Shown here one piece after another: positions 1-64,000 of a DNA stretch of 64,000 nucleotides (position 1 is the stretch's first letter; the number at the start of each line of letters is the position of its first letter). Position numbers and translations under genes: made by a program. A model generated the notes under the pieces. It was given only the letters and a program-made list of their open reading frames with translations. It made no database searches and had not been told where the DNA came from. The stretch covers positions 1 through 64,000 of the forward strand of contig CANIVU010000042.1 of the NCBI GenBank assembly GCA_947470805.1, written 5' to 3'. This DNA comes from Acidobacteriota bacterium. Lineage in GTDB: Bacteria; Acidobacteriota; Terriglobia; Bryobacterales; Bryobacteraceae.

Positions 1-362
1 CCGGACTCCAGAGTGACTTCCGTACCCGCCTTGCCAGTGAGGAATCGAGCCAACCCCGAAAGTGCCTGAGTAAGCAGTTCCAGATACGTCGCACGGATAT
101 CGCTTTCTTCCGGGTCCTCCAATCCCACGGCAACCAAAGCGCGCGTCCCGATCTCGCGCCAGACTGTGTGCTCGACCGCAACCTGAAAAACGGGACTTTT
201 GTGAATATTGAGCTTCTGACTCCAACAGAGCAGCCGACTGCTATCCCCGGGAATCTGTTCGTCCGGCAGTGTCGAGGGCCAAGGCTCGCCCAGCATGCCT
301 TCCAGCGCTAAAGAGAACTGGGCCCCAAGTTGTTCAAGGATTTCTTTCTGTAGACTTTCCAT
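1..362 (-). CDS. Partial flagellar motor-switch-like (FliN/FliY-type) protein, N-terminal part
   Basis: The reading frame starts at an ATG complementary to 360-362 and runs off the left edge, leaving about 120 residues. It begins MESLQKEILEQLGAQF and contains the stretch RATYLELLTQALSGLA. It starts 15 bases after the fliA stop, so it is probably cotranscribed with the flagellar block. The predicted mixed alpha/beta N-terminus and the flagellar context suggest an N-terminal domain as found on some FliN/FliY proteins. The diagnostic SpoA domain would lie outside the window, so the assignment is tentative. A CheC/CheX-like chemotaxis protein is the main alternative. Confidence 0.5.
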   Translation of the reverse strand, partial: MESLQKEILEQLGAQFSLALEGMLGEPWPSTLPDEQIPGDSSRLLCWSQKLNIHKSPVFQVAVEHTVWREIGTRALVAVGLEDPEESDIRATYLELLTQALSGLARFLTGKAGTEVTLES

Positions 363-377
363 GACGAAAAGCTCCCG

Positions 378-1124
378 TTACAAGCCCCGGTCCATCGGCC
401 AGCGTTTTTCCAAGTAGGCGCGCAGACGCAAAATGGCCTGCGACTTCAGCTGAGATACGCGGGATTCGTGCAACTTCACGACCTTGGCGATCTCTCGCAG
501 CGTCAGTTCCTCGTGATAGTACAAGCCCAAAACCGTGCGTTCGACGTAGGGCATTTTCTCAATCGCCTGAGCCAATAATCGTTCCAACTCCGCCCGTTCC
601 ACGATTCGCGATGGCCAGTGCTCTTCACTATCAGAAACGAACCTGAGTAAGTCCCGGCCCTCTTCTTCTGGCGCATGTCCCTCCAGACTGCCAAGGTTCA
701 CGCCGCGAACATCGATGAGCCAATCGTGATACTCCTCGGTGCTGAGGCCCAACTCGCGCGCGATCTCGTCCTCGCTCGGCGCGCGATGGTTCCTCTGCTC
801 CAAAGTGGCGATGGCCGCCTCGATCATTTTCACCCGTTTGCGCTGCTGGCGGGGCGCCCAATCCATTCCGCGCAGGCTGTCGAGGATCGCACCACGGATC
901 TTGTACTCCGCGTATGTCTTCAGCTTTACGTTGAGCTTCGGGTCGAAGTTATCAATCGCCGATATCAACCCCACAATCCCGGTTGAGATCAGATCGTCCA
1001 GACTGACACTGCCAGGGAGGCGCTCATGAATTCGGCGTGCGATCAGCCGGACCTGGGGCAGATGCTCCAGAATGAGGGTTTCTCGATCGGGCGACGCTTT
1101 GACACTAGCGGTTTGAGTCTGCAT
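378..1124 (-). CDS. fliA: Flagellar RNA polymerase sigma factor FliA (sigma-28)
   Basis: This 248-residue sigma-70 family protein directs RNA polymerase to late flagellar promoters. Region 2 is clear around residues 40-85, with DLISTGIVGLISAIDNFDP followed by an AEYKIRGAILDSLR-type segment and WAPR, typical of FliA/WhiG. Region 4 carries the helix-turn-helix LTLREIAKVVKLHESRVSQL near residues 207-226. Its length is normal for FliA. It sits 13 bases after flhF, the usual end of a flagellar export operon. No flgM-like anti-sigma gene lies next to it or elsewhere in the window. A matching promoter is visible upstream of flaG at 16760-16786. Confidence 0.95.
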   Translation of the reverse strand: MQTQTASVKASPDRETLILEHLPQVRLIARRIHERLPGSVSLDDLISTGIVGLISAIDNFDPKLNVKLKTYAEYKIRGAILDSLRGMDWAPRQQRKRVKMIEAAIATLEQRNHRAPSEDEIARELGLSTEEYHDWLIDVRGVNLGSLEGHAPEEEGRDLLRFVSDSEEHWPSRIVERAELERLLAQAIEKMPYVERTVLGLYYHEELTLREIAKVVKLHESRVSQLKSQAILRLRAYLEKRWPMDRGL

Positions 1125-1137
1125 GTGGGAGCTCCAT

Positions 1138-2316
1138 TCAGATCCGCGAAGCGCCGGCTGTGGCGGCGCTTGCGAGGTTGGATGACGGATACGCCGCGTT
1201 CGTCGCGGCGGTAAAGGGGCTATTCCCTAAAAGGGATGCCACGATTCGGGAAGCATCGGCTTCTTCGATGTCTTCGGGAATTCCAGGACCGGTGGACACC
1301 CAATCGACCGCGAGGCGCGTCGCGCGAGCGAACGCCCAGGCGGGCCCAAAGTACTCGGTTTCGTCGAGCCGAGTGAACAACAATCGCGATGGCGCAAAGC
1401 AGGAAAAGTGCTGCTGTCGCCGTTGCATCTCGCTGAAGCGGAGTGTCGCCGGGAGTACAAGGTGGCAGTGACTCATGCCGACCTGGCTCAGATACCCCGC
1501 CGTCTCTTCCATAATGTCGCTGTCGCCGGTCGCGTACCCGGGAGTATCGATCAAGACAATTCCCCGATTGGCGGTGCCGGCAAGCGCCTGGGGCAAAGCG
1601 CCGCTGAAGTCGAGGGACTGAAACGGAACCCCCAGGAGGGAACAGATATGGGCCAACTGATCGGAGGCGCCAATCCGCAAATTGTCGATGGAGAAGACCT
1701 GAACTGCCTTGGCCTGAACCACTCCCAGCCGAAACGCCAGCTTCGCAATCGCCGACGTCTTGCCTGCCCCTGTCGGCCCGACAAACGCCAGCACTCTCGC
1801 CGATTGGCTCTCGCTGGTCAGCACGTGAGGCCACTCCGCCGCCAGCAACGGGAGGACCGCCTGCTCCGTGCCGCCATCCTCTACTAAGCCACGAAGCACC
1901 AGCCCCTCCAATACGGACCGGCAGCGAGAGAGGACCTCATCAATGGCGTTGGGAGGAACTTCCGCATCGAGCAGCCTGGCACGCAAGGCATCTACCTGCG
2001 GCCGTGCGGGGCTCAATGGCTCGAGCCGGGAGGAATCGGGATTTCTGTTCAGCACATCAAGAAGTGTCGTCAGTTCGCCGCGAAACCGCTGCATGCTTCC
2101 GGCCGAATCGCGCCGGAGCGAGGGAACGGGCACTGGCACCTTGGGTGGCGGGGGCGGTGTGGCCGCCGCGGCAAAGATTACCTCCAAGCGAATCCGGCCA
2201 CCCTCGGGCGTTTCCAGCCGCTTGGAATCGACGAGCATCGCGTCTTCGCCGAGCTCCGTCTTGGCAGCCTGGAGGGCTTCTTCCATCGTGTGTACGAAAT
2301 AGGACTTCAGACGCAT
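1138..2316 (-). CDS. flhF: Flagellar biosynthesis GTPase FlhF
   Basis: This 392-residue SRP-type GTPase controls where and how many flagella are built at the membrane. The N-terminus MRLKSYFVHTMEEALQAAK is the family's opening, followed by a proline-rich linker near residues 50-65. The G1 P-loop GPTGAGKT lies near residues 179-186 and an IDTPGY-type G3 motif near residue 257. It starts 9 bases after the flhA stop and ends 13 bases before fliA. The partner ATPase FlhG, often encoded between flhF and fliA, is absent here. Confidence 0.95.
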   Translation of the reverse strand: MRLKSYFVHTMEEALQAAKTELGEDAMLVDSKRLETPEGGRIRLEVIFAAAATPPPPPKVPVPVPSLRRDSAGSMQRFRGELTTLLDVLNRNPDSSRLEPLSPARPQVDALRARLLDAEVPPNAIDEVLSRCRSVLEGLVLRGLVEDGGTEQAVLPLLAAEWPHVLTSESQSARVLAFVGPTGAGKTSAIAKLAFRLGVVQAKAVQVFSIDNLRIGASDQLAHICSLLGVPFQSLDFSGALPQALAGTANRGIVLIDTPGYATGDSDIMEETAGYLSQVGMSHCHLVLPATLRFSEMQRRQQHFSCFAPSRLLFTRLDETEYFGPAWAFARATRLAVDWVSTGPGIPEDIEEADASRIVASLLGNSPFTAATNAAYPSSNLASAATAGASRI

Positions 2317-2325
2317 GTTTTGCCT

Positions 2326-4491
2326 TTACGATGCCGCCAGCCGCGCTAACCCCTGAGAAACGACCTTGATTCCAGGCGGAATTTCGCTGTGCGACAAAAC
2401 GGTGAGATTGGGAAGGGACGACTCCGTCAACTGCCGGAGGAAGAATCGCGTACCGCTGCCAGTCAGCGCGATCACCGGACCCTCCGCGCTTCCGATTACG
2501 GCGCGGATCCGGTCCACGATTTCATGAATCCGCTTCGGAGCAAGATTGATGGCGGAATTGGTTTCTGTATGTTCGATCGCCGATTCGATCAAGCCTTCAA
2601 TCGCCGGGTCGATAAGGCATGCATGCAATTCGTTGGTGGAATTCAGATAGGGCCGGACAACCATACGCCGGATCGACTGACGGACGTACTCAGTCAACAG
2701 AACCGGATTCCGGGTGACCCCGGCGGCCTCCCCAAGCGACTCGAGAATGGAAACGGCATCTCGGATCGAGACTCGCTCACGGAGGAGATTCTGCAAAACT
2801 CTCTGCACGGTAGCCAAAGGGAGCAATTTGGGAACCAAATCCTCGACGACTTTCGGATTTTCCTCTGCGACCCGATCCAGCAGCCGTTTGGCATCCTGGC
2901 GGGAATAGAGTTCATGCGCGTATTCCCGAATGGTTTCAGCCAGATGCGTGCCCAGGACACTGACTCCGTCGACGACTGTATAGCCCGAGTTACGGGCCTC
3001 CTCGGATTGCCCTGAGGGGATCCAGAAAGCAGCAATACCGAAAGCGGGCTCCCGAGTTGAAACGCCTTCCAATTTGGGACAATCCCGCGACGTCGGAATC
3101 GCCATGTCCATTCCAGCCGGGAGCTCAAACCGGCCAATCTCTACCCCCTTCAGGCCGATCGTGTACTCCCCCGCCTTCAGGTTGAGATTGTCGGTCACGC
3201 GAACGGCTGGCACAAGGTACCCAAGGTCAGTGGCAAGTTGTCGCCGGATACCGGCAATTCTTCGTAAGAGTGGCGAATTTACGCCACCTTCCACAAGTCG
3301 CACCAACCCGAGGCCAACCTCCACAGAAAGCGGTTCGACACGAAGCAGGGTCTCCAGATTCTCTCTCTGCGGCGCCGGAACCTCGGCCTCAGCCGCCTGC
3401 GGTCCCGGCAGCGCCTTCTGCCGGAGTCGCCAGCCAATGGTTCCGGTCCCAAGGCCAAGTGCCAAGAAGGGAACGGTCGGCAACCCAGGGAACAAGGCCA
3501 TCGCGCCCAATACACCGCCAGCGAGCAGCAGCGGCTCAGCCACACTGAAGATCTGCTTCTCAAAATCATTGCCCAGTCGATTTTCCGATCCAGCCCGGGT
3601 GATGATCAGCGCACCGCAAACCGAGATCATCAATGCCGGAATGACGGTCACCAGACCGTCGCCAATTGTCAGGATGGTGTAGGTCTCGATGGCGCGACGC
3701 AGTTCCATGCCATGTTGGAACACGCCGATAAGGAACCCGGCGAGAATATTGATGATTGTGATGATGATGCTCGCAACCGCGTCTCGTTGGGTAAACCTTG
3801 AAGCACCATCCATGGCGCCGAAAAACTCTGCCTCTGCCGACAGTTGCTTGCGCCGCTGACGGGCCTCGGCCTCATCGATGAGACCGGCATTGAGATCCGA
3901 GTCGATCGACATCTGCTTGCCTGGCAATGCGTCCAGGGTGAAGCGCGCAGTCACTTCCGAGATACGCACCGCGCCGTGGTTGATGACGACGTATTGGATT
4001 GCAATTAGGACCAGAAAGATCACCAGGCCGATGATGTAGTTTCCGCCGACCACAAAGTTTCCGAACGCCTCGATCACCCCGCCCGCGGCGGCCGTCCCGC
4101 TGTTGCCGTGCAACAGAATCAGGCGGGAGGAGGAGATGTTCAATGCAAGCCGGAACAGGGTCATCAACAGGAGCGCCGTCGGAAACACGCTAAAGTCGAC
4201 CGGTCGCGCGATGTAGATCGAGACGAGCAGAAGTATGACGGACAAAGTGATGTTCGCGCTGATCAGCAGATCCAACAGGAACGCAGGGATCGGCGTGATC
4301 ATGAACAACACAATGCCCAGCACCCCTAGCGGGACAGACAGATCCCGCCAGGGAATTTTCTCCATAGACCCGGACACCGCCTTACCCGCCTTCGGGGACG
4401 GAGACTTGCGAGGACCTTTTCCCGCGCTCACTGGAGCGTGCGGCGGGATCTCGGCGGGTACGGCGGGTATTGTGGAAGCTGGAGCTGACAT
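2326..4491 (-). CDS. flhA: Flagellar export gate protein FlhA
   Basis: This 721-residue inner-membrane protein forms the nonameric export gate of the flagellar type III apparatus. About eight hydrophobic segments fill the N-terminal half. The FHIPEP family signature is present as RFTLDALPGKQMSIDSDLNA near residues 187-206. The C-terminal cytoplasmic half, with the family's R(I/V)xDxVS-like helical region near residue 590, docks export substrates. It is slightly longer than typical FlhA because of a proline/lysine-rich N-terminal extension of about 45 residues before the first membrane helix. It lies 31 bases after flhB. Confidence 0.97.
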   Translation of the reverse strand: MSAPASTIPAVPAEIPPHAPVSAGKGPRKSPSPKAGKAVSGSMEKIPWRDLSVPLGVLGIVLFMITPIPAFLLDLLISANITLSVILLLVSIYIARPVDFSVFPTALLLMTLFRLALNISSSRLILLHGNSGTAAAGGVIEAFGNFVVGGNYIIGLVIFLVLIAIQYVVINHGAVRISEVTARFTLDALPGKQMSIDSDLNAGLIDEAEARQRRKQLSAEAEFFGAMDGASRFTQRDAVASIIITIINILAGFLIGVFQHGMELRRAIETYTILTIGDGLVTVIPALMISVCGALIITRAGSENRLGNDFEKQIFSVAEPLLLAGGVLGAMALFPGLPTVPFLALGLGTGTIGWRLRQKALPGPQAAEAEVPAPQRENLETLLRVEPLSVEVGLGLVRLVEGGVNSPLLRRIAGIRRQLATDLGYLVPAVRVTDNLNLKAGEYTIGLKGVEIGRFELPAGMDMAIPTSRDCPKLEGVSTREPAFGIAAFWIPSGQSEEARNSGYTVVDGVSVLGTHLAETIREYAHELYSRQDAKRLLDRVAEENPKVVEDLVPKLLPLATVQRVLQNLLRERVSIRDAVSILESLGEAAGVTRNPVLLTEYVRQSIRRMVVRPYLNSTNELHACLIDPAIEGLIESAIEHTETNSAINLAPKRIHEIVDRIRAVIGSAEGPVIALTGSGTRFFLRQLTESSLPNLTVLSHSEIPPGIKVVSQGLARLAAS

Positions 4492-4522
4492 GGTGGTGGG
4501 AAGAGGAAGTCAGAACGAGAAA

Positions 4523-5602
4523 TCAGGCGAAGGACTGGCCGGGCAGACGCCCGCCCATGATCCGGTAGAGGTAGGCAAGGATCTCTGCAACGGCTTTATA
4601 GAGGTGTGGCGGAATCTCCTGACCAACCTCCGCCGCGGCAAAAAGAGCGCGAGCCAATGGCGGGTTTTCGATGATCGGGACTTCGCTCGAAATCGCGAGT
4701 TCACGAATCCGGCGTGCCACATGGTTACGGCCCTTGGCGACCACTTTCGGCGCAGCGCCGGCGCCAAGATCGTAGCGAATCGCCACCGCGTAGTGGGTCG
4801 GATTCACAATGACAGCAGAGGCCTTCGGCACGTCGGCCATCATCCGGCGACGGGACATGTCCCGCTGCATACGGCGAACTTTGGCTTTAATCTGCGGATT
4901 GCCCTCCATCTCTTTGTGTTCGTCCCGAATCTCCTGCTTACTCATCCGGAGTTTCTTCATGTACTTCTGGTTCTGACGCATCCAATCGAACAGTCCCAGA
5001 AACAGGAACACGTAGAGGGCCCGCTCGATCAGATCACGCAGAGACTGACCGACCACGGTCACGCCTTGCGCCCACGGCAGCAGAGGCAAATAGAGAAACT
5101 GTTGGGCGTGGGTCCAGACAAGCCACGAAGCAACGCCGAGGAAAACAGGCAGTAAAAGCGCCGATCGCAAAAACTGCGAGAGGTTTTGCGAGGGCAACTC
5201 CGTAATCCGCGACATCGGATTCAGCCGTTGCAGGTCGGGCGCCAGTTTCTTGCCGGATACGCCCAACCGGGACGCCGCCAACTGCGCGAAAAGCGCAGTC
5301 ACCGACAGCATCAAGCCGCTCACAAGAAGGCCCCCCATGGCTGGCGCCAGGCGATTTCTAAACAGGTAGACGAGCCCCTCCCGCTGCAAGTCGGTCCCGG
5401 AAAAGGCCAACTTCACAAAGCTCTTGGTATAACCGACGGCGTCAAAGAGAAATTCCTGAAATCCGGACAGCAGCAACATCGCGAAGACGATGAATTGGGC
5501 GCCGCTGACCAACTCCTTCGTGGAAATGAAGTTGCCCTCTTTGCGGGCCTGCTCCAGTTTCCGTGGAGTCGCTTTCTCTGTTCTGTTATCGCCGTCGCCC
5601 AT
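4523..5602 (-). CDS. flhB: Flagellar export switch protein FlhB
   Basis: This 359-residue membrane protein switches export specificity from rod/hook to filament substrates. It opens GDGDNRTEKATPRKLEQAR, the usual family N-terminus, has four hydrophobic segments, and carries the autocleavage motif NPTHYAVAIRYD near residues 268-279. Cleavage after Asn in NPTH is established for the family. It lies 4 bases downstream of fliR and 31 bases before flhA. FliK, which triggers the switch by measuring hook length, is encoded in the same block. Confidence 0.97.
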   Translation of the reverse strand: MGDGDNRTEKATPRKLEQARKEGNFISTKELVSGAQFIVFAMLLLSGFQEFLFDAVGYTKSFVKLAFSGTDLQREGLVYLFRNRLAPAMGGLLVSGLMLSVTALFAQLAASRLGVSGKKLAPDLQRLNPMSRITELPSQNLSQFLRSALLLPVFLGVASWLVWTHAQQFLYLPLLPWAQGVTVVGQSLRDLIERALYVFLFLGLFDWMRQNQKYMKKLRMSKQEIRDEHKEMEGNPQIKAKVRRMQRDMSRRRMMADVPKASAVIVNPTHYAVAIRYDLGAGAAPKVVAKGRNHVARRIRELAISSEVPIIENPPLARALFAAAEVGQEIPPHLYKAVAEILAYLYRIMGGRLPGQSFA

Positions 5603-5606
5603 CTCG

Positions 5607-6422
5607 CTACCTTTGCCCCGCCATCAGGAGTTGCATCACTTCGAACGAACGCAACGAAGCACGCTCGACGGCCCCGGGCAACATCGGCGTCCCATAAGCC
5701 AGCAAGACCATCGAGGCCAACATCTTCAGCGGAAAGCTCAACGACAGCAACTGCAATTGCGGCTGAATACGGCTCAACAGCGCCAGTGCTGTATCGATCA
5801 CGAGCAGAATCGCCACAATCGGCAAGGAACACCGGATGGCATCGATGAACAGTTGCGGAAAAAGCGCCATTACCGCGCCAACATGCTGGGTCGTTAATGT
5901 GAACTGGCCTGGTGGAACGGCCTGCAATCCAGAAAGGAGAAACCGGAACAAGACTGTATCCAGGCCCATAGCCAGAAACAATAGGGACGACCCGAGGCTG
6001 ACCAGCACCTGCAGGATCGCCGAATCGGCGTTGCTAGTCGGATCGATCGTGGAGGCATAGGAGAAACCCGCTTGGAGACCAACCATTTGCGTCCCCAGTT
6101 GAATCCCCTCTTGAACCAGAGCCACACAAAGCCCCAGACCGATTCCCAGTGCCGCTTCGGAAAGTGCGATTTTCGCCATCTCGCCAAGCGAGTACAGAGC
6201 CCGGTCGGTCTGCCCGGACCAAGGCATTAGCAGTACCGTGAACAGCACCGCCAACACCAGTCGATGGAGTTCAAATCCCAACCGGAGTCCGGGAATCGGA
6301 ATGAACGTCAGCAATCCCGTCATCCGGCAGAGTACCAACCCGAAGTTGAACAAGAGGCCAAAGGGGATGCGCAATTCCGCCGAGGAATACGAACCCTGCA
6401 GGCGAATGGCGTCAATGGGCAT
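5607..6422 (-). CDS. fliR: Flagellar export apparatus protein FliR
   Basis: This 271-residue polytopic membrane protein belongs to the FliP-FliQ-FliR core of the flagellar export gate. The sequence is mostly hydrophobic, with family features such as the GLQAGFSYASTIDP segment near residues 120-133 and a C-terminal region rich in LL-S-P-L patterns. Length is normal. Its start overlaps the end of fliQ by 11 bases and its stop is 4 bases from the flhB start, so translation is probably coupled. Confidence 0.95.
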   Translation of the reverse strand: MPIDAIRLQGSYSSAELRIPFGLLFNFGLVLCRMTGLLTFIPIPGLRLGFELHRLVLAVLFTVLLMPWSGQTDRALYSLGEMAKIALSEAALGIGLGLCVALVQEGIQLGTQMVGLQAGFSYASTIDPTSNADSAILQVLVSLGSSLLFLAMGLDTVLFRFLLSGLQAVPPGQFTLTTQHVGAVMALFPQLFIDAIRCSLPIVAILLVIDTALALLSRIQPQLQLLSLSFPLKMLASMVLLAYGTPMLPGAVERASLRSFEVMQLLMAGQR

Positions 6423-6681
6423 ATCGCCCCAAATCCCCGAAGATGCCGATGGTGTATTCCATCAAGCGGGTCAGCATCCAAGGAAGGAACAAGAAGATCG
6501 CGGCCAGGAACGCCGCCAACCTTGGAACGGAGCCGAAGGCGGAATCCTGAATCGAGGTGACAATTTGGATCAGGCTGATAATCGCCCCAGCAACAAAGCC
6601 GACGAGCAGCAGCGGCAGCGCCAGCCAGAAGGTCTGCATCAACGCCTGCCGAACGATTTCAGAGACAGCTTGAGGAGTCAT
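6412..6681 (-). CDS. fliQ: Flagellar export apparatus protein FliQ
   Basis: This 89-residue protein has two transmembrane helices and is part of the export gate core. The start chosen is MTPQAVSEIVRQALMQ, which gives the normal FliQ length. A longer frame to 6729 would add 16 residues that run into fliP. The segment ISLIQIVTSIQDSAFGSVPR is family-typical, with an unusual substitution pattern of SIQDSAF where TQIQEMTL is common. It starts 5 bases after the fliP stop and overlaps fliR by 11 bases. Confidence 0.93.
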   Translation of the reverse strand: MTPQAVSEIVRQALMQTFWLALPLLLVGFVAGAIISLIQIVTSIQDSAFGSVPRLAAFLAAIFLFLPWMLTRLMEYTIGIFGDLGRYAH

Positions 6682-6686
6682 AGATT

Positions 6687-7439
6687 TCAGTAGAAGGACC
6701 GCACCAGAGAACCGGCCACCAGGTTCCATCCGTCAACAAGCACGAACAGCAGGATTTTGAACGGCGAGGAGACCATCGCTGGAGGCAACTGCACAATCCC
6801 AACGCTGAGAGTCACGGAAGCCACCAGTAAGTCAATAATCAGGAAAGGGAGGAACAGCATCGCGCCGATCTGGAATCCTGTCTTTAGCTCGCTCAACACG
6901 TAGGCGGGCATTAGTATGCGCAACTCCAGGTCAGCTGCTTTGGCGGGAGGAGCCGTGTGTGAGACGTCAAGCAACATCTGAACGTCCTTCTCCCGGACAT
7001 ACTTCACCAGGAATCCACGGACTGGCTCCATCCCTTTCTTCATGGCCGCATCTCCGGCCAGCGTTCCCTCTTCGTACGGCTGCCACCCTTCCTCGTAGGA
7101 CTTCTGCAGGGTCGGCTGCATGATCATCATCGTCAAGAACATGGCCAATCCGATCAGCACTGGATTCGATGGCGTAGCCTGGGTGCCGATCGCCTGCCGG
7201 AGGAAATGCAACACGAGCGTGATACGAAGGAATGGCGTGACCGACATCAGCAAGACAGGGAGAAGCGTCAGTCCCGTCAGGAGCAGCACGATCTGCATTG
7301 GCACGCCGAGCGTTGCCTGCTGTGCGTTCACTGTGGGCCCAGGCCCCCGAGTCGCCGCCGTCAGCAGATCCGTCGGAGCGCCCCAGCTTGCCGTTGCGCA
7401 AAGCCATAGCACCGTAACGCGCAGAACTAGTGTGCCCAT
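6687..7439 (-). CDS. fliP: Flagellar export apparatus protein FliP
   Basis: This 250-residue membrane protein forms the central ring of the export gate. The chosen start MGTLVLRVTVLWLCATAS gives a cleavable signal peptide, expected for FliP. The longer frame to 7544 would add about 35 unrelated residues. The family core is clear: VTPFLRITLVLHFLRQAIGT near residues 62-81, PSNPVLIGLAMFLTM, and IGAMLFLPFLIIDLLVAS. The start overlaps the fliO 3' end by 13 bases. Confidence 0.95.
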   Translation of the reverse strand: MGTLVLRVTVLWLCATASWGAPTDLLTAATRGPGPTVNAQQATLGVPMQIVLLLTGLTLLPVLLMSVTPFLRITLVLHFLRQAIGTQATPSNPVLIGLAMFLTMMIMQPTLQKSYEEGWQPYEEGTLAGDAAMKKGMEPVRGFLVKYVREKDVQMLLDVSHTAPPAKAADLELRILMPAYVLSELKTGFQIGAMLFLPFLIIDLLVASVTLSVGIVQLPPAMVSSPFKILLFVLVDGWNLVAGSLVRSFY

Positions 7440-7708
7440 ACGCCACCCGTTTCCACCTGAACTTCTGGCGCCGGCGCCGGCTTGGCGGCCAGGACGCTGC
7501 ATGGGTGATTCCCCGTGGCCAACAAGATTTCGCGTCCATCCCATTGAATGACGACGAGTTGACAGCCGTTGGCCAGGGTGACACGCTGCTGCACCTGCAC
7601 GCGCTGCGTTCCTGGGTTATTGGAGCGCAGTCGCCGCAACCCTTCCAGGGTGAGCCACAGCAAACAGAGCGTGCCGGCAATCGCCGCAATTTGCGTAAGT
7701 TGTTCCAT
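7427..7708 (-). CDS. fliO: Flagellar export assembly protein FliO
   Basis: This 93-residue protein has one N-terminal membrane helix (residues about 5-24) followed by a small cytoplasmic beta-rich domain with the pattern RVTLANGCQLVVIQWDGREI. This fits FliO, which helps FliP assemble. Sequence similarity in FliO is generally low, and the call rests strongly on position between fliN and fliP. It starts 6 bases after the fliN stop. Confidence 0.85.
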   Translation of the reverse strand: MEQLTQIAAIAGTLCLLWLTLEGLRRLRSNNPGTQRVQVQQRVTLANGCQLVVIQWDGREILLATGNHPCSVLAAKPAPAPEVQVETGGVWAH

Positions 7709-7714
7709 GTTGCG

Positions 7715-7963
7715 TTATTCCTCCAGGTTGAAATCGGTAATGCGCACGCCCATCGACGACTCAATAATCACGATTTCCCCGAATGCGATGAGCGACCCGC
7801 CGACCAGGATGTCGAGGTTCTCACCGGCCGAACGGTTCATCTTGATGACGCTGCCTTTATCCAGGGCCAGAATGTCCCTGACCGTCATCACCTTGCGATC
7901 CAACTCGACGAGAACATCGAGCGAGATGTCGCTAAAGTGTCCGATTTCGTCAATGGTCTTCAT
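7715..7963 (-). CDS. fliN: Flagellar motor switch protein FliN
   Basis: This 82-residue protein is essentially a single SpoA (surface presentation of antigens) domain: ISLDVLVELDRKVMTVRDIL, then NLDILVGGSLIAFGEIVII and GVRITDF. FliN forms the lower C-ring with FliM and binds CheY-P in many species. It lacks an N-terminal extension, so it is about the minimum size for the family. It lies 6 bases after flgE and 6 bases before fliO. A second, larger motor-switch-like protein may begin at the left edge. Confidence 0.95.
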   Translation of the reverse strand: MKTIDEIGHFSDISLDVLVELDRKVMTVRDILALDKGSVIKMNRSAGENLDILVGGSLIAFGEIVIIESSMGVRITDFNLEE

Positions 7964-7969
7964 CGAAAA

Positions 7970-9214
7970 CTACCGTTTCAAATTGATCGTTTCCTGGCTG
8001 AGCTCATCCACCGTTGTGATCACTCGCGAGTTGGCTTGGTAGCCACGCTGCAGAATAATCAGGTTCGTAAACTCACGCGCGATATCGACGGTCGAGTTTT
8101 CAATCGCGCCGCCTAGAATCGTTCCGCGGCCGCCGGTCCCAGGCAATCCGATGGCCGGCAGCGCGGATCGGCCGCTCAATTGGTAAGCGTTGTTACCAAC
8201 CGACAACAGAGATTCCGGATTGCGTACCGAAGCCATCGCCAACTGGCCCACAAGCACCTGCTCGCCATTCGAATACTGCGCCAACACCGAACCGGAATCG
8301 CCCAGTCCGACACGGATTAACTGTGCGGCCGGGTTCCCATCCTGTCCGATTGCCGAAATCGCCGAGGTCTGCGCAAACTGGGTCAACCGGGGATTGGCTC
8401 CGTTGTACAGGTTCCAGGTAATGTTCATATCGGCCGCGCCGCTGCTCAGCCCTGTAATGGCAAGCGCCGGAAACGGCCCTGTGACGGGCGGATTCACTAA
8501 CTTGCCCGAAGTATCAAAATTGATCGTGCCGGTGACGGGGGTTACCGGGGCCGTGACATCAGAGTTCGGGATGCTCACCGAGTAGTTCCACTCGCCCGGG
8601 TTCGCCGACTTCGTGAAGTTCACCGAGACAATGTGTGAGACGCCCAAGCTGTCGTAAACTTCAATCGAGCCTGCAAAGGTATCCGCCGGCGGCCCGGCCG
8701 ACGCGGCGGCATTGAGGTTCATGTCGAACGAGATTGACTGGGTCGCGCTCGCCGGACGCAGCGTCCCGACCGGAATTGTGATGTCACCGACCGGCCCATT
8801 CGAATCCACCACGCCATTAGAGCCAACCCAACCTTGTACCTTCTCGCCGGTTGCCGTCAGAAGCGCCCCATTTTTGTTGACCTGGAGATTCCCGCCTCGG
8901 CCGTAAATCGTGCCCCCCGCCGGATTCTTCAGCACCAGGAAACCGTCACCCTGGATGGCGGCATCCAGGGGCCCGTTGCTCGTCTGAATTGCCCCCTGCG
9001 AAAACTGGCGCAGGGTAAGAGGGCGCGCCACACCAAAGCCGACTTGCGTTTCACCAAGCCCGGCGCCCAGAGACTGGGTGACCAGATCGTAAAAAGAGAC
9101 AACACTGGCCTTGAAGCCAGGAGTGTTCAAGTTGGCCAGATTATTACCCACGACATCGATTGCCGTAGAGTGAGCGCCGAGCGCGGAGAGTGCGGTAGAA
9201 AATGAGGTAAACAT
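7970..9214 (-). CDS. flgE: Flagellar hook protein FlgE
   Basis: This 414-residue axial protein builds the flagellar hook. The N-terminal heptad region has the rod/hook signature GNNLANLNTPGFKASVVSF near residues 24-42. The C-terminus ends with STVDIAREFTNLIILQRGYQ and a helix to the end, which coils with the N-terminus. The middle is the D1/D2 hook domain with many Thr/Ser/Gly residues. Length is typical. It lies 18 bases after flgD, whose product caps hook assembly. Confidence 0.95.
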   Translation of the reverse strand: MFTSFSTALSALGAHSTAIDVVGNNLANLNTPGFKASVVSFYDLVTQSLGAGLGETQVGFGVARPLTLRQFSQGAIQTSNGPLDAAIQGDGFLVLKNPAGGTIYGRGGNLQVNKNGALLTATGEKVQGWVGSNGVVDSNGPVGDITIPVGTLRPASATQSISFDMNLNAAASAGPPADTFAGSIEVYDSLGVSHIVSVNFTKSANPGEWNYSVSIPNSDVTAPVTPVTGTINFDTSGKLVNPPVTGPFPALAITGLSSGAADMNITWNLYNGANPRLTQFAQTSAISAIGQDGNPAAQLIRVGLGDSGSVLAQYSNGEQVLVGQLAMASVRNPESLLSVGNNAYQLSGRSALPAIGLPGTGGRGTILGGAIENSTVDIAREFTNLIILQRGYQANSRVITTVDELSQETINLKR

Positions 9215-9232
9215 GAGTTCTCCAGGAAGGGA

Positions 9233-9517
9233 TTAGGAATTCGAGTCGGTCGTCGACGACGTCCCCGCGGTCAATGAGGTCCGTATGGCAGCAAGATCTT
9301 GCCGCATGCCGAGCATCTGTTCCATCTCGGTGAACTGAGACAATTGGGACAGGAATTGAGTGCCATCCGCCGGGTTGAGCGGATTCTGGTTTTTGATCTG
9401 CGCAACAAGCAGCTGCAGAAAATTCTCCTTGGTGGCAACACTGTTGCCAGCGGTCGGCAGCTTCGGCGACGTCGTGTCGGCGGCCGCCTTGGAGTCAGTT
9501 ATGGACATGAGATTCAT
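9233..9517 (-). CDS. flgD: Short flagellar hook-cap protein FlgD
   Basis: This 94-residue protein matches only the conserved N-terminal part of FlgD: ENFLQLLVAQIKNQNPLNPA near residues 31-50, then GTQFLSQLSQFTEMEQM. FlgD caps the growing hook so that FlgE can polymerise. Typical FlgD is about 220 residues with Ig-like and Tudor-like domains after this region. Those are missing, with no sign of a downstream frame continuing them before flgE. The ATG complementary to 9515-9517 overlaps the fliK stop as ATGA, supporting the start. Confidence 0.9.
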   Translation of the reverse strand: MNLMSITDSKAAADTTSPKLPTAGNSVATKENFLQLLVAQIKNQNPLNPADGTQFLSQLSQFTEMEQMLGMRQDLAAIRTSLTAGTSSTTDSNS

Positions 9518-11166
9518 CGCGATGCTCCCTTTTGAAACGCGCTTTTGTTTGCTTCGGCGGCAACCGGAAGCGTAAACGCTTCGGACTGCACATTTTTCAG
9601 CTGTTTGCGTAAGAAGAACGCCTGCTGCTGTTGCTGGCGCTCCTGGTTCTGTTGCTGCCGTTCGTTTGCGTTCTGAAACGCCTGCGCGTCGTTTTGACTG
9701 CCGGACGATTCGGCCATCACCATTTGTTTTTCCTGAGTTCGTTCCACCGTTAGCGGCATCGACTCATCGAGCCGGGCGCCGGGCTTCAACTCCGCTACAA
9801 AACCTTTTTCGGCGAGAGAGTGAAGCAACGGCTGCATCCGCGTGTCCTCAATTGGAGCAACCGCCGAATCGAACGACCGCAACCGGACGTTCACTTGATC
9901 GCCACGCTGCGATACCACCAACCGCATCGGCGTCATGTCATCGCTGCCAACCGGCGCGGGGACATCCACTTGTAACGTCGCGATCTGCGCCGGCTTCAAT
10001 GGTGCGGCCGGTTCGAGGGCGACGCTCTCCACCGGGGCCGTTTCGCTCACACGGCTCGGAGCCGTGGCCCGGCTCGCGAATTCGGCCGCAAAGGCCGTAG
10101 CGCGCGATCCGCTCTCGGTCAGCTTTGGCTCGGAATGTTCACTGCCCGTCGACGAAGCCTCACGCTTCGAATCCTGTGAGTTCTTGCCAGACATGCGCTC
10201 GCGAGCGGGGTCAATCGCCGGCCGCTTCTGTTCGGGTTCTTCTGCGTTCGGTTCCGGATCATCCGGCCCCATCTGCTGGCGAGGCGAGTCCTCGGCCTGC
10301 CGCGCCCGCACGCCTGCGATTGCAGGCTTTGCGGGAGCATCGGACTCTACCGCGTGTAAAGGCTTCGACGCGGCCTCGGGTTGCGGCCGGGCCACAGGAG
10401 TGGAGTCAGTGCTGCCAGCTTCCGCGAGTTGTTTTTCCTGCACGGTGAACTCCGCCGACCAAATCACCTCACCCTTGTCGTTCGGCTTCGGCGCGGGCCG
10501 CTGGCCCACGCTGTTCACGTCGTGAAGTCCATCTGGCGTGGGAGGGCCAGGTGTTCCGTCGGCAATAGGAGATTTAGCACCCACTACCTTCGACGCATCG
10601 GCAGACAGCGGCGTCGGTGTGTCGGTCGCAACGGGAACTGGCACCACAACAACACTCGGCGTCGCAACGAGCGCGATGGGCGCCAGCACCGGGGCCGGGG
10701 CCGCTGGGGTGGCGCCCGCCGGATCGGCATCGTTGACTGCGACGGAGTCTTCTTTCTCGCCACTTTCAACGACCACAATCGGCAGGGGGTTCTCCTCGGC
10801 TGCGGCAACCTGTGCGGTCGTCTCTACGGGCACAGTCGCCACCCCGGACTGCTGACTGTCCTCAGGGACAGGCGCTTCAAACGCGGGCACGGTCGGCAAC
10901 AAGCTCAGCCAATGGACCTTCGACTGCACGGGAGACGGCGCCGATGCCTCCTCCGGGAGCGTCTCGGGCGCCTCCGCCCCAAGGTCCTGTTCGCCAAGCC
11001 ACGCCATCAGCCAGTTCAGTGCCGAAGCCTCGCCGTTCACGACTAGAGGGGCCCCGGGCGCCGCGTCTTTGGCTGGCGCAGTTGAGGCGCCGACGATACC
11101 GGCTGGACCGGAGGGAGGTGGCCCGTGAACCGGAGTAGGAGTAGAGGAGAGACCGGAAATGGATGT
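9514..11166 (-). CDS. fliK: Flagellar hook-length control protein FliK
   Basis: This Ala/Pro/Glu-rich, low-complexity protein of about 550 residues lies upstream of flgD. The C-terminal part has the beta-rich FliK domain, with MTPMRLVVSQRGDQVNVRLR and LLHSLAEKGFVAELKPG, followed by a Gln-rich tail NERQQQNQERQQQQQAF. FliK is secreted and acts as the ruler that tells FlhB to switch substrates. The start is uncertain: the open frame reaches a TTG at 11247, but its first 27 residues are Cys/Phe-rich and unlike FliK. I prefer the GTG complementary to 11164-11166, though no Shine-Dalgarno is evident. It overlaps flgD by 4 bases. Confidence 0.85.
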   Translation of the reverse strand, partial: TSISGLSSTPTPVHGPPPSGPAGIVGASTAPAKDAAPGAPLVVNGEASALNWLMAWLGEQDLGAEAPETLPEEASAPSPVQSKVHWLSLLPTVPAFEAPVPEDSQQSGVATVPVETTAQVAAAEENPLPIVVVESGEKEDSVAVNDADPAGATPAAPAPVLAPIALVATPSVVVVPVPVATDTPTPLSADASKVVGAKSPIADGTPGPPTPDGLHDVNSVGQRPAPKPNDKGEVIWSAEFTVQEKQLAEAGSTDSTPVARPQPEAASKPLHAVESDAPAKPAIAGVRARQAEDSPRQQMGPDDPEPNAEEPEQKRPAIDPARERMSGKNSQDSKREASSTGSEHSEPKLTESGSRATAFAAEFASRATAPSRVSETAPVESVALEPAAPLKPAQIATLQVDVPAPVGSDDMTPMRLVVSQRGDQVNVRLRSFDSAVAPIEDTRMQPLLHSLAEKGFVAELKPGARLDESMPLTVERTQEKQMVMAESSGSQNDAQAFQNANERQQQNQERQQQQQAFFLRKQLKNVQSEAFTLPVAAEANKSAFQKGASR

Positions 11167-11270
11167 CACGCAGTCAGCTATGCAGGTAAGTGCCCAAAAG
11201 CGGAATTGGAGAAAACAAAGGGAATAGCAGCCAAACTCTCCGCACAAGGCCCCGATTCCCGACAGAAATG

Positions 11271-11316
11271 TGCCGTTTCGGAAATCGCTGTCGGAATTTT
11301 GCCGTTTTGAAACGGC
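11271..11316. promoter_or_regulatory. Repeated/palindromic operator-like element between fliK and flgF
   Basis: The divergent gap between the two flagellar blocks holds two similar sequences 29 bases apart, TGCCGTTTCGGAAA at 11271 and TGCCGTTTTGAAAC at 11300. The second lies in a perfect inverted repeat, GCCGTTT-TG-AAACGGC (11301-11316). Paired sites in a divergent flagellar promoter region look like binding sites for a regulator. The regulator is unknown. Confidence 0.4.
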
Positions 11317-11330
11317 TCACAGGCCGAAGA
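11305..11330 (+). promoter_or_regulatory. Weak FliA-like promoter candidate before flgF
   Basis: TTTTGAAA (11305-11312), a 10-base spacer and GCCGAAGA (11323-11330) loosely match the sigma-28 pattern TAAAGTTT-N11-GCCGATAA. The spacing is one base short. It overlaps the palindrome at 11301-11316, which could repress it. The match is weak. Confidence 0.25.
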
Positions 11331-11388
11331 CATAAGAAAAGAAGGGAAAAGCCGTTGGCAGCCCGCGTGCATAGAACGAAGCAGCAAT

Positions 11389-12132
11389 ATGGACGCTATC
11401 GGCATTGCAGCGGCGAGCGGCCTTCGGGCCAGGATGGAAAGCCTGGAGATTCTCGCCAATAACCTGGCTAACGCAAGCACCTCTGGCTTCAAGGCGGACC
11501 GCGAGCGCTACACCACATATTGGGCGGCCGAGTCGACTTCCGCTCTGGACGCGGGGCGGGGCGGGGCGGGCGTATCGCCTGTCGTCGAACGCAATTGGAT
11601 CGACTTTACGCAAGGTCCGTTGACCCGCACCGGCGTACCCACCCATCTCGCAATCAACGGACCAGGTTTTCTATCGGTCAAGCGCGGCGATGAGACTCTG
11701 TTCACAAAGAATGGCGAACTCCAAGTCAGCGCACGAGGAAATCTGGTCAACGGGGAAGGGCTCGACATCCTTGGCGCCAACGGCCAGCCCGTGCGCGTAG
11801 ATGCCTCCCAACCTCTGGAAATCCGTGCCGACGGCAGCATCTGGCAGTCTGGTGCGCAGACCGGCCAACTACGTATTTCAGAATTTCCTGACCCGCAAGG
11901 ATTACAGAAAGCCGGCCACACGTACTTCCGTTGGCCGGGCCCGCCTGATCAGATCCGCGTCAGCTCGTCGACACGTGTACTGCAGGGAACACTGGAGTCC
12001 GCCAACACCGGCGCCGCAGAGGGCGCCGTTCGCATGGTCAATGTCTTACGCCAATTCGAATCGCTCCAGAAAGCAATGCAATTGGGCAATGAGATGAACC
12101 GCCGCCTCGTTGAAGAGGTAGCCAAAGTATGA
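11389..12132 (+). CDS. flgF: Flagellar basal-body rod protein FlgF
   Basis: This 247-residue rod protein carries the N-terminal rod signature LANNLANASTSGFKADRERY near residues 24-43. Its central region has the family pattern GPGFLSVKRGDETLFTKNGE, and it has a C-terminal coiled segment ending FESLQKAMQLGNEMNRRL. FlgF forms the proximal rod next to FlgG. The neighbouring flgG starts 19 bases later, and the flgF-flgG order is standard. This is the first gene of the rightward block. No strong ribosome site precedes its ATG. Confidence 0.93.
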   Translation: MDAIGIAAASGLRARMESLEILANNLANASTSGFKADRERYTTYWAAESTSALDAGRGGAGVSPVVERNWIDFTQGPLTRTGVPTHLAINGPGFLSVKRGDETLFTKNGELQVSARGNLVNGEGLDILGANGQPVRVDASQPLEIRADGSIWQSGAQTGQLRISEFPDPQGLQKAGHTYFRWPGPPDQIRVSSSTRVLQGTLESANTGAAEGAVRMVNVLRQFESLQKAMQLGNEMNRRLVEEVAKV

Positions 12133-12151
12133 GCCGACAAGGAGAATTGAC

Positions 12152-12943
12152 ATGATTCGAGCCCTATTCAGCGCTGGTAGCGGCATGTCCGCGCAACAAA
12201 CCAACGTAGATAACATCGCTCATAATCTGGCCAACGCCAACACCGTCGGCTTCAAGATGCGCCGAGCCCAATTCCAGGATCTGCTCTACCAAAATCTGAT
12301 CCAACCCGGGGCCGCCGCCGGCACGCAAACAGTCGTACCGAGCGGGCTCCAGATCGGTCTCGGAGCCCGCACATCGTCAAACGAGATCATATTCACCCAA
12401 GGCAGTTTCCTGCAGACCAACAACCCGCTCGACTTAGTCATCGAAGGCCGAGGTTTCTTCCAGGTGCGCCGCCCCACCGGCGAAATCGCCTACACCCGCG
12501 CCGGCCAATTCCAGCTCAATCGCGATGGTGTTCTCGTTACTGGCGATGGCGACCCCATCGAACCGCAAATCACCATCCCCGCCGAGGCCCAGGCCGTCAC
12601 CATCGCCCAGGACGGTACCGTGAGCTTCTCTCAGTCCGGGCAAGCCGCCGCACAACTCGCCGGACAGCTCCAACTGGCTACCTTTGTCAATCCGGCCGGC
12701 ATGAATATGATCGGCCGCAACCTCTATCTCCCCACTGACGCCTCCGGTGAGCCGACACTCGGCAACCCCGGAGGACAGGAGGGTGCCGGCAGCCTCATGC
12801 AAGGCTACGTCGAACAGTCCAATGTCAGCGTTGTCGAAGAGTTCATCAATCTCATCACAAGCCAGCGCGCCTATGAAGCTAACTCGAAAGTTGTTCGTGC
12901 CGCCGATGAAATGTATCAACAGATCAATAACATTACTCGCTAG
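12152..12943 (+). CDS. flgG: Flagellar distal rod protein FlgG
   Basis: This 263-residue distal rod protein opens with the typical MIRALFSAGSGMSAQQTNVD. It continues with NNIAHNLANANTVGFK-like residues 24-38, a GRGFFQVRRPTGEIAYTRAG core near residues 94-113, and the C-terminal VEEFINLITSQRAYEANSKV. Length is exact for FlgG. A good AAGGAG ribosome site lies just upstream. Its 3' end overlaps the proposed flgA start by 38 bases. Confidence 0.97.
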   Translation: MIRALFSAGSGMSAQQTNVDNIAHNLANANTVGFKMRRAQFQDLLYQNLIQPGAAAGTQTVVPSGLQIGLGARTSSNEIIFTQGSFLQTNNPLDLVIEGRGFFQVRRPTGEIAYTRAGQFQLNRDGVLVTGDGDPIEPQITIPAEAQAVTIAQDGTVSFSQSGQAAAQLAGQLQLATFVNPAGMNMIGRNLYLPTDASGEPTLGNPGGQEGAGSLMQGYVEQSNVSVVEEFINLITSQRAYEANSKVVRAADEMYQQINNITR

Positions 12944-13799
12944 TCTGGGCATACTGGCGACCGCAGCGGACACCTGCGCGCTCGTCGATGGCGCCAAGAT
13001 CCGAGCCTCCGATCTGGCCACGCTCGCCCCAGCCTTTGCAACACTCCCGCCCGACAAGGAACTCGCGCCCGCTCCCGCCGGAACAATGGTGCGCGTCTTC
13101 TACAAGGCACAACTCGCCGCACTCCTCCCCGGCCTGCAGGTAGATCTCCCCGATCGACTTTGCGTCCAAAGAAAGCGAGACATGATCCCGCCTGAAATGT
13201 GGCAGTCCGCCATTGACGCCGCGATGACTTCGATTTGCGCTACAACTCCTTGGCGAGCGAAAGTCATTGAAGCCCCTCAACACCGATTCCCCATCGGTGA
13301 GATCCTGTTTAACCGTTCCGGGATCGTTGCCAGCCGCGGATCGGTTCAATTGTGGCGAGGATCGCTGATGCTACCGGACAAAAGTTCCATCCCCGTCTGG
13401 GTTCGAGTCGAATTACAGGCGAGGCGGCGCGCCACCATCCTCCAACACGCCTTGGCCGCCGGGGCGGTGCTGACGCCAGAGGATTACAAGCAGGACGAGA
13501 TCTGGGCGCCCGGTCCCTGTACCACGGAAAAGGAACTGCCCCATCCCGATGGGCTCGTCGCCAAGCGCCCGATCGCCGCAGGCTCTGAATTGTTCAAAGA
13601 GGACCTCCGCCACCCGCCGGCGATCCATAGAGGACAGGCCGTCGAACTCGAAGCCGCCTCTGGCGCGGCGCGGATTCGCATCCCCGCGGTCGCCGAACAG
13701 GATGGTGAAGTCGGCGAGACGGTGCACCTCCGCAGCGGGTGGAATGGATCGAAACTAACTGGGCGCGTAACGGGCGTCCAGAAAGCGAGGGTGGAATGA
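12906..13799 (+). CDS. flgA: Flagellar P-ring assembly chaperone FlgA
   Basis: This periplasmic chaperone for FlgI has a C-terminal SAF/FlgA domain: LAAGAVLTPEDYKQDEIWAP near residues 190-209, VAKRPIAAGSELFKEDL, and a QDGEVGETVHLRS ending. The start ATG at 12906 gives MKCINRSITLLASLGILATA, a good signal peptide of about 20 residues. The open frame extends further upstream, but only in the shadow of flgG. The resulting 297 residues suit the family. Its stop TGA overlaps the flgH ATG (ATGA). Confidence 0.9.
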   Translation: MKCINRSITLLASLGILATAADTCALVDGAKIRASDLATLAPAFATLPPDKELAPAPAGTMVRVFYKAQLAALLPGLQVDLPDRLCVQRKRDMIPPEMWQSAIDAAMTSICATTPWRAKVIEAPQHRFPIGEILFNRSGIVASRGSVQLWRGSLMLPDKSSIPVWVRVELQARRRATILQHALAAGAVLTPEDYKQDEIWAPGPCTTEKELPHPDGLVAKRPIAAGSELFKEDLRHPPAIHRGQAVELEAASGAARIRIPAVAEQDGEVGETVHLRSGWNGSKLTGRVTGVQKARVE

Positions 13800-14527
13800 C
13801 AAAGCATTTGATCTGGATCGGAATGATCCTTTGCCCGCTCGATTCAGTAACAGCCGTATGGCCGAAAGGGAAAGTAGAGCCGTGCACGGCGGAGTCGCCC
13901 GAATCGAAAAGCTGCTCGGCTCTGGATCGTTATCTGCTCACCGTCGCCGGGGAAACACCAAGATTCACTTCCGGTGGCAGCCCCGGATCGCTCTTTACGC
14001 CGGGAGGGCGGATGACCGACCTCGGCCGTGACTTTCGGGCGATGTTTCCGGGCGATACAGTGACGGTCGTCGTCAGTGATCGGGCCACCGCGGTCGCCAG
14101 CGGAACTACCAACTCGAGCCGATCATCCAGTCTCACCGCCGGCGTACAAGCCGCGCTGGGTCCGGTGAAGGCAACAGGGCCGCTCGGGCAATTGGCCGGC
14201 GCCAAGTCTGACTCCTCGCTCAAAGGAACCGGCTCAACCACCCGTTCGATGCAGTTGTCGACGACCGTAACCTCCATCGTGGAGCGCGTCCTGCCAAATG
14301 GGAACCTGCTCCTCCGCGGTTCGAAATCGATCGCGGTGAACTCTGAACGGCAGGTCGTCGAGGTCCGGGGCGTCGTTCGCCCGGAGGATCTCCAAGCCGG
14401 CAACACAATCGCCAGTGACCGGGTCGCCATGCTCGACGTCAAGGTCAACGGCAAAGGAGTCGTCGGAGATTCGATCCGGCGCCCATTCATTCTCTACCGT
14501 ATCCTCATGGGCCTGCTGCCCTTCTGA
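13796..14527 (+). CDS. flgH: Flagellar L-ring protein FlgH
   Basis: This 243-residue outer-membrane ring protein shows the family segments GSLFTPGGRMTDLGRDFRA near residues 66-84, FPGDTVTVVVSDRATA, VERVLPNGNLLLRGSKSIAV and a C-terminal RRPFILYRI. FlgH is usually a lipoprotein. Here a Cys lies in GMILCPL, which is not a classical lipobox, so lipidation is uncertain. The ATG at 13796 overlaps the flgA stop as ATGA. Confidence 0.93.
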   Translation: MTKHLIWIGMILCPLDSVTAVWPKGKVEPCTAESPESKSCSALDRYLLTVAGETPRFTSGGSPGSLFTPGGRMTDLGRDFRAMFPGDTVTVVVSDRATAVASGTTNSSRSSSLTAGVQAALGPVKATGPLGQLAGAKSDSSLKGTGSTTRSMQLSTTVTSIVERVLPNGNLLLRGSKSIAVNSERQVVEVRGVVRPEDLQAGNTIASDRVAMLDVKVNGKGVVGDSIRRPFILYRILMGLLPF

Positions 14528-14540
14528 AAGTGAGACATTC

Positions 14541-15647
14541 ATGTCGAAACAGTTGGCGCGAGTTTTGTTTTTCCTTGCACTCGAAGCTACCGGCGCCTCC
14601 GGTGCCGTCAGCCGCGTAAAGGACCTCGCTGCCCTGGAGGGCGTACGCGACAACCAGTTGGTCGGCTACGGCCTCGTTGTCGGACTCAACGGCACCGGCG
14701 ACAAGCGCCAGACGGTCTTCGCCGCCCAAAGCCTGGCCAACATGCTCAATCGCATGGGCGTCGCCGTCAATCCCACAGCGATGCAGGCCAAGAACGTTGC
14801 GGCGGTAATGGTCACAGCCACGCTGCCGCCATTCGCGCAGCCTGGCACGAAGATCGACACCACCGTAGCGACGATTGGCGACGCCTCCAACCTGCAGGGT
14901 GGCCAACTTCTCTTGACCAGCCTCCGCGGCGCCGATGGCCAAGTCTACGCCGTGGCCCAAGGAGGGGTCCTGACCGCTGGCTTCATCGCTGGCCGCGCGG
15001 GCAACTCCCAAACAGTCAATCACCCAACGGCCGGTCGCGTCCCCAGTGGAGGCATCGTCGAACAGGCCGCCCCCTCGGTAATTACAGAAGGCCGACTCCG
15101 GTGGCAACTCCAGCGCGCCGACTTCACCACCGCCATGCGCCTGGCCGCGGTTATCAACACCAAATTCGCCCCCGGCCGCCCCCCGGTTGCCAGGGCCTCC
15201 AACGCCGGGATTGTCGAAGTTGAGACTCCCGCCGAATGGAAGGCTCGCCCGGTCGAATTCATTGCCACCATTGAAGCCCTCACCTTGGACTCTGACCGAA
15301 AGCAGCGTCTCGTCATTAACGAACGAACCGGAACAATCATCATGGGGAAGGACGTCCGGATCTCTCCCGTTTCGATCCTCCACGGCAGCTTGTCGGTCGA
15401 AGTCCAGACGCAACTCGATGTCTCACAACCAGCGCCCCTTTCCAACGGCGCCACCACCGTTACCCCTTCGGTTGGCGTCGGCTCGAAAGAAGACGTCGCC
15501 AAACTCGTCCAACTGAAAGAAGGCGCCACCGTGGACGAACTGATCCGCGGTCTGCAGAAGATCGGCGCCACACCCCGCGAAGTCATCGCCATCCTGCAAT
15601 CGCTGCAAGGCGCCGGCGCACTCGACGCAGAAATCCAGGTTATCTAG
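14541..15647 (+). CDS. flgI: Flagellar P-ring protein FlgI
   Basis: This 368-residue periplasmic P-ring protein has a signal peptide (about 22 residues ending GASGA), then VKDLAALEGVRDNQLVGYGL, VVGLNGTGDKRQTVF and later LRGADGQVYAVAQGGVL, all very typical. The C-terminal GATVDELIRGLQKIGATPRE with an ALQ-x-AGAL-x-AE ending is the normal FlgI end. The start at 14541 follows a GAAAGTGAG ribosome-site-like stretch. An upstream in-frame extension lies inside flgH and is rejected. Confidence 0.97.
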   Translation: MSKQLARVLFFLALEATGASGAVSRVKDLAALEGVRDNQLVGYGLVVGLNGTGDKRQTVFAAQSLANMLNRMGVAVNPTAMQAKNVAAVMVTATLPPFAQPGTKIDTTVATIGDASNLQGGQLLLTSLRGADGQVYAVAQGGVLTAGFIAGRAGNSQTVNHPTAGRVPSGGIVEQAAPSVITEGRLRWQLQRADFTTAMRLAAVINTKFAPGRPPVARASNAGIVEVETPAEWKARPVEFIATIEALTLDSDRKQRLVINERTGTIIMGKDVRISPVSILHGSLSVEVQTQLDVSQPAPLSNGATTVTPSVGVGSKEDVAKLVQLKEGATVDELIRGLQKIGATPREVIAILQSLQGAGALDAEIQVI

Positions 15648-15656
15648 GCCAACTCC

Positions 15657-15971
15657 ATGGAACTCAACCCAATTCAGAAGTCTGCCCATCGCACCGACAT
15701 CAGCGAAGTTGGAAAGGTCAAAGACACCAAATCAGCTGCCCAGGAGTTCGAGGCCATGCTCATCGGTCAAATGATGAGCTCCGCCTTCTCGCCCGACTCA
15801 ATGGGCCTAGGTGGCGAAATGGATTCCGGCGCCCAGACAATGCTCGACTTCGGCCGCGAACACCTCTCCCGCGTCATTGCCGAAGGCGGCGGGCTAGGGC
15901 TCGGTAAAACGATCGAGGCCGGTCTAGCCAAAGACCAGAAGAAGGCCGCCACCGCCCTGTTTAAGCGCTAA
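15657..15971 (+). CDS. flgJ: Rod-binding (FlgJ N-terminal type) protein
   Basis: This 104-residue protein matches the rod-binding N-terminal domain of FlgJ: AAQEFEAMLIGQMMSSAF near residues 27-44, then LGGEMDSGAQTMLDFGREHL. FlgJ acts as rod cap and, in enterobacteria, carries a C-terminal peptidoglycan hydrolase. That domain is absent here, as in many phyla. The gene follows flgI by 9 bases and closes the rightward block. It overlaps the convergent fliS by 11 bases. Confidence 0.88.
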   Translation: MELNPIQKSAHRTDISEVGKVKDTKSAAQEFEAMLIGQMMSSAFSPDSMGLGGEMDSGAQTMLDFGREHLSRVIAEGGGLGLGKTIEAGLAKDQKKAATALFKR

Positions 15972-16371
15972 GGGCCAAAGACTCTCCGTGGTGTTCTTCC
16001 TCTTGCTCTTCCTCTAGCTGGCTCCACGCCTCCAGCAACGTACTCAACAACTTCTCCGCTTCCGCCAACGGTGCATCGGTTTGCTCAATATTGGCATCAC
16101 CGAGCCGCTTGTGAATGTAGACGTAGAGTTCTGCCAGGCTAGCAGACACATCCCCACCTACCTCCTTGTCCAAACTGATCGCCAGCTCCTGCACAATCGT
16201 GCAAGCCTTGGTAATCGCCGCAGACCGTTCTCGAATCTGTCCGTTCGCCAAGCAGGTTCGCGCCTGCCGGATCGCCTGAATCGCCCCGCGGTAGAGCGCT
16301 CGGACCAGTTCCAGCGGGCTAGCGCCGAGAATATCCCAATCTTGTTGATTTTTATAGGCTTGGATCGACAT
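15961..16371 (-). CDS. fliS: Flagellin export chaperone FliS
   Basis: This 136-residue all-helical protein opens MSIQAYKNQQ, then ASPLELVRALYRGAIQAIRQ near residues 17-36 and LSASLAELYVYIHKRL-like segments (visible as VSASLAELYVYIHKRLGDAN). These fit FliS, which binds flagellin before export. The tail EEEQEEEHHGE is acidic. It lies 74 bases downstream of flaG and is probably transcribed with it. No flagellin gene is in the window. Confidence 0.88.
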   Translation of the reverse strand: MSIQAYKNQQDWDILGASPLELVRALYRGAIQAIRQARTCLANGQIRERSAAITKACTIVQELAISLDKEVGGDVSASLAELYVYIHKRLGDANIEQTDAPLAEAEKLLSTLLEAWSQLEEEQEEEHHGESLALSA

Positions 16372-16445
16372 TCACTCTGCTTTCGTTGCCACTTACTAGA
16401 CTCTTCGGAGAAACAAGAAGGAGCTTGAGAGAATGATTGGCGTCG

Positions 16446-16724
16446 TTATCGCGCCCGCATCTCTTCCGCCAAACGGAGGGTGTACTCCGGCGGTAATTGC
16501 CGGATTACCTCTCTCGTCTGACGGTCAATGATGCGCATTAGGGGACGGTGTGTCTCCCGATCCAGCACAAAAGTCAGTTCGTAGTTTTCTCCAAAAAACT
16601 CCGTAGCGTTAATCGCTTTAATCGCTTTGACGAGTTCGCGCCGCTCCGTCGCCTGTTGCTGATCCAGTTTCGTATCAGGCAACGGCGTCGGCAACGCTGT
16701 CTTTTCGATTGTTTTGGTATCCAT
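16446..16724 (-). CDS. flaG: FlaG-family flagellar protein
   Basis: This 92-residue protein has a variable N-terminal half and a conserved C-terminal FlaG domain: LTFVLDRETHRPLMRIIDRQ near residues 49-68, then TREVIRQLPPEYTLRLAEEM. FlaG family proteins influence filament length in several bacteria. A GGAGG ribosome site precedes the ATG. A strong FliA-type promoter at 16760-16786 lies 36 bases upstream, consistent with late-class expression together with fliS. Confidence 0.88.
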   Translation of the reverse strand: MDTKTIEKTALPTPLPDTKLDQQQATERRELVKAIKAINATEFFGENYELTFVLDRETHRPLMRIIDRQTREVIRQLPPEYTLRLAEEMRAR

Positions 16725-16759
16725 ACCGACCGCCTCCGTAATAGGGGTTCTGGTATGTC

Positions 16760-16786
16760 ATATCGGAAAGATCCGATAAAGCTTGA
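16760..16786 (-). promoter_or_regulatory. FliA (sigma-28) promoter of flaG-fliS
   Basis: On the minus strand TCAAGCTT, an 11-base spacer and TCCGATAT match the sigma-28 pattern TAAAGTTT-N11-GCCGATAA in both boxes and in exact spacing. The start of transcription would fall about 30 bases before the flaG ATG. The -10 half also forms an inverted repeat TATCGGA-AAGA-TCCGATA with the spacer. Confidence 0.75.
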
Positions 16787-16810
16787 AGGAAATTGTACTA
16801 AGCCAATGGC

Positions 16811-17356
16811 CTAGGCGAGGTTCAATACCTTCAGCGTAGTCCCACGTTCCTTTTCAATCTTCTGCTGCAGCAGCATAATCCCGTAAATCAACTGCTCCGG
16901 CCGCGGCGGGCAACCCGGCACGTACACATCCACCGGAATCACCTGATTCACCGGCACCAGCGCATAGTTGCTGAAAACGCCCGTCGAGGTCGCGCAAGCT
17001 CCCATGGAGATCACCCACTTCGGCTCCGGCATCTGTTGATAGAGCTGGCGAATCACCGGGGCCATCTTGTTCGATACGCGCCCGGCAATGATCATCAGAT
17101 CCGACTGCCGCGGCGTGCCACGGAACACTTCCGCACCGAAACGCGAAATGTCGAACCGCGACGCGCTCATCGCCATCATCTCGATGGCGCAACACGCCAA
17201 GCCAAAGGTCATCGGCCAGATGGAGTTTTTACGACCCCAGTTGATCGCCTTGTCGATCGTCGTGAGCACGACGCTTTCCGACAAATCGTCCAAAAGCGTG
17301 TCATCGACACGATCAAACAACTCTTCGGGGGCTGCGGGAAGAACGCGTTGTTCCAT
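16811..17356 (-). CDS. nuoB: NADH-quinone oxidoreductase subunit B
   Basis: This 181-residue subunit of respiratory complex I holds the N2 [4Fe-4S] cluster at the quinone end. The ligands are visible as adjacent cysteines in [12 protein letters not shown] near residues 48-59, then Cys in MGACATSTG and [18 protein letters not shown]. These fit the CC...C...C pattern of NuoB. The chain continues to [12 protein letters not shown]. No other nuo gene lies nearby, so it is encoded apart from the rest of complex I. It is divergent from malQ, with 90 bases between the starts. Confidence 0.95.
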
Positions 17357-17446
17357 GGATTTCTATATCAGTATGCCACGCGCCGCCCCTCAAAAGCGCG
17401 CCCCAGTTGCCCTTCCCTCCGCGCGTTGAGGACACTGGTACCTTAC

Positions 17447-19678
17447 ATGTCCAACGAACCCGTCGTCACGCGCTACGAGTTTCCCAGCCCGGACCTCCCC
17501 ACCGCCCTCCGGCGCGTCGCCGCCGCCCACGGTGTTCAGGACGTCTACTGGGACATCTGGGGCCGCGAACACCACCCCGATGACGACATCAAACGCGCCG
17601 TTCTCAGCTCCATCGGCGTCGACGCCTCCTCCCTCCAAACCGTCGATCAATCCCTCCTCTCCTGGCTCCAGCGCGAACGCCTCGCCCTCCTGCCCTCCTG
17701 CGTAGTCTCCTCCTCCAACGAACCCTTCCTCCCCGTCGCCTTCCCCGAAGGCGCAACCGGAATCGCAACCCTCACCATCACCACCGAAGCCGGTGCCATC
17801 CTAACCACCACCGCCCAACTCTCCAACCTAAATCTCACCGAAATCATCGAAATCAACGACGCCCGTTGGACACGCGCCCAATTCCCACTCCCCGCCAACC
17901 TCCCCCACGGCTACCATCAGGCCACCCTCGCCGCTAACCAAACAACCGCCACCTGCCAACTCATCCACTGTCCCGACCGCGTCTACCAGCCCACCACCAT
18001 CCAGCCCGATCAGCGCATGGCCGGCATCGCCATTAGCCTCTACGGCCTCCGCTCCTCCCGCAACTGGGGCTGCGGCGACTTCGCCGACCTCCACAAATTC
18101 TCCACCTGGGCCGCCCGCCACGCCGGAGCCGCCTTCGTCGCCCTCAACCCGCTCCACGCTCTCGCCAATCGCTCGCCCTACAACACCAGCCCCTACCTCC
18201 CCGCCTCCACCTTCTACCGCAACTTCATCTACCTCGACATCGAGTCGATCCCCGAATACGCCGACTCTCCCCTCGCCCAATCGCTCCGCCCCCGTGCCGA
18301 AGCCCGCATCGAAGCCCTGCGCACCGAAGAGTTCGTCAATTACGAAGGTGTCGCCCGCCTCAAGCGCTTCTTCCTCCAAGTTCTATACCGCCAGTTCCTC
18401 CGTGGCGGCCCCGCCCGCCGCACTGAATTCGACACCTTCCGCCGCAAAGAGGGCCGCCTCCTCGAACGGTTCGCCGTCTACAGCGCCCTCGACGAATACC
18501 TCCACCGCCGCGACGGGAATCTGTGGATCTGGCCCGACTGGCCCACCGAATTTCAGAACCCGGACTCCGGCGCCGTCGCCCAATTCGCCGCCAAAAACTG
18601 GAGCCGCGTCGAATTCTGGCAGTTCGTCTACTGGCTCGTCGACCAGCAAACCGCCGAAGCCCAGAAACACGCCACCGCCGCCGGCATGCCGATCGGCCTC
18701 TATCACGATCTCGCCCTCGCCACCGATCGCTGCGGCTCCGACCTCTGGGCCCACCGTCCATACTTCGCAAACGGCTGCCGCGTTGGCGCCCCGCCCGACG
18801 ACTTCTCTCCCAAGGGACAGGACTGGTCCTTCCCTCCCCCCGCCGCCGACCGCCACCGTGCCGACGGCTTCCGCCTCTTCGCCGCCGCCATCCGCAACAA
18901 CTCCCGCCACGGCGGCGCCTTGCGCATCGATCACGTCATGCGCTTCTTCCGCCTCTACTGGATCCCCGAAGGCAAAGACGCCACCCAGGGAACCTACGTC
19001 CGTGAGCCCTGGCGCGACCTTCTCCGGATAGTCGCCCTGGAAAGCCACCGCAACCAGGTCATGGTGATCGGCGAAGATCTCGGCACCGTCGAGGACTACG
19101 TCCGCCAGGGCCTCGCCGAATTCGGCGTCCTCTCCTACCGCCTGCTCTACTTCGAAAAGAAGGAGGAGGGCAAGTTCAAACGGCCCGACGAATATCCCGT
19201 CAACGCCGTCGTCAGCTCCACCACGCACGACCTCCCCACCCTCGCCGGCTACTGGCTCGGCCGCGATATCGAATCCCGCAAATCCGCCGGCCTGCTCCCC
19301 AACGAAGATTCCTTCCGCGACCAGATGCGCGCCCGGCTCGAGGACAAACACAAGCTGATCGAGGTCCTCCACGATCTCCACCTGCTCCCCGACGGCTACC
19401 CGCGCGACGCCGCCATGTCCACCGAACTCACCGGCGAACTCCACAACGCCGTCATCGGCTTCCTCGCCTCCGCCACCTCCCGTCTCTTCGTTCTGAACCA
19501 AGAGGACCTCACCAAGGAAACCGAACAGCAAAACCTCCCCGGCTCCACCTGGGAGTACCCCAATTGGCGCCGCAAGATGCGCTACACCATCGAACAACTC
19601 GAAGGCGATAGCCACGTCGCCGATTTCGCCCTCATGCTTCGCAACTGGCTCGAACGCACCGGCCGCCTCCCCCGCTGA
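17447..19678 (+). CDS. malQ: 4-alpha-glucanotransferase (amylomaltase, GH77)
   Basis: This 743-residue disproportionating enzyme transfers maltosyl units between alpha-1,4-glucans. The start MSNEPVVTRYEFPSP at 17447 begins the N-terminal beta domain found in longer MalQ proteins. The GH77 core begins near residue 188 with MAGIAISLYGLRSSRNWGCG. The catalytic residues are in ALRIDHVM (nucleophile Asp, near 494), VIGEDLG (acid/base Glu, near 542) and TTHDLPT (third Asp, near 595). The open frame extends upstream to 17036 only antisense to nuoB, so that extension is rejected. It stands alone, divergent from nuoB. Confidence 0.95.
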   Translation: MSNEPVVTRYEFPSPDLPTALRRVAAAHGVQDVYWDIWGREHHPDDDIKRAVLSSIGVDASSLQTVDQSLLSWLQRERLALLPSCVVSSSNEPFLPVAFPEGATGIATLTITTEAGAILTTTAQLSNLNLTEIIEINDARWTRAQFPLPANLPHGYHQATLAANQTTATCQLIHCPDRVYQPTTIQPDQRMAGIAISLYGLRSSRNWGCGDFADLHKFSTWAARHAGAAFVALNPLHALANRSPYNTSPYLPASTFYRNFIYLDIESIPEYADSPLAQSLRPRAEARIEALRTEEFVNYEGVARLKRFFLQVLYRQFLRGGPARRTEFDTFRRKEGRLLERFAVYSALDEYLHRRDGNLWIWPDWPTEFQNPDSGAVAQFAAKNWSRVEFWQFVYWLVDQQTAEAQKHATAAGMPIGLYHDLALATDRCGSDLWAHRPYFANGCRVGAPPDDFSPKGQDWSFPPPAADRHRADGFRLFAAAIRNNSRHGGALRIDHVMRFFRLYWIPEGKDATQGTYVREPWRDLLRIVALESHRNQVMVIGEDLGTVEDYVRQGLAEFGVLSYRLLYFEKKEEGKFKRPDEYPVNAVVSSTTHDLPTLAGYWLGRDIESRKSAGLLPNEDSFRDQMRARLEDKHKLIEVLHDLHLLPDGYPRDAAMSTELTGELHNAVIGFLASATSRLFVLNQEDLTKETEQQNLPGSTWEYPNWRRKMRYTIEQLEGDSHVADFALMLRNWLERTGRLPR

Positions 19679-19734
19679 GCGCTCGTGGCGCGGCCATCCC
19701 CGCCGCCAACGCCGAAACAAATATGATGTCCGGT

Positions 19735-21699
19735 ATGCGCGCTTTCCTGTCTCTCCTCCTCCCCCTCGCCTGCGCCGCCCAACCGGACCCCTTCCTCCAC
19801 TGGCTCAACCAGAAGGCCCAACAGCAGCTCGACCAACGCGAACGCACCGTGGCCCAGATCACCACCCGGCCCCAGGCCGACGCCCGCCGCGCCGAAGTCC
19901 GCAAGAAAATTCTCGATAGCATCGGCGGCCTCGTCACCTACAAAGGCCCCCTCCGCTCCCGCGTCACCGGCACCATCAAGGCCACCGGCTACGCCATCGA
20001 AAAGGTAATTTTCGAATCCCTCCCCGGCTTCTACATCACCGCCAATTTGTACCGCCCCGCCACCCCCGGCCGCTACCCCGCCATCCTCGTCCCCGCCGGC
20101 CACACACAAGAAGGAAAACCCGAAGCCCAACACCTCGCCGCCAATCTCGCCCGCAAAGGCTACATCGCCCTCACCTATGACCCCATTGGCCAAGGCGAGC
20201 GCGAACAGACCTATCTGCCTCAACTCGGCCGCGCCCTTTCCGGCGGCGGCGGCAACGAACACATCGAACTCGGCGGCCGAAGCCTCTTGATCGGTCAAAG
20301 CGTCGCCCGCTACTTCATCCACGATGCCAAGCGGTCCGTCGATTACCTCCTCTCCCGTCCCGACGTCGATCCTAACCGCCTCGGTGTCACCGGCTGTTCC
20401 GGCGGCGGCGCCATCGCTACCTACGCTGGCGCCTTCGACCCGCGTCTCAAAGTCGCCGCCTCCGCCTGCTTCATCAACTCCTTCCGCACACTCTACACCG
20501 GTCCCACCGCCGATTCCGAAATGACCCTTCCCCGCTTCCTCGTCAACGGCCTCGACTGGGCCGACGTCTTCGAACTTCCCGCTCCCCTCCCCTGGCTGCT
20601 CCTCGCTACCACTGAAGACTACTTCACCCCCGCCGGCGCCAAACCCGTCTACGACGAAGTCCGCAACTTCTACAAGATCTACAACGCCGAAGAAAAGGTC
20701 CGCTTCGCCGTTGGCCCCGGCCCCCACGGCACCCCGCGCGAGTCCCGCGAAGAGATCTACCGCTGGATGAATCGCTGGCTGAATAACGAGTCCGCCGGCA
20801 CGACCGACGAAGAGGTCCATCTCTATACGAACCACGAACTCCAAGTCACCGCCTCCGGCAACGTCGACGACGAACCCCAAAGCCGCAAGCTCCATCAGGT
20901 CATCCACGAAGAATACAAAGTCACCCGCCAGCCCGAATCCCCCGCGGAACTCAAGGCCAAACTCAGTTCGCTACACATCGCCTACCCCACCCCCGCGCCC
21001 ACCCTGTTAAACAACCAATTCGAATCCGAACCCGGCATCACCGTCAACGCCAAACTCCACCGGCCCGCCCAAGCCGGCCGCCGCCCCGCCGTCATCGTCG
21101 TCGAAGAAAAACGCCTCCCCGTCCCGCTCTACGTCCAGCGCAGCCAGTCCAGCGAAGCCATCGTCGAAGGCTACAAAAGCCAAGGCTACATCGTCCTCGA
21201 ACTCCAACCGCGAGACTCCCCAGCCGTCGTCGATGGCCGGCCATTCCTGGGCAACTGGCTCACAAATGAACGCGTCGAGATCATCGGCGGCAATCTCCCC
21301 GCCATGCGCGCCCACGACATCCTCGCCGCCGTCAGTCTCCTCGAAAACCACCCCGACGTCGACCCAGCCCAGATCACCGCCTACGCCCGCGGAGCCAAGG
21401 GTTTCTGGCTGATGCTCGCCGCCGCCGTCGACCCTCGGCTCAAGCGGATCTGGCTCGACCGCACCCCCATCAGCTTCCAATCCGCCCTCGAAACCCCGCT
21501 GACCAATAACCTCTTCGAAGCCCTCATCCCCGGCTTCGCCCGACACTGGGACCTCGCCGACCTGAGGACGTTAATCGGTCCCACCCGTATCTACTCCACC
21601 GACCCCACAAACTGGATGAACAAACCCGTCTTCCCCGGCCCCGGCCACCACTACCGCCACGTCGGGGAACCAGTCTTCACGCCCCAACACGTACACTAA
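19735..21699 (+). CDS. Secreted alpha/beta-hydrolase, acetylxylan-esterase-like, with a degenerate second hydrolase domain
   Basis: The protein is about 654 residues. The start MRAFLSLLLPLACAAQP gives a signal peptide; two further Met residues lie just upstream. The first half is an alpha/beta-hydrolase related to acetylxylan esterases: LVPAGHTQEGKP, YDPIGQGERE, and the nucleophile elbow GCSGGG near residue 222, with an acidic residue in TTEDYFTP and His in GPHGTPRE. The second half repeats the fold (HDILAAVSLLENHPDVDPAQ), but the elbow position reads ARGAKG without Ser, so it is probably non-catalytic. The substrate is unknown; a plant-polysaccharide ester would fit the nearby GH genes. Confidence 0.8.
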   Translation: MRAFLSLLLPLACAAQPDPFLHWLNQKAQQQLDQRERTVAQITTRPQADARRAEVRKKILDSIGGLVTYKGPLRSRVTGTIKATGYAIEKVIFESLPGFYITANLYRPATPGRYPAILVPAGHTQEGKPEAQHLAANLARKGYIALTYDPIGQGEREQTYLPQLGRALSGGGGNEHIELGGRSLLIGQSVARYFIHDAKRSVDYLLSRPDVDPNRLGVTGCSGGGAIATYAGAFDPRLKVAASACFINSFRTLYTGPTADSEMTLPRFLVNGLDWADVFELPAPLPWLLLATTEDYFTPAGAKPVYDEVRNFYKIYNAEEKVRFAVGPGPHGTPRESREEIYRWMNRWLNNESAGTTDEEVHLYTNHELQVTASGNVDDEPQSRKLHQVIHEEYKVTRQPESPAELKAKLSSLHIAYPTPAPTLLNNQFESEPGITVNAKLHRPAQAGRRPAVIVVEEKRLPVPLYVQRSQSSEAIVEGYKSQGYIVLELQPRDSPAVVDGRPFLGNWLTNERVEIIGGNLPAMRAHDILAAVSLLENHPDVDPAQITAYARGAKGFWLMLAAAVDPRLKRIWLDRTPISFQSALETPLTNNLFEALIPGFARHWDLADLRTLIGPTRIYSTDPTNWMNKPVFPGPGHHYRHVGEPVFTPQHVH

Positions 21700-21733
21700 T
21701 ATCTTGACACCGTACGCAAATAACCGTACACTA
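21690..21733 (+). promoter_or_regulatory. Promoter and repeat operator of the toxin-antitoxin pair
   Basis: TTGACA (21704-21709), a 17-base spacer and TACACT (21727-21732) form a near-consensus sigma-70 promoter. The -10 box ends 6 bases before the antitoxin ATG at 21739, so transcription should begin at or next to the ATG, giving a leaderless mRNA. CGTACACTA occurs twice (21690-21698 and 21725-21733), with a third CGTAC between them. This suggests an autorepression site. Confidence 0.7.
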
Positions 21734-21738
21734 TAGAC

Positions 21739-21984
21739 ATGTTAGCCACGGAACTCCGCAAAAACCTGTTCCAGACGCTGGAGAAAGCCTCCCAGGGGGA
21801 TCCAGTGATGATTGAGTACAAAGGAGTTAGCCTGCGCCTGGAGGCCACGGGCCGCAATTCGAAACTGGCGGGAGCCATTCGCCGCAACGCGATCGTCGGC
21901 GATCCGGATGCCTTGATCGGGCCGGATCAGGAGTTGCTCAGTGAGCTGGACGCGAAGTGGGCCGTCGAGGACGCGAAGCTTTGA
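21739..21984 (+). CDS. Phd/YefM-type antitoxin of a PIN toxin pair
   Basis: This 81-residue protein opens MLATELRKNLFQTLEKASQG, the usual start of Phd/YefM-fold DNA-binding antitoxins (helix, then a short beta hairpin PVMIEYKGVSLRLE). The C-terminal half, with PDALIGPDQELLSELDAKW, would wrap the toxin. The stop TGA overlaps the TTG start of the PIN gene, as usual for such operons. No ribosome site precedes the ATG, matching the leaderless promoter. By family knowledge it neutralises the toxin and represses the operon. Confidence 0.82.
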   Translation: MLATELRKNLFQTLEKASQGDPVMIEYKGVSLRLEATGRNSKLAGAIRRNAIVGDPDALIGPDQELLSELDAKWAVEDAKL

Positions 21985-22364
21985 GCATCGCCTACCTCGA
22001 CACCCACGTCGCGGTTTGGTTGCACGATGGGTTGGTGGAAAAGCTAACGCTGTCTGCAAAAGACGCAATTGAGGCCAGCATACTTCTCATCTCCCCAATG
22101 GTCTATCTGGAATTCTCCTATCTCCACCAGCGCGGGAGAATCCGGCTCCCTGCGCAGCAGCTCTACACCAACTTGCACATCAGCTTCGGCGTTACCCTCT
22201 GCAACCAGAACTTCCCTCCAATTGCCGCCGCGGCCACCGAGCTGCTCTGGACCAATGACCCGTTCGACCGAATCATCGTCGCGCAGTCCCAATGCAGCCC
22301 CAATTCGTGTCTGATCACCGCCGACACCCTCATCCGCCAGCACTACCCCCGCGCCATCTGGTAA
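21981..22364 (+). CDS. PIN-domain ribonuclease toxin (VapC-like)
   Basis: The PIN domain of about 127 residues has the expected acidic residues: Asp in AYLDTHVAVW, Glu in MVYLEFSYL, Asp in TNDPFDRIIVAQS and Asp in LITADTLIR. These coordinate Mg for RNA cleavage in VapC toxins. The start is taken as TTG at 21981, which overlaps the antitoxin stop (TTGA) and places the first beta strand at the N-terminus. An ATG at 21957 lies within the antitoxin gene and would add eight residues. Confidence 0.85.
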   Translation: MSIAYLDTHVAVWLHDGLVEKLTLSAKDAIEASILLISPMVYLEFSYLHQRGRIRLPAQQLYTNLHISFGVTLCNQNFPPIAAAATELLWTNDPFDRIIVAQSQCSPNSCLITADTLIRQHYPRAIW

Positions 22365-22399
22365 CCCGCCCGCCAAATCCGGTAGCATCAGAAATCCCC

Positions 22400-22588
22400 A
22401 TGACCCGCCGCAGCGCCTTTTGGTCCGTCCTCCTCGCCTCCCAATCCGCCCACGCGCAGCAGGACCGCCTCCCGCCAGACCGCCTCAAACTCCTGGCCCC
22501 CATCCTCCTCCGCCGCCAGGAGCAGGTCGACGCCCTCCGCGCCTTCCCCATCGACGACAGGACACCCCCATGGCCCCACAAGAGCTAA
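22400..22588 (+). CDS. Small secreted protein upstream of an amidase
   Basis: This 62-residue frame starts MTRRSAFWSVLLASQSAHAQ, a plausible Tat/Sec-like signal peptide, followed by a charged segment with RLKLLAPILLRRQEQVDALR and ending in FPIDDRTPPWPHKS. It overlaps the amidase start by 19 bases, so translation may be coupled. I do not recognise a family. The signal peptide and ATG placement favour a real gene, but the short length leaves doubt. Confidence 0.5.
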   Translation: MTRRSAFWSVLLASQSAHAQQDRLPPDRLKLLAPILLRRQEQVDALRAFPIDDRTPPWPHKS

Positions 22589-23940
22589 CCGAAAAAACAG
22601 CCGCCGAACTCGGGCCACTCCTCAAGTCCCGCAAGCTCTCCCCCGTCGAACTCACCGACGCCTGTCTCGCCCAAATCGCCGCCCACGACAAACAAATCAA
22701 CGCCTTCCTCACCGTCACCGCGGAACGCGCTCGCGCCCATGCCAAACAGGCCGAAGCCGAAATCGCCAAAGGCCGCTACAAAGGCCCCCTCCACGGCATC
22801 CCCTACGCCGTCAAAGACATCATCGCCACCAAAGGCATCCGTACCACCAACGGCTCGCGCGCCACAGCCAACAACGTCCCCACCGCCGACGCCGCCGTCG
22901 TCACCCGCCTCGAACAATCCGGCGCCATCCTCCTCGGTAAACTGAATCTGCTCGAATTCGCCGTGGGCAGTGGCCAGCGCGGGCTCAACGGCCCCGCCCG
23001 CAACCCCTGGTCGCTCATCCACTCTCCGTCGGGCTCCTCCAGCGGCTCCGGCGCCGCCCTCGCCGCCCGCATGACCCCGCTCACCCTCGGCACCGATACC
23101 GGTGGCTCCATCCGAGGCCCCGCCAAAAGCTGCGGCGTCGCCGGCATGAAACCCACCTACGGCCTCGTCCCCGTCGATGGCGTTACAACCCTCAGCTGGA
23201 GCCTCAATCACGTCGGCCCCATGGCCCGCTCCGTCGCCGATGTCGCCAAACTTCTCGAAGCCATCACCGGCCAGACGTTCCCCCACAAACCCAGCATCAA
23301 AGGACTCCGCATCGGCAGCCCCAAGGACTACTTCTTCACCAACGTCCACCCGGAAACCGACGCGGCCCTCCGCCAAGTGATGACCCAACTCACCCAACTC
23401 GGCGCCACCCTCACCGAGTTCTCCATCCCCAACGCCAAAATATGTGGCGCCGTCTCCGCCATCATCCTCGGCTCCGAATCAGCGACGTACCACCAAAAAC
23501 GCCTCCAAACCCAAGCCGATCTACTGGATCCCCTCGTCCGCGAACGCCTCGAAGCCAACTCCTGCTACTCCGCCGTCGACTACATCCAGGCCCTGCGTCT
23601 GAAAACCATCCTCACCGCCGAAACCGACGCCGTCTTCCAAACCTGCGATGCCATTCTTCTCCCCGCCGGCAACGCAGCCCCGCTCCTCACCGACGAAATC
23701 GTCACGACCGACATTCCTCCCGTCCCGCCACCCCCGGCGCGTCCCGATGTCGTCAACCTCGCCAACATCACCGGTATGCCGTCGCTCGTCATCCCTTGCG
23801 GCTTCACCACCAGCAAACCAACGCTCCCCCTGGGCGTTCAGTTCTGCGCCCCGCGCGGCGCCGATGCCCGGCTGCTGCAAATCGGTGAAGCCTACCAAAA
23901 CGCGACAGACCATCATCGCCCAAGCCCTATGCGATCTTGA
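22570..23940 (+). CDS. Amidase signature family enzyme
   Basis: This 456-residue enzyme hydrolyses an amide; the substrate is unknown. The Ser-cisSer-Lys triad is visible: Lys in HGIPYAVKDI near residue 80, Ser in SGSSSGSGAALAA, and Ser in LGTDTGGSIRGPAK. It is related to GatA and aryl/fatty amide amidases. It stands alone with no gatB or gatC, so a tRNA role is unlikely. The start MAPQELTEKTAAELGP at 22570 is chosen because the open frame upstream is a Pro/Arg-rich shadow. Its end overlaps the convergent M23 gene by 14 bases. Confidence 0.9.
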   Translation: MAPQELTEKTAAELGPLLKSRKLSPVELTDACLAQIAAHDKQINAFLTVTAERARAHAKQAEAEIAKGRYKGPLHGIPYAVKDIIATKGIRTTNGSRATANNVPTADAAVVTRLEQSGAILLGKLNLLEFAVGSGQRGLNGPARNPWSLIHSPSGSSSGSGAALAARMTPLTLGTDTGGSIRGPAKSCGVAGMKPTYGLVPVDGVTTLSWSLNHVGPMARSVADVAKLLEAITGQTFPHKPSIKGLRIGSPKDYFFTNVHPETDAALRQVMTQLTQLGATLTEFSIPNAKICGAVSAIILGSESATYHQKRLQTQADLLDPLVRERLEANSCYSAVDYIQALRLKTILTAETDAVFQTCDAILLPAGNAAPLLTDEIVTTDIPPVPPPPARPDVVNLANITGMPSLVIPCGFTTSKPTLPLGVQFCAPRGADARLLQIGEAYQNATDHHRPSPMRS

Positions 23941-24745
23941 GCGCCAACAGCGTCCCCGGCTCCATATACAACCCCTGCCACTGCGCACCGAAATGCAGGT
24001 GGGGCCCCGTCACCCGTCCCGAACTCCCGCTTTCGGCCAGCACCGTTCCCTTCTCCACAACCTCCCCCACCGGAACCAGGAACTTCGAAAGGTGCATGTA
24101 CAAAGTAAATAGCCCCTCCCCGTGATCTAAAACGACAAACCCGCCTTCGTAATACATCTCCTCGGCAATCAGCACGCGGCCCCGCGCCGCCGCCCGCACT
24201 GGGGTCCCAATGACGGCCCGGAAATCCAACCCCTGATGCGTGCTCTGTGTCTTGCCGTTGTAAGTCCGCCGCGTCCCAAACGGCGAACTCTGCGCCGTAT
24301 CCGTCGGCGCGCCAAACGCCCCCGCCCACATCCGTTCGGACCGCGCCGCAAACACTTTTTTCTTGATCGCCTGCTCCCGCGCAATCCGCTCGGAAACGCT
24401 CTTCGGCGGCGTCACAAACTTGGGGGGCACGGTCAAACGCCCCGTGCGGTACAGATGCGGCGCCACCCGCACTTTGTAGGCTCGCCCCTCGCCCAAATCC
24501 AGCACATGCACGCCCGGTTTCGTGTCCAAACCCACCGCCGCCAACCCCACCCAGCGTTTGGAGACCGGGTCCAACCCAAACGTCACCGTCCGACCCATCC
24601 AACTGCCCGCCGGCGTCTTCTCCGCAAACGAAAACAGAATGGGCGACCCAGGAAACTGCACGCTAGGCCCAAACCGGAACGGTTCTCCAGTACCCGCAAT
24701 CTGCGCCGCCACCGGCGCTCCAGCCAAAAACGCACGGCGTAGCAT
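23927..24745 (-). CDS. M23-family (LytM-like) peptidase
   Basis: This 272-residue exported protein has a signal peptide MLRRAFLAGAPVAAQIAG, an N-terminal Ig-like region, and a C-terminal M23 domain. Zn ligands and catalytic residues are visible in THQGLDF (His, Asp), YMHLSKF and GPHLHFG. M23 enzymes cut glycyl or peptide crosslinks in peptidoglycan. The order SSPFGTRRTYNGKTQSTHQG is the typical entry to the domain. All metal ligands appear intact, so it is probably active. Confidence 0.92.
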   Translation of the reverse strand: MLRRAFLAGAPVAAQIAGTGEPFRFGPSVQFPGSPILFSFAEKTPAGSWMGRTVTFGLDPVSKRWVGLAAVGLDTKPGVHVLDLGEGRAYKVRVAPHLYRTGRLTVPPKFVTPPKSVSERIAREQAIKKKVFAARSERMWAGAFGAPTDTAQSSPFGTRRTYNGKTQSTHQGLDFRAVIGTPVRAAARGRVLIAEEMYYEGGFVVLDHGEGLFTLYMHLSKFLVPVGEVVEKGTVLAESGSSGRVTGPHLHFGAQWQGLYMEPGTLLALKIA

Positions 24746-24776
24746 CTTCCTTCCGAGCCTACCGCAGATTCAACCG

Positions 24777-24792
24777 CGCCCCCCGAAGGGGA
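24777..24792 (-). terminator. UUCG-tetraloop hairpin downstream of galU
   Basis: On the minus strand TCCCC-TTCG-GGGG forms a compact hairpin about 105 bases after the galU stop, before the M23 gene. UUCG loops closed by C-G are very stable. No run of T follows, so it may be a weak terminator or only a processing barrier. The rest of 24746-24898 shows nothing I can name. Confidence 0.3.
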
Positions 24793-24898
24793 CACATAGC
24801 GGCACCGGCTCGTCAAGAAACTGGGCAACGGCGGGGTCGTAAAACGAAACATACATACCACGCAAGGCCGGAACGCCCGAAGACAGAAGCCAGCCGCG

Positions 24899-25783
24899 CT
24901 ACAGCGTCAGCCCCTTCAAATACTCCCGGAACGCGCCGCCCAAATCATGCCGCTTCAGCGCGAACTCCACCGTCGCCTGCAGGAACCCCTGCTTGTCGCC
25001 GGCGTCATACCGCTTGCCCTCGAACTTGTATCCGTAAACCGGCCGGCTGCGCAGCAGATGCTTCAATCCATCGGTCAACTGGATCTCCCCACCCCGGCCC
25101 GGTTCAACCGCCTCAATCGACGGGAAAATCTCCGGCGTCAAAACATAGCGCCCGATGATAGCCAAGTTGCTCGGCGCATCCTCCGCCTTGGGTTTCTCCA
25201 CCATGTTGCGTATCCGGAACAGCCGGCCACTCTGTCCCATGTGGTCCACCGGCTCGGCATCCACCACGCCGTACGCGGAGATCATATCCTTTGGCACTTC
25301 CATCAGCGCCACCACCGAAGCGCCGTAAAACTCATACACGTCCTGCAGTTGCCGCAAACACGGAACTTCAGAATCGATCACGTCATCCGACAGCACCACG
25401 CAGAACGGCTCCTGGCCCACCAGTTCTTTTGCGCGCAGCACGGCGTGGCCCAAGCCCAGCGCCTCCTTCTGCCGCACATAGGAAACATCGATCATGTCGG
25501 AGATGCCGCGCACCAGCGCCAGCAGGTCCTTCTTGCCGCGCGTCTCCAACAGGTGTTCCATCTCGAAACTGACGTCGAAATGGTCTTCGATCGAGCTCTT
25601 CCCTCGACCGGTCACGATGATGATGTTCTGCAGTCCGGAGTGGATCGCTTCCTCCACTCCGTACTGAATCAGCGGCTTATCAACAAGCGGCAACATCTCT
25701 TTGGGCTGCGCCTTCGTGGCAGGAAGGAACCGCGTTCCTAGTCCGGCAGCGGGAAACACTGCCTTTCGAGCTTTCGGAATCAT
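24899..25783 (-). CDS. galU: UTP-glucose-1-phosphate uridylyltransferase
   Basis: This 294-residue enzyme makes UDP-glucose from UTP and glucose-1-phosphate. The N-terminus has the nucleotidyltransferase motif GLGTRFLPATKAQPKEMLPL near residues 14-33, then DKPLIQYGVEEA, and later VEKPKAEDAPSNLAIIGRYV, all GalU-typical. UDP-glucose is the substrate of cellulose synthase, and the bcs operon lies only 5 kb away, so a supply role is a reasonable inference. It is a single gene with its own 3' hairpin. Confidence 0.95.
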   Translation of the reverse strand: MIPKARKAVFPAAGLGTRFLPATKAQPKEMLPLVDKPLIQYGVEEAIHSGLQNIIIVTGRGKSSIEDHFDVSFEMEHLLETRGKKDLLALVRGISDMIDVSYVRQKEALGLGHAVLRAKELVGQEPFCVVLSDDVIDSEVPCLRQLQDVYEFYGASVVALMEVPKDMISAYGVVDAEPVDHMGQSGRLFRIRNMVEKPKAEDAPSNLAIIGRYVLTPEIFPSIEAVEPGRGGEIQLTDGLKHLLRSRPVYGYKFEGKRYDAGDKQGFLQATVEFALKRHDLGGAFREYLKGLTL

Positions 25784-25855
25784 GCTCCTTCATTGTCCGC
25801 TAGAATCGCCGTTTCGCACCCTCAGATCAATCCGACAAAAACCCCTTAGTTACAC

Positions 25856-27703
<1,848 letters not shown>

Positions 27704-27726
27704 TCACGGTCTCCCATTTCGAGTCG

Positions 27727-27743
27727 CTACCTGTGGGAGGTAG
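27727..27743. promoter_or_regulatory. Inverted repeat A upstream of the GH5 gene
   Basis: CTACCT-GTGGG-AGGTAG is a perfect 6-base inverted repeat about 24 bases before the GH5 start. It shares GGAGGTAG with repeat B at 27808-27826, suggesting a dimeric regulator's operator pair. In RNA it could also form a hairpin in the 5' leader. Confidence 0.45.
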
Positions 27744-27807
27744 TATCAAACCCAAAGCAGGTATAGGCCCAAAGTTTGGCCGTTACAGGAATCAACAACA
27801 TAGAGGA

Positions 27808-27826
27808 CTACTCCCTATGGAGGTAG
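27808..27826. promoter_or_regulatory. Inverted repeat B between the GH5 and GH10 genes
   Basis: CTAC-TCC-CTAT-GGA-G-GTAG pairs apart from one extra G. Its core TCCCTATGGA also occurs in the bcsQ leader hairpin (30417-30426). With repeat A it brackets the likely GH5 promoter. The rest of 27704-27880 holds no gene. Confidence 0.4.
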
Positions 27827-27880
27827 CCTTTCTTTTCGACAGGGAATAGGAAATCTTTACCCGTACGGCGTGGTACTTTT

Positions 27881-30304
27881 CTAGCGAATTGCCATCGTCA
27901 CGCCCGCCTGCGACTGGAATCCGCCCGCCGAAACAGTCACCGGCACCGCCCCGCCAACCGGCGCTGTAGCCGGGATACGGGCATTGAACTGATAGATCCC
28001 CGGCAGGATCCGGCCCGCGAACAACAACTCTCCCTCGCGCTCTCCGAACAACACGCGTGCTCGCGCCAAAGGCGCCCCGGCGGCATCGGTATTCCCCATC
28101 CCGGTTGCGAAAAACGTGACCACCGCGCCACGCGCCGCCGGCGTCGCGGCCCGATTGCTGTCGCCGGTTTCGGCGTTAAACGCCACCGCCTGGCCGGTGC
28201 CGCCGGACACCGTGAAAACGCCCGGACTGGCGTCGGCCACCGGTAGATAGACCTCGTTGCTAGACTGCCCCAGAAAACCCAATTGGAGCTTGGCGATCCC
28301 GCGAATCCCGGCCGGCAGCACCGCCCCGGCCTGCCCCTGCACGGCGTAGAGCATTTCAGCCGGTTTGCCATCAACCAGGAGTGAGACGTCCCCCACATTC
28401 GTCGGAAGCGCACCGGCGGCGTCCAACTCCGCCGTAGCGATTCGCGACGCACCAAAATCACTGCCGAACAGCGCGACGACCTGTCCGGGAGAAACCGGCC
28501 CGGTCGCGAAACTGGCGCCGTTGACGACGGCCGCCGCCGCTACGCGCGGCGCCGTCGGTTTGCCAAGCAAAACGTAGTTACTCTGCCCGGCTCGCAGAGT
28601 AAATGGAATCACTCGCTGAACACCATCCACGGTCACCACCGTCTCGTAATTGCCGCCAAAGCCGCGAAACCGGACGGCGCCATCGGCATCGGTGCGCGCA
28701 CGCAGGTCGGTCCGCCATTTCCCAGATACCAGTTCGCGCCAAACCGCCCCCGAAGGCTTCGGCGTCCAGTCGGAGCGCCACAACGCGGCGTTCGGCCGGA
28801 AGTGCGCGCCTTCCCAAAAACCCCACAACGTCACCCCGCTCAGCGCCGGATGGCTGAAGGCCATGGTCAACAGATCGCTCAAATACTCGGCCTGCAGCGC
28901 CTCGTCCTCAACGTCGATGTCGAGCTCGGTAATCTGCAGGTCGCGCTTGTAGGCGCCGTAGCGGGAAAGGATCTCATACACGCGCGCCGGGTCGGTCAAC
29001 TGGCCCTGCATATGCGCCTGCAGGCCGATGCCATCGACGGGCGCACCCTGCAACGACTGCAACACCGCGTCCAAACCGGCCTGATGCGGCGTGTCATAGC
29101 CGCCGCCTTCAATCAGGTTGTAGTCGTTCACATATAACCGGGCCGCCCCATCGCCGGCCCGGGCCGTGGCAAACCAAGCCGGCATCGCAGTGGCGCCGAT
29201 GATCTTCTGCAGCGTCGTGTTCGTCACCGGTTCGTTCAACACATCCCACTCGGAAACCCGCCCGGCAGTGGCCGCCGTGGTGGCCGCAATATGCCGGTCG
29301 ATCTCGGCCTGCAGCCCGCTCGGGCTCGCCGCAAATCCGCGCAGCGACGCCGGCAGGTATTGCCAGTCGGGCCACACCAGATTGTGTCCCCGTACCTGTT
29401 TGATCCCGTTGACCCGCAACCAGTCCAACCCCCGCAGCGCCCGGTCAGGATTGACGCTCCACTCCGTCCACTTCAAATCGTTCTCGGGCGTCGCGCGGTT
29501 GAAGTTCTCCAAAAACGTCCGCCGGTAGCTGTCGGCCGCCGCCCCGGAGGCCAGCAATAGCTCCGATTGCACCGCCGTACCGAACCCGAACTGATGCGCC
29601 TTCATCCGGATTTCCATCGCCGCATCGGCGAGTGGCTTGCCATTGTCGTCGCGCAGAACGATCACCGCATCGCCCTTTCGCAACGCTTCAATCCGGCGTT
29701 CGGCCTCCGCCCGCCACGACTTGTCGGCATAGCCGGCATACGGATAGTCAGTGAGCCCCAGCTCGCTGATCCGCCCACCCGGACCATAGTTCACCAACTC
29801 CAGCCCCGCCAGCTCAATCTCCTGCGGCCCGAACCCGACCCAGAACTGAATCGAGAAGCCATCGGCGGCATTCGTCTTCACCGCCCGGAACGGAATCTGG
29901 AAACGTTTCCACTCCTCGCCCGCCGAGAGAAACCACTCGGCTGACTTCTGGTACGGCGGCTGATCCTCCTGCACCACAAACCGCGTATGCGCCTGGCCAT
30001 ACACCGCCGAAACACTACGCACCCAGACCGTCGCCAGCAGCAAGTCGCCCTGCCGGATCCCCTGCAGCGCGCGGCCGGTCAATGTAAAGTCATACGGATT
30101 TCCCGTCCCGGCGGCAAACGGCGTCTTCAACCGCCACACCCGCGAAAACGGCTTGCCCGCAACATCCAATACGGTCCAGTTGTCCGCGCCCAGCCCCTGC
30201 AACCGGAACTGTGGCGTCGCATCCGGCGGCAGCAGGGGCGTCGATGTCTGCGCCGCGGCGGCGGCAGCGAACAGAAATACGACCCACGGACTAAGTTGAC
30301 GCAT
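27881..30304 (-). CDS. Secreted GH10 endo-xylanase with C-terminal TIGR03437 domain
   Basis: This 807-residue protein starts with a signal peptide (AAAAAAQ cleavage region), then a jelly-roll, carbohydrate-binding-like module (about residues 30-175; FRLQGLGADNWTVLDV). A GH10 barrel follows at about 200-540, with acid/base Glu in VSEWDVLNEPVTN (near 356) and nucleophile Glu in LQITELDID (near 460). From about residue 580 the TIGR03437 domain, common in Solibacter relatives, begins with VVNGASFATGPVSPGQVVAL. GH10 enzymes cut xylan. Its start faces bcsQ across 197 bases. Confidence 0.92.
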   Translation of the reverse strand: MRQLSPWVVFLFAAAAAAQTSTPLLPPDATPQFRLQGLGADNWTVLDVAGKPFSRVWRLKTPFAAGTGNPYDFTLTGRALQGIRQGDLLLATVWVRSVSAVYGQAHTRFVVQEDQPPYQKSAEWFLSAGEEWKRFQIPFRAVKTNAADGFSIQFWVGFGPQEIELAGLELVNYGPGGRISELGLTDYPYAGYADKSWRAEAERRIEALRKGDAVIVLRDDNGKPLADAAMEIRMKAHQFGFGTAVQSELLLASGAAADSYRRTFLENFNRATPENDLKWTEWSVNPDRALRGLDWLRVNGIKQVRGHNLVWPDWQYLPASLRGFAASPSGLQAEIDRHIAATTAATAGRVSEWDVLNEPVTNTTLQKIIGATAMPAWFATARAGDGAARLYVNDYNLIEGGGYDTPHQAGLDAVLQSLQGAPVDGIGLQAHMQGQLTDPARVYEILSRYGAYKRDLQITELDIDVEDEALQAEYLSDLLTMAFSHPALSGVTLWGFWEGAHFRPNAALWRSDWTPKPSGAVWRELVSGKWRTDLRARTDADGAVRFRGFGGNYETVVTVDGVQRVIPFTLRAGQSNYVLLGKPTAPRVAAAAVVNGASFATGPVSPGQVVALFGSDFGASRIATAELDAAGALPTNVGDVSLLVDGKPAEMLYAVQGQAGAVLPAGIRGIAKLQLGFLGQSSNEVYLPVADASPGVFTVSGGTGQAVAFNAETGDSNRAATPAARGAVVTFFATGMGNTDAAGAPLARARVLFGEREGELLFAGRILPGIYQFNARIPATAPVGGAVPVTVSAGGFQSQAGVTMAIR

Positions 30305-30314
30305 AAATCCCTTC

Positions 30315-30328
30315 GACGTGTCGACGTC
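30315..30328. promoter_or_regulatory. Small inverted repeat in the GH10/bcsQ divergent gap
   Basis: GACGT-GTCG-ACGTC lies 11 bases before the GH10 start in the divergent intergenic region. It could be an operator shared by the xylanase and cellulose operons. The arms are short, so chance is possible. Confidence 0.3.
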
Positions 30329-30397
30329 TTTTTACTTCATCGGCGAAAAATGGGGGGATTTTTAATAAGTTTCGGTTGGCGGTCGATTAGCTCTTCA

Positions 30398-30478
30398 GGA
30401 GCGGAACTACGCTGGATCCCTATGGACCCAGCTAAGTCTTTGCAGAAAGGGAAACCCCTCGGCCACAGAAGCCGCTCC
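30398..30478 (+). ncRNA. Candidate structured leader of the bcs operon
   Basis: GGAGCGG (30398-30404) can pair with CCGCTCC (30472-30478), enclosing a strong hairpin GCTGG-A-TCC-CTAT-GGA-C-CCAGC (30411-30432) and a small AGGG/CCCT hairpin (30448-30459). CGGC/GCCG (30460-30463 with 30471-30474) offers a competing pairing with the closing stem. It ends 23 bases before the bcsQ start. The layout resembles a riboswitch, but I cannot match it to the cyclic-di-GMP I consensus or any class I know. Confidence 0.35.
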
Positions 30479-30501
30479 GGAATTGCAGGACAGCCAAGCC
30501 G

Positions 30502-31515
30502 ATGACAACGTTATTACCGCAAGATATTGCGCAACTCTCCAGCGACGCTGAATTCGCGCTCAAGACCTATCGGACCTTCGAACGCCCGGGCCGTCTGAAG
30601 CCATCGCAAACGGATGCGGGAGCGCAGATTCATGCCATCCGGCGCGCCATCCGGCAGAGTGAAGGCGCGGCGGCCCCGCCTGGAATCGCCGATCTGATCT
30701 TGAACCACCAGGGTGCTGTCGGCTACCAGACCCAGGACGACGGCCGCGCCTACCGCGCGCTCGATGCCCTGCGCAACGACAAGCCTGCCACCCGCCGGAC
30801 CGGCCGCAAGACGACCGTTGCGCTGTTTGCCTCCGCCGGCGGCTGCGGCGTCACCACCATCGCCGCCACGCTCGCCCGGCTGCTGAGCGATTCGAACGAA
30901 TCGATCGCCCTCATCGACGACACCCCGCAATCGCTGCTCGGGGCCTACTTCGGCCTCCGCAGCTTCGGCGGCGGTGTCCGCACGATCACCCCCCCGGACT
31001 TCGCCGAACGCTCCTCGGTCCATATCGTCAACCGCCCCCGCGCCGTCGGCGACGACTGGGTCGCCTCGGCCTGCGAACATCTCGATGGCGAGTTCGACCG
31101 CATGATCCTCGACATGTCGCCCATGTTCCCGCAGGAGTATTTGAAGAAGGTGCTGCGGGACGCCGTCGCCATCGTCCCGCTGCTGCCCGATCTCCGCACC
31201 GCCTGCCGCCTGGAACCGATGTTGAAGCGGCTCATCGCGCTCCGCGAGGAGTGCGACTCGCCGCTCCCCATCTACTTCCTGCTCTCACAATTCGACCCCC
31301 ACGTCCGGCTCCACTGCGAAATCGGCGAGTGGTTGCAGGAGTCCTTCCGCTCGCTCGTCCTTCCGCTCACCTTGCGCCGGGGCGACGAGATTTCCGAGGC
31401 CCTCGCCGACGGCGGCACGGTCATCGATTACGCCCCTTCTTCCGGCATCGCGCTCGACTATCGCATGCTCGCCGCCTGGATCAAACAACTTCCTCCCACC
31501 GGACCGCAGGAGTAA
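30502..31515 (+). CDS. bcsQ: BcsQ/YhjQ-like MinD-family ATPase of the cellulose operon
   Basis: This 337-residue protein has an uncharacterised N-terminal region of about 105 residues, then a ParA/MinD fold: ALFASAGGCGVTTIAATLAR (near 112-131), IALIDDTPQSLLGAYFG, FDRMILDMSP. The P-loop reads GGCGVTT, without the usual signature Lys, similar to GGVGTTT in enterobacterial BcsQ. The C-terminal RRGDEISEALADGGTVIDY also matches BcsQ. In E. coli BcsQ is needed for cellulose secretion at the pole. The stop is 4 bases before the bcsAB GTG. Confidence 0.85.
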   Translation: MTTLLPQDIAQLSSDAEFALKTYRTFERPGRLKPSQTDAGAQIHAIRRAIRQSEGAAAPPGIADLILNHQGAVGYQTQDDGRAYRALDALRNDKPATRRTGRKTTVALFASAGGCGVTTIAATLARLLSDSNESIALIDDTPQSLLGAYFGLRSFGGGVRTITPPDFAERSSVHIVNRPRAVGDDWVASACEHLDGEFDRMILDMSPMFPQEYLKKVLRDAVAIVPLLPDLRTACRLEPMLKRLIALREECDSPLPIYFLLSQFDPHVRLHCEIGEWLQESFRSLVLPLTLRRGDEISEALADGGTVIDYAPSSGIALDYRMLAAWIKQLPPTGPQE

Positions 31516-31519
31516 CCTC

Positions 31520-34500
31520 GTGCCCAAATCGAATCAGAAATTCACCCTCCGGACGCTCCTCGTCCTCCCCATCCTCGCGGGCCTCGCCCTGCTAGCCACG
31601 CTCCCGCTCACCTGGAGCGATCAACTCATCGTCGGCGTCGCGCTCTATGCCTTCTGCGTCTATCTGAACAGCACCTCAAAGAGCTACCGCGTCACGTTGA
31701 TTCTCATCGTGCTCTCGGTCTTCTGCACGGCCCGCTACACCATCTGGCGCTACCTGGAAAGCTGGCGGTTCTTCGGCGTGCAGGGCTCATCGGCCATCTC
31801 GGTCGATCTTATCTTCGTCACTCTTCTGCTGGGCGCGGAGACCTACGCCGCGCTGATCCTCGCCCTGGGCTACTTCCAGGGCCTCAAGCCGCTCGGCCGG
31901 AAACCGATTCCGCTGCCGGAGGACACCACCAAATGGCCGACCATCGACGTCTTCATCCCCACCTACAATGAGCCGCTCGACGTCGTCAAACCCACCGTCA
32001 TGGCCGCGCTCAACATGGACTATCCGCCCGACCGTTTCAACGTCTACATCCTCGACGACGGCCGCCGCGACGAGTTCCGCCAGTTCGCCGCCGACTACGG
32101 CGTCGCTCACATCACCCGTGCCGACAACAAGCACGCCAAGGCCGGCAACATCAACGCCGCCCTCAAAAACACAAGCGCCGATCTGGTCGCCATTTTCGAC
32201 TGCGATCACGTCCCCACGCGCAGCTTCCTGCAATTGACAGTCGGCTGGTTTCTCACCAATCAGAAGCTCGGCATGGTGCAAACGCCGCACCACTTCTATT
32301 CACCCGACCCGTTTGAAAAGAACCTCGATATCTTCAAAGAGGTTCCTAACGAAAGCTCACTCTTCTACGGCATCGTCCAGGACGGCAACGACTTCTGGAA
32401 CGCCACCTTCTTCTGCGGCTCCTGCGCCGTCATCCGCCGCCCGGCGCTGGAGGAGATCGGCGGCGTCGCCGTCGAAACCGTCACCGAAGATGCCCACACC
32501 TCGCTCCGCATGCAACGCCGCGGCTGGGGCACGGCCTACATCAATATTCCACAGGCCGCGGGCCTTGCCACCGCCAGCATGGCCGACCACATCGGCCAGC
32601 GCATCCGCTGGGCGCGCGGCATGGTGCAGATTCTCCGCGTCGACACGCCGCTGTTCGGCAGTGGCCTCACGCTCGCGCAACGGCTCTGCTACTTCAACAG
32701 CGTCGTCCACTATCTCTACTCGCTGCCCCGGCTCATCTTCCTCACCGCCCCGCTCGTTTATTTGTTGCTCGGCTACAGCAACATGTACGGCTCGGTGGCG
32801 ACGATTCTCTCCTACGCCCTGCCGCATCTGGCGCTGGCGACTCTCACCAACTCCCGCATCCAGGGCACCCATCGCCACTCGTTCTGGAACGAGGTGTATG
32901 AAACCGTCCTCGCCCCCTTCATCCTGCTGCCCACCATGGCCGCGCTCATCAACCCGAAGTGGGGCAAGTTCAACGTCACCTCGAAGAACGTCACCAGCGA
33001 TCGAACCTATCTCGACTGGCATGTCGTCTGGCCCTTCGCCGTTCTGCTCGCGCTCAATCTCGCCGGCATCGTCGTCGGCGTCGGCAAGGTTCTCGAAGAT
33101 CACGAAACCTGGCCAACCATGGCCATCAACATCTTCTGGTCCCTGCTGAACGTGGTCGTACTCGGCGCCTCGGTCGCCGCGGCCACCGAAAAACGCCAGC
33201 TCCGCACCTCCATCCGCGTCCCGGCCGCGATCGCCGTCGAATGTCTACTCGACGATGGCCGCCGCTACCAAACGGTCACCAGCGACATCTCCACCACAGG
33301 TCTCGCCATCGAACTCCGCGAGGCGCCCGATCTCCGCCCGGCCGACACCTTCACGCTGCGCTTCCAGCTCCGCGGCGAGGACATCGAACTGCCCGCCTTC
33401 GTCGTCAAATCCGAAGAAGGCATGCTCCGCGTCGTCTTTCACCAGTTGACGCTCGAGCAGGAAGAAAAAGTCGCCCTGCTGGTCTTCTCCGGCGCCGACT
33501 TCTGGAACCGCTGGCGCAAGACCGACGTCGACCGTCCGCTCTACTCCTTCCTGCGCATCGTCGAAATCGCCACCAAGGGCCTCATCGCCATCCCCGCCTC
33601 GCTGTTCGGCTCCATCGCCGAAGCCAGCAAAAACGGGGTAAAGGGCCCGGCCTCCAGTCGCCGCCCGGTCTATTCGGCGGTGCTGCTGTTCGTGGTCCTG
33701 TTCACACTGCTCGCCCTCCGCGCTCCCGCCCAGCCGGCGCCCATCGGCGACGAGCCTCAAATGGGCTTCCAGTCGGCCATCACCCTCCGCCAGGCGGGAC
33801 GCCCGGCGGGCATCGCCCTCCAGGGGCGCGAAGCCACGGCGAATTTTGACTTCTCCATTCCCGTCGCCCAGCTCGCCACCGAAGCGCGCCTGGAAATTCG
33901 ATACCGTCTCGCCCCGGCACTGAGTCCTGACGCCAGCCGCCTGGAGGTCGAGCTGAACGGCTCGCCGGCCGGCTCCCTGCTGCTCAAGCCCGCCGAGGGC
34001 GGCGACACCGGTGTCGCTTCGCTCCCCTTGCCTGCCGAGTTGCTCACGGCCAACAACCGCATCGGCTTGCATCTCATCGCCCAGTGCGAGGACTGCTCGA
34101 CGAAGGACGAGCGCCGGATCACCACCCAGTTGGAGGCCGCCTCGGCGGTCATCTACTCGGGCGCGATTCTCCCTGTACCCAGCCGTTTGGAGCTGCTACC
34201 GCAACTTTTCATCGACCCGGCCGCCCACGGCGTCACCCGCGTCGGGGTTCACTTCTCCTCGCCACCCAGCCGGGACCTGCTGACCGCCGCCGGCGTCGCC
34301 GCTTCCTGGTTCGGCACGCAGCCGGAGCGCATGGCGGCCGACTTCCGCGTCTCCATCGGCGAGTTGCCGCCGGGCAACCTCGTCTGGATCGCCGATCGCT
34401 CGAAGGGCGATTTGGCGGCCCTCAACTGCGCGTTGCCGCCGGGCAGCGCCGTCGCCCTCTGCCCGCATCCGGCCGATCTGGCCGCCAAGATCCTCGTCAT

Positions 34501-35824
34501 CGCCGGCGACACCGCCGAGCAGACCCTCCAATCCGCGCGCGCCTTTGTCTCCGCGAAGGGACTGAAGGGCGAAGGCCTCTCGCTACCGGCCACCCCGCCC
34601 ACGCAATTGGCCGTCTACGCCGCCCCGCGCTGGCTACCGACCGGCGAAAGCGTCCCATTCCGTAAGTTTTCGAACGCGGGCCAGTCCCGGCTCGCCGGCG
34701 CCGGCAGCACGAAGCTCTACTTCCGCCTCGCCCCGGACCTCCACTTCGCCACCCGTAGCATGGTCCCCCTGCGCACCTCCTTCCGCTGGCGCCGCATCCC
34801 GGGCTCCACGCCGGCGCGCCTGCGGGTCACCTTGAACGGCGCGCTCGTCGCCCGCCGCTCCTACCGCGGCCCGAAGGCGGGCGAGACGATCCAGGAGACG
34901 TTGCAGGTTCCGGTCTCGGCGCTCTATCCGCGCAACACTCTGACCTTCGAACTCGAATACCCCGAACTCCCGGCCAGCGTGCGGCCGGAGTTTGAGATCG
35001 ACATGGACTCCTCGCTCGACCTGCGCGACTTCGAGCACTTCACCGAGATGCCCCGGCTCGATCTCTTCGCCAAAGCGGGCTTCCCGTTCACCCGCCGCGC
35101 GGATTTGTCAGAGACCGCCGTCGCCCTCTCGGCCAACGCCTCCCCGGCGCAGATCGCCCTCGCCCTGAACGCGCTCGCCTTCCTCGCCAGCCAGACCGGC
35201 CAGGCGGCCACCTGGGTCAGCTTCATCGCCACGACTGAAATCGAGCGGTCCCGCGGCAAAGACGTTCTCATGATCGGCTCGCCCCAGGACCAGATGGATC
35301 TGCCCGTCCGCGCCGCCGCCCTCCCACTCTCCTATAGCGACGGCATTTTCCGCACGGTCGAACCGCGGCAACTGCTCAACCGCTACCTTTCCATTCCCTG
35401 GGCCGGCTACGGCAAGGAGCGCCGCCGCGCCAATGAGTTCGTCGGCCGCGAGGGCGCCATGCAGGCAGTCCTTCAGGGCGCCCGCCTCGGCGAGCGCAGC
35501 CTGGTGCAACTGCTCGCCGTCGGCGACGACGAATCCGGCCAAATCTTCCCGGCACTCGAAGCCGCCGCCGCCGAAGACAACATCTTTGGCAACCTGGCCG
35601 TGCAGCGCGCCGGCGGCTATCAATCCTTCCGCCTCGCCGACGAGGCCTATTCGGCCGGCCGGCTCGGGCCCATCCAGGCGTTCGATCACTGGATGACCCG
35701 CTATCTGCTCTTTATGCCGCTCTTTATTCTGCTCTGCGCCATACCGCTGGCGCCGCTGATCGAAGCGTTTGTGGAGCGGCGCCGCAAGGCGCGGCTGGAC
35801 TATGACGAGGAGTTGACTGTATGA
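31520..35824 (+). CDS. bcsAB: Cellulose synthase, BcsA-BcsB fusion
   Basis: This 1434-residue fused synthase polymerises UDP-glucose and translocates the glucan. It has membrane helices near residues 10-125, then a GT2 domain with DDG (near 178), DCDHV (near 230), FFCGSCAVI, TED (near 322) and QRIRW (near 360). More helices and a PilZ domain follow (RTSIR near 562, DISTTG near 588), which binds cyclic-di-GMP in this family. From about 735 the periplasmic BcsB part begins, ending in a membrane helix near 1395-1415. The start is GTG after GGAG. Similar fusions occur in acetic acid bacteria. The stop overlaps the bcsC ATG. Confidence 0.95.
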   Translation: MPKSNQKFTLRTLLVLPILAGLALLATLPLTWSDQLIVGVALYAFCVYLNSTSKSYRVTLILIVLSVFCTARYTIWRYLESWRFFGVQGSSAISVDLIFVTLLLGAETYAALILALGYFQGLKPLGRKPIPLPEDTTKWPTIDVFIPTYNEPLDVVKPTVMAALNMDYPPDRFNVYILDDGRRDEFRQFAADYGVAHITRADNKHAKAGNINAALKNTSADLVAIFDCDHVPTRSFLQLTVGWFLTNQKLGMVQTPHHFYSPDPFEKNLDIFKEVPNESSLFYGIVQDGNDFWNATFFCGSCAVIRRPALEEIGGVAVETVTEDAHTSLRMQRRGWGTAYINIPQAAGLATASMADHIGQRIRWARGMVQILRVDTPLFGSGLTLAQRLCYFNSVVHYLYSLPRLIFLTAPLVYLLLGYSNMYGSVATILSYALPHLALATLTNSRIQGTHRHSFWNEVYETVLAPFILLPTMAALINPKWGKFNVTSKNVTSDRTYLDWHVVWPFAVLLALNLAGIVVGVGKVLEDHETWPTMAINIFWSLLNVVVLGASVAAATEKRQLRTSIRVPAAIAVECLLDDGRRYQTVTSDISTTGLAIELREAPDLRPADTFTLRFQLRGEDIELPAFVVKSEEGMLRVVFHQLTLEQEEKVALLVFSGADFWNRWRKTDVDRPLYSFLRIVEIATKGLIAIPASLFGSIAEASKNGVKGPASSRRPVYSAVLLFVVLFTLLALRAPAQPAPIGDEPQMGFQSAITLRQAGRPAGIALQGREATANFDFSIPVAQLATEARLEIRYRLAPALSPDASRLEVELNGSPAGSLLLKPAEGGDTGVASLPLPAELLTANNRIGLHLIAQCEDCSTKDERRITTQLEAASAVIYSGAILPVPSRLELLPQLFIDPAAHGVTRVGVHFSSPPSRDLLTAAGVAASWFGTQPERMAADFRVSIGELPPGNLVWIADRSKGDLAALNCALPPGSAVALCPHPADLAAKILVIAGDTAEQTLQSARAFVSAKGLKGEGLSLPATPPTQLAVYAAPRWLPTGESVPFRKFSNAGQSRLAGAGSTKLYFRLAPDLHFATRSMVPLRTSFRWRRIPGSTPARLRVTLNGALVARRSYRGPKAGETIQETLQVPVSALYPRNTLTFELEYPELPASVRPEFEIDMDSSLDLRDFEHFTEMPRLDLFAKAGFPFTRRADLSETAVALSANASPAQIALALNALAFLASQTGQAATWVSFIATTEIERSRGKDVLMIGSPQDQMDLPVRAAALPLSYSDGIFRTVEPRQLLNRYLSIPWAGYGKERRRANEFVGREGAMQAVLQGARLGERSLVQLLAVGDDESGQIFPALEAAAAEDNIFGNLAVQRAGGYQSFRLADEAYSAGRLGPIQAFDHWMTRYLLFMPLFILLCAIPLAPLIEAFVERRRKARLDYDEELTV

Positions 35825-38800
35825 ACGTGCAAGGCCTGATTTCCATCCTACTGACGCTGTTTTTGGCACTCCAGGCGATCGCCCAGCCAGCAGACCCGGC
35901 GCTCACCATGCTTTCCAGCAAGGCCCGCGCGCTCGAGGTCCGCGGCCGGCTCGATCTCGCCATCAAGGCCTGGCAGCAGGTACTGTGGAGCAACCCGAAG
36001 AGCACCGAGGCGCTCGGCGCCCTGGCGCGGCTCCACAAGCAGACCGGCGAGGACGCCCAGGCGCGCGCCTATCTGGACCGGCTGCGCCGTCTGGAGCCCA
36101 ACGCCGCCATCCCGGAACCGCCGCGTCCGGCCGCCGCGCGCGACCCGCGCCTGCACTCGGCTGAGTCGCTCGCCCAGTCCGGCAAGTACGAAGAGGCCAC
36201 GCGCGTCTATGGCGAAGTGCTAGGCAACAAGGCGCCCACCGGCCCGCTCGCCGTCGCCTATTACGAAACCATTGGCGGCGTCAAAGGCCGCACGAATGAA
36301 GCCATCGCCGGTCTCGAGCGGCTCTTGCGCGCCGAACCCAATCAGGTCGACTACACTCTCGCACTCGGCCGCCTCTGCACCTACCAGCCGCAGACCCGCG
36401 CCCGCGGCATCCGCCTGCTGCAATCGATCCCCGCAAACGGCCTGCACGGCGAAAAGGCCCGCGCCGCCATCCGCCAGGCGCTCATCTGGGAGAATGGCTC
36501 GCCCGGCTCGCTCGCGCCGTTGCGCGAGTATCTGGCGCAGACCCCGGACGCCGAACTCACCCGGCTCGCCACCACCGCCGCCAGCGCCGCTACCGCAGCG
36601 CCCCGCGCGCTCACGCAGAGTCCGCAGGAGGCGCTCGGCTACACCGCGCTCAACGCGGGCGATGCCCCGGCCGCCGTCACGCACTTTGAAAAGGCCCTCC
36701 GCGAAGCCCCGCGCAGCGCCACCGCCCAGGCGGGCCTCGGCTACGCACAGATGAAACAGAAGAACTGGGTCGAAGCCGTCAAGGCCTGGGAACAGGCAGC
36801 CCGTGCCGTACCGGGCAATAAGCAGTACGCCGAAGCGCAGGCCGAATCCCGCTTCTTCCTCGCCATGGGCGAAGGCACGGCCGCGCTCCGGCAGAACCGC
36901 GTCGGTCCGGCCGCCGCGCAGTTCCAGACCGCGCTCGCCCTCCGTCCGGCCAGCCCCGACGCCCAGCGTGGCCTCGCCGGCGCCTGGATGGCGGCCGGGG
37001 AAAACACGCAGGCCGCGGCGCTCTTCCAGCAGCTCACGGTCACCGAAAACAATCCCGCCGATTGGCGCAACCTGATCGCCGCCCGGGCAAAAGCCGGGGG
37101 GCAAAAAGAAGCCCTCGCCCTCTGGGCCAAGGCCCCGGCCACGGTCCGCGAAGGCCTCCGCGCCGACACCGAACTCGGGCTCCTGCTCGCCGGCTCCTAT
37201 CTGAACGAAGGCCGCGACAAAGACGCGGTCGCGCTCTATCAGGCGGCTGTCTCGGCCGACGGCTCGAACGTTGTCGCCTGGGAAGGACTTCTCGCCGCCC
37301 TCATGGCGGCCAAGGAAGAGACGCGCGCCTATGAGGCCCTCTCGTCGATGCCCGCCAAGGTCTACGCCGAAGCGGCCGACCGGCCCGGCTTCCTCCGTTC
37401 GGCGGCGCTGTTGCAGATGCACCTGGGCCGCTACGACGTCGTCGAATCACTCCTGCTCAAATGGATCGCCCGCGCCGGCGCGGGTAACGTACCGGCCGAT
37501 GTGCAGACCCAACTGGCCAGCATCTGGCTGAAGCAGGGCAAGGCCCCGGAAGCCGAAAAGCTGCTGCGTGAACTGCTCGCCCGGGACACGGCGGCAAGCG
37601 ACGGCTTCCGCCCCGAGGCCACCCGCCAACTCCTCGCCGCCCTCCAGGCCCAGCGCCGCTCGGCTGAAGCGCTGCTTGAGTCCCGCCGCATCTCCCCCAT
37701 CGTGCAGGCCCAACTCCAACAGGACAACGACTATCTCTCGCTCATCGCCGCCATCAACAGCGAAGCCGGCAACCAGGGCGAAGCGCTGCGGCTGGTCCAC
37801 GAAACCCTCGCCCGCTTCGAGCAGAAGGGCGAACGCCCACCCGCCCAGATGCGCCTCCAACAGGCGTGGCTGCTGTTGAATGCCAACGCCGATGGCCGCG
37901 AACTCTTCAGCGTCCTCAAATCGCTATCAACCGACACCACGCTCTCCGCCGATCAGCGCACAAGCTACAACGAGCTCTGGTCGGTCTGGGCCCAGCGTCA
38001 GGCCGATGAGGCCCGCCGCTCCGGCAAGCCCGATCGCGCCACCGCCATCCTCGCCGAAGCCGTCCGCATGCTGCCCGCCGACGGTCGCCTGCGCGGCGCC
38101 TACGCGGCCTCGCTCAAAGAATCCGGCGACACGAAGAAGGCGCTCGCCGCCTACAAACAGTGGGGGCTCACCGGCGCCAGTGTCGACGACTACTCCACCG
38201 CCATCGGCACCGCCATGGCTGAACGCAGCGATCTGGCGGCCAAGTGGCTCGATGACGCCATGAAGCGCTTCCCCTCCGAACCCAAGGTGCTTGGTCTTGC
38301 CGCCGACATTTACGCGCAGAAGGGCGATTTCGCGCGGGCGGAAATGTACTATCGCAGCGCGCTCGCCGTGGCCGGCCGCAAGCCCAAGGCCGATACCGCG
38401 CCGCTCTTCGCCGGCCGCCAACCCGGCAACGCCCTCGGCCGGCTCATCGTCGGCGAACAAACCGAAACCGCCACCGCCCCCGAACCCGGCGCCGACCGTC
38501 TGGGCCGCGTCCTGAGCGGCGACGCCAATGCCGACACGCTGCCCGCTTCCGGCCCCTTCGCCAACTCGCTCGTCAATCAAAAGAGCGAAAGCGACCGCAT
38601 CGCCGATCGCCTACAAGCCATCACGGCGCGCAACACGCCCTCCTTCGATGTCGCCACCACCATCAACTCCCGCAGCGGCACCCCCGGCTTCGACCGGCGT
38701 ACGTTGCAGGAGACGGAAATTGGCGTCAGCAAAGTACTCGGCAACGCCGTCCGCGCCAGCCTCATCGTCCGGCCCACCTCCATCCGCACCGAAGCCGCCG

Positions 38801-39738
38801 ATGGGACCAGCGAGACATTCCGTCTCGGCCTGCTCCCGGTGGGCTCCACCTTCGACGCGCAGAGCGTCTCCGGCATGGCCGCCGAGTTCCAGCTTTCGAG
38901 CAACGATTTCGGCCTCCGCGTCGGCGCGAGCCCCCAAGGGTTCCTCGTGAAGAACTACATCGGCGGCCTGCGCTTCCGTCCCGCCGGCGGCCACATCACC
39001 CTGCTGCTCAACCGCGACAACGTCAAGGACAGCTTGCCCTCCTTCGCCGGCCGCCAGGACCCGATCACCAAGCAAACCTGGGGCGGCGTTGTGTCGAACC
39101 TCGCCCAGGTCACCGGCAACTGGGGCGACGAACAGGCGGGCTTCTACCTCTCCGGCGGCTACGCTATCGTCACCGGCAAAAACGTCCAGACCAACCGCGC
39201 CTTCAACGGCAACGGCGGCAACTACTGGCGCGTGCTGCACAACGCCTCCGGCGCCCTCACCGTCGGACTCAACCTCACCGGCATGGCCTATGAAAAGAAT
39301 CTGCGCTACTACACCGCCGGCCAGGGCGGCTACTTCAGCCCGCAGCGCTTCTACATGTTCAACGTCCCGCTCACGTGGCGCGGCACCTACGGCCCTCGCT
39401 TCCGCTATGTGGTCAGCGGCGGTCTCGGTACGCAGCACTTCCGCGAGGATCGCTCACCCTACTTCCCCACCATGGCCGCACTGCAAAACGCCGTCGCGCT
39501 TTACTACCCCGGCCAATCGCAAACCGGCGCCTCGTACTCGGTCGATTTCCGCGGCATCTACCAGCTCTCCGAGCAGTGGTTCCTGGAAAGCTACTTCAAC
39601 CTGAACAACGCCCGCAACTTCACCGCCCAGTCGGCCGGCTTCACCTTGAAGTACGGCTTCCGCCCGCGGCCCATCGGCACCGAACCCGGTCCGCCGTCGG
39701 TCCCCGATTGGAAGGGCGCGCAACCGTTCCTGCCGTAG
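35821..39738 (+). CDS. bcsC: Cellulose synthase outer-membrane export protein BcsC
   Basis: This 1305-residue protein has a signal peptide (about residues 1-21) and many TPR-like helical repeats (about 30-860; AWEQAARAVPGNKQYAEAQA is one). A C-terminal beta-barrel follows (about 960-1300) with alternating aromatic residues and WFLESYFNLNNARNF. This matches BcsC, which guides cellulose through the peptidoglycan and outer membrane. A linker of about 100 residues links the two. The ATG overlaps the bcsAB stop (ATGA), so translation is coupled. Confidence 0.93.
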   Translation: MNVQGLISILLTLFLALQAIAQPADPALTMLSSKARALEVRGRLDLAIKAWQQVLWSNPKSTEALGALARLHKQTGEDAQARAYLDRLRRLEPNAAIPEPPRPAAARDPRLHSAESLAQSGKYEEATRVYGEVLGNKAPTGPLAVAYYETIGGVKGRTNEAIAGLERLLRAEPNQVDYTLALGRLCTYQPQTRARGIRLLQSIPANGLHGEKARAAIRQALIWENGSPGSLAPLREYLAQTPDAELTRLATTAASAATAAPRALTQSPQEALGYTALNAGDAPAAVTHFEKALREAPRSATAQAGLGYAQMKQKNWVEAVKAWEQAARAVPGNKQYAEAQAESRFFLAMGEGTAALRQNRVGPAAAQFQTALALRPASPDAQRGLAGAWMAAGENTQAAALFQQLTVTENNPADWRNLIAARAKAGGQKEALALWAKAPATVREGLRADTELGLLLAGSYLNEGRDKDAVALYQAAVSADGSNVVAWEGLLAALMAAKEETRAYEALSSMPAKVYAEAADRPGFLRSAALLQMHLGRYDVVESLLLKWIARAGAGNVPADVQTQLASIWLKQGKAPEAEKLLRELLARDTAASDGFRPEATRQLLAALQAQRRSAEALLESRRISPIVQAQLQQDNDYLSLIAAINSEAGNQGEALRLVHETLARFEQKGERPPAQMRLQQAWLLLNANADGRELFSVLKSLSTDTTLSADQRTSYNELWSVWAQRQADEARRSGKPDRATAILAEAVRMLPADGRLRGAYAASLKESGDTKKALAAYKQWGLTGASVDDYSTAIGTAMAERSDLAAKWLDDAMKRFPSEPKVLGLAADIYAQKGDFARAEMYYRSALAVAGRKPKADTAPLFAGRQPGNALGRLIVGEQTETATAPEPGADRLGRVLSGDANADTLPASGPFANSLVNQKSESDRIADRLQAITARNTPSFDVATTINSRSGTPGFDRRTLQETEIGVSKVLGNAVRASLIVRPTSIRTEAADGTSETFRLGLLPVGSTFDAQSVSGMAAEFQLSSNDFGLRVGASPQGFLVKNYIGGLRFRPAGGHITLLLNRDNVKDSLPSFAGRQDPITKQTWGGVVSNLAQVTGNWGDEQAGFYLSGGYAIVTGKNVQTNRAFNGNGGNYWRVLHNASGALTVGLNLTGMAYEKNLRYYTAGQGGYFSPQRFYMFNVPLTWRGTYGPRFRYVVSGGLGTQHFREDRSPYFPTMAALQNAVALYYPGQSQTGASYSVDFRGIYQLSEQWFLESYFNLNNARNFTAQSAGFTLKYGFRPRPIGTEPGPPSVPDWKGAQPFLP

Positions 39739-39750
39739 GAGGAACTCCCC

Positions 39751-41793
39751 ATGCGAACTCTCCTCCTGCTGGCTCTGGTCTGCGGCGCCGCCCGGGCCCA
39801 ATCCCCGCTCACCTGCACCCGCGTCGACGCCCCAACCGTCGTCCGGGCCGAGGGCCTCGCCGAACTGCTGCCCGACATCGTCGTCGAATGCCGCGGCGGG
39901 CAACCCGGCGCGGTCGCCTCCTACTCCGTCCTGCTCACCGTCCAGGGCACCTGGGCCACGCGCCCGGCCTTCAAGCCCCCGGCCATCCCCGGCGCAACAA
40001 CGCCCCCCGCGCCCACGCCCATCTGGAACGAAGCGCTCCTGGTCATCGACGATCCCGCGCCCACCGCGCAATCGCTCTGCCTCCCGGTCACAGGCTTCAC
40101 CAGCTGCGCCCCAGCGGCCACGGCCAACGTCTTCCCTGCCCGGCGACTGGAGAACAATCTCGTCAGCTTCACCGACGTGCCCTTCCCCACCCCCGGCGAC
40201 ACACGCACGCGCCGCCTCCGCATCACCAACCTGCGCGTCAACGCCCCGCTGTCCGCCGCCAAGGGCGGCGCCATCTCGACAACCGTCCAACTGCTCGACC
40301 CGCGCGGCGCCCTCATCCCTCTCACCGGCCGCGAGGCCATCTCCGCCACCGCCCAGCCCTCCTATAAACTCCACCTGCTCGACGCACGCGGCAACCCAAC
40401 GAGCGACCTCACCCCGGCACTCCTCGCCTCGCCCTCCATCGTCCCGCTCAACGCCCCCGCCGACGCCGTCTCCTTCTTCGCCGCCTTTGAAGAGGAGCAG
40501 CCCGCCGCCTTCCGCCGCCGCAACATCGCCACCACGCCCGCCTTCCCTGGCAGCGTTCAGAGCCAGAATCTCCCCGGCCTCACCTACAACACCGAGACCG
40601 GTTTCTTCGATACGCGCATCCCGCTGGCAAGCGCCCTCAGCCTCGCCGGCGCCGCCGACTCCGGCACCCGCCTCCGCCTCACCATCGAAAATCTCCCGAA
40701 GAACATCCTCGTCTGGGTCTCCATTCGCGACGTCGCCACCGGCACCCGCAACTTCGACAAGGACTCGCCGAAAGCCCTGCTCACCTACTCGAACCCCAAC
40801 GGCGATGGCCCCTTCAGCCCTGTCTCGCCCTACCTCCCCGGCTGGGCCCAGCTCTACTCGGATAGCGGCAAAGCGCAAGCCGTCTGGGAGATCGTCTCGG
40901 CGGACCCCTCCGCGCTCGACCGCATCGCCTTCCAAATCGCCCTCACCTCCCAAGGCTCGGCCGGCACCGGCGCGGCCACTCTCCGCGGCAGCATCGCCCC
41001 GTTCCTCGAAGCCACCACGGCCAGCACCACCCTCAACCACATCCCCCGCTTCCAGATCCCTGCGCGCCCCATCGCCGCCTTCACGCTCACCAACTCGCTC
41101 CAAACCGCCCCGGCGTCGTTCACCTCCGCCGCCAGCTTCACCGGCGTCTCGGTCGCCCCCGGCTCCTTCGCCGCCGGCTTCACAACAAGCCTCACCGCCA
41201 CCACCGTAGCCGCGTCCTACCCCTGGCCCACCACGCTCAACGGCATCCAGGTCCAGTTAATCGATGCGACCGGCACCGCCCGCCTCGCCCCGCTCCTCGT
41301 CGTCGCCCCCGGCCAGGTCAACTTCCTGCTACCGGAAACCATCGCCGCTGGCCCCGTCCTCATCAACGTGCTCCGCCAGGGCCTCGCTGTCGCCAGCGGC
41401 CTGTCGAACATCCAAGCCACCACTCCCGGCCTTTTCTCCGCCGATGGCACCGGCCGCGGCCTCGCCGCCGGCGCCGCCCTCCGGCTCACGTCGAGCGACG
41501 CCAACCCCGCCACCCCGCTCACCGCCGCCGTCCCCATGACGGACGGCGAACCGGTCTATCTCTCCCTCTACGGCACCGGCATCCGCAAGCGCCGGGACCT
41601 GGCCGGGGTCACCGCCACGGTCGGCGGCCTCCCCGTCCCCGTCCTCTACGCCGGCCCGCAATCGGACCTCCCCGGCCTCGACCAGATCAACCTCGGCCCA
41701 CTCCCCGCCGCCCTCAAAGGCCGCGGCGAAGTCCCCATTGTGGTCCTCATCGACGGCATCGAGGCCAACACCGTCCGCATTACCGTCGAATAG
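39751..41793 (+). CDS. Secreted TIGR03437-domain protein of the bcs operon
   Basis: This 680-residue protein starts with the signal peptide MRTLLLLALVCGAARAQ, then large beta-rich regions of unknown function, and a C-terminal TIGR03437 domain from about residue 455 (SPL/LVVAPGQVNFLLPETIA, PVYLSLYGTGIRKR). It follows bcsC by 12 bases, after a GGAGGAA ribosome site, on the same strand. Membership in the cellulose operon is therefore likely. No catalytic motif is visible. It may bind or anchor exported glucan, but this is inference. An unrelated protein sharing the operon is the alternative. Confidence 0.75.
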   Translation: MRTLLLLALVCGAARAQSPLTCTRVDAPTVVRAEGLAELLPDIVVECRGGQPGAVASYSVLLTVQGTWATRPAFKPPAIPGATTPPAPTPIWNEALLVIDDPAPTAQSLCLPVTGFTSCAPAATANVFPARRLENNLVSFTDVPFPTPGDTRTRRLRITNLRVNAPLSAAKGGAISTTVQLLDPRGALIPLTGREAISATAQPSYKLHLLDARGNPTSDLTPALLASPSIVPLNAPADAVSFFAAFEEEQPAAFRRRNIATTPAFPGSVQSQNLPGLTYNTETGFFDTRIPLASALSLAGAADSGTRLRLTIENLPKNILVWVSIRDVATGTRNFDKDSPKALLTYSNPNGDGPFSPVSPYLPGWAQLYSDSGKAQAVWEIVSADPSALDRIAFQIALTSQGSAGTGAATLRGSIAPFLEATTASTTLNHIPRFQIPARPIAAFTLTNSLQTAPASFTSAASFTGVSVAPGSFAAGFTTSLTATTVAASYPWPTTLNGIQVQLIDATGTARLAPLLVVAPGQVNFLLPETIAAGPVLINVLRQGLAVASGLSNIQATTPGLFSADGTGRGLAAGAALRLTSSDANPATPLTAAVPMTDGEPVYLSLYGTGIRKRRDLAGVTATVGGLPVPVLYAGPQSDLPGLDQINLGPLPAALKGRGEVPIVVLIDGIEANTVRITVE

Positions 41794-41899
41794 AAAACAG
41801 CAAACACCTACCGGCGACATGGCGGGCAGGCCCCCCAACACAGTTCGACCCCGCCAAGGTCCAACCATACCCAACACAATGCCAAAATAGAGGACCAGC

Positions 41900-43645
41900 A
41901 TGCGCCGCGTCCTCCTCACCCTAGCCGCCCTCCCCCTCCTCGCCCAAACGCCCCCCCACGTCCCCCGCGCCAAGGAAATCGTCTACCCCGCCCCCACCGA
42001 GGTCGACACCGCCACCGGCCTCCGCGCCTACATCGACCGCTACCAAACCGACCGCGCCGCCCTCTCCCGCTACTACCCCAGCGACGAGTCCCCCCAACGC
42101 CTCAAAGCCCTCCGCACCTTCAACAACGCCTGGCTCCAAACCCTGGCCAAACTCGACTTCCCCAAACTACCCCACGACGCCCAAGTCGACCACGTCCTCC
42201 TCAATAACCTCATCCGCCTCGACCTCCGCCGCCTCCAGCAAACCGAAGACCGCCTCAACGAAGTCCTCCCCCTCCTCCCCTTCGCCCCCACCATCTACGA
42301 CCTCCAGGACAACCGCGTCCGCGTCGAGCCCCCCGACTCTCCCAAAATCGCCGCCACCCTCTTCCGCCTCGAAAAGGAAATCGCCGGCCTCCGCAAAGAA
42401 ATCCCCTCCCGCAAAGGCACCACCAAACCCGCCACCGCCAACCGCGCCGCCCGCCTCACGCGCGACCTCCAACAAACCCTCAAAGACTGGAACACCTTCT
42501 ACAACGGCTACGACCCCAACTTCTCCTGGTGGACCGCCGACCCCTTCGCCAAGCTCAACAAAGCCCTCGACGCCTACGCCGATGACCTCCGCGAAAAACT
42601 AGCCGGAGTCCCGAAGGAAGACAAAGACACAATCGTCGGCGACCCCATCGGCGACGCCGCCCTACGCGACGAACTCAAATACGAAATCGTCCCCTACACG
42701 CCCGAAGACCTTGTCAAAATCGCCGAAAAAGAGTTCGCCTGGTGCGACCGCGAAATGCTGAAGGCCAGTCGCGAACTCGGCTTCGGCGACGACTGGAAGA
42801 AGGCGCTCGAACACGTCAAGACGCTCTACGTTCCGCCCGGCCAGCAGCCCACCCTCATCCGCGACCAGGTCTTCGAAGCCATCAACTTCCTCGAACAGCG
42901 CGACCTCGTCACCATCCCCCAATACACCAAGGACATCTGGCGCATGCGCATGATGACCCCCGCCGAACAGCGCGTCAACCCCTTCTTCCTCGGCGGTGAA
43001 CAGATCATCGTCAGCTTCCCCACCGCCGACATGACCCACGAAGCCAAAATGATGAGCATGCGCGGCAACAACATCCACTTCTCCCGCGCCACCGTCCACC
43101 ACGAAGTCATCCCCGGGCACCACCTGCAGATGTACATGACGCAGCGCTTCCGCCCCTACCGCCGGGCTTTTTACACGCCCTTCTGGATCGAAGGCTGGGC
43201 CCTCTATTGGGAAATGCGCCTCTGGGATCTGAACTTCCCGCAAACCCCGGAAAACCGCATCGGCATGTTGTTCTGGCGCATGCACCGCTGCGCCAGAATC
43301 CTCTTCAGCTTGAACTTCCACCTCGAAAAGTGGACCGCCAAACAGTGCGTCGATTTCCTCGTCGACCGCGTCGGCCACGAACGCGAAAACGCCGCCGCCG
43401 AAGTCCGCCGGTCCTTCGAAGGAAACTACCCGCCGCTCTACCAGGCCGCCTACATGCTCGGCGGCCTCCAGTTCCGCGCCCTCCACGCCGAACTGGTAAC
43501 GACCGGTAAAATGACGGAAAAGCAGTTCCACGACGCCATCCTTCACAACGGCTCCATCCCCGTCGAACTGGTTCGCGCGACACTGATAAAGCAGCCCCTG
43601 CAACCCGGCTTCACCTCAACCTGGAAATTCTACGGACCACTATGA
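41900..43645 (+). CDS. DUF885-family secreted metallopeptidase
   Basis: This 581-residue protein has a signal peptide (MRRVLLTLAALPLLAQ), a long helical body and the Zn-binding motif VVHHEVIPGHHLQMY-like sequence (visible as HHEVIPGHH near residue 400), with EGWALYWEM further on. These are the DUF885 hallmarks, and family members have dipeptidase or carboxypeptidase-like activity. Its stop overlaps the deaminase ATG (43642-43645), which links it to the hydroxyproline genes. It could release Hyp-containing peptides, though the substrate is not shown. Confidence 0.88.
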   Translation: MRRVLLTLAALPLLAQTPPHVPRAKEIVYPAPTEVDTATGLRAYIDRYQTDRAALSRYYPSDESPQRLKALRTFNNAWLQTLAKLDFPKLPHDAQVDHVLLNNLIRLDLRRLQQTEDRLNEVLPLLPFAPTIYDLQDNRVRVEPPDSPKIAATLFRLEKEIAGLRKEIPSRKGTTKPATANRAARLTRDLQQTLKDWNTFYNGYDPNFSWWTADPFAKLNKALDAYADDLREKLAGVPKEDKDTIVGDPIGDAALRDELKYEIVPYTPEDLVKIAEKEFAWCDREMLKASRELGFGDDWKKALEHVKTLYVPPGQQPTLIRDQVFEAINFLEQRDLVTIPQYTKDIWRMRMMTPAEQRVNPFFLGGEQIIVSFPTADMTHEAKMMSMRGNNIHFSRATVHHEVIPGHHLQMYMTQRFRPYRRAFYTPFWIEGWALYWEMRLWDLNFPQTPENRIGMLFWRMHRCARILFSLNFHLEKWTAKQCVDFLVDRVGHERENAAAEVRRSFEGNYPPLYQAAYMLGGLQFRALHAELVTTGKMTEKQFHDAILHNGSIPVELVRATLIKQPLQPGFTSTWKFYGPL

Positions 43646-44541
43646 CCAAACCCAACTGGCACGGCGTCTACCCTGCCGCCACCACCCACTTCCACGCCGA
43701 CTACTCCCTCAATCTCCCGGCCTTCCAAACCCATCTCGATCAGATGATCAAGGCCGGCGTCCACGGCATGGTGGTCCTGGGCTCGGTTGGTGAAAACACC
43801 GCCCACGACTACGACGAAAAGATGACCGTCCTCGCCGCCGCCAAGGAAGCCATCGCCGGCCGCGTCCCGGTCCTCTCCGGCGTCGCCGAGTTCACCACCG
43901 CCACCGCCTGCCGCTACGCCAAGGACTGCGAAAAGCTCGGCATCGATGGCCTCATGGTCCTCCCCGCCATGGTCTATAAGTCGGATCCCCGCGAAACCCT
44001 CGCCCACTTCCGCAGCGTCGCCCGCGCCAGCGGCCTCCCGGTGATGATCTACAACAACCCGCCGGCGTACTCCACAGACGTCACCCCCGAGATGTTCGTC
44101 GAACTCGCCGACGAGCCCACCATCGTCTCCATCAAAGAGTCCTCCGGCGACACCCGCCGCATCACGGACTTGATCAACCTCACCGGCGACCGCTACATCC
44201 TCTTCAGCGGCGTCGACGATCTCGTCCTCGAATCCGCCCTCCTCGGCGCCGTCGGCTGGATCAGCGGCCTCGTCAACGCCTTCCCCGCCGAGAACCGCGC
44301 CCTCTGGGACTTGATCCTCGCGCAGAAGTGGACCGAAGCCCTCGAACTCTACCGCTGGTACACCCCGCTGCTCCACCTGGACGTCCACGTCAAGCTGGTC
44401 CAGTACATCAAGCTCGCCGCCCAGGAAACCGGCCTCTGCAGCGAAACCACCCGCCCGCCACGCCTGGCCCTCGAAGGCGCCGAACGCGAAAAGGTCTTGG
44501 GCATCATCCGGAAAGCCATCGCCAACCGCCCGAAACTATGA
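43642..44541 (+). CDS. 1-pyrroline-4-hydroxy-2-carboxylate deaminase (DapA family)
   Basis: This 299-residue class I aldolase-fold protein has catalytic Tyr in PVMIYNNPPAYS and Schiff-base Lys in VSIKESSGDTRR near residue 164. In family terms it resembles the Pyr4H2C deaminase of hydroxyproline pathways rather than dihydrodipicolinate synthase: VPVLSGVAEFTTATA, YRWYTPLLHLD and RPPRLALEG match that subgroup as I recall it. It deaminates the dehydrogenase product to alpha-ketoglutarate semialdehyde. ATGA overlaps tie it to both neighbours. Confidence 0.87.
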   Translation: MTKPNWHGVYPAATTHFHADYSLNLPAFQTHLDQMIKAGVHGMVVLGSVGENTAHDYDEKMTVLAAAKEAIAGRVPVLSGVAEFTTATACRYAKDCEKLGIDGLMVLPAMVYKSDPRETLAHFRSVARASGLPVMIYNNPPAYSTDVTPEMFVELADEPTIVSIKESSGDTRRITDLINLTGDRYILFSGVDDLVLESALLGAVGWISGLVNAFPAENRALWDLILAQKWTEALELYRWYTPLLHLDVHVKLVQYIKLAAQETGLCSETTRPPRLALEGAEREKVLGIIRKAIANRPKL

Positions 44542-45416
44542 CCTCGATCGAATACGTCGACTCCCATACCGGCGGCGAACCAACCCGCACTATCATTGCC
44601 GGGGGTCCCAACCTGGGCCCCGGCACGCTCGCCCAGAAACTGGAAGTCTTCCGCCGCGACTTCGACCAGATCCGCTCGGCCACCGTCAACGAACCCCGCG
44701 GCTCCGACGTCATGGTCGGCGCCCTGCTCGTCGAACCCAACGGCGTCATCTTCTTCAACAACGTCGGCTACCTCGGCATGTGTGGCCATGGCGCCATCGG
44801 CGTCATCGCCACGCTAGCCTACCTCGGCCGCATCCAACCGGGCGATCACGTCCTCGAAACCCCAGTCGGCCCTGTCACCGCCACGCTCCACCCCGATGGC
44901 AGCGTCAGCATCGCCAACGTCCCCAGCTACCGCGAAACCAAAGCCCTCACCGTCGAAGTCGATGGCCTCGGCAAAATCACCGGCGATGTCGCCTGGGGCG
45001 GCAACTGGTTCTACATCGTCCACGACTTCGCCCACCCCATCGAACTAAGCGAAGTCGAACCCCTCACCGACGCCGCTTGGCGCATCCGCCAGGCCGTCAA
45101 CAAAGTCGCCCCGCAAGTCGACCACATCGAACTCTGCCGCGGCAATCGCAACTTCGTCCTCTGCCCCGGCAAGGCCTACGACCGCTCCCCCTGCGGCACC
45201 GGCACCAGTGCCAAACTCGCCTGCCTCGCCGCCGACAAAAAACTGGCCGAAGGCGAAATCTGGCATCAGGAAAGCATCGTCGGCTCCGTCTTCGAAGGCA
45301 CCTACCAACCAGACGGCGACCGCATCCGCCCCACCATCAAAGGCCGCGCCTGGGTCAACGCCCACGGCCGTCTCCTGCTCGACCCGTCCGACCCCTTCCT
45401 CCACGGGATCGCATAA
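44538..45416 (+). CDS. 4-hydroxyproline 2-epimerase (proline racemase family)
   Basis: This 292-residue epimerase converts trans-4-hydroxy-L-proline to cis-4-hydroxy-D-proline. The proline racemase signature is present: VDSHTGGEPTR at the start, catalytic Cys in GMCGHGAIG (near 82) and a second Cys in SPCGTGTSAK (near 218). Both Cys are kept, which argues against the trans-3-hydroxyproline dehydratase subgroup, where the second is Thr. The start MTSIEYVDSH at 44538 overlaps the deaminase stop; the upstream open frame is antisense-like shadow. The neighbouring dehydrogenase supports the substrate choice. Confidence 0.88.
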   Translation: MTSIEYVDSHTGGEPTRTIIAGGPNLGPGTLAQKLEVFRRDFDQIRSATVNEPRGSDVMVGALLVEPNGVIFFNNVGYLGMCGHGAIGVIATLAYLGRIQPGDHVLETPVGPVTATLHPDGSVSIANVPSYRETKALTVEVDGLGKITGDVAWGGNWFYIVHDFAHPIELSEVEPLTDAAWRIRQAVNKVAPQVDHIELCRGNRNFVLCPGKAYDRSPCGTGTSAKLACLAADKKLAEGEIWHQESIVGSVFEGTYQPDGDRIRPTIKGRAWVNAHGRLLLDPSDPFLHGIA

Positions 45417-46432
45417 TGACCGACGTCGTCATCGTCGGCGCGGGCATCGTCGGCGCCGCCTGCGCCTACGAACTTGCCCAAGCCGGCGCCACCGTCGAAC
45501 TCCTCGACCCCAACATCCCCGGCAGCGGCGCCACCGCCGCCGGCATGGGCCACCTCGTCGATCTCGATGACGACCTCTCCCGCTACTCCGTCAACCTCTG
45601 GCACCAGCTCGCCCCCCAACTCCCCAAACAGGCCGAATTCTGGAACTGCGGCACACTCTGGATCGCCGCCAACGACGCCGAAATGGAGGAGGCCCGCCGC
45701 AAACCCGGCGTCGAACTCCTCGACGCCAAACAGCTATACGAAGCCGAACCCCACCTCCGCCCCGGCCTCGCCGGCGGCGCCGTAGCGAAGGGGGACGCCG
45801 TCGTCTACGCCCCCGTCGCCACCCGCTGGCTCCTCGAACAGGCGAAGGCGAAGGTCACCCGCCGCGCCGTCACCAGCCTCGATGAAATCCAAGCCGGCGC
45901 CGTCATCTGCGCCACCGGGGCCATGACCGCCAAGCTCCTCCCCGAACTCCCCATCCGGCCCCGCAAAGGCCACCTCGCCATCACCGACCGCTACCCCGGC
46001 CTCGTCCAGCACCAACTGGTCGAACTCGGCTACATGACCAGCGCGCAGGGCGAATCCAACGAATCGGTCGCCTTCAACGTCCAACCCCGCCCCACCGGCC
46101 AACTCTTGATCGGCTCCTCCCGCCAATACAACGTCGAAACCACCGAAATAGACCCGCCCATCCTCGACCGCATGTTGACCCGCGCCTTCGAACTTCTACC
46201 CGTCCTAAGGGACTGCAACGTCATCCGCACCTGGACCGGCTTCCGAGCGTCGACGCCCGACAAGATCCCGCTCATCGGTCACCTAAGGGGCAATCTCTAT
46301 CTAGCCACCGGCCACGAAGGCCTGGGCGTAACCACCTCGCTAGGAACCGCCAAAATCCTCGCCGCCGAAATCCTCCGCCGCCCCTCGCCCCTCCCCCCCG
46401 CCCCCTACCGCCCGGAGCGCTTCCAAACCTAG
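45416..46432 (+). CDS. FAD-dependent D-hydroxyproline dehydrogenase, DadA-like subunit
   Basis: This 338-residue FAD oxidoreductase of the D-amino-acid dehydrogenase type has the dinucleotide motif DVVIVGAGIVGAACAYELAQ at residues 3-22 and a C-terminal LATGHEGLGVTTSLGTAKIL that closes the FAD site. In bacterial D-hydroxyproline dehydrogenases this beta-type subunit pairs with an FAD/BFD subunit and a small ferredoxin, both encoded downstream. The ATG overlaps the epimerase TAA (TAATG). The frame open further upstream is a shadow of the epimerase gene. Confidence 0.87.
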   Translation: MTDVVIVGAGIVGAACAYELAQAGATVELLDPNIPGSGATAAGMGHLVDLDDDLSRYSVNLWHQLAPQLPKQAEFWNCGTLWIAANDAEMEEARRKPGVELLDAKQLYEAEPHLRPGLAGGAVAKGDAVVYAPVATRWLLEQAKAKVTRRAVTSLDEIQAGAVICATGAMTAKLLPELPIRPRKGHLAITDRYPGLVQHQLVELGYMTSAQGESNESVAFNVQPRPTGQLLIGSSRQYNVETTEIDPPILDRMLTRAFELLPVLRDCNVIRTWTGFRASTPDKIPLIGHLRGNLYLATGHEGLGVTTSLGTAKILAAEILRRPSPLPPAPYRPERFQT

Positions 46433-46580
46433 GATTCTCCCTAGGCTTGCCACCCGAAGCCCGAAGGGCGAAGGGTGGTGACTGTCACCGAGGAATTATC
46501 CGAGGAAAAACGTACATGCCCAAAACCCGCTGCACCGACCGTAACATAAACGCCCCGGCCAAATCGCCCGCAACGTCTCC
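46429..46580 (+). pseudogene. Decayed partial duplicate of the small Fe-S subunit gene and leader
   Basis: This 206-base gap begins with a copy of the sequence that precedes and opens the next gene. Palindrome, leader and ATG are offset by 123 bases from the intact copy. From the ATG at 46516 it reads MPKTRCTDRNINAPA, matching MPKIRCNGREIDAPA of the true gene, then loses similarity and stops at 46624-46626. Mutations hit amino-acid-changing positions too, so it is not under selection. An extra 32-base hairpin segment lies only in this copy. Confidence 0.75.
46450..46478. repeat. REP-like hairpin inside the duplicated leader
   Basis: CCACCC and GGGTGG pair around a second short stem CCC-GAA-GGG. 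It lies 18 bases after the dehydrogenase stop and is missing from the second copy of the leader. No T run follows, so it may be a REP-type element or weak terminator. Confidence 0.45.
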
Positions 46581-46612
46581 AAGCCTAGGATTCTCCCTGG
46601 GTGACTGTCACC
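46477..46612. promoter_or_regulatory. Duplicated palindrome GGTGACTGTCACC
   Basis: The 13-base perfect palindrome GGTGAC-T-GTCACC occurs twice, at 46477-46489 and 46600-46612. Each is followed by GAGGAATT and, 26 bases after the palindrome, an ATG. The second precedes the intact Fe-S gene. It looks like a dimer operator or a site limiting translation. Confidence 0.4.
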
Positions 46613-46638
46613 GAGGAATTGTCTGATGGGAAACGTAC

Positions 46639-46836
46639 ATGCCTAAGATCCGCTGCAACGGCCGCGAAATAGACGCCCCGGCCAACGCCACCGTCGCCGC
46701 CCTGCTCCCCCCGCTCCCCGGCCCGCTCTGCGCCATGGGCGTCTGCATGGGATGCCGCGTCACCATCGATGGCCGGCCCCACCAACTCGCATGCCAAACG
46801 CTGGTGCGCGACGGCATGGAGGTCACAACGCCGTGA
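46639..46836 (+). CDS. Small [2Fe-2S] subunit of D-hydroxyproline dehydrogenase
   Basis: This 65-residue ferredoxin-like protein has Cys at 31, 36, 39 and 52 in the pattern CX4CX2CX12C (CAMGVCMGCRV...LACQT), as in HcnA-type small subunits of hydrogen cyanide synthase and amino-acid dehydrogenases. It would carry electrons between the flavin subunits. The stop overlaps the GTG start of the next gene (GTGA). A damaged copy of its 5' end lies immediately upstream. Confidence 0.88.
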   Translation: MPKIRCNGREIDAPANATVAALLPPLPGPLCAMGVCMGCRVTIDGRPHQLACQTLVRDGMEVTTP

Positions 46837-47996
46837 AGCACTACGACGTCGCTATCCTAGGCGCCGGCCCCGCCGGCCTCGCCGCCGCCCGTGTCGCGAC
46901 GGGTACCGTTGTCCTCATCGACGACAACCCCCAACCCGGCGGCCAGATCTGGCGCGGCGCCCCGCAAATCCCCGTCCCCGCCCACGTCGACTTCCTCCCC
47001 CAAACCAAAGTCTTTGACGCCCAGCCCGGCTTCACCCTCCAAACCGTTCCCCACGGCCCCATCCGCGCCGCGAAGCTCATCCTCGCCACCGGCGCCCGCG
47101 AACTCTTCTTCCCCTTCCCCGGCTGGACGGAACCCAACGTCTTCGGCGCCGGCGGCCTCCAGGCCCTCGTCAAATCCGGCAAGCCCATTCAAAACCAACG
47201 CGTCCTCATCGCCGGCTCCGGCCCGCTCCTGCTCGCCGTAGCCGCCACGCTAAAAAAAGCGGGCGCCAACATCGTAGGCATCGCCGAACAAGCCCCGCTC
47301 GGCCGCATCGTCCCGTTCCTCCTCCGCTACCCCGCCAAGCTCCCGCAAGCCATCGCCCTCCGCGCCTCCCTCCTCGGCGTACCCTACTGGACCAACACCT
47401 GGGTCACCCGCTTCTCGAACGGCACAGCCACCCTCAACAACGGCCGCACGCTAAACATAGACCACCTTGCCACCGGCTTCGGCCTCGTCCCCAACACCGA
47501 AATCGCCCAGCTCCTCGGCTGCCGCCTCGATGACGGCTTCGTCGTCGTCGACAGCCACGGGCAAACCACGGTCCCCGGCGTCTACTGCGCCGGCGAACCC
47601 ACCGGCATCGGCGGGCTCGATAAAGCCCTCGCCGAAGGCGCCGGCCAGCCCTACAACGGCGCCTTCGTCCGCGACCTCGCCCAGGCCTTCGCCCTCAACC
47701 CGGCCCTCTACGATCTCGCCGAACCCGCCACGCTCATCTGCCGCTGCGAAACCGTGACCAAAGCCGAATGCCAGCCCTATCGCGAATGGCGCGACGCCAA
47801 ACTGCAAACCCGCTGCGGCATGGGCGCCTGCCAGGGCCGCCTCTGCGGCCCCATCACCCAGCGCCTCTTCGGCTGGACGCCGTCAAGCGTCCGCCCCCCG
47901 CTCGTCCCCGTCCCGGCCCGCTATCTGGCTACAGCGCAAACACCGCCAGCACCGGAAAGTGGTCGCTCGGAAAACGCCCCTCCCGCGCATCGGTAA
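46833..47996 (+). CDS. D-hydroxyproline dehydrogenase FAD/BFD subunit (HcnB-like)
   Basis: This 387-residue pyridine-nucleotide-disulfide-reductase-fold protein has FAD motif YDVAILGAGPAGLAAARVAT near the start and a second nucleotide site VLIAGSGPLLLAVAATLK near residue 130. A C-terminal BFD-type [2Fe-2S] domain has cysteines in LICRCETVTKAE (near 303) and RCGMGACQGRLCG (near 327). This is the alpha-type subunit of such dehydrogenases. The GTG at 46833 overlaps the previous stop. Its last 68 bases overlap the convergent nuclease-like gene. Confidence 0.87.
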   Translation: MKHYDVAILGAGPAGLAAARVATGTVVLIDDNPQPGGQIWRGAPQIPVPAHVDFLPQTKVFDAQPGFTLQTVPHGPIRAAKLILATGARELFFPFPGWTEPNVFGAGGLQALVKSGKPIQNQRVLIAGSGPLLLAVAATLKKAGANIVGIAEQAPLGRIVPFLLRYPAKLPQAIALRASLLGVPYWTNTWVTRFSNGTATLNNGRTLNIDHLATGFGLVPNTEIAQLLGCRLDDGFVVVDSHGQTTVPGVYCAGEPTGIGGLDKALAEGAGQPYNGAFVRDLAQAFALNPALYDLAEPATLICRCETVTKAECQPYREWRDAKLQTRCGMGACQGRLCGPITQRLFGWTPSSVRPPLVPVPARYLATAQTPPAPESGRSENAPPAHR

Positions 47997-48744
47997 GCGT
48001 CTCGGCGCTCTTCACCTTCCACGGCCCGCGGAACAGAATCCAGTCAATCCGCGCCTTCCCCGGCGTGCCCTTGAACCCGTGGAACGTGCCCTCCGGCCCG
48101 GCCTTCTTCTTCGCCACCATCCACGTATCGGCCAACGGCGGTACCAGCGCCGAATAGGCCGATGAGTCCCCCGCCGCCGCGTTGAAATCCCCCGTCAACA
48201 CGAACGCCCCGTCCTTCGGCATGCGCTTGGCGATGATCAACGCCGCCTGCCGCCGAGCTTCATCGTCCACCTTCCCGCGATGCGCAAAGTGGGTATTGAA
48301 ATACGTGAACCGCTTCTTCGTCCGAAGGTCCTCAAACACCGCCCACGTCACCATCCGCGGCAGGCTCATTCCCCACGACGACGACGCGGCCACCTCCGGC
48401 GTCTCCGACAGCCAGAAGTTCCCGCTCTCCACCGGCCGCAGCCGATCCTTCCGGTAGAAGACGCCCATATGCTCGTCCTCCTTGTTCCCGCGCCGGCTCA
48501 GCCCGAACCAAGCGAACTCCGGCATCTGCTGCGCAATGTACTCACCCTGCGTGTAGAACAGCTCCTGCGTGCCCATCAAATCGGGTTTGTACTTGCGCAC
48601 CGTCTCCACAAAAAAGTCCTTCCGCTTGTCCCACAAATCCGCCCCGTCATTCGGGTTCGGATAGCGGACATTGAAGGTCATCACGCGCAAATCAGCCGCA
48701 AAACTCGGCAGCGCAAACAGGGCAAACAAGGCGAGTCGAAACAT
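47929..48744 (-). CDS. Secreted endonuclease/exonuclease/phosphatase-family protein
   Basis: This 271-residue metal-dependent hydrolase of the EEP superfamily has a signal peptide (MFRLALFALFALPSFAA). Core motifs follow: MTFNVRYPN with Asn, GTQELFYTQ with Glu, FNTHFAHRG, VLTGDFNAAAGDSSA, and the C-terminal PSDHFPVLAVF with catalytic Asp-His. This superfamily includes nucleases, sphingomyelinases and inositol phosphatases, so the substrate is open. The start is inside a longer frame that runs antisense through the M48 gene. Its start lies only 12 bases from that gene's divergent start. Confidence 0.9.
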   Translation of the reverse strand: MFRLALFALFALPSFAADLRVMTFNVRYPNPNDGADLWDKRKDFFVETVRKYKPDLMGTQELFYTQGEYIAQQMPEFAWFGLSRRGNKEDEHMGVFYRKDRLRPVESGNFWLSETPEVAASSSWGMSLPRMVTWAVFEDLRTKKRFTYFNTHFAHRGKVDDEARRQAALIIAKRMPKDGAFVLTGDFNAAAGDSSAYSALVPPLADTWMVAKKKAGPEGTFHGFKGTPGKARIDWILFRGPWKVKSAETLTDAREGRFPSDHFPVLAVFAL

Positions 48745-48756
48745 AGTCTCGCTACG

Positions 48757-50757
48757 ATGGTATCGACTCTCCCGATGATTCGCCCGGTCCCAGTCACGGC
48801 CTCCTATCGCTCCAGCGTCGCCTTCGCCGCGCTCGCCATGCTGGCCGCGCCGCTGCTGTACGCGGGCTTCGTCGCCGCCGTCGCAGCGGCCGTGCTGCTC
48901 TGGGGTTTCCTCGGTCTCGCCTTCGCCGGCCACATGCTGGGCCTGATGATCTATCTGGCCGTCCTCGCCGCCGGGCTCACCGTGCTGCTCTTCCTCGGCA
49001 AGGCGTTCTTCTCCTGGCCCAAAATGGAGGGCAACTACAAGCCCATCGCGCTCGCTGATCACCCCGCCCTCGCCCGTCTCATCGCCCGCGTCTGCGCCGA
49101 AACCGGCGCCCCGGAACCCGCCGCCGTCGCCGTCGATATGTCGTTGAACGGCGCCGCCTCGCTCATCCACCCCATCCGCGGCCTGTTCACCAATCAGTAC
49201 TGCCTCGTCCTCGGCCTGCCACTCGTCGCCATCAGCGACCAGCAGCACATGGCCCATCTCATCGCCCACGAGGTCGGGCACTTCTCGCAAGGCGGCGCCA
49301 TGCGCGTCCGTCAACTCATCCATTGGGGCCAGTACTACTTAAGCCAACTCGTCGACGGCCGCGATAAATGGGACGTATGGCTCGCGTCCCAATCCGACGG
49401 CACCGCCTACATCGTCCGCCTCTTCGCCTGGGCCGCCGCCATGGGCATCTGGCTCAGCCGCCGCGTGCTGGCCCTGCTGCTCAGAGGCACCCTGTTGATC
49501 AACGCCCGCATGAGCCGCGAAATGGAGTTCCACGCCGATCTCTACGCCATCCGCGTCGCCGGCTCCGACGCCTTCGCCGAATCGGTGGTGACCTTCGCCG
49601 GCGGCAACGCCGCCATCCAAAAGGCCATGCAGATCTGCCACCGCATCTCCGCCGATGGCCGCTACCCGGATGACCTCGCCGCCCTCACCGCCGCCTACTT
49701 CCACCGCATCCCGGAGGCCGATAAAAAAGAGCTGGCCCGCCAAAGCCGCTACACCATCGGCCTCGGCTACGACTCCCATCCCGACGATACCGACCGCCTC
49801 GAACGCTCCGACCGTGAGCACGACCCCGGCGTCCTCCACGAGGCCGGCGAGGCCCGCGACCTGTTCACCAACTTCCCCGAGCTCTGCCGAACCGAGACGC
49901 GCCGCTTTTTCGAGGTGGAGGCGAGGGAGATCGTGCCCGTCGCCATACTCATCGATGAAGACCAGCGTCGCGACGCGCAGGACGGCGCGCGCATCGACTT
50001 CTTTGGCGCCGTCTACGACGGGCCCGTCTGGCTGCGCATCGACCACCTCGAACCCGTGTCCGACGCCGAATGGCCAGGCATCATCCGCGCCGGTGACGAC
50101 GCCCGCGCGGCCACGCTACCCGCCTTCCACGAGATCGTCAGCGGCTACGGCAAACTGGTCGTCGCCACGGTCGTCCTCCGCCGCCTGGACGCCGGTCTCC
50201 CCGTCGATTGGATGCGAGTCGAACTGGAGCCCTGCAACGTGGAGACCGCCCGCGAGCGCATGTTCACCCGGGAGCGCGAATACTGGGCCCGCGTGGCGGC
50301 CTTTCACGATGCCGTGCTGCCTGTGCGCCAACGCCTTGTCGCCGCGTGGGCGCGTCGCACCCGCCTTCCGGCGGCACGCCAGACGCTGTTCGAAGAGCAC
50401 TACAACGGCCTCCGCGCCATGGAAGCAGCCGACGAGCCGACCACGCAATTAGCGCTCGATCTCGCCGTCCTCGGCGACCTCGGCGCCTCCATCAACGAGT
50501 ACCTCCACAGCCAGTCCTTCATGCTGAACATCCAAACGGAGTTCGAAGCCGCCGTGCGCCACGCCGGGCAACTCGAAGAGGCGCTCACCCCAGAACTACT
50601 GGCCTTTGCGCGGCCGGAGCCCATGGACGCGAATGGCGGCGTCTACGGCTACCTGAACACCTACGGTGGCGCCCTGGTGCGCATGCGGGATCTGCGGCTC
50701 CGGCGAATGGGGCAGTTGGCGGAGTTGGCGCTGGAGGTAGAGCGGTGCGCTTCGTAG
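48757..50757 (+). CDS. Membrane M48-family metallopeptidase
   Basis: The protein is about 666 residues, with two or more N-terminal membrane helices (residues about 15-85). The M48 motif HLIAHEVGHFSQG lies near residue 167-179, with HExxH Zn ligands, and a third-ligand region EMEFHADLYAIRV near residue 256. M48 proteases act at the membrane in quality control (HtpX-like) or peptide processing. The C-terminal 350 residues form a helical and mixed region of unknown function. ATG at 48757 or 48775 is possible. The end overlaps the next gene by 13 bases. Confidence 0.88.
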   Translation: MVSTLPMIRPVPVTASYRSSVAFAALAMLAAPLLYAGFVAAVAAAVLLWGFLGLAFAGHMLGLMIYLAVLAAGLTVLLFLGKAFFSWPKMEGNYKPIALADHPALARLIARVCAETGAPEPAAVAVDMSLNGAASLIHPIRGLFTNQYCLVLGLPLVAISDQQHMAHLIAHEVGHFSQGGAMRVRQLIHWGQYYLSQLVDGRDKWDVWLASQSDGTAYIVRLFAWAAAMGIWLSRRVLALLLRGTLLINARMSREMEFHADLYAIRVAGSDAFAESVVTFAGGNAAIQKAMQICHRISADGRYPDDLAALTAAYFHRIPEADKKELARQSRYTIGLGYDSHPDDTDRLERSDREHDPGVLHEAGEARDLFTNFPELCRTETRRFFEVEAREIVPVAILIDEDQRRDAQDGARIDFFGAVYDGPVWLRIDHLEPVSDAEWPGIIRAGDDARAATLPAFHEIVSGYGKLVVATVVLRRLDAGLPVDWMRVELEPCNVETARERMFTREREYWARVAAFHDAVLPVRQRLVAAWARRTRLPAARQTLFEEHYNGLRAMEAADEPTTQLALDLAVLGDLGASINEYLHSQSFMLNIQTEFEAAVRHAGQLEEALTPELLAFARPEPMDANGGVYGYLNTYGGALVRMRDLRLRRMGQLAELALEVERCAS

Positions 50758-51644
50758 AAGCGGACGCCCTCCGGCGACACGGGCAACTCCGCGATGACGA
50801 CGGCCTGACGCTCCGCGTCGAAGGCCCGGTGATGCGCCTCCAAGGCCCCAACGAGGACCGGTTGCTGATCACCGAGCCCGTGCTCGGCGCCCGGTTCTAC
50901 AAAGCGCACATCGAAGGAATCACGGAGGCGCGCATGGCGGGCCGCGGCTGGGAGTGGGAGGGCGGCTACACGCTGCGCCCGCACCTCTCCTGCAACTACC
51001 GGCCGCGCGACTGGTCATGGGCCTGGACGCCGACCTATGGTCCGGTGATGCTGAACATCTACCTCAAGCGTACGCTGGCGGAGTGGGAACAGTGGCTGGC
51101 CGCCCTGGCCCCGCATGGCTACACGCGAGACACCGAAACAGGCATCTACAAGTGGGGAGACAGCTGGATAACGCTTCGACCGGGTAGCGTACAATTCATG
51201 CGCGGCTACCACACACCCTCCGCCGCGGTGCAGTGGGTGGACGCCGGGCTGCTCGGCTCCCTCCTGCAGCACGAACTTGCATGGGACCTGATCGATGGCG
51301 ACTACCGCGCCTGGATGGCCACCGGGCACACGGCCGCGTCGCTGGCGAATTACCTCCGCGCCGATGGCAGCCAGGAGCGCGGCAATCTCCCTGTGCACAC
51401 CGTGGAAGCGGGCACGCTACGCGATGACGCAGCCATCGCTGAAGCCATCGCCATCTCCTTCGGCCTGCCCGCCGCGACGGACCTTTTGGCGTGGTTCCGC
51501 GAAACGCCGGTCCCCGCGCTCCCGCGCACAATAACCGTGAATCTACCGCGAGACCTAAGCCAGATGTACGAAAGGTCGCCCCTGATGCAAGGCCTGGTCC
51601 GCGCCAACACGCGCGTCTTCTGGAGCTTCTCGTTCGGCGGTTAG
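50745..51644 (+). CDS. Unknown protein coupled to the M48 peptidase
   Basis: This 299-residue protein is of no family I recognise. It starts at a GTG (50745) with a good GGAGG ribosome site inside the end of the M48 gene, so translation is coupled. The N-terminus is mixed beta, with repeated aromatic residues (GRGWEWEGGYTLRPHLSCNY); the C-terminus is helical, with AWDLIDGDYRAWMATGHTAAS. No membrane segment or signal peptide is visible. It probably works with the peptidase, as a partner or substrate adaptor. The upstream extension of the frame is a shadow. Confidence 0.75.
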   Translation: MRFVEADALRRHGQLRDDDGLTLRVEGPVMRLQGPNEDRLLITEPVLGARFYKAHIEGITEARMAGRGWEWEGGYTLRPHLSCNYRPRDWSWAWTPTYGPVMLNIYLKRTLAEWEQWLAALAPHGYTRDTETGIYKWGDSWITLRPGSVQFMRGYHTPSAAVQWVDAGLLGSLLQHELAWDLIDGDYRAWMATGHTAASLANYLRADGSQERGNLPVHTVEAGTLRDDAAIAEAIAISFGLPAATDLLAWFRETPVPALPRTITVNLPRDLSQMYERSPLMQGLVRANTRVFWSFSFGG

Positions 51645-51985
51645 AGGTGGGTAATCCACTGGCGAATGACGGCGGCGAATGCCTCCCGGCGCAAGGCCAA
51701 CTCAGCCGCGTCGGCAAAGCTCACCTGGGCCCGATCCTTACCCAGCCAGTGCAACAACCCCTCCGGATCGTCGATGGCGACGCAGGCCTCCGAGATCGCG
51801 TTCTTCTTCGCCCCGAAGTGCAGAATGACAGCCGTGCCCTTCTTCGCCCGCAGATTCACCGTGGCAAACCACTCAGTAGTCCGGAAGCTCGGCGCATTCC
51901 ATTTTTCGCCTTCGGTGATACTCGGATGAGCTGTGCGGATCACCGCGCACAGCTCGTCAATGAGGGGGTTCGTCTGCTCGGCCAC
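51641..51985 (-). CDS. DUF1801-family protein
   Basis: This 114-residue protein has the YdhG-like/DUF1801 pattern: EGEKWNAPSFRTTEWFATV near residues 26-44 and AVILHFGAKKNAIS. Some family members are found fused to or beside transcriptional regulators; the biochemical role is unknown. It starts 21 bases after the diiron-protein stop on the same strand, so it could be the last gene of that operon. It overlaps the convergent unknown gene by 4 bases. Confidence 0.82.
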   Translation of the reverse strand: MAEQTNPLIDELCAVIRTAHPSITEGEKWNAPSFRTTEWFATVNLRAKKGTAVILHFGAKKNAISEACVAIDDPEGLLHWLGKDRAQVSFADAAELALRREAFAAVIRQWITHL

Positions 51986-52006
51986 TCTGGCTAGCGTAGC
52001 TGATTG

Positions 52007-52663
52007 CTACCGCACCAGCGGCGCACTGGCGTAGGCGTGGTCCAAGATCCCGCAGTACAGCTCCCGGCCTTCGCGCGCCATGCGGAGAAATACCTCCACA
52101 TCCGCCGGATCCTTGACGTTGTTGCTGATAACGCGGAAGAGGTCCTCGCTGTGGTGGGCGTCGGCCTCGCCGTGTCCGGCCAGGAAGTACGTCCCCTTGC
52201 CGTTCAGGTTCAATGCCGTATCGATCCCGCGGGCAATCTGGCCGCCGATATTGCCGCCAAGCGACTCGAGCACAAACATCCAGCCTAACAGGCCGATGGG
52301 GTTCGCCATCTGCGCATAGTAGTATTCCAGCCCGATCATGCGGAGGCACGCCGAGGAGGGCGTCGACACCGCGATGGCAGAGTCCGCCATGCCCAAGTCG
52401 CGGAGATCGGAGGCGGCCCACTTGTCGTGGCCCAGTTCTTCATCGGCATGGTGGAACAGATACCGGGCCAGATCGGGTTGCGTGTTGATGAGGCGCACAC
52501 CAGCCAGGCCGATGACCTGCGCGCTGTGTTGCGCGTAGGCGTAGACATCCTCCATGTACGTCCGGTACTGGATACGGTTCATCTGTTTCGCCGTAATGGC
52601 GGCAACAATCGGGTGGGCCATGACCTGCGAGGAGATGTTCTGTTGGAGTGATTCGAGTTGCAT
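52007..52663 (-). CDS. Heme-oxygenase-like diiron (HDO/TenA-type) protein
   Basis: This 218-residue all-helical protein opens LQQNISSQVMAHPIVAAITA and carries the metal-site-like residues of heme-oxygenase-like diiron oxidases, in LFHHADEELGHDKWAA (near residues 69-84) and HGEADAHHSEDLFRV (near 164-178). Members of this superfamily oxidise fatty acids (UndA), amino acids or other small molecules. Whether this one is active is not known. It follows the acyltransferase gene by 15 bases, suggesting it modifies that enzyme's product. Confidence 0.8.
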   Translation of the reverse strand: MQLESLQQNISSQVMAHPIVAAITAKQMNRIQYRTYMEDVYAYAQHSAQVIGLAGVRLINTQPDLARYLFHHADEELGHDKWAASDLRDLGMADSAIAVSTPSSACLRMIGLEYYYAQMANPIGLLGWMFVLESLGGNIGGQIARGIDTALNLNGKGTYFLAGHGEADAHHSEDLFRVISNNVKDPADVEVFLRMAREGRELYCGILDHAYASAPLVR

Positions 52664-52678
52664 TTTTTCCGGGTTCCT

Positions 52679-53344
52679 TTAGGATTTGAGCATGGGGTGT
52701 TGCATGGCAAAAAACTGATCCGCGAGCGGCATGTCGCAGCTGCGCCAAAGCGGCTCCAGAGATTGAATCGGGAGCTTCATGGTTTCGTGGACGGCGCCTC
52801 CGGCGTAGTGATGTTCGAATCGGCCCGCCTCGCCGGCAGAGTCGAAAAGTATAAAGTCGTAGATCGACTTCGACCAGCTCGGCGACGCAATGATGATGGT
52901 CTGCAGTCCTTCCTGGAAGCACCACTGCCATGCTGTTTTGAAGACCGCGAACATAACGTGCGTATTCTCCGGGGAGCGCAGAACACTCAGCCGGCCGAAC
53001 TGTGCGGCGGGCCGCTCATCCGGATTCAGCACCGTATCCACGTCGATAAAGCGGTTCAACTCCAACGGGCCGTGCCGTCCATTCTGAACACGCATGGTGG
53101 CCAGCGGCGTACCGTCGAGCGAAAAGCCCAGTAGCGAGAACGCCGCCGGGCTACGGTCCAACTCATCCAGCCACGGCCCGCTGTCGTCAACGCCGGGGAC
53201 GCGGCTAAAACCGTCCCTGCGCAACTGCGCCACCAAGTCCCAATCGGCGTCGCTCACAGCGCGGCGGACGATAGCGCGGTGAAGATCGGCCCGCGCATAC
53301 CGCTCATGGCGCGAACTCCGTGGGGATTGAACCAACTGTTCCAT
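52679..53344 (-). CDS. FeeM-like N-acyltransferase (GNAT fold)
   Basis: This 221-residue protein resembles N-acyl amino acid synthases of the FeeM/autoinducer-synthase type. It has an N-terminal strand-helix region VRRAVSDADWDLVAQLRRDG, a central FGRLSVLRSPENTHVMFAVF near residues 116-135, and a C-terminal lid-like end. FeeM joins a fatty acyl group from acyl-ACP to tyrosine. The substrate here is unknown. No ACP or export gene is in the window. The next gene, a diiron oxidase, starts 15 bases later. Other GNAT acyltransferases are the alternative. Confidence 0.68.
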   Translation of the reverse strand: MEQLVQSPRSSRHERYARADLHRAIVRRAVSDADWDLVAQLRRDGFSRVPGVDDSGPWLDELDRSPAAFSLLGFSLDGTPLATMRVQNGRHGPLELNRFIDVDTVLNPDERPAAQFGRLSVLRSPENTHVMFAVFKTAWQWCFQEGLQTIIIASPSWSKSIYDFILFDSAGEAGRFEHHYAGGAVHETMKLPIQSLEPLWRSCDMPLADQFFAMQHPMLKS

Positions 53345-53396
53345 TCTGTGTGCCTCTTCTCAGTCAGCGGAAGCCGGCGGAAAAGAGTGACACAGA
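53345..53396. repeat. Inverted repeat between SDR and acyltransferase genes
   Basis: Arms TCTGTGTGCCTCTT (53345-53358) and AAGAGTGACACAGA (53383-53396) pair at 12 of 14 positions, enclosing a GC-rich loop. It fills the only sizeable gap inside this leftward gene run. It could be a processing site, an attenuator, or an operator. Confidence 0.45.
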
Positions 53397-53403
53397 AAAT
53401 GAA

Positions 53404-54093
53404 TTACCCGCGCCCAGGCAGCGGAATCACAGCGCCGTTCACTTCCGCACCGGCATCGCTCACCAGCCACACCAGCAGGCTCGCCACATTCGCAGGCTGC
53501 ACCCACTTGGCGGGATCCGCATCGGGCATACTGGCGCGGTTGGCGGGCGTATCCATGGTGTTCGGGCTGACGACGTTGGCCCGGATGTTGCACTCGCGAT
53601 TCTCTTCCGCAATCGTACGCACCAGCGAAATGAGCGCCGCCTTCGACGCTCCATAGGCGCCCAGCGTCGCCACCGGCGCCAGTGCGGCGGAGGTCCCGAT
53701 GGCGATGATCGAACCCTGCCGCGCCTTCCGCATCACGGGCAACACGGCGCGCGTCAACACCCACGCCGGGCGCAGGTTCACGGCAATCATCTGCTCCCAC
53801 GTATCGTCGGAGGTTTCATCAACGCGCTGGCCACCGGCAAAACCGCCCACCAGATGGACCACGGCATCAATACGCCCGTACATCTCCATCACATCGGAGA
53901 CCAGCATGTCGACGCCCTCGGCGCTATCGAGCGCGACGGCGAAGTGGGTGAGCGAGGGGTGATCGGCATTCTTCGATCGCGCGCTGCGATCGACACCAAT
54001 GACGCGCGCGCCATTATCCAGAAACGCCTTCGTCACAACGGCACCAAGGCCGCCGCTCGCGCCGGTCACGATCACAACTTTTCCATCAACCAT
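53404..54093 (-). CDS. Short-chain dehydrogenase/reductase
   Basis: This 229-residue SDR has the cofactor motif VIVTGASGGLGAVVTKAF near residues 7-24, NNAG-equivalent HLVGGFAGG, catalytic Ser in IGTSAALAP and the YGASK motif (YxxxK). The residue after the second strand (DRS) suggests NAD over NADP. It oxidises or reduces an alcohol/ketone of unknown identity. Its start overlaps the sulfatase end by 8 bases, so it is translationally linked. It may act in the same pathway as the FeeM-like enzyme. Confidence 0.92.
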   Translation of the reverse strand: MVDGKVVIVTGASGGLGAVVTKAFLDNGARVIGVDRSARSKNADHPSLTHFAVALDSAEGVDMLVSDVMEMYGRIDAVVHLVGGFAGGQRVDETSDDTWEQMIAVNLRPAWVLTRAVLPVMRKARQGSIIAIGTSAALAPVATLGAYGASKAALISLVRTIAEENRECNIRANVVSPNTMDTPANRASMPDADPAKWVQPANVASLLVWLVSDAGAEVNGAVIPLPGRG

Positions 54094-55708
54094 TCAGCTT
54101 CCTCACTTCCACGTATCGCACTTCAACAGGCTTGCCGCCCACGACCACTCGCGCAGCCAATCGCGCCTCGCCGGCTGCCACCGCAATCGAATCAAACACA
54201 CAGCGTTCGGCACCGGCCGGCACCGGGCGGGCCTCTTCTACTCTACCCACCGCGAGGCGCGCCTCGCCTCCACCCCCGGTGGACTTGAACAACAGCGTGA
54301 TCTGGTAACGGGCCGCGGCGCGCACATCCACCTCCCAGCCCTCGGGCTCGTCGCGTCGATCCTGCAGCGTGAGCAGCGTCGGATTCTCTTCGGGAACCCC
54401 AATGTAAATCCGGGGCGGCGCATAGCCGCCGCGCGTGGAACTGACATCGCCGAACCACGTCTCAGTCGCTGCGCGGAGCCGAGCCACTTCGTCGGGCCGG
54501 GCTATCGCGAGATCCCGCGTTTCGCCCGGATCGTTCTGCATGTCGTAGAGCTCGGTGCCATTGGTCAATTTCCAACGCTGCGAACGGGCGGCGTGATTGC
54601 GGAAGATCTGCGGCTGATCGCCCCGGTGCCACTGCGTGTGAATGACACGGTCAGGCCACGGCGCCGTGGGCGTGTTCAACAGCGGCATCAGATTGCGCCC
54701 GTCAAAACGCGGCGGCGGCGACGGGCGAATGGCGCAGGCGTCGAGCAGCGTCGGCAGTACGTCGATGTGCGCGGCGATACGGTCCACCTTGGCGCCGGCG
54801 GCCACCTTCCCCGGCCAGCGGAGGAAGAACGGCACGCGGATCCCACCCTGATACACCGACCCCTTCAACCCGCGCATCCCCGCCACATAGCGCGGCTGTT
54901 GCGGCCCGTTGTCGGTCATGAAAATCAGGATCGTCTTCGCGTCCAGGTTGGTTCGTTTCAGCGTCGCCAGCAGCCGCCCCACATTGTCGTCCAGGTTCTT
55001 CACCATGGCGTAGACCTTCTCCGTGGTGTCGTCGAGACCCTTATTCTTAAACGGCGCAACATAGGCATCGTCCACCTCGAGCGGCGTGTGCGGAGCGTTC
55101 GTAGGGATGTACAGGAAAAAAGGTTTCGCCTGGTTCTCTTGGATAAACCGACTGCCTTCCCGGAAGAAGATATCGGTGCAGTAGCCCTCTACCTTCTCAA
55201 ACTTGCCATTCCGGAGGAGAGTAGGGTTGAAGTAGTGATTGCCGGGAGGCGGATCGGAGGGTTGACTGAGTCCCCCGCCCCCATGAACCAGCGATTCGCC
55301 GAAGCCCTGGTCGTGAGCGCGCATGGGGTAGTTGTCCCCGAGATGCCATTTGCCGAAGATGCCGGTCTTGTACCCGGCGGCGGAGAAGAGCTCGGCGGCG
55401 GTCTGCTCACGCGGGTCCATCATGGAGCGGCCCTTGAAGGTATCGACAATGCCCGTCCGGTAGTTGTAGCGGCCAGTGAGCAGGGACGCCCGCGTGGGCG
55501 AGCAGACTGGGCACACCTGGAACTGCGTGAACTGCGCGCCATCCTTGGCAATCGAATCGATGTTCGGCGTCTGGAGGTGCGTGTTTCCGTGAATGGAGAG
55601 GTCGCCGTAACCCTGGTCATCACTGATGATGAGGATGACATTGGGCCGGGCCGGAGCCGTCGTCTGTGCGACGGCCGCGGCGGAGGCGAGAAAGGCGCGG
55701 CGGGTCAT
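54086..55708 (-). CDS. Secreted type I sulfatase
   Basis: This protein of about 540 residues has a Tat/Sec-like signal MTRRAFLASAAAVAQ (start at 55708; an in-frame Met six codons earlier is possible). The sulfatase fold starts with NVILIISDDQGYGDLS, whose Asp pair binds Ca. The active-site motif CSPTRASLLTGR contains the Cys converted to formylglycine. The phosphatase-like FGKWHLGD segment follows. It removes sulfate esters, probably from a polysaccharide or lipid outside the cytoplasm. A formylglycine-generating enzyme would be encoded elsewhere. It overlaps the SDR gene. Confidence 0.93.
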   Translation of the reverse strand: MTRRAFLASAAAVAQTTAPARPNVILIISDDQGYGDLSIHGNTHLQTPNIDSIAKDGAQFTQFQVCPVCSPTRASLLTGRYNYRTGIVDTFKGRSMMDPREQTAAELFSAAGYKTGIFGKWHLGDNYPMRAHDQGFGESLVHGGGGLSQPSDPPPGNHYFNPTLLRNGKFEKVEGYCTDIFFREGSRFIQENQAKPFFLYIPTNAPHTPLEVDDAYVAPFKNKGLDDTTEKVYAMVKNLDDNVGRLLATLKRTNLDAKTILIFMTDNGPQQPRYVAGMRGLKGSVYQGGIRVPFFLRWPGKVAAGAKVDRIAAHIDVLPTLLDACAIRPSPPPRFDGRNLMPLLNTPTAPWPDRVIHTQWHRGDQPQIFRNHAARSQRWKLTNGTELYDMQNDPGETRDLAIARPDEVARLRAATETWFGDVSSTRGGYAPPRIYIGVPEENPTLLTLQDRRDEPEGWEVDVRAAARYQITLLFKSTGGGGEARLAVGRVEEARPVPAGAERCVFDSIAVAAGEARLAARVVVGGKPVEVRYVEVRKLNG

Positions 55709-55738
55709 GGCCCGCCCAGTGTACACCTATCCGGCCGG

Positions 55739-56458
55739 TTACTTCGTTAGCTCCGCGGCCGGCGCCAGCTTCATAAGGCGCGAGGGAGCGTCCTCCGGCA
55801 GCACATAGAGGTACCCTCCGCGCAGCGTCATCCCCTCGTTCGTGAAGACGACACCGCGGTCTGTAGTTTCCACCTCCTGGCGCCCCTGCAGCCCGAGCGT
55901 CTTCGGATCCAGACGATCAATCGCGCCCCGGCCCTTCTCCCGCAAACCACCCGCGTAGAGACTTCCGTTCAGGTACTTCATGTCCTGATACCGCGTGCCC
56001 GTTTCATTGGGCCGTTTCCCCAGCAACCGGCCGTCCTTGGTCCACTCGTAGATCTCTTTGCTATCCCAGTTTCCGCCATACAGACGATCCTTCGACGCCG
56101 CCACGCAGCCGATATGATCGGGCACCTCAAAGCTGCTCAACAGCCGTAGCGTCTTCTTGTCGCGCCGTTGAATCTGCGCCGTGCTCGTTCGACGATACTC
56201 AGCCACGGGAAGCCAAATGGAATCCCCATCGAGCATCAATCCACCGGGATGAAACTTCACGCCGTCCTGAACTTCGGTCTGCAGCAAAATCTGCCCCGTC
56301 CGCGCATTCAGCTTATACAGAAAGCCCTTCTTCGTCTCCTTGTCGACGGATGAGACCCACAACGTGTCGCCTTCGATATCGATCCCCTGCACATGATGCA
56401 GCGGGCCCTGCAGAGTGAGCGTTTCCAGAATCGTCAGCGCGGCGGCAAGGAGAAGCAT
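55739..56458 (-). CDS. Secreted beta-propeller-like protein
   Basis: This 239-residue protein opens MLLLAAALTILETLTLQGPL, a short signal peptide. Repeated beta-strand blades follow: VQGIDIEGDTLWVSSVDKET, GLMLDGDSIWLPVAEYRR, VAASKDRLYGGNWDSKEIYE and MTLRGGYLYVLPED. This resembles the DUF6454-type propellers by memory, but that is a weak assignment. There is no catalytic motif. It lies 1 base before the antiporter stop on the same strand, so cotranscription from the antiporter is likely. The sulfatase follows 30 bases later. Confidence 0.6.
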   Translation of the reverse strand: MLLLAAALTILETLTLQGPLHHVQGIDIEGDTLWVSSVDKETKKGFLYKLNARTGQILLQTEVQDGVKFHPGGLMLDGDSIWLPVAEYRRTSTAQIQRRDKKTLRLLSSFEVPDHIGCVAASKDRLYGGNWDSKEIYEWTKDGRLLGKRPNETGTRYQDMKYLNGSLYAGGLREKGRGAIDRLDPKTLGLQGRQEVETTDRGVVFTNEGMTLRGGYLYVLPEDAPSRLMKLAPAAELTK

Positions 56459-56459
56459 A

Positions 56460-57650
56460 TTACTCGATGGTAAGCCGAGCTTCCTCCGGCTCGCCGGCCA
56501 TGGAGCCGAACGTCCAGTTTAAGAGAACCGGCGCAATGACGGTGGTCAACACGGCCATCACCACCACCACGCTATACGCCTGCTGCGAGATGGTCCCCAT
56601 CGTCGCGCCGATCTGCGCCACCACCATCCCCACTTCGCCCCGCGGCACCATCCCGGCCCCAACCCTCTTCGCGTCCGCAAACCCCAGCGACCACGCCCCC
56701 AACCCGCACCCGAGCAACTTCGACACAACAGCGGCCACCGTAATCGCCCCAGCCAGCGCCAGCACCTTCGGATCCCGCAGCACCGTCACATCGAGCGCAA
56801 ATCCGATCCCCGCCAGGAAGAACGGCACCAGCAGTTCCGTCACCCCCTGCGTCAGAACATGCACGCGATGATTAACCGTCTCCGCCAGCGCGACCCCGGC
56901 CAGGAAGGCGCCGATGATCGCCGCCACCCCGGCATAGTGAGCAAAAAGCGCCAGCGCGAAAAGCAGTATTAGCGCCAGGCTGAACTGCGATTCAACACCC
57001 TTCATCATCGCGTCGAGCTTCGGCAAAACCCGCATCATCGTCTTGCTGCCAAAGCTCAAAATAAAGATCGTAAAGCCAATCGAAATCGCCGCCGTCGTGG
57101 CGAGTTCCAACACGTTCACATCGCCCTTGGCAACGCTGCTGACGATCGCCAGCACCACCAGCCCAAGAATGTCATCGATCACCGCCGCGGCCAGAATAAT
57201 GCGGCTCGCCAACACGTTCAATAAACCCATCCCCGCCAGCACCTGTGCCGTGATCCCCACCGACGTCGCCACCATCGCCGCGCCCACGAAGAGCGATTCA
57301 ATATTCGACGCTCCGCTCCAGCGATAGATCGCGTACCCCATTGCCAACGGCACCACCACGCCCAGCACCGCCACCAGCGTGGCCGTCTTGCCAACTTTCG
57401 CCAGGTCCGACGCCTTCACCTCCAGCCCCACGCGGAACAGCAGGAACAGCACGCCCAGCTCAGCCAGTTCGCGAATCTGCCCCGGCTGCACCAGCGCCAG
57501 CACGCTTGGCCCCAGCAGCACGCCGGCGACAATCTCGCCCACAATATTGGGCATCTTCAGCGACTCGGCGATCTCTCCCAGAATCTTCGCCGCGCCAAAG
57601 ACAAGAAGCATGGCGAGAGGAAGTTCCGCGCCGCCATGTCCTATGCTCAT
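56460..57650 (-). CDS. CPA2-family cation/proton antiporter
   Basis: This membrane protein of about 396 residues has 12 or so hydrophobic segments of the KefB/Na+-H+ exchanger family: PNIVGEIVAGVLLGPSVL near residues 35-52, AAVIDDILGLVVLAIVSS with the paired Asp of the transport site near residues 155-172, and GMVPRGEVGMVVAQIG. It lacks the C-terminal KTN domain. The start is ATG at 57650, with a TTG two codons earlier possible. It faces the GntR gene across 10 bases, so it may be regulated by it. Confidence 0.9.
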   Translation of the reverse strand: MSIGHGGAELPLAMLLVFGAAKILGEIAESLKMPNIVGEIVAGVLLGPSVLALVQPGQIRELAELGVLFLLFRVGLEVKASDLAKVGKTATLVAVLGVVVPLAMGYAIYRWSGASNIESLFVGAAMVATSVGITAQVLAGMGLLNVLASRIILAAAVIDDILGLVVLAIVSSVAKGDVNVLELATTAAISIGFTIFILSFGSKTMMRVLPKLDAMMKGVESQFSLALILLFALALFAHYAGVAAIIGAFLAGVALAETVNHRVHVLTQGVTELLVPFFLAGIGFALDVTVLRDPKVLALAGAITVAAVVSKLLGCGLGAWSLGFADAKRVGAGMVPRGEVGMVVAQIGATMGTISQQAYSVVVVMAVLTTVIAPVLLNWTFGSMAGEPEEARLTIE

Positions 57651-57660
57651 ACTCAATACT

Positions 57661-58206
57661 ATGGCAGCTGTGCGGGAACCAGCTTACAGACGGATTGCGG
57701 AGAAGCTCCGAAAGACCATCGCCGACGGACGCATGGCGCCGGGCGCGCGGTTGGCGTCGGAACGCGCGCTGGCCAGCCGGCATGGCGTCAGCCTGATGAC
57801 GGCCCGCCGGGCGATGGTGGAGTTGGAGCGGATGGGATTGGTGACGCGGCGGATCGGGGCGGGGTCGTTCGTGGCGCCGGCGGGGAGCGGTATCCGGCGG
57901 CTGCGGGATCCGCATGAGGAGTTTCATGCACCGCATTGCACGCCCATCGATGGCGCGCGGGAGTGGCGGGCGGGCAAGGTCCTCGTCGTCGTGGAGCGGG
58001 TCACGTTGACAGAGGAAGGGGTACTCGGCACGCGGCCGTTGCTGGAATTCCTGGGCGAGGCGGCGGTACACGCGGCCGAAGAGATCTGGGCAGAGGGCGA
58101 ACACCTGCGAGTACGGCAGACCATCTATTCCGATGGGCAACAGGTATTAGCCGTGCGGGAGATGGAGGTCCACGGGCGACGCGTCGAAGGCTGGGTCGGA
58201 CGATAG
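57661..58206 (+). CDS. GntR-family transcriptional regulator
   Basis: This 181-residue protein has an N-terminal winged helix of the GntR type: YRRIAEKLRKTIADGRMAPG (residues about 9-28), ASERALASRHGVSLMTARRA and a wing ending GAGSFVAPAG. The C-terminal part (about 85-181) is a short UTRA-like ligand domain with RQTIYSDGQQVLAVREMEV. Its effector is unknown. It is divergent from the antiporter with only 10 bases between starts, and it lies 36 bases before two PilZ/J-domain genes on the same strand. It may control either or both. Confidence 0.88.
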   Translation: MAAVREPAYRRIAEKLRKTIADGRMAPGARLASERALASRHGVSLMTARRAMVELERMGLVTRRIGAGSFVAPAGSGIRRLRDPHEEFHAPHCTPIDGAREWRAGKVLVVVERVTLTEEGVLGTRPLLEFLGEAAVHAAEEIWAEGEHLRVRQTIYSDGQQVLAVREMEVHGRRVEGWVGR

Positions 58207-58242
58207 ATTCAAGTTCCCGGTCGTCTCGCCGATGAGGGAATC

Positions 58243-59121
58243 GTGGAAAGACGAACTGGGACCGAGCGGAGGGAGTCGCCAAGGCAGAGAGTGCCGGGCG
58301 GCCACAAGATCACCTTCTGGATCGAGGATAAGGACGGTTCGTGGACGCGGCAGGACGCCGAAATTGGCGACCGGTCGGACACCGGCGTCGGGCTGCTATT
58401 GGCTAAAGAAGTAGAAGCCGGCCAGAACGTCATGGTGGAGGGGGACGGGTTCTCCGGTGGCTCCGGTGGACGGCAGAAGGGCAAGATCTGCTGGTGCCGT
58501 CCCACGGTCGACGGGCGCTTCCGCGCGGGGATCGATCTGTCCATGGCGGCAAACGGCGGAGTCAAGGTGGACGAGAACTTCGTGGACTACTACGAGGTGA
58601 TGGAACTCAGCCCCAGCGCCAGCCTCGAAACGATTCACCGCATCTACCGCATTCTGGCGCAACGCCTGCACCCGGATAATAGCGAGACCGGCAGCAACGA
58701 GGCGTTCAAGCAATTGGTGAGCGCCTACAAGATTCTTTCGGACCCGGAGCAGCGGGCGTCGTTCGACTCCACGCGCGGCGTCAAACAGCAGGTCCATTGG
58801 CGCGTGTTCGACCAGAACTCGGCAACCCCGAGCGTTGAACAGGAACAGATGAAACGGCGCGGCGTGCTGAAGGCGCTTTACTTGAAACGGCTGCGCGAAG
58901 CGGAAAACCCGGGGATGAACATGATCGAAATGGAGGCGCTGCTGGGGACGCCGCGGGAGCACCTGGACTTCACCATGTGGTTCCTGAAGGAGCAAGGATG
59001 GGTCGTCCGGACCGATAGCGGACGGTACTCCATCACCGTGAAGGGCGTCGAGCAGGCGGAAAAGTTGCAGGTCTGGGCGCCGCAGCCAACCGAGCATCTC
59101 CAATTGGAGCCGGCCTACTAA
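58243..59121 (+). CDS. PilZ - J-domain - winged-helix-like fusion protein (copy 1)
   Basis: This 292-residue protein starts at GTG after GGGA. The N-terminal PilZ-like domain (about 10-100) has both cyclic-di-GMP motifs, RESPR (RxxxR) near 11-15 and DRSDTG (DxSxxG) near 43-48, with the GVGLLL strand and RFRAGIDL ending. A DnaJ J-domain follows (about 115-180) with the essential HPD in QRLHPDNSETG. The C-terminal part has a winged-helix-like pattern, GTPREHLDFTMWFLKEQGWV to SITVKGVEQAE. It is inferred to link cyclic-di-GMP to a Hsp70 partner. The next gene is a paralogue 15 bases away. Confidence 0.8.
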   Translation: MERRTGTERRESPRQRVPGGHKITFWIEDKDGSWTRQDAEIGDRSDTGVGLLLAKEVEAGQNVMVEGDGFSGGSGGRQKGKICWCRPTVDGRFRAGIDLSMAANGGVKVDENFVDYYEVMELSPSASLETIHRIYRILAQRLHPDNSETGSNEAFKQLVSAYKILSDPEQRASFDSTRGVKQQVHWRVFDQNSATPSVEQEQMKRRGVLKALYLKRLREAENPGMNMIEMEALLGTPREHLDFTMWFLKEQGWVVRTDSGRYSITVKGVEQAEKLQVWAPQPTEHLQLEPAY

Positions 59122-59136
59122 AGTTTCGGCGGTCCC

Positions 59137-60042
59137 ATGCCGATGGAGCCATCAGTGAATACCGCAAAGGCTCCAGAACGACGAAAAAAGACGCGCGGCG
59201 AGAAGCAGCCAACACAATCGGCGCAGCTGTGGCTGGAGCGGCACGACGGAACCTGGCAGAAGCTGGCGGTTCAGGTACAGGATACCGGGGAGTACGGCGT
59301 CGGACTTCTCATGGGGGAGAAGATTCGCGACGGGTCGGCAGTGATGCTGGAAGGCGCGGGGTTAGCGGCGCCGGACGGTGGGCGCCCACGTGGCCGGGTG
59401 GCGTGGTGCACAGCGGTCTCACCCGGGGTTTTCCGGGCCGGGATTTCAATGGAAGACGGACGGGAAGAACGCGGTTCTGGCACGGCCGAGTTTGAAGACT
59501 TCTACGAGACGCTGGAAGTGAATCCCGTCGCGACGGCGGATACGATCCACAAAATCTATCGGGTACTGGCCCACCGCATGCATCCGGACAACCTGGAAAG
59601 CGGCAGTGAAGAGCAGTTCAAGAAACTGGTCCGGGCTTACCGTGTGCTCTCCGATCCGGAGCAGCGAGCGGCGTTCGATGTCGAGCGTTCACGGGTCACC
59701 ACCAAACAGTGGCGGATCTTCGACCCGGAATCGGCGGCCCCGGGCCTGGAACAGGAACAGCGAAAACGCCGGGCAATCCTCGCGGTGCTCTACCACAAGC
59801 GCATGCGCCAGCCCGAAAAATGCGGAATTGGCATCCCGGAGCTGGAAGACCTGCTGGCCGTCCCTCGTGAACATCTGGAATTCCCGCTCTGGTTCATGAA
59901 GGAACAAGGCTGGGTACTCCGCAGCGATGGCGGACAGCACTCGATCACGGCAAAGGGCGTGGATTACGCAGAGTCGACCGGGGCATGGCAGCCGCCGATG
60001 TCGCGGAACTCGGGACTTCTTTCGGCAGGGGTGCCGCAGTAA
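59137..60042 (+). CDS. PilZ-like - J-domain - winged-helix-like fusion protein (copy 2)
   Basis: This 301-residue protein is a paralogue of the preceding gene, with similar domains in the same order. The N-terminal motif is RRKKTR, but the second PilZ motif reads DTGEYG, with Gly in place of Ser, so cyclic-di-GMP binding may be lost. The J-domain keeps HPD in HRMHPDNLESG. The C-terminal module (VPREHLEFPLWFMKEQGWVL) is also kept. It probably arose by tandem duplication and then diverged. The 3' end overlaps the antisense frameshifted hydrolase-like gene by 98 bases. Confidence 0.78.
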   Translation: MPMEPSVNTAKAPERRKKTRGEKQPTQSAQLWLERHDGTWQKLAVQVQDTGEYGVGLLMGEKIRDGSAVMLEGAGLAAPDGGRPRGRVAWCTAVSPGVFRAGISMEDGREERGSGTAEFEDFYETLEVNPVATADTIHKIYRVLAHRMHPDNLESGSEEQFKKLVRAYRVLSDPEQRAAFDVERSRVTTKQWRIFDPESAAPGLEQEQRKRRAILAVLYHKRMRQPEKCGIGIPELEDLLAVPREHLEFPLWFMKEQGWVLRSDGGQHSITAKGVDYAESTGAWQPPMSRNSGLLSAGVPQ

Positions 60043-62004
60043 GCAGGAACGTGACGACGTGTTGCCCCTTGGGTAGCAGGATCGTGTGACGGCCGTTGAC
60101 GGTTAACCAATCCGCCTGCACCGGCGCGCCATCGATTTCCACCGCCCCGGGCTGCCGATCGAGAATAGCGATCGCCCGGTGAGCGGAGTTGTAACTCACC
60201 TCCACGGAATTGGCCTGCGCGGAGGCGGTCTTTAGATCGCCGTTGAAATCCAGAATCCGCATCGGTGGAACCGCCGTCGATGGTTCCACGGCTACAGGCC
60301 CCGGCGGCAGCCAGAGCGTGTCGGGATTGGCCACCGGCCAGAGCCGGCCATTCACCTTTGCCGGACCATTCCAGGGAATCCCGGCGCCAAACTTGGAGTC
60401 GATCACAAGGCGTCCGGCCACGTGATCAATCCGGTCCACCCGCGCGGCCGACGACGCCAGCAGCGGCAAATCCACGCGCCGGATCGAGTTCTCAAAGTAC
60501 AGCGCCACGCGGGGAAATGCCCGCGCGGATAGATGGACCAATTGGAACAGCTCGGTCCCGGTCTGCTGTTTGGTCGGATAAACGTCCTGATGTTGATATC
60601 GATAGCGAGCTTGTCCTGGTGCGGCGTCACGTATTTCTCGGCGATCTGCGGGTAGCGCTGCGGGCCGAGATGCCAGATGGTGGCCGGGTCTTCGATCAGA
60701 AACGTGAAGTCGTGCCGGGCCAATAGGGGCAGCAGCCGGTCGCTTTCGGCGCCGATCGCGTCGCGCATCCGCGTGTCAAATTTGTCGTCGACGTGCGTGA
60801 GCACAATGTCCAGATGGGGCTGGGTTCGTTTGATCCTCGCGATTTCGTTCAGCCAGTCTTCCTGCATCCGCTGGGCCAGCATCGCCCGAAACTCGAGCAA
60901 CTTGCCCCGCGCCGGGTGGGACTTGTCCCGCACCACCGCCACCGGGTCCACGTTGTGCTGAGCCAAAAACTCCGCCCGCACATCGTCGTTGAACGGCGTG
61001 AAGCGCGAGGGATTATCGATCCCCTCCAGCGATTCAAAATACAACTCGGCCAGGTTCAATCCGTCCCAATCGAACCGCCGGCTCAACTGCGCAATCCCTT
61101 CCTTCACCGCCCGCGCACAAGCCGGGTTGTTCAGGTTCATCAGCTTCCGCCAATCCAGCTGCGCGTCCTGTAGTAACGCCGTCTTCTCCCGCCACTCCGG
61201 ATGGTCGTTCCAGAACTTCTCGCTGACGTGAGGCAACTCCACCCAGGCGTAAACCAGAATCGCCCGCCGGTGCGCGGCCTCGATCAGCTTTTTCAGGTAT
61301 TCGTCACGCTGCGGGTCGGCGTCGTAGTAGTGCCACGCGGCCACGTGCAGCGCCCCGATCCCGGCCGCGCGCCAGCGTTCCGCCAGGTAATCCGGATCGG
61401 CGCGGAGCCGGTAGGAGGAATCGAAAAACGCCCATAGCCGGCCAGACTTGAACGGTAGCTCCAACCCCAGCGAGACCAGCGCCTGCAGGATATACGGAAA
61501 CCGCTCATGCCCCTTCTGCCCCGGCGTGACGTTGCACCAGAACACGGCTCCACGCCCCAGCCGCAGCCCCGCCGTCAGCGGCGCGTTCGTCCACCGCTCC
61601 CGGCTAAACACCTTCGCCGCGGGCGGCACCGTGTACACCGGCAAGTCCAACGTCCGCTCCCAAATGATGGACAGCGCCTCGTCGTGGCTGTCGCGAATCT
61701 GTCGCGTTTGCACACGATTGTCCGTCGGCACGATGCCCAGCGCACCGGCAAACTCGGAGTTCCCTTCCAGAACCAGAATCGCTCCCTGCTCCACGCGCGG
61801 CCGCCACGTCGCCGTCGCCACCGGCGTCCCAGCGGGCAGCACGATAACGTTCGCCACTCCACTCGTTCCGGAGGTCATCCCAATGGACTGGAAAATGGCG
61901 GGCCAGGGACCAGCGTCATCCCCGGCCACATGGAAGTGAAAAGCGGGTTCGGCGGCACAGGCGACGAGCGAAACGAAGAAGGCGAAACTAACGCGTGATG
62001 GCAT
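59945..62004 (-). pseudogene. Frameshifted secreted glycoside-hydrolase-like gene (GHL10-type)
   Basis: The start at 62004 gives a signal peptide (MPSRVSFAFFVSLVACAAEP) and a long protein. Features include LRADPDYLAERWRAAGIGAL, HVAAWHYYDADPQRDEYLKK, IEAAHRRAILVYAWVELPHV and WDGLNLAELYFESLEG, like a family 10-type hypothetical glycosyl hydrolase. Near 60590 the frame breaks: DINI should continue QDVYPTKQQTGTELF, but only the -1 frame gives that. The original frame stops at 60403, while the restored frame continues to 59945. One base appears missing. This is either a real mutation or a sequencing error. It overlaps the upstream porin-like gene by 17 bases. Confidence 0.75.
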
Positions 62005-63973
62005 ACCAGAATCCTGCGCGGAGGTCGAAATAGTTGGGCCGCCGCGGGTTGCCGGCGTTGCGCGTGTAGACGCCGCGAAGCGCCTGCACCGTGAAATGTA
62101 CGTTGGGCGGCAGCGCAGCCCAGCGCGTCCGGATGCCCGCGCCAAACTCCACAAAGCTCGCCCAATACTGCCGTTTGGCATCGGCATTGGCGTTGACGCT
62201 CGTGAACGCCTGCAGGTTCTGCGCCAAGGTCCAGCCGATCTTGTTTTGATTCACGAAGATCACGTCGTTATCGAACCGGCTCACGAACACCACATCGTTC
62301 GCCGTCTCGGCGAACCATCCGCGATTCTCCCCGCCCATCGGCGTGCCGATCAACTTCGTCACCACCAGCCCGCCCCGGTAATCGGGCATCGCCCGTGGCT
62401 GATCGCTGGGCCCGCGGAAGCGTAACGCCGTCCCCGCCTCGGCCCATGCGCTCACGCCGTGCTTCACGGGCGTCGAAAAACCGACACCCAGAATCACCGC
62501 GCTCTCCGACAGATACTGCGGATTGGCCGCCGCCGTACGCGACCGCTCCACACCCCGCGCATCGGCCAGCAACCGCGCCGTGAAGTACGGTTTGATCGGC
62601 AATTTCGCCAGCGAAATCTCCGTCTTCACCTGGCTATAGGCGAACACGTCCTGCCACCGCGTACTTAGCATCGGCAACGCCCAAAACGTCGTCCGCAGCA
62701 GCGCATGGCCCGACGCCAGATTCCGATACGCCTTCCCCGCCTCCTCGGCAATCTTCGCGTTCGGCGCCCGCCGCGCCAGGTCAAACCAGCGCACCGCTTC
62801 GTTATCGTTCTTCAAAATGTTGTGCGCCCAGCCAAGTTTCAGCATCACCTCGAAGTCCAGCGGATCACTCTCGTTGGCGATCGTCAGGTACTTCAACGCG
62901 TCTTTCATGAAGCCCTTCTCGTAGGACGCGGCAGCCAGCACCTTGGCCTCCACCTTCACCTCGGCGCGGCTGGTTTCCGGCCGCCGGCGCAGCGCCTTAG
63001 GCATCTTCAACGCCGTGCGCACGCGGTCGGACAACTCATCGTCGTCCCCCTTCAGAACCTTCTCCAACAGCGGCAACGCCCCGGCCGTGTCCTGCCGCGT
63101 CAGCTTCAAAAAGCCCAACTGCGCCGTCGAAAGCAGATCCTCCGGCGCGGTCTTCACAATCGCCGCAAACTGCTTTTCCGCCTCCGGCTTCTTCTGCATC
63201 TCTAGCAGCAGGTACGCCAACTCCCGCCGCAAATCCGTATTCCCCGGATCCAACGCCAGCGCCGCCTCAAACTCATACACGTACGGATAGCGCGGGTTCA
63301 ACAGCTCCCGCGCCTGCTCGGCCACCCGCGGCTCAGCCCCGCGCGACGCCGCCAACAACGCCGCATGCGCGTCCGCCGCCCGTCCCAGATTCGTGTAAAC
63401 CCGGCCCAGATCCAACAGCAATACCCGGTACCCCGGCTTCAACTGCCACGCCCGCTCATAGTGCTTCGCCGCCAATGCCGACTCATCCCGCAGCTCCGCC
63501 AACTTCGCCAACTCCTCATGCCCCGAAAAGTTGTCCGGTATCTCCGCCAGCGCCTTCTCCCACCGCCCAATCCCCTCCGCCAGCGGCGTATCAATGTTCC
63601 GGAACGCCTGCTCCGCCGTCGCATTTCCCAGCCGCCGCAACCGGTCAAACACCCGCCGCGCCTGGATTGGCTGCTTCGTTTCATAGGCCAGAAACGCAAA
63701 CTCCAGCGCCACATGCTGATCGGCGGGGTCACGCCGCATCGCTTCGGCAAACTGGTCGCGCGCCGCCTCCGTCTCGCCCACCTTCAAAAGCGTGTACGCC
63801 AGGTCCTTGCGCACCGGGATCCGCCCCGGTTCGGCCGCCAATCCCTGCTGGAACAGCCGGATCGCCTGGTCGTAGTCTTTCTCTTTCAACGCCGCATATG
63901 CGCGGTCCAACACCGCCTGCGCGCTCACGTGCACCGACACCAACGCCACGAAAAGGAAAAGTCGCGAAAACAT
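61988..63973 (-). CDS. TPR - outer-membrane barrel protein, exopolysaccharide-porin-like
   Basis: This 661-residue protein has a signal peptide (about 20 residues ending VSAQA), then TPR-like helical repeats (AYAALKEKDYDQAIRLFQQG; ELAYLLLEMQKKPEAEKQFA) to about residue 430. A C-terminal part (about 450-661) has alternating aromatic/hydrophobic strands typical of a beta-barrel, ending NYFDLRAGFWYAITR. This layout is like PgaA/BcsC-type polysaccharide export proteins. It starts just inside the right edge, and the following hydrolase-like gene starts within its last 17 bases. The polymer is unknown. Confidence 0.75.
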   Translation of the reverse strand: MFSRLFLFVALVSVHVSAQAVLDRAYAALKEKDYDQAIRLFQQGLAAEPGRIPVRKDLAYTLLKVGETEAARDQFAEAMRRDPADQHVALEFAFLAYETKQPIQARRVFDRLRRLGNATAEQAFRNIDTPLAEGIGRWEKALAEIPDNFSGHEELAKLAELRDESALAAKHYERAWQLKPGYRVLLLDLGRVYTNLGRAADAHAALLAASRGAEPRVAEQARELLNPRYPYVYEFEAALALDPGNTDLRRELAYLLLEMQKKPEAEKQFAAIVKTAPEDLLSTAQLGFLKLTRQDTAGALPLLEKVLKGDDDELSDRVRTALKMPKALRRRPETSRAEVKVEAKVLAAASYEKGFMKDALKYLTIANESDPLDFEVMLKLGWAHNILKNDNEAVRWFDLARRAPNAKIAEEAGKAYRNLASGHALLRTTFWALPMLSTRWQDVFAYSQVKTEISLAKLPIKPYFTARLLADARGVERSRTAAANPQYLSESAVILGVGFSTPVKHGVSAWAEAGTALRFRGPSDQPRAMPDYRGGLVVTKLIGTPMGGENRGWFAETANDVVFVSRFDNDVIFVNQNKIGWTLAQNLQAFTSVNANADAKRQYWASFVEFGAGIRTRWAALPPNVHFTVQALRGVYTRNAGNPRRPNYFDLRAGFWYAITR

Positions 63974-64000
63974 GGCTCTGGATATGTAGTGGGCGCAGCC

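What the first reader, a model, noticed from the sequence alone, without database searches (positions are those of the whole stretch)
51641..55708. Candidate small biosynthetic operon: sulfatase, SDR, FeeM-like acyltransferase, diiron oxidase, DUF1801
Five same-strand genes are spaced 8 bases overlapping to 60 bases apart. A FeeM-like enzyme makes N-acyl amino acids in known examples, and the neighbouring heme-oxygenase-like diiron protein is of a superfamily that includes fatty-acid decarboxylases. Coupling these suggests an oxidised N-acyl product, with SDR and sulfatase adding further steps. No ACP or transporter is present.
Basis: inference. Interest (0 to 1): 0.65.

Follow-up and report, generated by a model that had tools for sequence, protein, structure and literature searches.

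The report
Roaming acyltransferase and diiron-oxidase gene pair
Two adjacent genes, one for an enzyme built like those that attach fatty acyl groups to amino acids and one for an iron enzyme that activates oxygen, travel together between soil bacteria and probably make an undescribed oxidised fatty amide; the sulfatase, dehydrogenase and DUF1801 genes beside them look like ordinary neighbours.

Summary
The five ORFs are real and spaced as stated, but the proposed five-gene operon does not hold. In 13 of 18 other genomes of the genus, SDR and sulfatase lie together without the pair; one relative (G572) keeps DUF1801 and SDR with unrelated DNA in place of the pair. [quoted passage not shown] It recurs elsewhere in G571 (intact, 69/76% identity) and G569 (both genes broken). 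DNA homology stops at the pair. HDOs also sit beside FeeM-type acyltransferases in G317, G490, G613 and two proteobacterial plasmids; 16 of 20 plasmid HDO loci read carry a 'thermostable hemolysin' gene instead. The acyltransferase model matches FeeM best (Z 17.4). All six HDO metal ligands are present. But the glutamate that FeeM-type N-acyl amino acid synthases need is glutamine here, so a plain FeeM reaction is doubtful. Best reading: a mobile two-enzyme acylation/oxidation cassette, product unknown. I found no description of this pairing in the open-access papers searched.

The parts
52679..53344 (-). FeeM/LuxI-fold GNAT acyltransferase, 221 aa; invariant R42, D63, R85, R118; Gln115 where relatives have the catalytic Glu; first gene of the pair
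52007..52663 (-). [quoted passage not shown] predicted ligands E76, H79, E133, H164, D168, H171; second gene of the pair
53345..53403 (-). 59-bp gap between SDR stop and acyltransferase start; near the upstream edge of the pair (DNA similarity to G571 spans window 52014-53311)
53404..54093 (-). SDR oxidoreductase: neighbour from the genus-conserved block, not part of the mobile pair
54086..55726 (-). sulfatase with Tat-like N-terminus: neighbour from the genus-conserved block, not part of the mobile pair
51641..51985 (-). DUF1801 protein: present in G572 without the pair, no hit on the G571 contig with the pair; not part of the unit

Best explanation
A horizontally moving two-gene biosynthetic cassette. 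Gene 1 is an acyltransferase of the FeeM/LuxI branch of the GNAT fold; it moves a fatty acyl group from ACP or CoA (supplied by the host, as no ligase or ACP is among the genes identified next to it) to a small amine-bearing acceptor. Gene 2 is a 3-His/3-carboxylate HDO that activates O2 and oxidises the acylated product or the acceptor itself, by desaturation, oxidative decarboxylation or N-oxygenation. The product would be an oxidised acyl amide used as a signal, surfactant or defence compound. Shown: the two genes are the unit, they are under purifying selection, the acyltransferase fold and the HDO ligand set fit, and HDOs of this branch repeatedly sit beside FeeM-type acyltransferases. 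Inferred: horizontal movement (from the patchy, displaced occurrence), substrates, order of steps, product. The loss of the FeeM catalytic Glu suggests an acceptor that needs no general base (for example an N-oxygenated amine made by the HDO first), or another base.
For: Pair conserved as a unit: a G571 contig carries acyltransferase (69%) then HDO (76%) with no DNA similarity beyond window 52014-53311; G569 carries both, both with stops, the acyltransferase also frameshifted. In the whole family held (237 genomes) the acyltransferase occurs in 3 genomes and each has the HDO beside it. The two nearest HDO relatives outside the genus in the phylum sample, G317 (42%) and G490 (39%), have the HDO directly beside a FeeM-cNMP fusion in swapped order. 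G613, same family but another genus, has fatty-acid desaturase, weak FeeM-like gene, HDO in a row. Agarilytica and Deefgea plasmids have FeeM-like then HDO (Deefgea below the Pfam cut-off). 16 of 20 plasmid HDO loci read carry thermostable-hemolysin, and all 12 of them whose records are annotated across the operon list AMP-binding and SDR genes there too. HDO tree: window, G571, G317, G490 together, 96/95 and 91/81. Fold. Ligands: E76, E133, H164, D168, H171 in 38 of 38 HDO rows, H79 in 35 of 38, aligned with MboA's six ligands (PMC13185094 passages).
Against: The pair is rare: 3 of 237 family genomes, and the acyltransferase alone in 1 of 396 sampled phylum genomes, the window's own. Pfam FeeM score is below the cut-off (19.7 against 27). 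The catalytic Glu is missing. 80 betaproteobacterial loci with the nearest acyltransferase relatives (23-33%) have no HDO within the flanks held, up to 6 kb. Of 23 acidobacterial HDO loci read, 17 have no recognised acyltransferase of this kind. No substrate or product evidence exists. The single-sequence HDO model failed (pLDDT 35), so its fold rests on sequence profiles.
Confidence: 0.55

Rival explanations
1. All five genes form one pathway, as first proposed: acyltransferase and HDO make an oxidised N-acyl product which the SDR and sulfatase modify, with DUF1801 accessory.
For: Same strand and tight spacing; SDR genes also follow HDOs in the thermostable-hemolysin plasmid operons.
Against: SDR and sulfatase lie together without the pair in 13 of 18 other genus genomes; in 9 of these the next conserved block begins within 200 bp of the SDR end. 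G572 keeps DUF1801 (87%) and SDR (95%) without the pair. G571 carries the pair on another contig than its SDR and sulfatase. The window SDR is only 25-27% identical to two plasmid-operon SDRs compared. The sulfatase has a Tat-like start, so probably acts outside the cytosol (inference).
Confidence: 0.07
2. The acyltransferase is a plain FeeM-type N-acyl amino acid synthase and the HDO is an unrelated neighbour.
For: FeeM is the best structural match; acyltransferase relatives in Betaproteobacteria have no HDO nearby.
Against: The pair occurs together in three genomes, in one of them decayed together, and the pairing recurs in G317, G490, G613, Agarilytica and Deefgea; the catalytic Glu is Gln.
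Confidence: 0.13
3. The HDO acts first, N-oxygenating an amino acid or amine; the acyltransferase then acylates the resulting hydroxylamine to a hydroxamate, for which no general-base Glu is needed.
For: The catalytic Glu is replaced in 5 of 5 intact acidobacterial HDO-linked acyltransferases (Q, Q, T, T, L); HDOs such as SznF N-oxygenate (PMC13108848, passages read).
Against: The two proteobacterial HDO-linked enzymes keep a Glu three residues before the Arg (alignment, read by eye because MAFFT gapped that column); HDOs near or fused to fatty-acid genes (FA desaturase, AMP ligase, KAS III) point to acyl substrates instead.
Confidence: 0.15
4. The acyltransferase has lost activity and is a regulatory or scaffold protein for the HDO, which acts on fatty acids in the manner of UndA.
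For: Catalytic Glu missing; other HDO lineages are linked or fused to fatty-acid enzymes (AMP ligase, KAS III).
Against: The fold core and R42, D63, R85, R118 are kept; dN/dS 0.145.
Confidence: 0.1

Closest known systems
FeeM-type N-acyl amino acid synthases (FeeM, Nas354; PDB 2G0B, PF21926)
   Same: Best structural match of the acyltransferase (Z 17.4, 173 residues, 3.0 A); weak profile match over residues 53-171
   Different: Below the Pfam cut-off; 12% identity; catalytic Glu replaced by Gln115; partnered by an HDO
Thermostable-hemolysin (dth) operons of Vibrio and others: PF12261, AMP-binding, HDO, SDR, TPR
   Same: HDO of the same Pfam family (about 22-27% identity) beside a protein whose profile aligns weakly with the window acyltransferase family (E 4e-4, probability 35%)
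   Different: Window lacks the ligase; its SDR is not part of the unit; different acyltransferase family; separate HDO branch
Characterised HDOs (MboA, UndA, SznF, BesC, AetD, CADD)
   Same: Six-ligand 3H/3C set aligned with MboA
   Different: Profile matches to the PDB are remote (MboA E 6e-8; nearest chain 3DDE, function unknown); no characterised HDO partner of FeeM type found in the papers searched
LuxI-type acyl-homoserine lactone synthases (LasI, TofI, BjaI)
   Same: Same fold, Z 12.8-14.1; the partner enzyme in G490 passes the Autoind_synth cut-off (28.0 against 24)
   Different: The window protein has no Autoind_synth match at E up to 1

Membership tests
HDO superfamily, 3H/3C | Curated profile (PF14518) | tested here: met
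   63.4 bits, cut-off 28.9
HDO superfamily, 3H/3C | Three His and three carboxylate ligands at the conserved places | tested here: met
   E76, H79, E133, H164, D168, H171 align with MboA E86, H89, E143, H172, D176, H181 (ligand names from PMC13185094); conserved across rows
HDO superfamily, 3H/3C | Seven-helix fold by structure | tested here: inconclusive
   Single-sequence model pLDDT 35
HDO superfamily, 3H/3C | Binds two metals and activates O2 | not testable with these tools
   needs protein
[quoted passage not shown]
   model pLDDT 82
FeeM-type N-acyl amino acid synthase | Score above PF21926 cut-off | tested here: not met
   19.7 bits, cut-off 27; the ortholog in G571 19.9
FeeM-type N-acyl amino acid synthase | Catalytic Glu (FeeM Glu95, Nas354 Glu103) | tested here: not met
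   Gln115 in the window and G571; Glu in at least 90% of the 28 aligned rows at that column. Equivalence to Glu95 is inferred from the motif and from the ends of the structural alignment (model 22-201 to chain 3-185), not read residue by residue
FeeM-type N-acyl amino acid synthase | Uses acyl-ACP and an amino acid | not testable with these tools
   needs assay
LuxI AHL synthase | Autoind_synth profile PF00765 | tested here: not met
   no match at E up to 1
Thermostable-hemolysin (dth) type operon | PF12261 protein plus AMP-binding ligase beside the HDO | tested here: not met
   neither among the five proteins and the upstream neighbour DUF6454
UndA-like fatty-acid decarboxylase | Fatty acid substrate and terminal alkene product | not testable with these tools
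   needs assay; UndA did not appear among the PDB profile matches at E up to 1

The most novel reading that the evidence does not exclude
FeeM/LuxI-fold acyltransferases and HDOs form a recurrent, undescribed two-enzyme pathway type across Acidobacteriota and Proteobacteria, assembled more than once with different acyltransferase partners (free, cNMP-fused, thermostable-hemolysin type). It makes oxidised acyl amides as signals or surfactants. On this reading the Vibrio 'thermostable hemolysin' is not a pore-former but an acyltransferase whose lipid product lyses cells, and the acidobacterial branch uses a FeeM fold with a lost catalytic Glu on an HDO-made acceptor.
Probability: 0.3. Interest if true: 0.82.

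Novelty: new variant of a known kind. Interest (0 to 1): 0.6.

Why it matters
HDOs are a superfamily of over ten thousand members of which about a dozen have validated functions (PMC13108848, passages read). A minimal two-gene pairing with an acyl-amide-forming fold gives a direct handle on the substrate class of a whole HDO branch, and is small enough to test by expressing two genes. If right, it links acyl-amide chemistry to O2-activating diiron enzymes in soil bacteria and suggests a chemical explanation for 'thermostable hemolysin' genes of Vibrio.

Tried and rejected
Five-gene operon: rejected on synteny. SDR as kin of the plasmid-operon SDRs: 25-27% identity, no more than a generic SDR match. 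Methylibium 218-aa gene beside its HDO as an acyltransferase: no Pfam match, no profile match. Direct BLAST of the window acyltransferase to thermostable hemolysin: no significant match; only profile comparison gives a weak link (A6 to A5 gave nothing; HDO negative controls gave nothing). The Burkholderiales-type profile against the FeeM-cNMP set was also weak (probability 7%). HDO in viral contigs: 5 remote loci, no partner found. Partner FeeM-cNMP searched across 366 phylum genomes: nearly all of 268 hits are the cNMP domain only; among the matches listed (the list was cut) only G317 and G357 cover the acyltransferase domain, and the 3.4-kb G357 contig shows no HDO. The first family search with 120 other genomes missed G571 and G569 because they were not in the sample (corrected). 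Single-sequence HDO model useless. One junk dN/dS line for SDR against G571 was a placeholder slip and is dropped; YN00 failed for the pair there. Direct residue mapping to FeeM by sequence search of the PDB failed. HMM hits on L123, L124 and L100 with profile feem2 are circular, since it was built from them; the Pfam results are the independent test. Of 52 plasmid records with HDO matches I read 20; the 23 Pseudomonas records and 9 others were not read. Of 12 family HDO places I read 6; of 19 phylum places 14; G514 and G515 only with about 1.5 kb on each side.
Full report
What is there. One search confirms five same-strand ORFs with the stated spacing; name them DUF1801, Haem_oxygenas_2 (HDO), a sub-threshold FeeM match, SDR and sulfatase. 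The next genes upstream are DUF6454 and a sodium/proton exchanger. The sequence of the pair was re-read.

Which genes belong together. A DNA search of the 12-kb region in the 19 genomes of the genus separates two things. SDR and sulfatase lie side by side in 13 of the 18 other genomes (G572, G563, G564, G565, G113, G571, G570, G568, G567, G078, G569, G004, G561), and in 9 of these 13 the next conserved block starts within 200 bp of the SDR end, which leaves no room for the pair. The match list was cut, so 13 is a lower bound. In G572 DUF1801 (87%) and SDR (95%) are present with about 0.5 kb of unrelated DNA between them and no trace of the pair. The region homologous to window 52014-53311, that is acyltransferase plus HDO and nothing more, occurs instead on a separate contig of G571 (69% and 76% protein identity, same order) and in G569, where both genes carry stop codons and the acyltransferase is also frameshifted. 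In all 237 genomes of the family held, the acyltransferase is found in these 3 genomes only, and the HDO is beside it in each. So the unit is the pair. NG86 dN/dS against G571 is 0.145 and 0.071 (dS near saturation). Whether a mobile element carried it was not tested.

The acyltransferase. An AlphaFold2 model from 28 sequences (pLDDT 82) finds FeeM first in Foldseek (E 9e-10) and by VIA-align (Z 17.4, 173 residues, 3.0 A; next entry 15.4; LasI 14.0, TofI 14.1). R42, D63, R85 and R118 are invariant in the 28-row alignment. Position 115 is Glu in at least 90% of those rows but Gln in the window and in G571. PMC4897644 (passages read) reports that Glu103 of Nas354, matched to Glu95 of FeeM, is needed for activity. 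That Gln115 sits at this place is my inference from the motif and from the ends of the structural alignment. The nearest sequence relatives outside the genus are 80 kept loci of 83 found, all Betaproteobacteria by their record titles, most of them Burkholderiales, at 23-33% identity; none has an HDO within the flanks held, and two of the annotated plasmid relatives lie next to EAL-domain genes.

The diiron protein. Its nearest solved relative is 3DDE, of unknown function. The profile aligns the six ligands with MboA (ligand list from PMC13185094, passages read). In 38 HDO rows five of the six are invariant and H79 is kept in 35, the exceptions being three HDOs fused to a KAS III-like domain. 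The review PMC13108848 (passages read) describes this 3H/3C set as the common one and about a dozen HDOs as functionally validated.

How general is the pairing. In Acidobacteriota, of 23 HDO loci read, 6 have a FeeM-type gene adjacent: the window, G571, G569 (broken), G317 and G490 (FeeM-cNMP fusions with 51.2 and 49.8 bits to PF21926, order swapped) and G613 (FeeM-like 14.8 bits by Pfam, 2.8e-14 by my own profile, next to a fatty-acid desaturase). The other 17 showed none with my profiles, which may miss divergent ones; three of them are KAS III-HDO fusions. On plasmids, of 52 matching records 20 were read: 16 carry a thermostable-hemolysin gene (PF12261 or my profile of it), and the 12 annotated ones list an AMP-binding gene and an SDR gene with it; 2 (Agarilytica, Deefgea) carry a FeeM-like gene directly before the HDO; 2 neither. 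FeeM-type genes are scarce: the own genome has one PF21926 match over the cut-off. The HDO tree puts the window, G571, G317 and G490 together (96/95; 91/81) and all FeeM-paired plus KAS III-fused HDOs on one side (95/89), apart from the thermostable-hemolysin HDOs; several long branches make the deeper placing unsure, and Methylibium was left out of the second tree. The HDOs of window and G317/G490 are 38-42% identical while their acyltransferases are 18-20% identical with different domain make-up, which fits partner replacement but could also be faster change.

Mechanism. Shown: unit, selection, acyltransferase fold, HDO ligand set, recurrence. Inferred: acyl transfer to a small acceptor by gene 1, O2-dependent oxidation by gene 2, host-supplied acyl-ACP or acyl-CoA. 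Against plain FeeM chemistry stands the missing Glu, replaced in 5 of 5 intact acidobacterial HDO-linked enzymes (Q, Q, T, T, L), whereas the two plasmid enzymes keep a Glu at that motif (read by eye around a gap). One reading is that the acceptor is first oxidised by the HDO and needs no general base.

Literature. Searches for HDO with acyltransferase and neighbourhood terms, thermostable hemolysin with AMP-binding and iron-containing redox enzyme, FeeM with heme oxygenase, HDO with UndA and networks, N-acyl with HDO terms, N-acyltyrosine with enamide terms, thermostable hemolysin with acyltransferase, N-acyl amino acid synthase with iron-containing redox enzyme, and dth returned no description of this pairing in their listings; only open-access papers are held. 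PMC12208996 (passages read) lists DthC, an adenylate-forming enzyme beside the delta-thermostable hemolysin of V. cholerae, as predicted for long-chain fatty acids. PMC13232832 (passages read) describes an HDO needed for desiccation tolerance; a search of its text for acyltransferase gave nothing.

Verdict. Observation confirmed, interpretation partly supported: a real acyltransferase-HDO pair that moves as a unit; SDR, sulfatase and DUF1801 are neighbours. A new variant of known enzyme kinds, with an open and testable product.

Noticed in passing
L010, L011, L096-L099, L101, L147-L154, L156: Thermostable hemolysin (PF12261) aligns weakly by profile with the window acyltransferase family (E 4e-4, probability 35%), and a Glu and a Gly in its matching stretch are invariant in 12 of 12. 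Since N-acyl amino acid synthase genes give haemolysis in E. coli (PMC4897644, passages), the name may reflect an enzyme product.
   Followed up: partly
L126 6440-8431, L127 4721-6871, L131 4641-6539: HDO fused to a KAS III-like domain in three Acidobacteriota genomes, followed by a DUF6999 gene in L126 and L131; the H79 ligand is Asp in all three.
   Followed up: partly
L123 5328-6467, L124 5505-6632, L207 528-1850: FeeM/autoinducer-synthase-like acyltransferases fused to a cyclic-nucleotide-binding domain, suggesting cyclic-nucleotide control of acyl-amide synthesis.
   Followed up: partly
L208 460-3549: G613 cluster: fatty-acid desaturase, FeeM-like, HDO and an unidentified 238-aa gene, same strand.
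   Followed up: partly
L007, L008: FeeM-like genes of Paraburkholderia plasmids lie just upstream of EAL-domain genes, hinting at a c-di-GMP link.
   Followed up: no
window 58243-60042: Two tandem DnaJ-domain proteins, the first with a weak PilZ match just under its cut-off; the downstream copies in relatives are about 48% identical to the first.
   Followed up: no
HDO residue E113 (within window 52007-52663): A Glu between the first and second ligand helices is shared by window, G571, G317 and G490 and by only one of the other 34 HDO rows; it could be a seventh ligand as in 3H/4C HDOs.
   Followed up: no

Follow-up and report, generated by a model that had tools for sequence, protein, structure and literature searches.

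Two adjacent genes in a 64,000-nucleotide stretch of a contig from a soil-dwelling Acidobacteriota bacterium (hereafter the window) raise the question of whether the second messenger c-di-GMP is linked directly to the Hsp70 cycle, so that one protein would let a lifestyle signal direct protein quality control. A sequence-only reading of the window had described the two genes as paralogues that follow a GntR-family regulator, and both open reading frames were found. Copy 1 (58243..59121, + strand, GTG start) encodes a 292-residue protein with PilZ, J-domain and winged-helix regions, as judged from its open reading frame, a Pfam J-domain match and an AlphaFold2 (AF2) model. Copy 2 (59137..60042, + strand, ATG start) encodes a 301-residue paralogue with a PilZ-like domain followed by the same two regions, as judged from its open reading frame and a Pfam J-domain match. 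The genes are separated by 15 bp, and 36 bp separate copy 1 from the upstream gene for a 181-residue GntR-family regulator (57661..58206, + strand; Pfam GntR E 5e-17), of which Pfam recognised the HTH alone and matched no effector domain. A promoter scan of the operon found none. The nearest named match for copy 1 was from a Ca. Sulfopaludibacter metagenome-assembled genome (MAG; 96% identity), and the window belongs to the same genus as Ca. Sulfopaludibacter. In comparison with the corresponding locus of this MAG (L034), dN/dS was 0.04 in copy 1 and 0.05 in copy 2, so that strong purifying selection acts on both copies and both are real genes. The dN/dS of the GntR gene was 0.08.

PilZ is a domain that often senses c-di-GMP. 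The Pfam PilZ model scored 21.4 bits in copy 1, just below the cut-off of 22.5 (residues 8-100; 58264..58542, + strand; E 3e-4), and gave no match in copy 2. Relatives at loci L078 and L084 passed the cut-off, and Pfam PilZ was found in 22 of 45 family N-domains (best E 5e-12). A profile search of solved structures with HMMs of the N-domain and the winged helix gave no meaningful match, so that a fold comparison was needed. In the AF2 model of copy 1 the N-domain is a six-stranded barrel, and Foldseek matched the model to VCA0042 with c-di-GMP (E 3e-4), BcsA, PA0012, Alg44, MrkH and YcgR. The confidence of this model was modest (mean pLDDT 64; pTM 0.36), and because of the low pTM the full-length model was not used for the domain arrangement, which stays unpredicted. 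The N-domain of copy 2 (residues 14-106; 59176..59454, + strand), modelled alone with AF2 (pLDDT 71), matched the PilZ structures of VCA0042, BcsA, PA0012, Alg44 and YcgR, with VIA-align Z values of 9.5 against the BcsA PilZ domain and 8.8 against VCA0042. On these models both copies carry an N-terminal PilZ-fold domain, which bears out the PilZ-like N-terminus proposed from sequence even though Pfam was below its cut-off in one copy and silent in the other. One top Foldseek match, flavin reductase 5zyr, was rejected as a non-specific alignment with an rmsd of 17 A across the whole model.

The c-di-GMP motifs were found as the sequence-only reading had given them, and RxxxR, which it had named for copy 1, is present in both copies. 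Copy 1 contains RxxxR (R10-R14; 58270-58284, + strand) and a DxSxxG motif in the form DRSDTG (58369-58386, + strand). In copy 2, RxxxR is still there (R16-R20; 59182-59196, + strand) and DTGEYG takes the position of DxSxxG (59281-59298, + strand). Thus the copies share their predicted fold with the PilZ c-di-GMP receptors VCA0042, YcgR, Alg44 and BcsA, and copy 1 also shares both motifs; they differ from these receptors in being fused to a J-domain and a winged helix and, in copy 2, in having no motif Ser. All six copy-1 orthologues kept RxxxR and DRSxxG, including R10, R14, D43, S45 and G48, although the PilZ domain otherwise falls to 55-59% identity in three of these genomes (G149, G192 and G113). 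The six copy-2 orthologues all kept RxxxR and the D/N and G positions, whereas the Ser was replaced by G, A or N. The resulting asymmetry in the motif Ser (6/6 copy-1 versus 0/6 copy-2 orthologues) is well supported.

The asymmetry had been taken as a hint of one binding and one non-binding partner, a reading that is not established. Myxococcus xanthus PixB has two PilZ domains with RxxxR and without the motif Ser, and the protein binds c-di-GMP in vitro (PMC8316039). We therefore dropped the reading that copy 2 cannot bind c-di-GMP; its missing Ser is a difference and no proof of non-binding. Conversely, M. xanthus PlpA has the motifs and is reported not to bind (PMC8316039), so that the motifs of copy 1 are no proof of binding. 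Copy 1 has the full c-di-GMP motif set, and copy 2 has an altered pocket and probably a different affinity or mode.

Among the N-domains of the wider family, R10 was kept in 42/45, the D/N position in 43/45 and the Ser in 22/45. Both motifs are complete in only 18 of the 45 N-domain-bearing members, so a role common to the whole family cannot lie in c-di-GMP input. The 27 members with incomplete motifs, together with PlpA, could be taken to mean that PilZ is a protein-interaction or dimerisation module only, with no c-di-GMP binding in either copy. The same would go for the similarly sized N-domains of the J-domain and winged-helix proteins at L079, L080 and L094, which Pfam did not recognise as PilZ and which are possibly eroded PilZ domains. 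We consider this improbable, because the five motif residues were kept in every copy-1 orthologue while the surrounding domain diverged.

Both proteins had been credited with a J-domain with an intact HPD, and this was the case. Pfam DnaJ (PF00226) matched residues 115-175 of copy 1 (58585..58767, + strand; E 9e-18; HPD at 58669-58677, + strand) and residues 121-181 of copy 2 (59497..59679, + strand; E 1e-17), and Foldseek aligned the copy 1 domain with Thermus thermophilus DnaJ at 41% identity. DnaJ-type zinc-finger or C-terminal domains were absent, as Pfam matched the J-domain only in both copies and the NCBIfam DnaJ models matched essentially over the J-domain only. Pfam also gave no HSP70 match, to either the nucleotide- or the substrate-binding domain of DnaK, in either copy. 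By this domain content both are class C J-domain proteins, which have the HPD, lack the zinc-finger and beta-sandwich domains of DnaJ and carry other added domains (PMC8215388).

The copies differ from class C proteins in that several DnaK-positioning residues are replaced. Five basic residues position E. coli DnaJ on DnaK, namely R22, K26, R27, K48 and K51 (PMC8215388), although they are not demanded of every class C protein. Both copies kept K26 (as R) and K48, as well as the equivalents of Y25 and F47, whereas the other three of the five were replaced (R22 by H, R27 by I/V and K51 by V). Across the family, the R22 position is usually occupied by H or Q and the K51 position by V or L, and at R27 only hydrophobic residues occur (I, L, M, V and once A). 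The canonical DnaJ of the same genome (contig C183) keeps IRKAYRRLARKYHPD, with R22 and R27 retained. In contrast, HPD is present in 61/64 family members, and the F47 equivalent was kept in 64/64, Y25 (as Y or F) in 64/64 and K26 (as R or K) in 62/64. The concern that the J-domain might lack its Hsp70 contact residues is thus justified for R22, R27 and K51 but not for HPD, Y25, K26 and F47. This pattern suggests that the family J-domain is likely active but differently positioned on DnaK; it may match one particular Hsp70 or be aided by tethering. The loss of three positioning residues throughout the family or the greater part of it would also fit a J-domain that no longer drives Hsp70 and has become an interaction domain, making the proteins PilZ/winged-helix scaffolds. 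In three of the 64 members (L014, L015 and L026:1129-1971) HPD is replaced by HPE or DPD, and there the J-domain may indeed be dead. For the family at large we find this distinctly improbable, as the retention of HPD, F47, Y25 and K26 is that of a working J-domain under selection.

The winged-helix-like C-terminus had also been recognised correctly. In the AF2 model of copy 1 this domain (residues 198-276; 58834..59070, + strand) superimposed on NadR with a VIA-align Z of 11.5 and 0.9 A over 66 residues, and its best structural neighbours were NadR, MarR, MepR and OhrR (Z about 11); the model thus places it as a MarR-type winged helix. The copy 2 domain (residues 204-282; 59746..59982, + strand) was identified by alignment to copy 1 and the family (profile match E 1e-46). 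No Pfam HTH family reached its cut-off on the C-terminal domain. Compared with L034, the winged helix of copy 1 had 0 amino-acid changes at a dS of 0.84.

Because these neighbours are MarR-family DNA binders, and because the PilZ transcription factor MrkH is among the fold matches of the N-domain, the proteins could be c-di-GMP-responsive transcription factors. The winged helix would then contact operators in the way of MarR proteins, PilZ would modulate this binding as it does in MrkH, and DnaK, engaged by the J-domain, would take the protein off the DNA or remodel it there. The copies share the C-terminal fold of the MarR-type proteins NadR and MepR but differ from them in having no Pfam HTH above cut-off, a near-neutral charge and a nearly invariant recognition helix. 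The net charge of the winged helix is +1 in copy 1 and 0 in copy 2, with a family mean of -0.5, which argues mildly against DNA binding. Moreover, paralogues whose settings are as unlike as the GntR operon, Tad pilus genes and purC have almost the same putative recognition helix, PREHLEF..WYL, which points to one common partner rather than to many operators. Winged helices frequently bind proteins, and the sequence pattern favours a common partner that is most simply a protein. We therefore regard transcription factors as possible, if on the unlikely side.

A short Leu-rich tail lies some 11-17 residues past the winged helix. Its general form is [LM][LI]x[AP]; it reads LQLEP in copy 1 (59098..59112, + strand) and LLSA in copy 2 (60016..60027, + strand). 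Either form was present in 39/63 sequences, compared with 5.2 expected when each tail was shuffled, a contrast that is not a probability because the sequences are related. Several members have a tail similar to NRLLLTG, the model DnaK peptide, for example NRLLPAA (L033) and DRLLTAR (L031). DnaK prefers Leu-rich cores with flanking positive charges (PMC8215388). We hypothesize from this resemblance that the tail binds DnaK.

A search with a winged-helix profile found the domain in 136/200 Bryobacteraceae genomes and 53/76 genera, the family label of this set having been assigned via named relatives. Among 396 genomes drawn from the phylum, 16 had the domain, 13 of them outside the family. The constant core of the family sequences is the J-domain, the winged helix (consensus E..kR..L..LY.kR...PG....E.E.LLG.PREHLEF.LWYLKE.G...R.D.GR..IT.KGV..aE) and the Leu-rich tail. 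An N-terminal PilZ module may or may not precede this core, and many members consist of J-domain and winged helix alone (about 180-220 residues). One PilZ-bearing form comes from beyond the class (L084; Pfam PilZ E 2e-8). A single-protein scan of genome contigs returned three genus members only, and tblastn against plasmids returned ordinary DnaJ J-domains only. From these data we conclude that the copies belong to a widespread conserved family with a J-domain and winged-helix core and are no local oddity. The proposal of a likely undescribed architecture must be narrowed accordingly. We found no description of the PilZ, J-domain and winged-helix family in the literature searched, which did not extend to the J-domain survey of Barriot et al. 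2020, but PilZ-DnaJ proteins have been noted in M. xanthus.

In a tree, the copy-1 sequences and the copy-2 sequences each formed a well supported group of their own, with six members drawn from the window, the Ca. Sulfopaludibacter MAG and genomes G113, G149, G192 and G197. The pair is therefore older than these species; it has been kept in five genus genomes, including that of the window, in addition to the MAG. Seven other genomes of the genus have one copy at the same locus with the GntR gene upstream, and four of the seven have a further copy elsewhere (G004, G078, G161 and G185). A GntR homologue lies directly upstream at ten related loci besides the window and is absent in G192.

The genome contains 12 GGDEF domains, four other PilZ matches (at the Pfam level and including the one in bcsA) and two long DnaK matches. 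With these GGDEF and PilZ domains c-di-GMP is probably made and read, and the gene content makes c-di-GMP signalling very likely in this organism. Cellulose genes had also been reported, and a fused bcsA-bcsB open reading frame with a PilZ domain (31520-35824; 1434 residues) is present in the window; bcsC comes after it, and the cellulose region covers 31520-39738. The present data tie copy 1 and copy 2 to no particular c-di-GMP output.

The reading that we prefer, with a probability of about 0.5, is that both proteins are class C DnaK-recruiting adaptors with a PilZ c-di-GMP input and winged-helix docking. The winged helix would serve for docking and hold the adaptor on a partner common to the family, either a protein complex or DNA, and the J-domain would bring DnaK to the docked site and trigger ATP hydrolysis. 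The flexible tail, resembling a DnaK-binding peptide, might help the J-domain step. PilZ would be an added input through which c-di-GMP affects recruitment or docking, and the upstream GntR gene would probably control the operon. The genes, their domains, folds, motifs and conservation, the age of the pair and the synteny are observed here, whereas the binding of c-di-GMP, the stimulation of DnaK, the partner, the function of the tail and the control of the operon are inferred. The scheme is supported by the near-universal HPD, the constant three-part core, the PilZ fold of both copies and the motifs of copy 1. The persistence of the pair as two clades, its low dN/dS, the copy-1 winged helix unchanged from L034, the near-invariant recognition helix, the GGDEF, PilZ and DnaK genes of the genome and a PilZ-DnaK precedent (PMC10313047) also support it. 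Arguing against it are the replaced R22, R27 and K51 equivalents, of which the DnaJ on C183 keeps the first two, the minority of N-domains with both motifs, the modest AF2 confidence and the silence of the M. xanthus PilZ-DnaJ/K deletions described below. A more specific version is doubtful: a Bryobacteraceae-centred set of co-chaperones in which c-di-GMP gates Hsp70 recruitment to a fixed winged-helix partner, the tail is a built-in DnaK ligand, and the two copies are a c-di-GMP-responsive and a differently tuned subunit.

The only studied parallel that we found is the PilZ-DnaK pair CsdK1 and CsdK2 of M. xanthus, which keep CdbS stable and couple c-di-GMP to death under heat stress (PMC10313047). 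Like the copies, these are two paralogues in which PilZ is fused N-terminally to a component of the Hsp70 system and one of which has lost part of the c-di-GMP motif. CsdK1 misses the first half of the motif, whereas copy 2 misses only the Ser of the second. In contrast to the copies, they contain Hsp70 itself and have neither a J-domain nor a winged helix (PMC10313047). Four PilZ proteins of M. xanthus carry a DnaK or DnaJ domain; those with DnaJ resemble the copies in joining the two domains on one polypeptide, and no winged helix is mentioned for them (PMC8316039). Deletions of all M. xanthus PilZ genes, including those for PilZ-DnaJ/K proteins, caused no defect in motility, EPS or development except for plpA, pixA, pixB and pkn1 (PMC8316039). 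Thus the idea of a c-di-GMP/Hsp70 fusion is not wholly new, and the direct link from c-di-GMP to a chaperone that was suggested for this locus is plausible from structure and conservation. The family suggests a little-noticed type of signal-controlled chaperone adaptor that is common in an abundant, little-studied bacterial group. The proteins are of a size convenient for biochemistry, and the natural pair, of which one copy has the motif Ser and the other lacks it, offers a ready-made control.

Several members of the family differ in setting or composition. PilZ-less J-domain and winged-helix genes adjoin Tad/Flp pilus genes (cpaF, tadB and tadC) at seven loci (L050, L051, L052, L053, L122, L123 and L124) and a prepilin peptidase gene at five others (L054, L113, L114, L115 and L120); these neighbours suggest a surface-pilus role for that subgroup. 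Another PilZ-less subgroup (seven loci, L037-L042 and L045) lies directly upstream of a purC-like gene, assigned from the start of its sequence and not by profile. In genus g47, a gene for a parvulin-type prolyl isomerase lies directly upstream of the PilZ, J-domain and winged-helix genes (L048, L049 and L076), and two of these three loci have a tandem pair of their own. The genome of the window also encodes a 182-residue protein with a diverged winged helix and no J-domain (L097; G000:C84:22454-22684; profile E 4e-11), to which Pfam gave no match. Finally, the J-domain and winged-helix protein at L088:1213-2010 has a long C-terminal tail, which is basic and in which DRR-like motifs are repeated.
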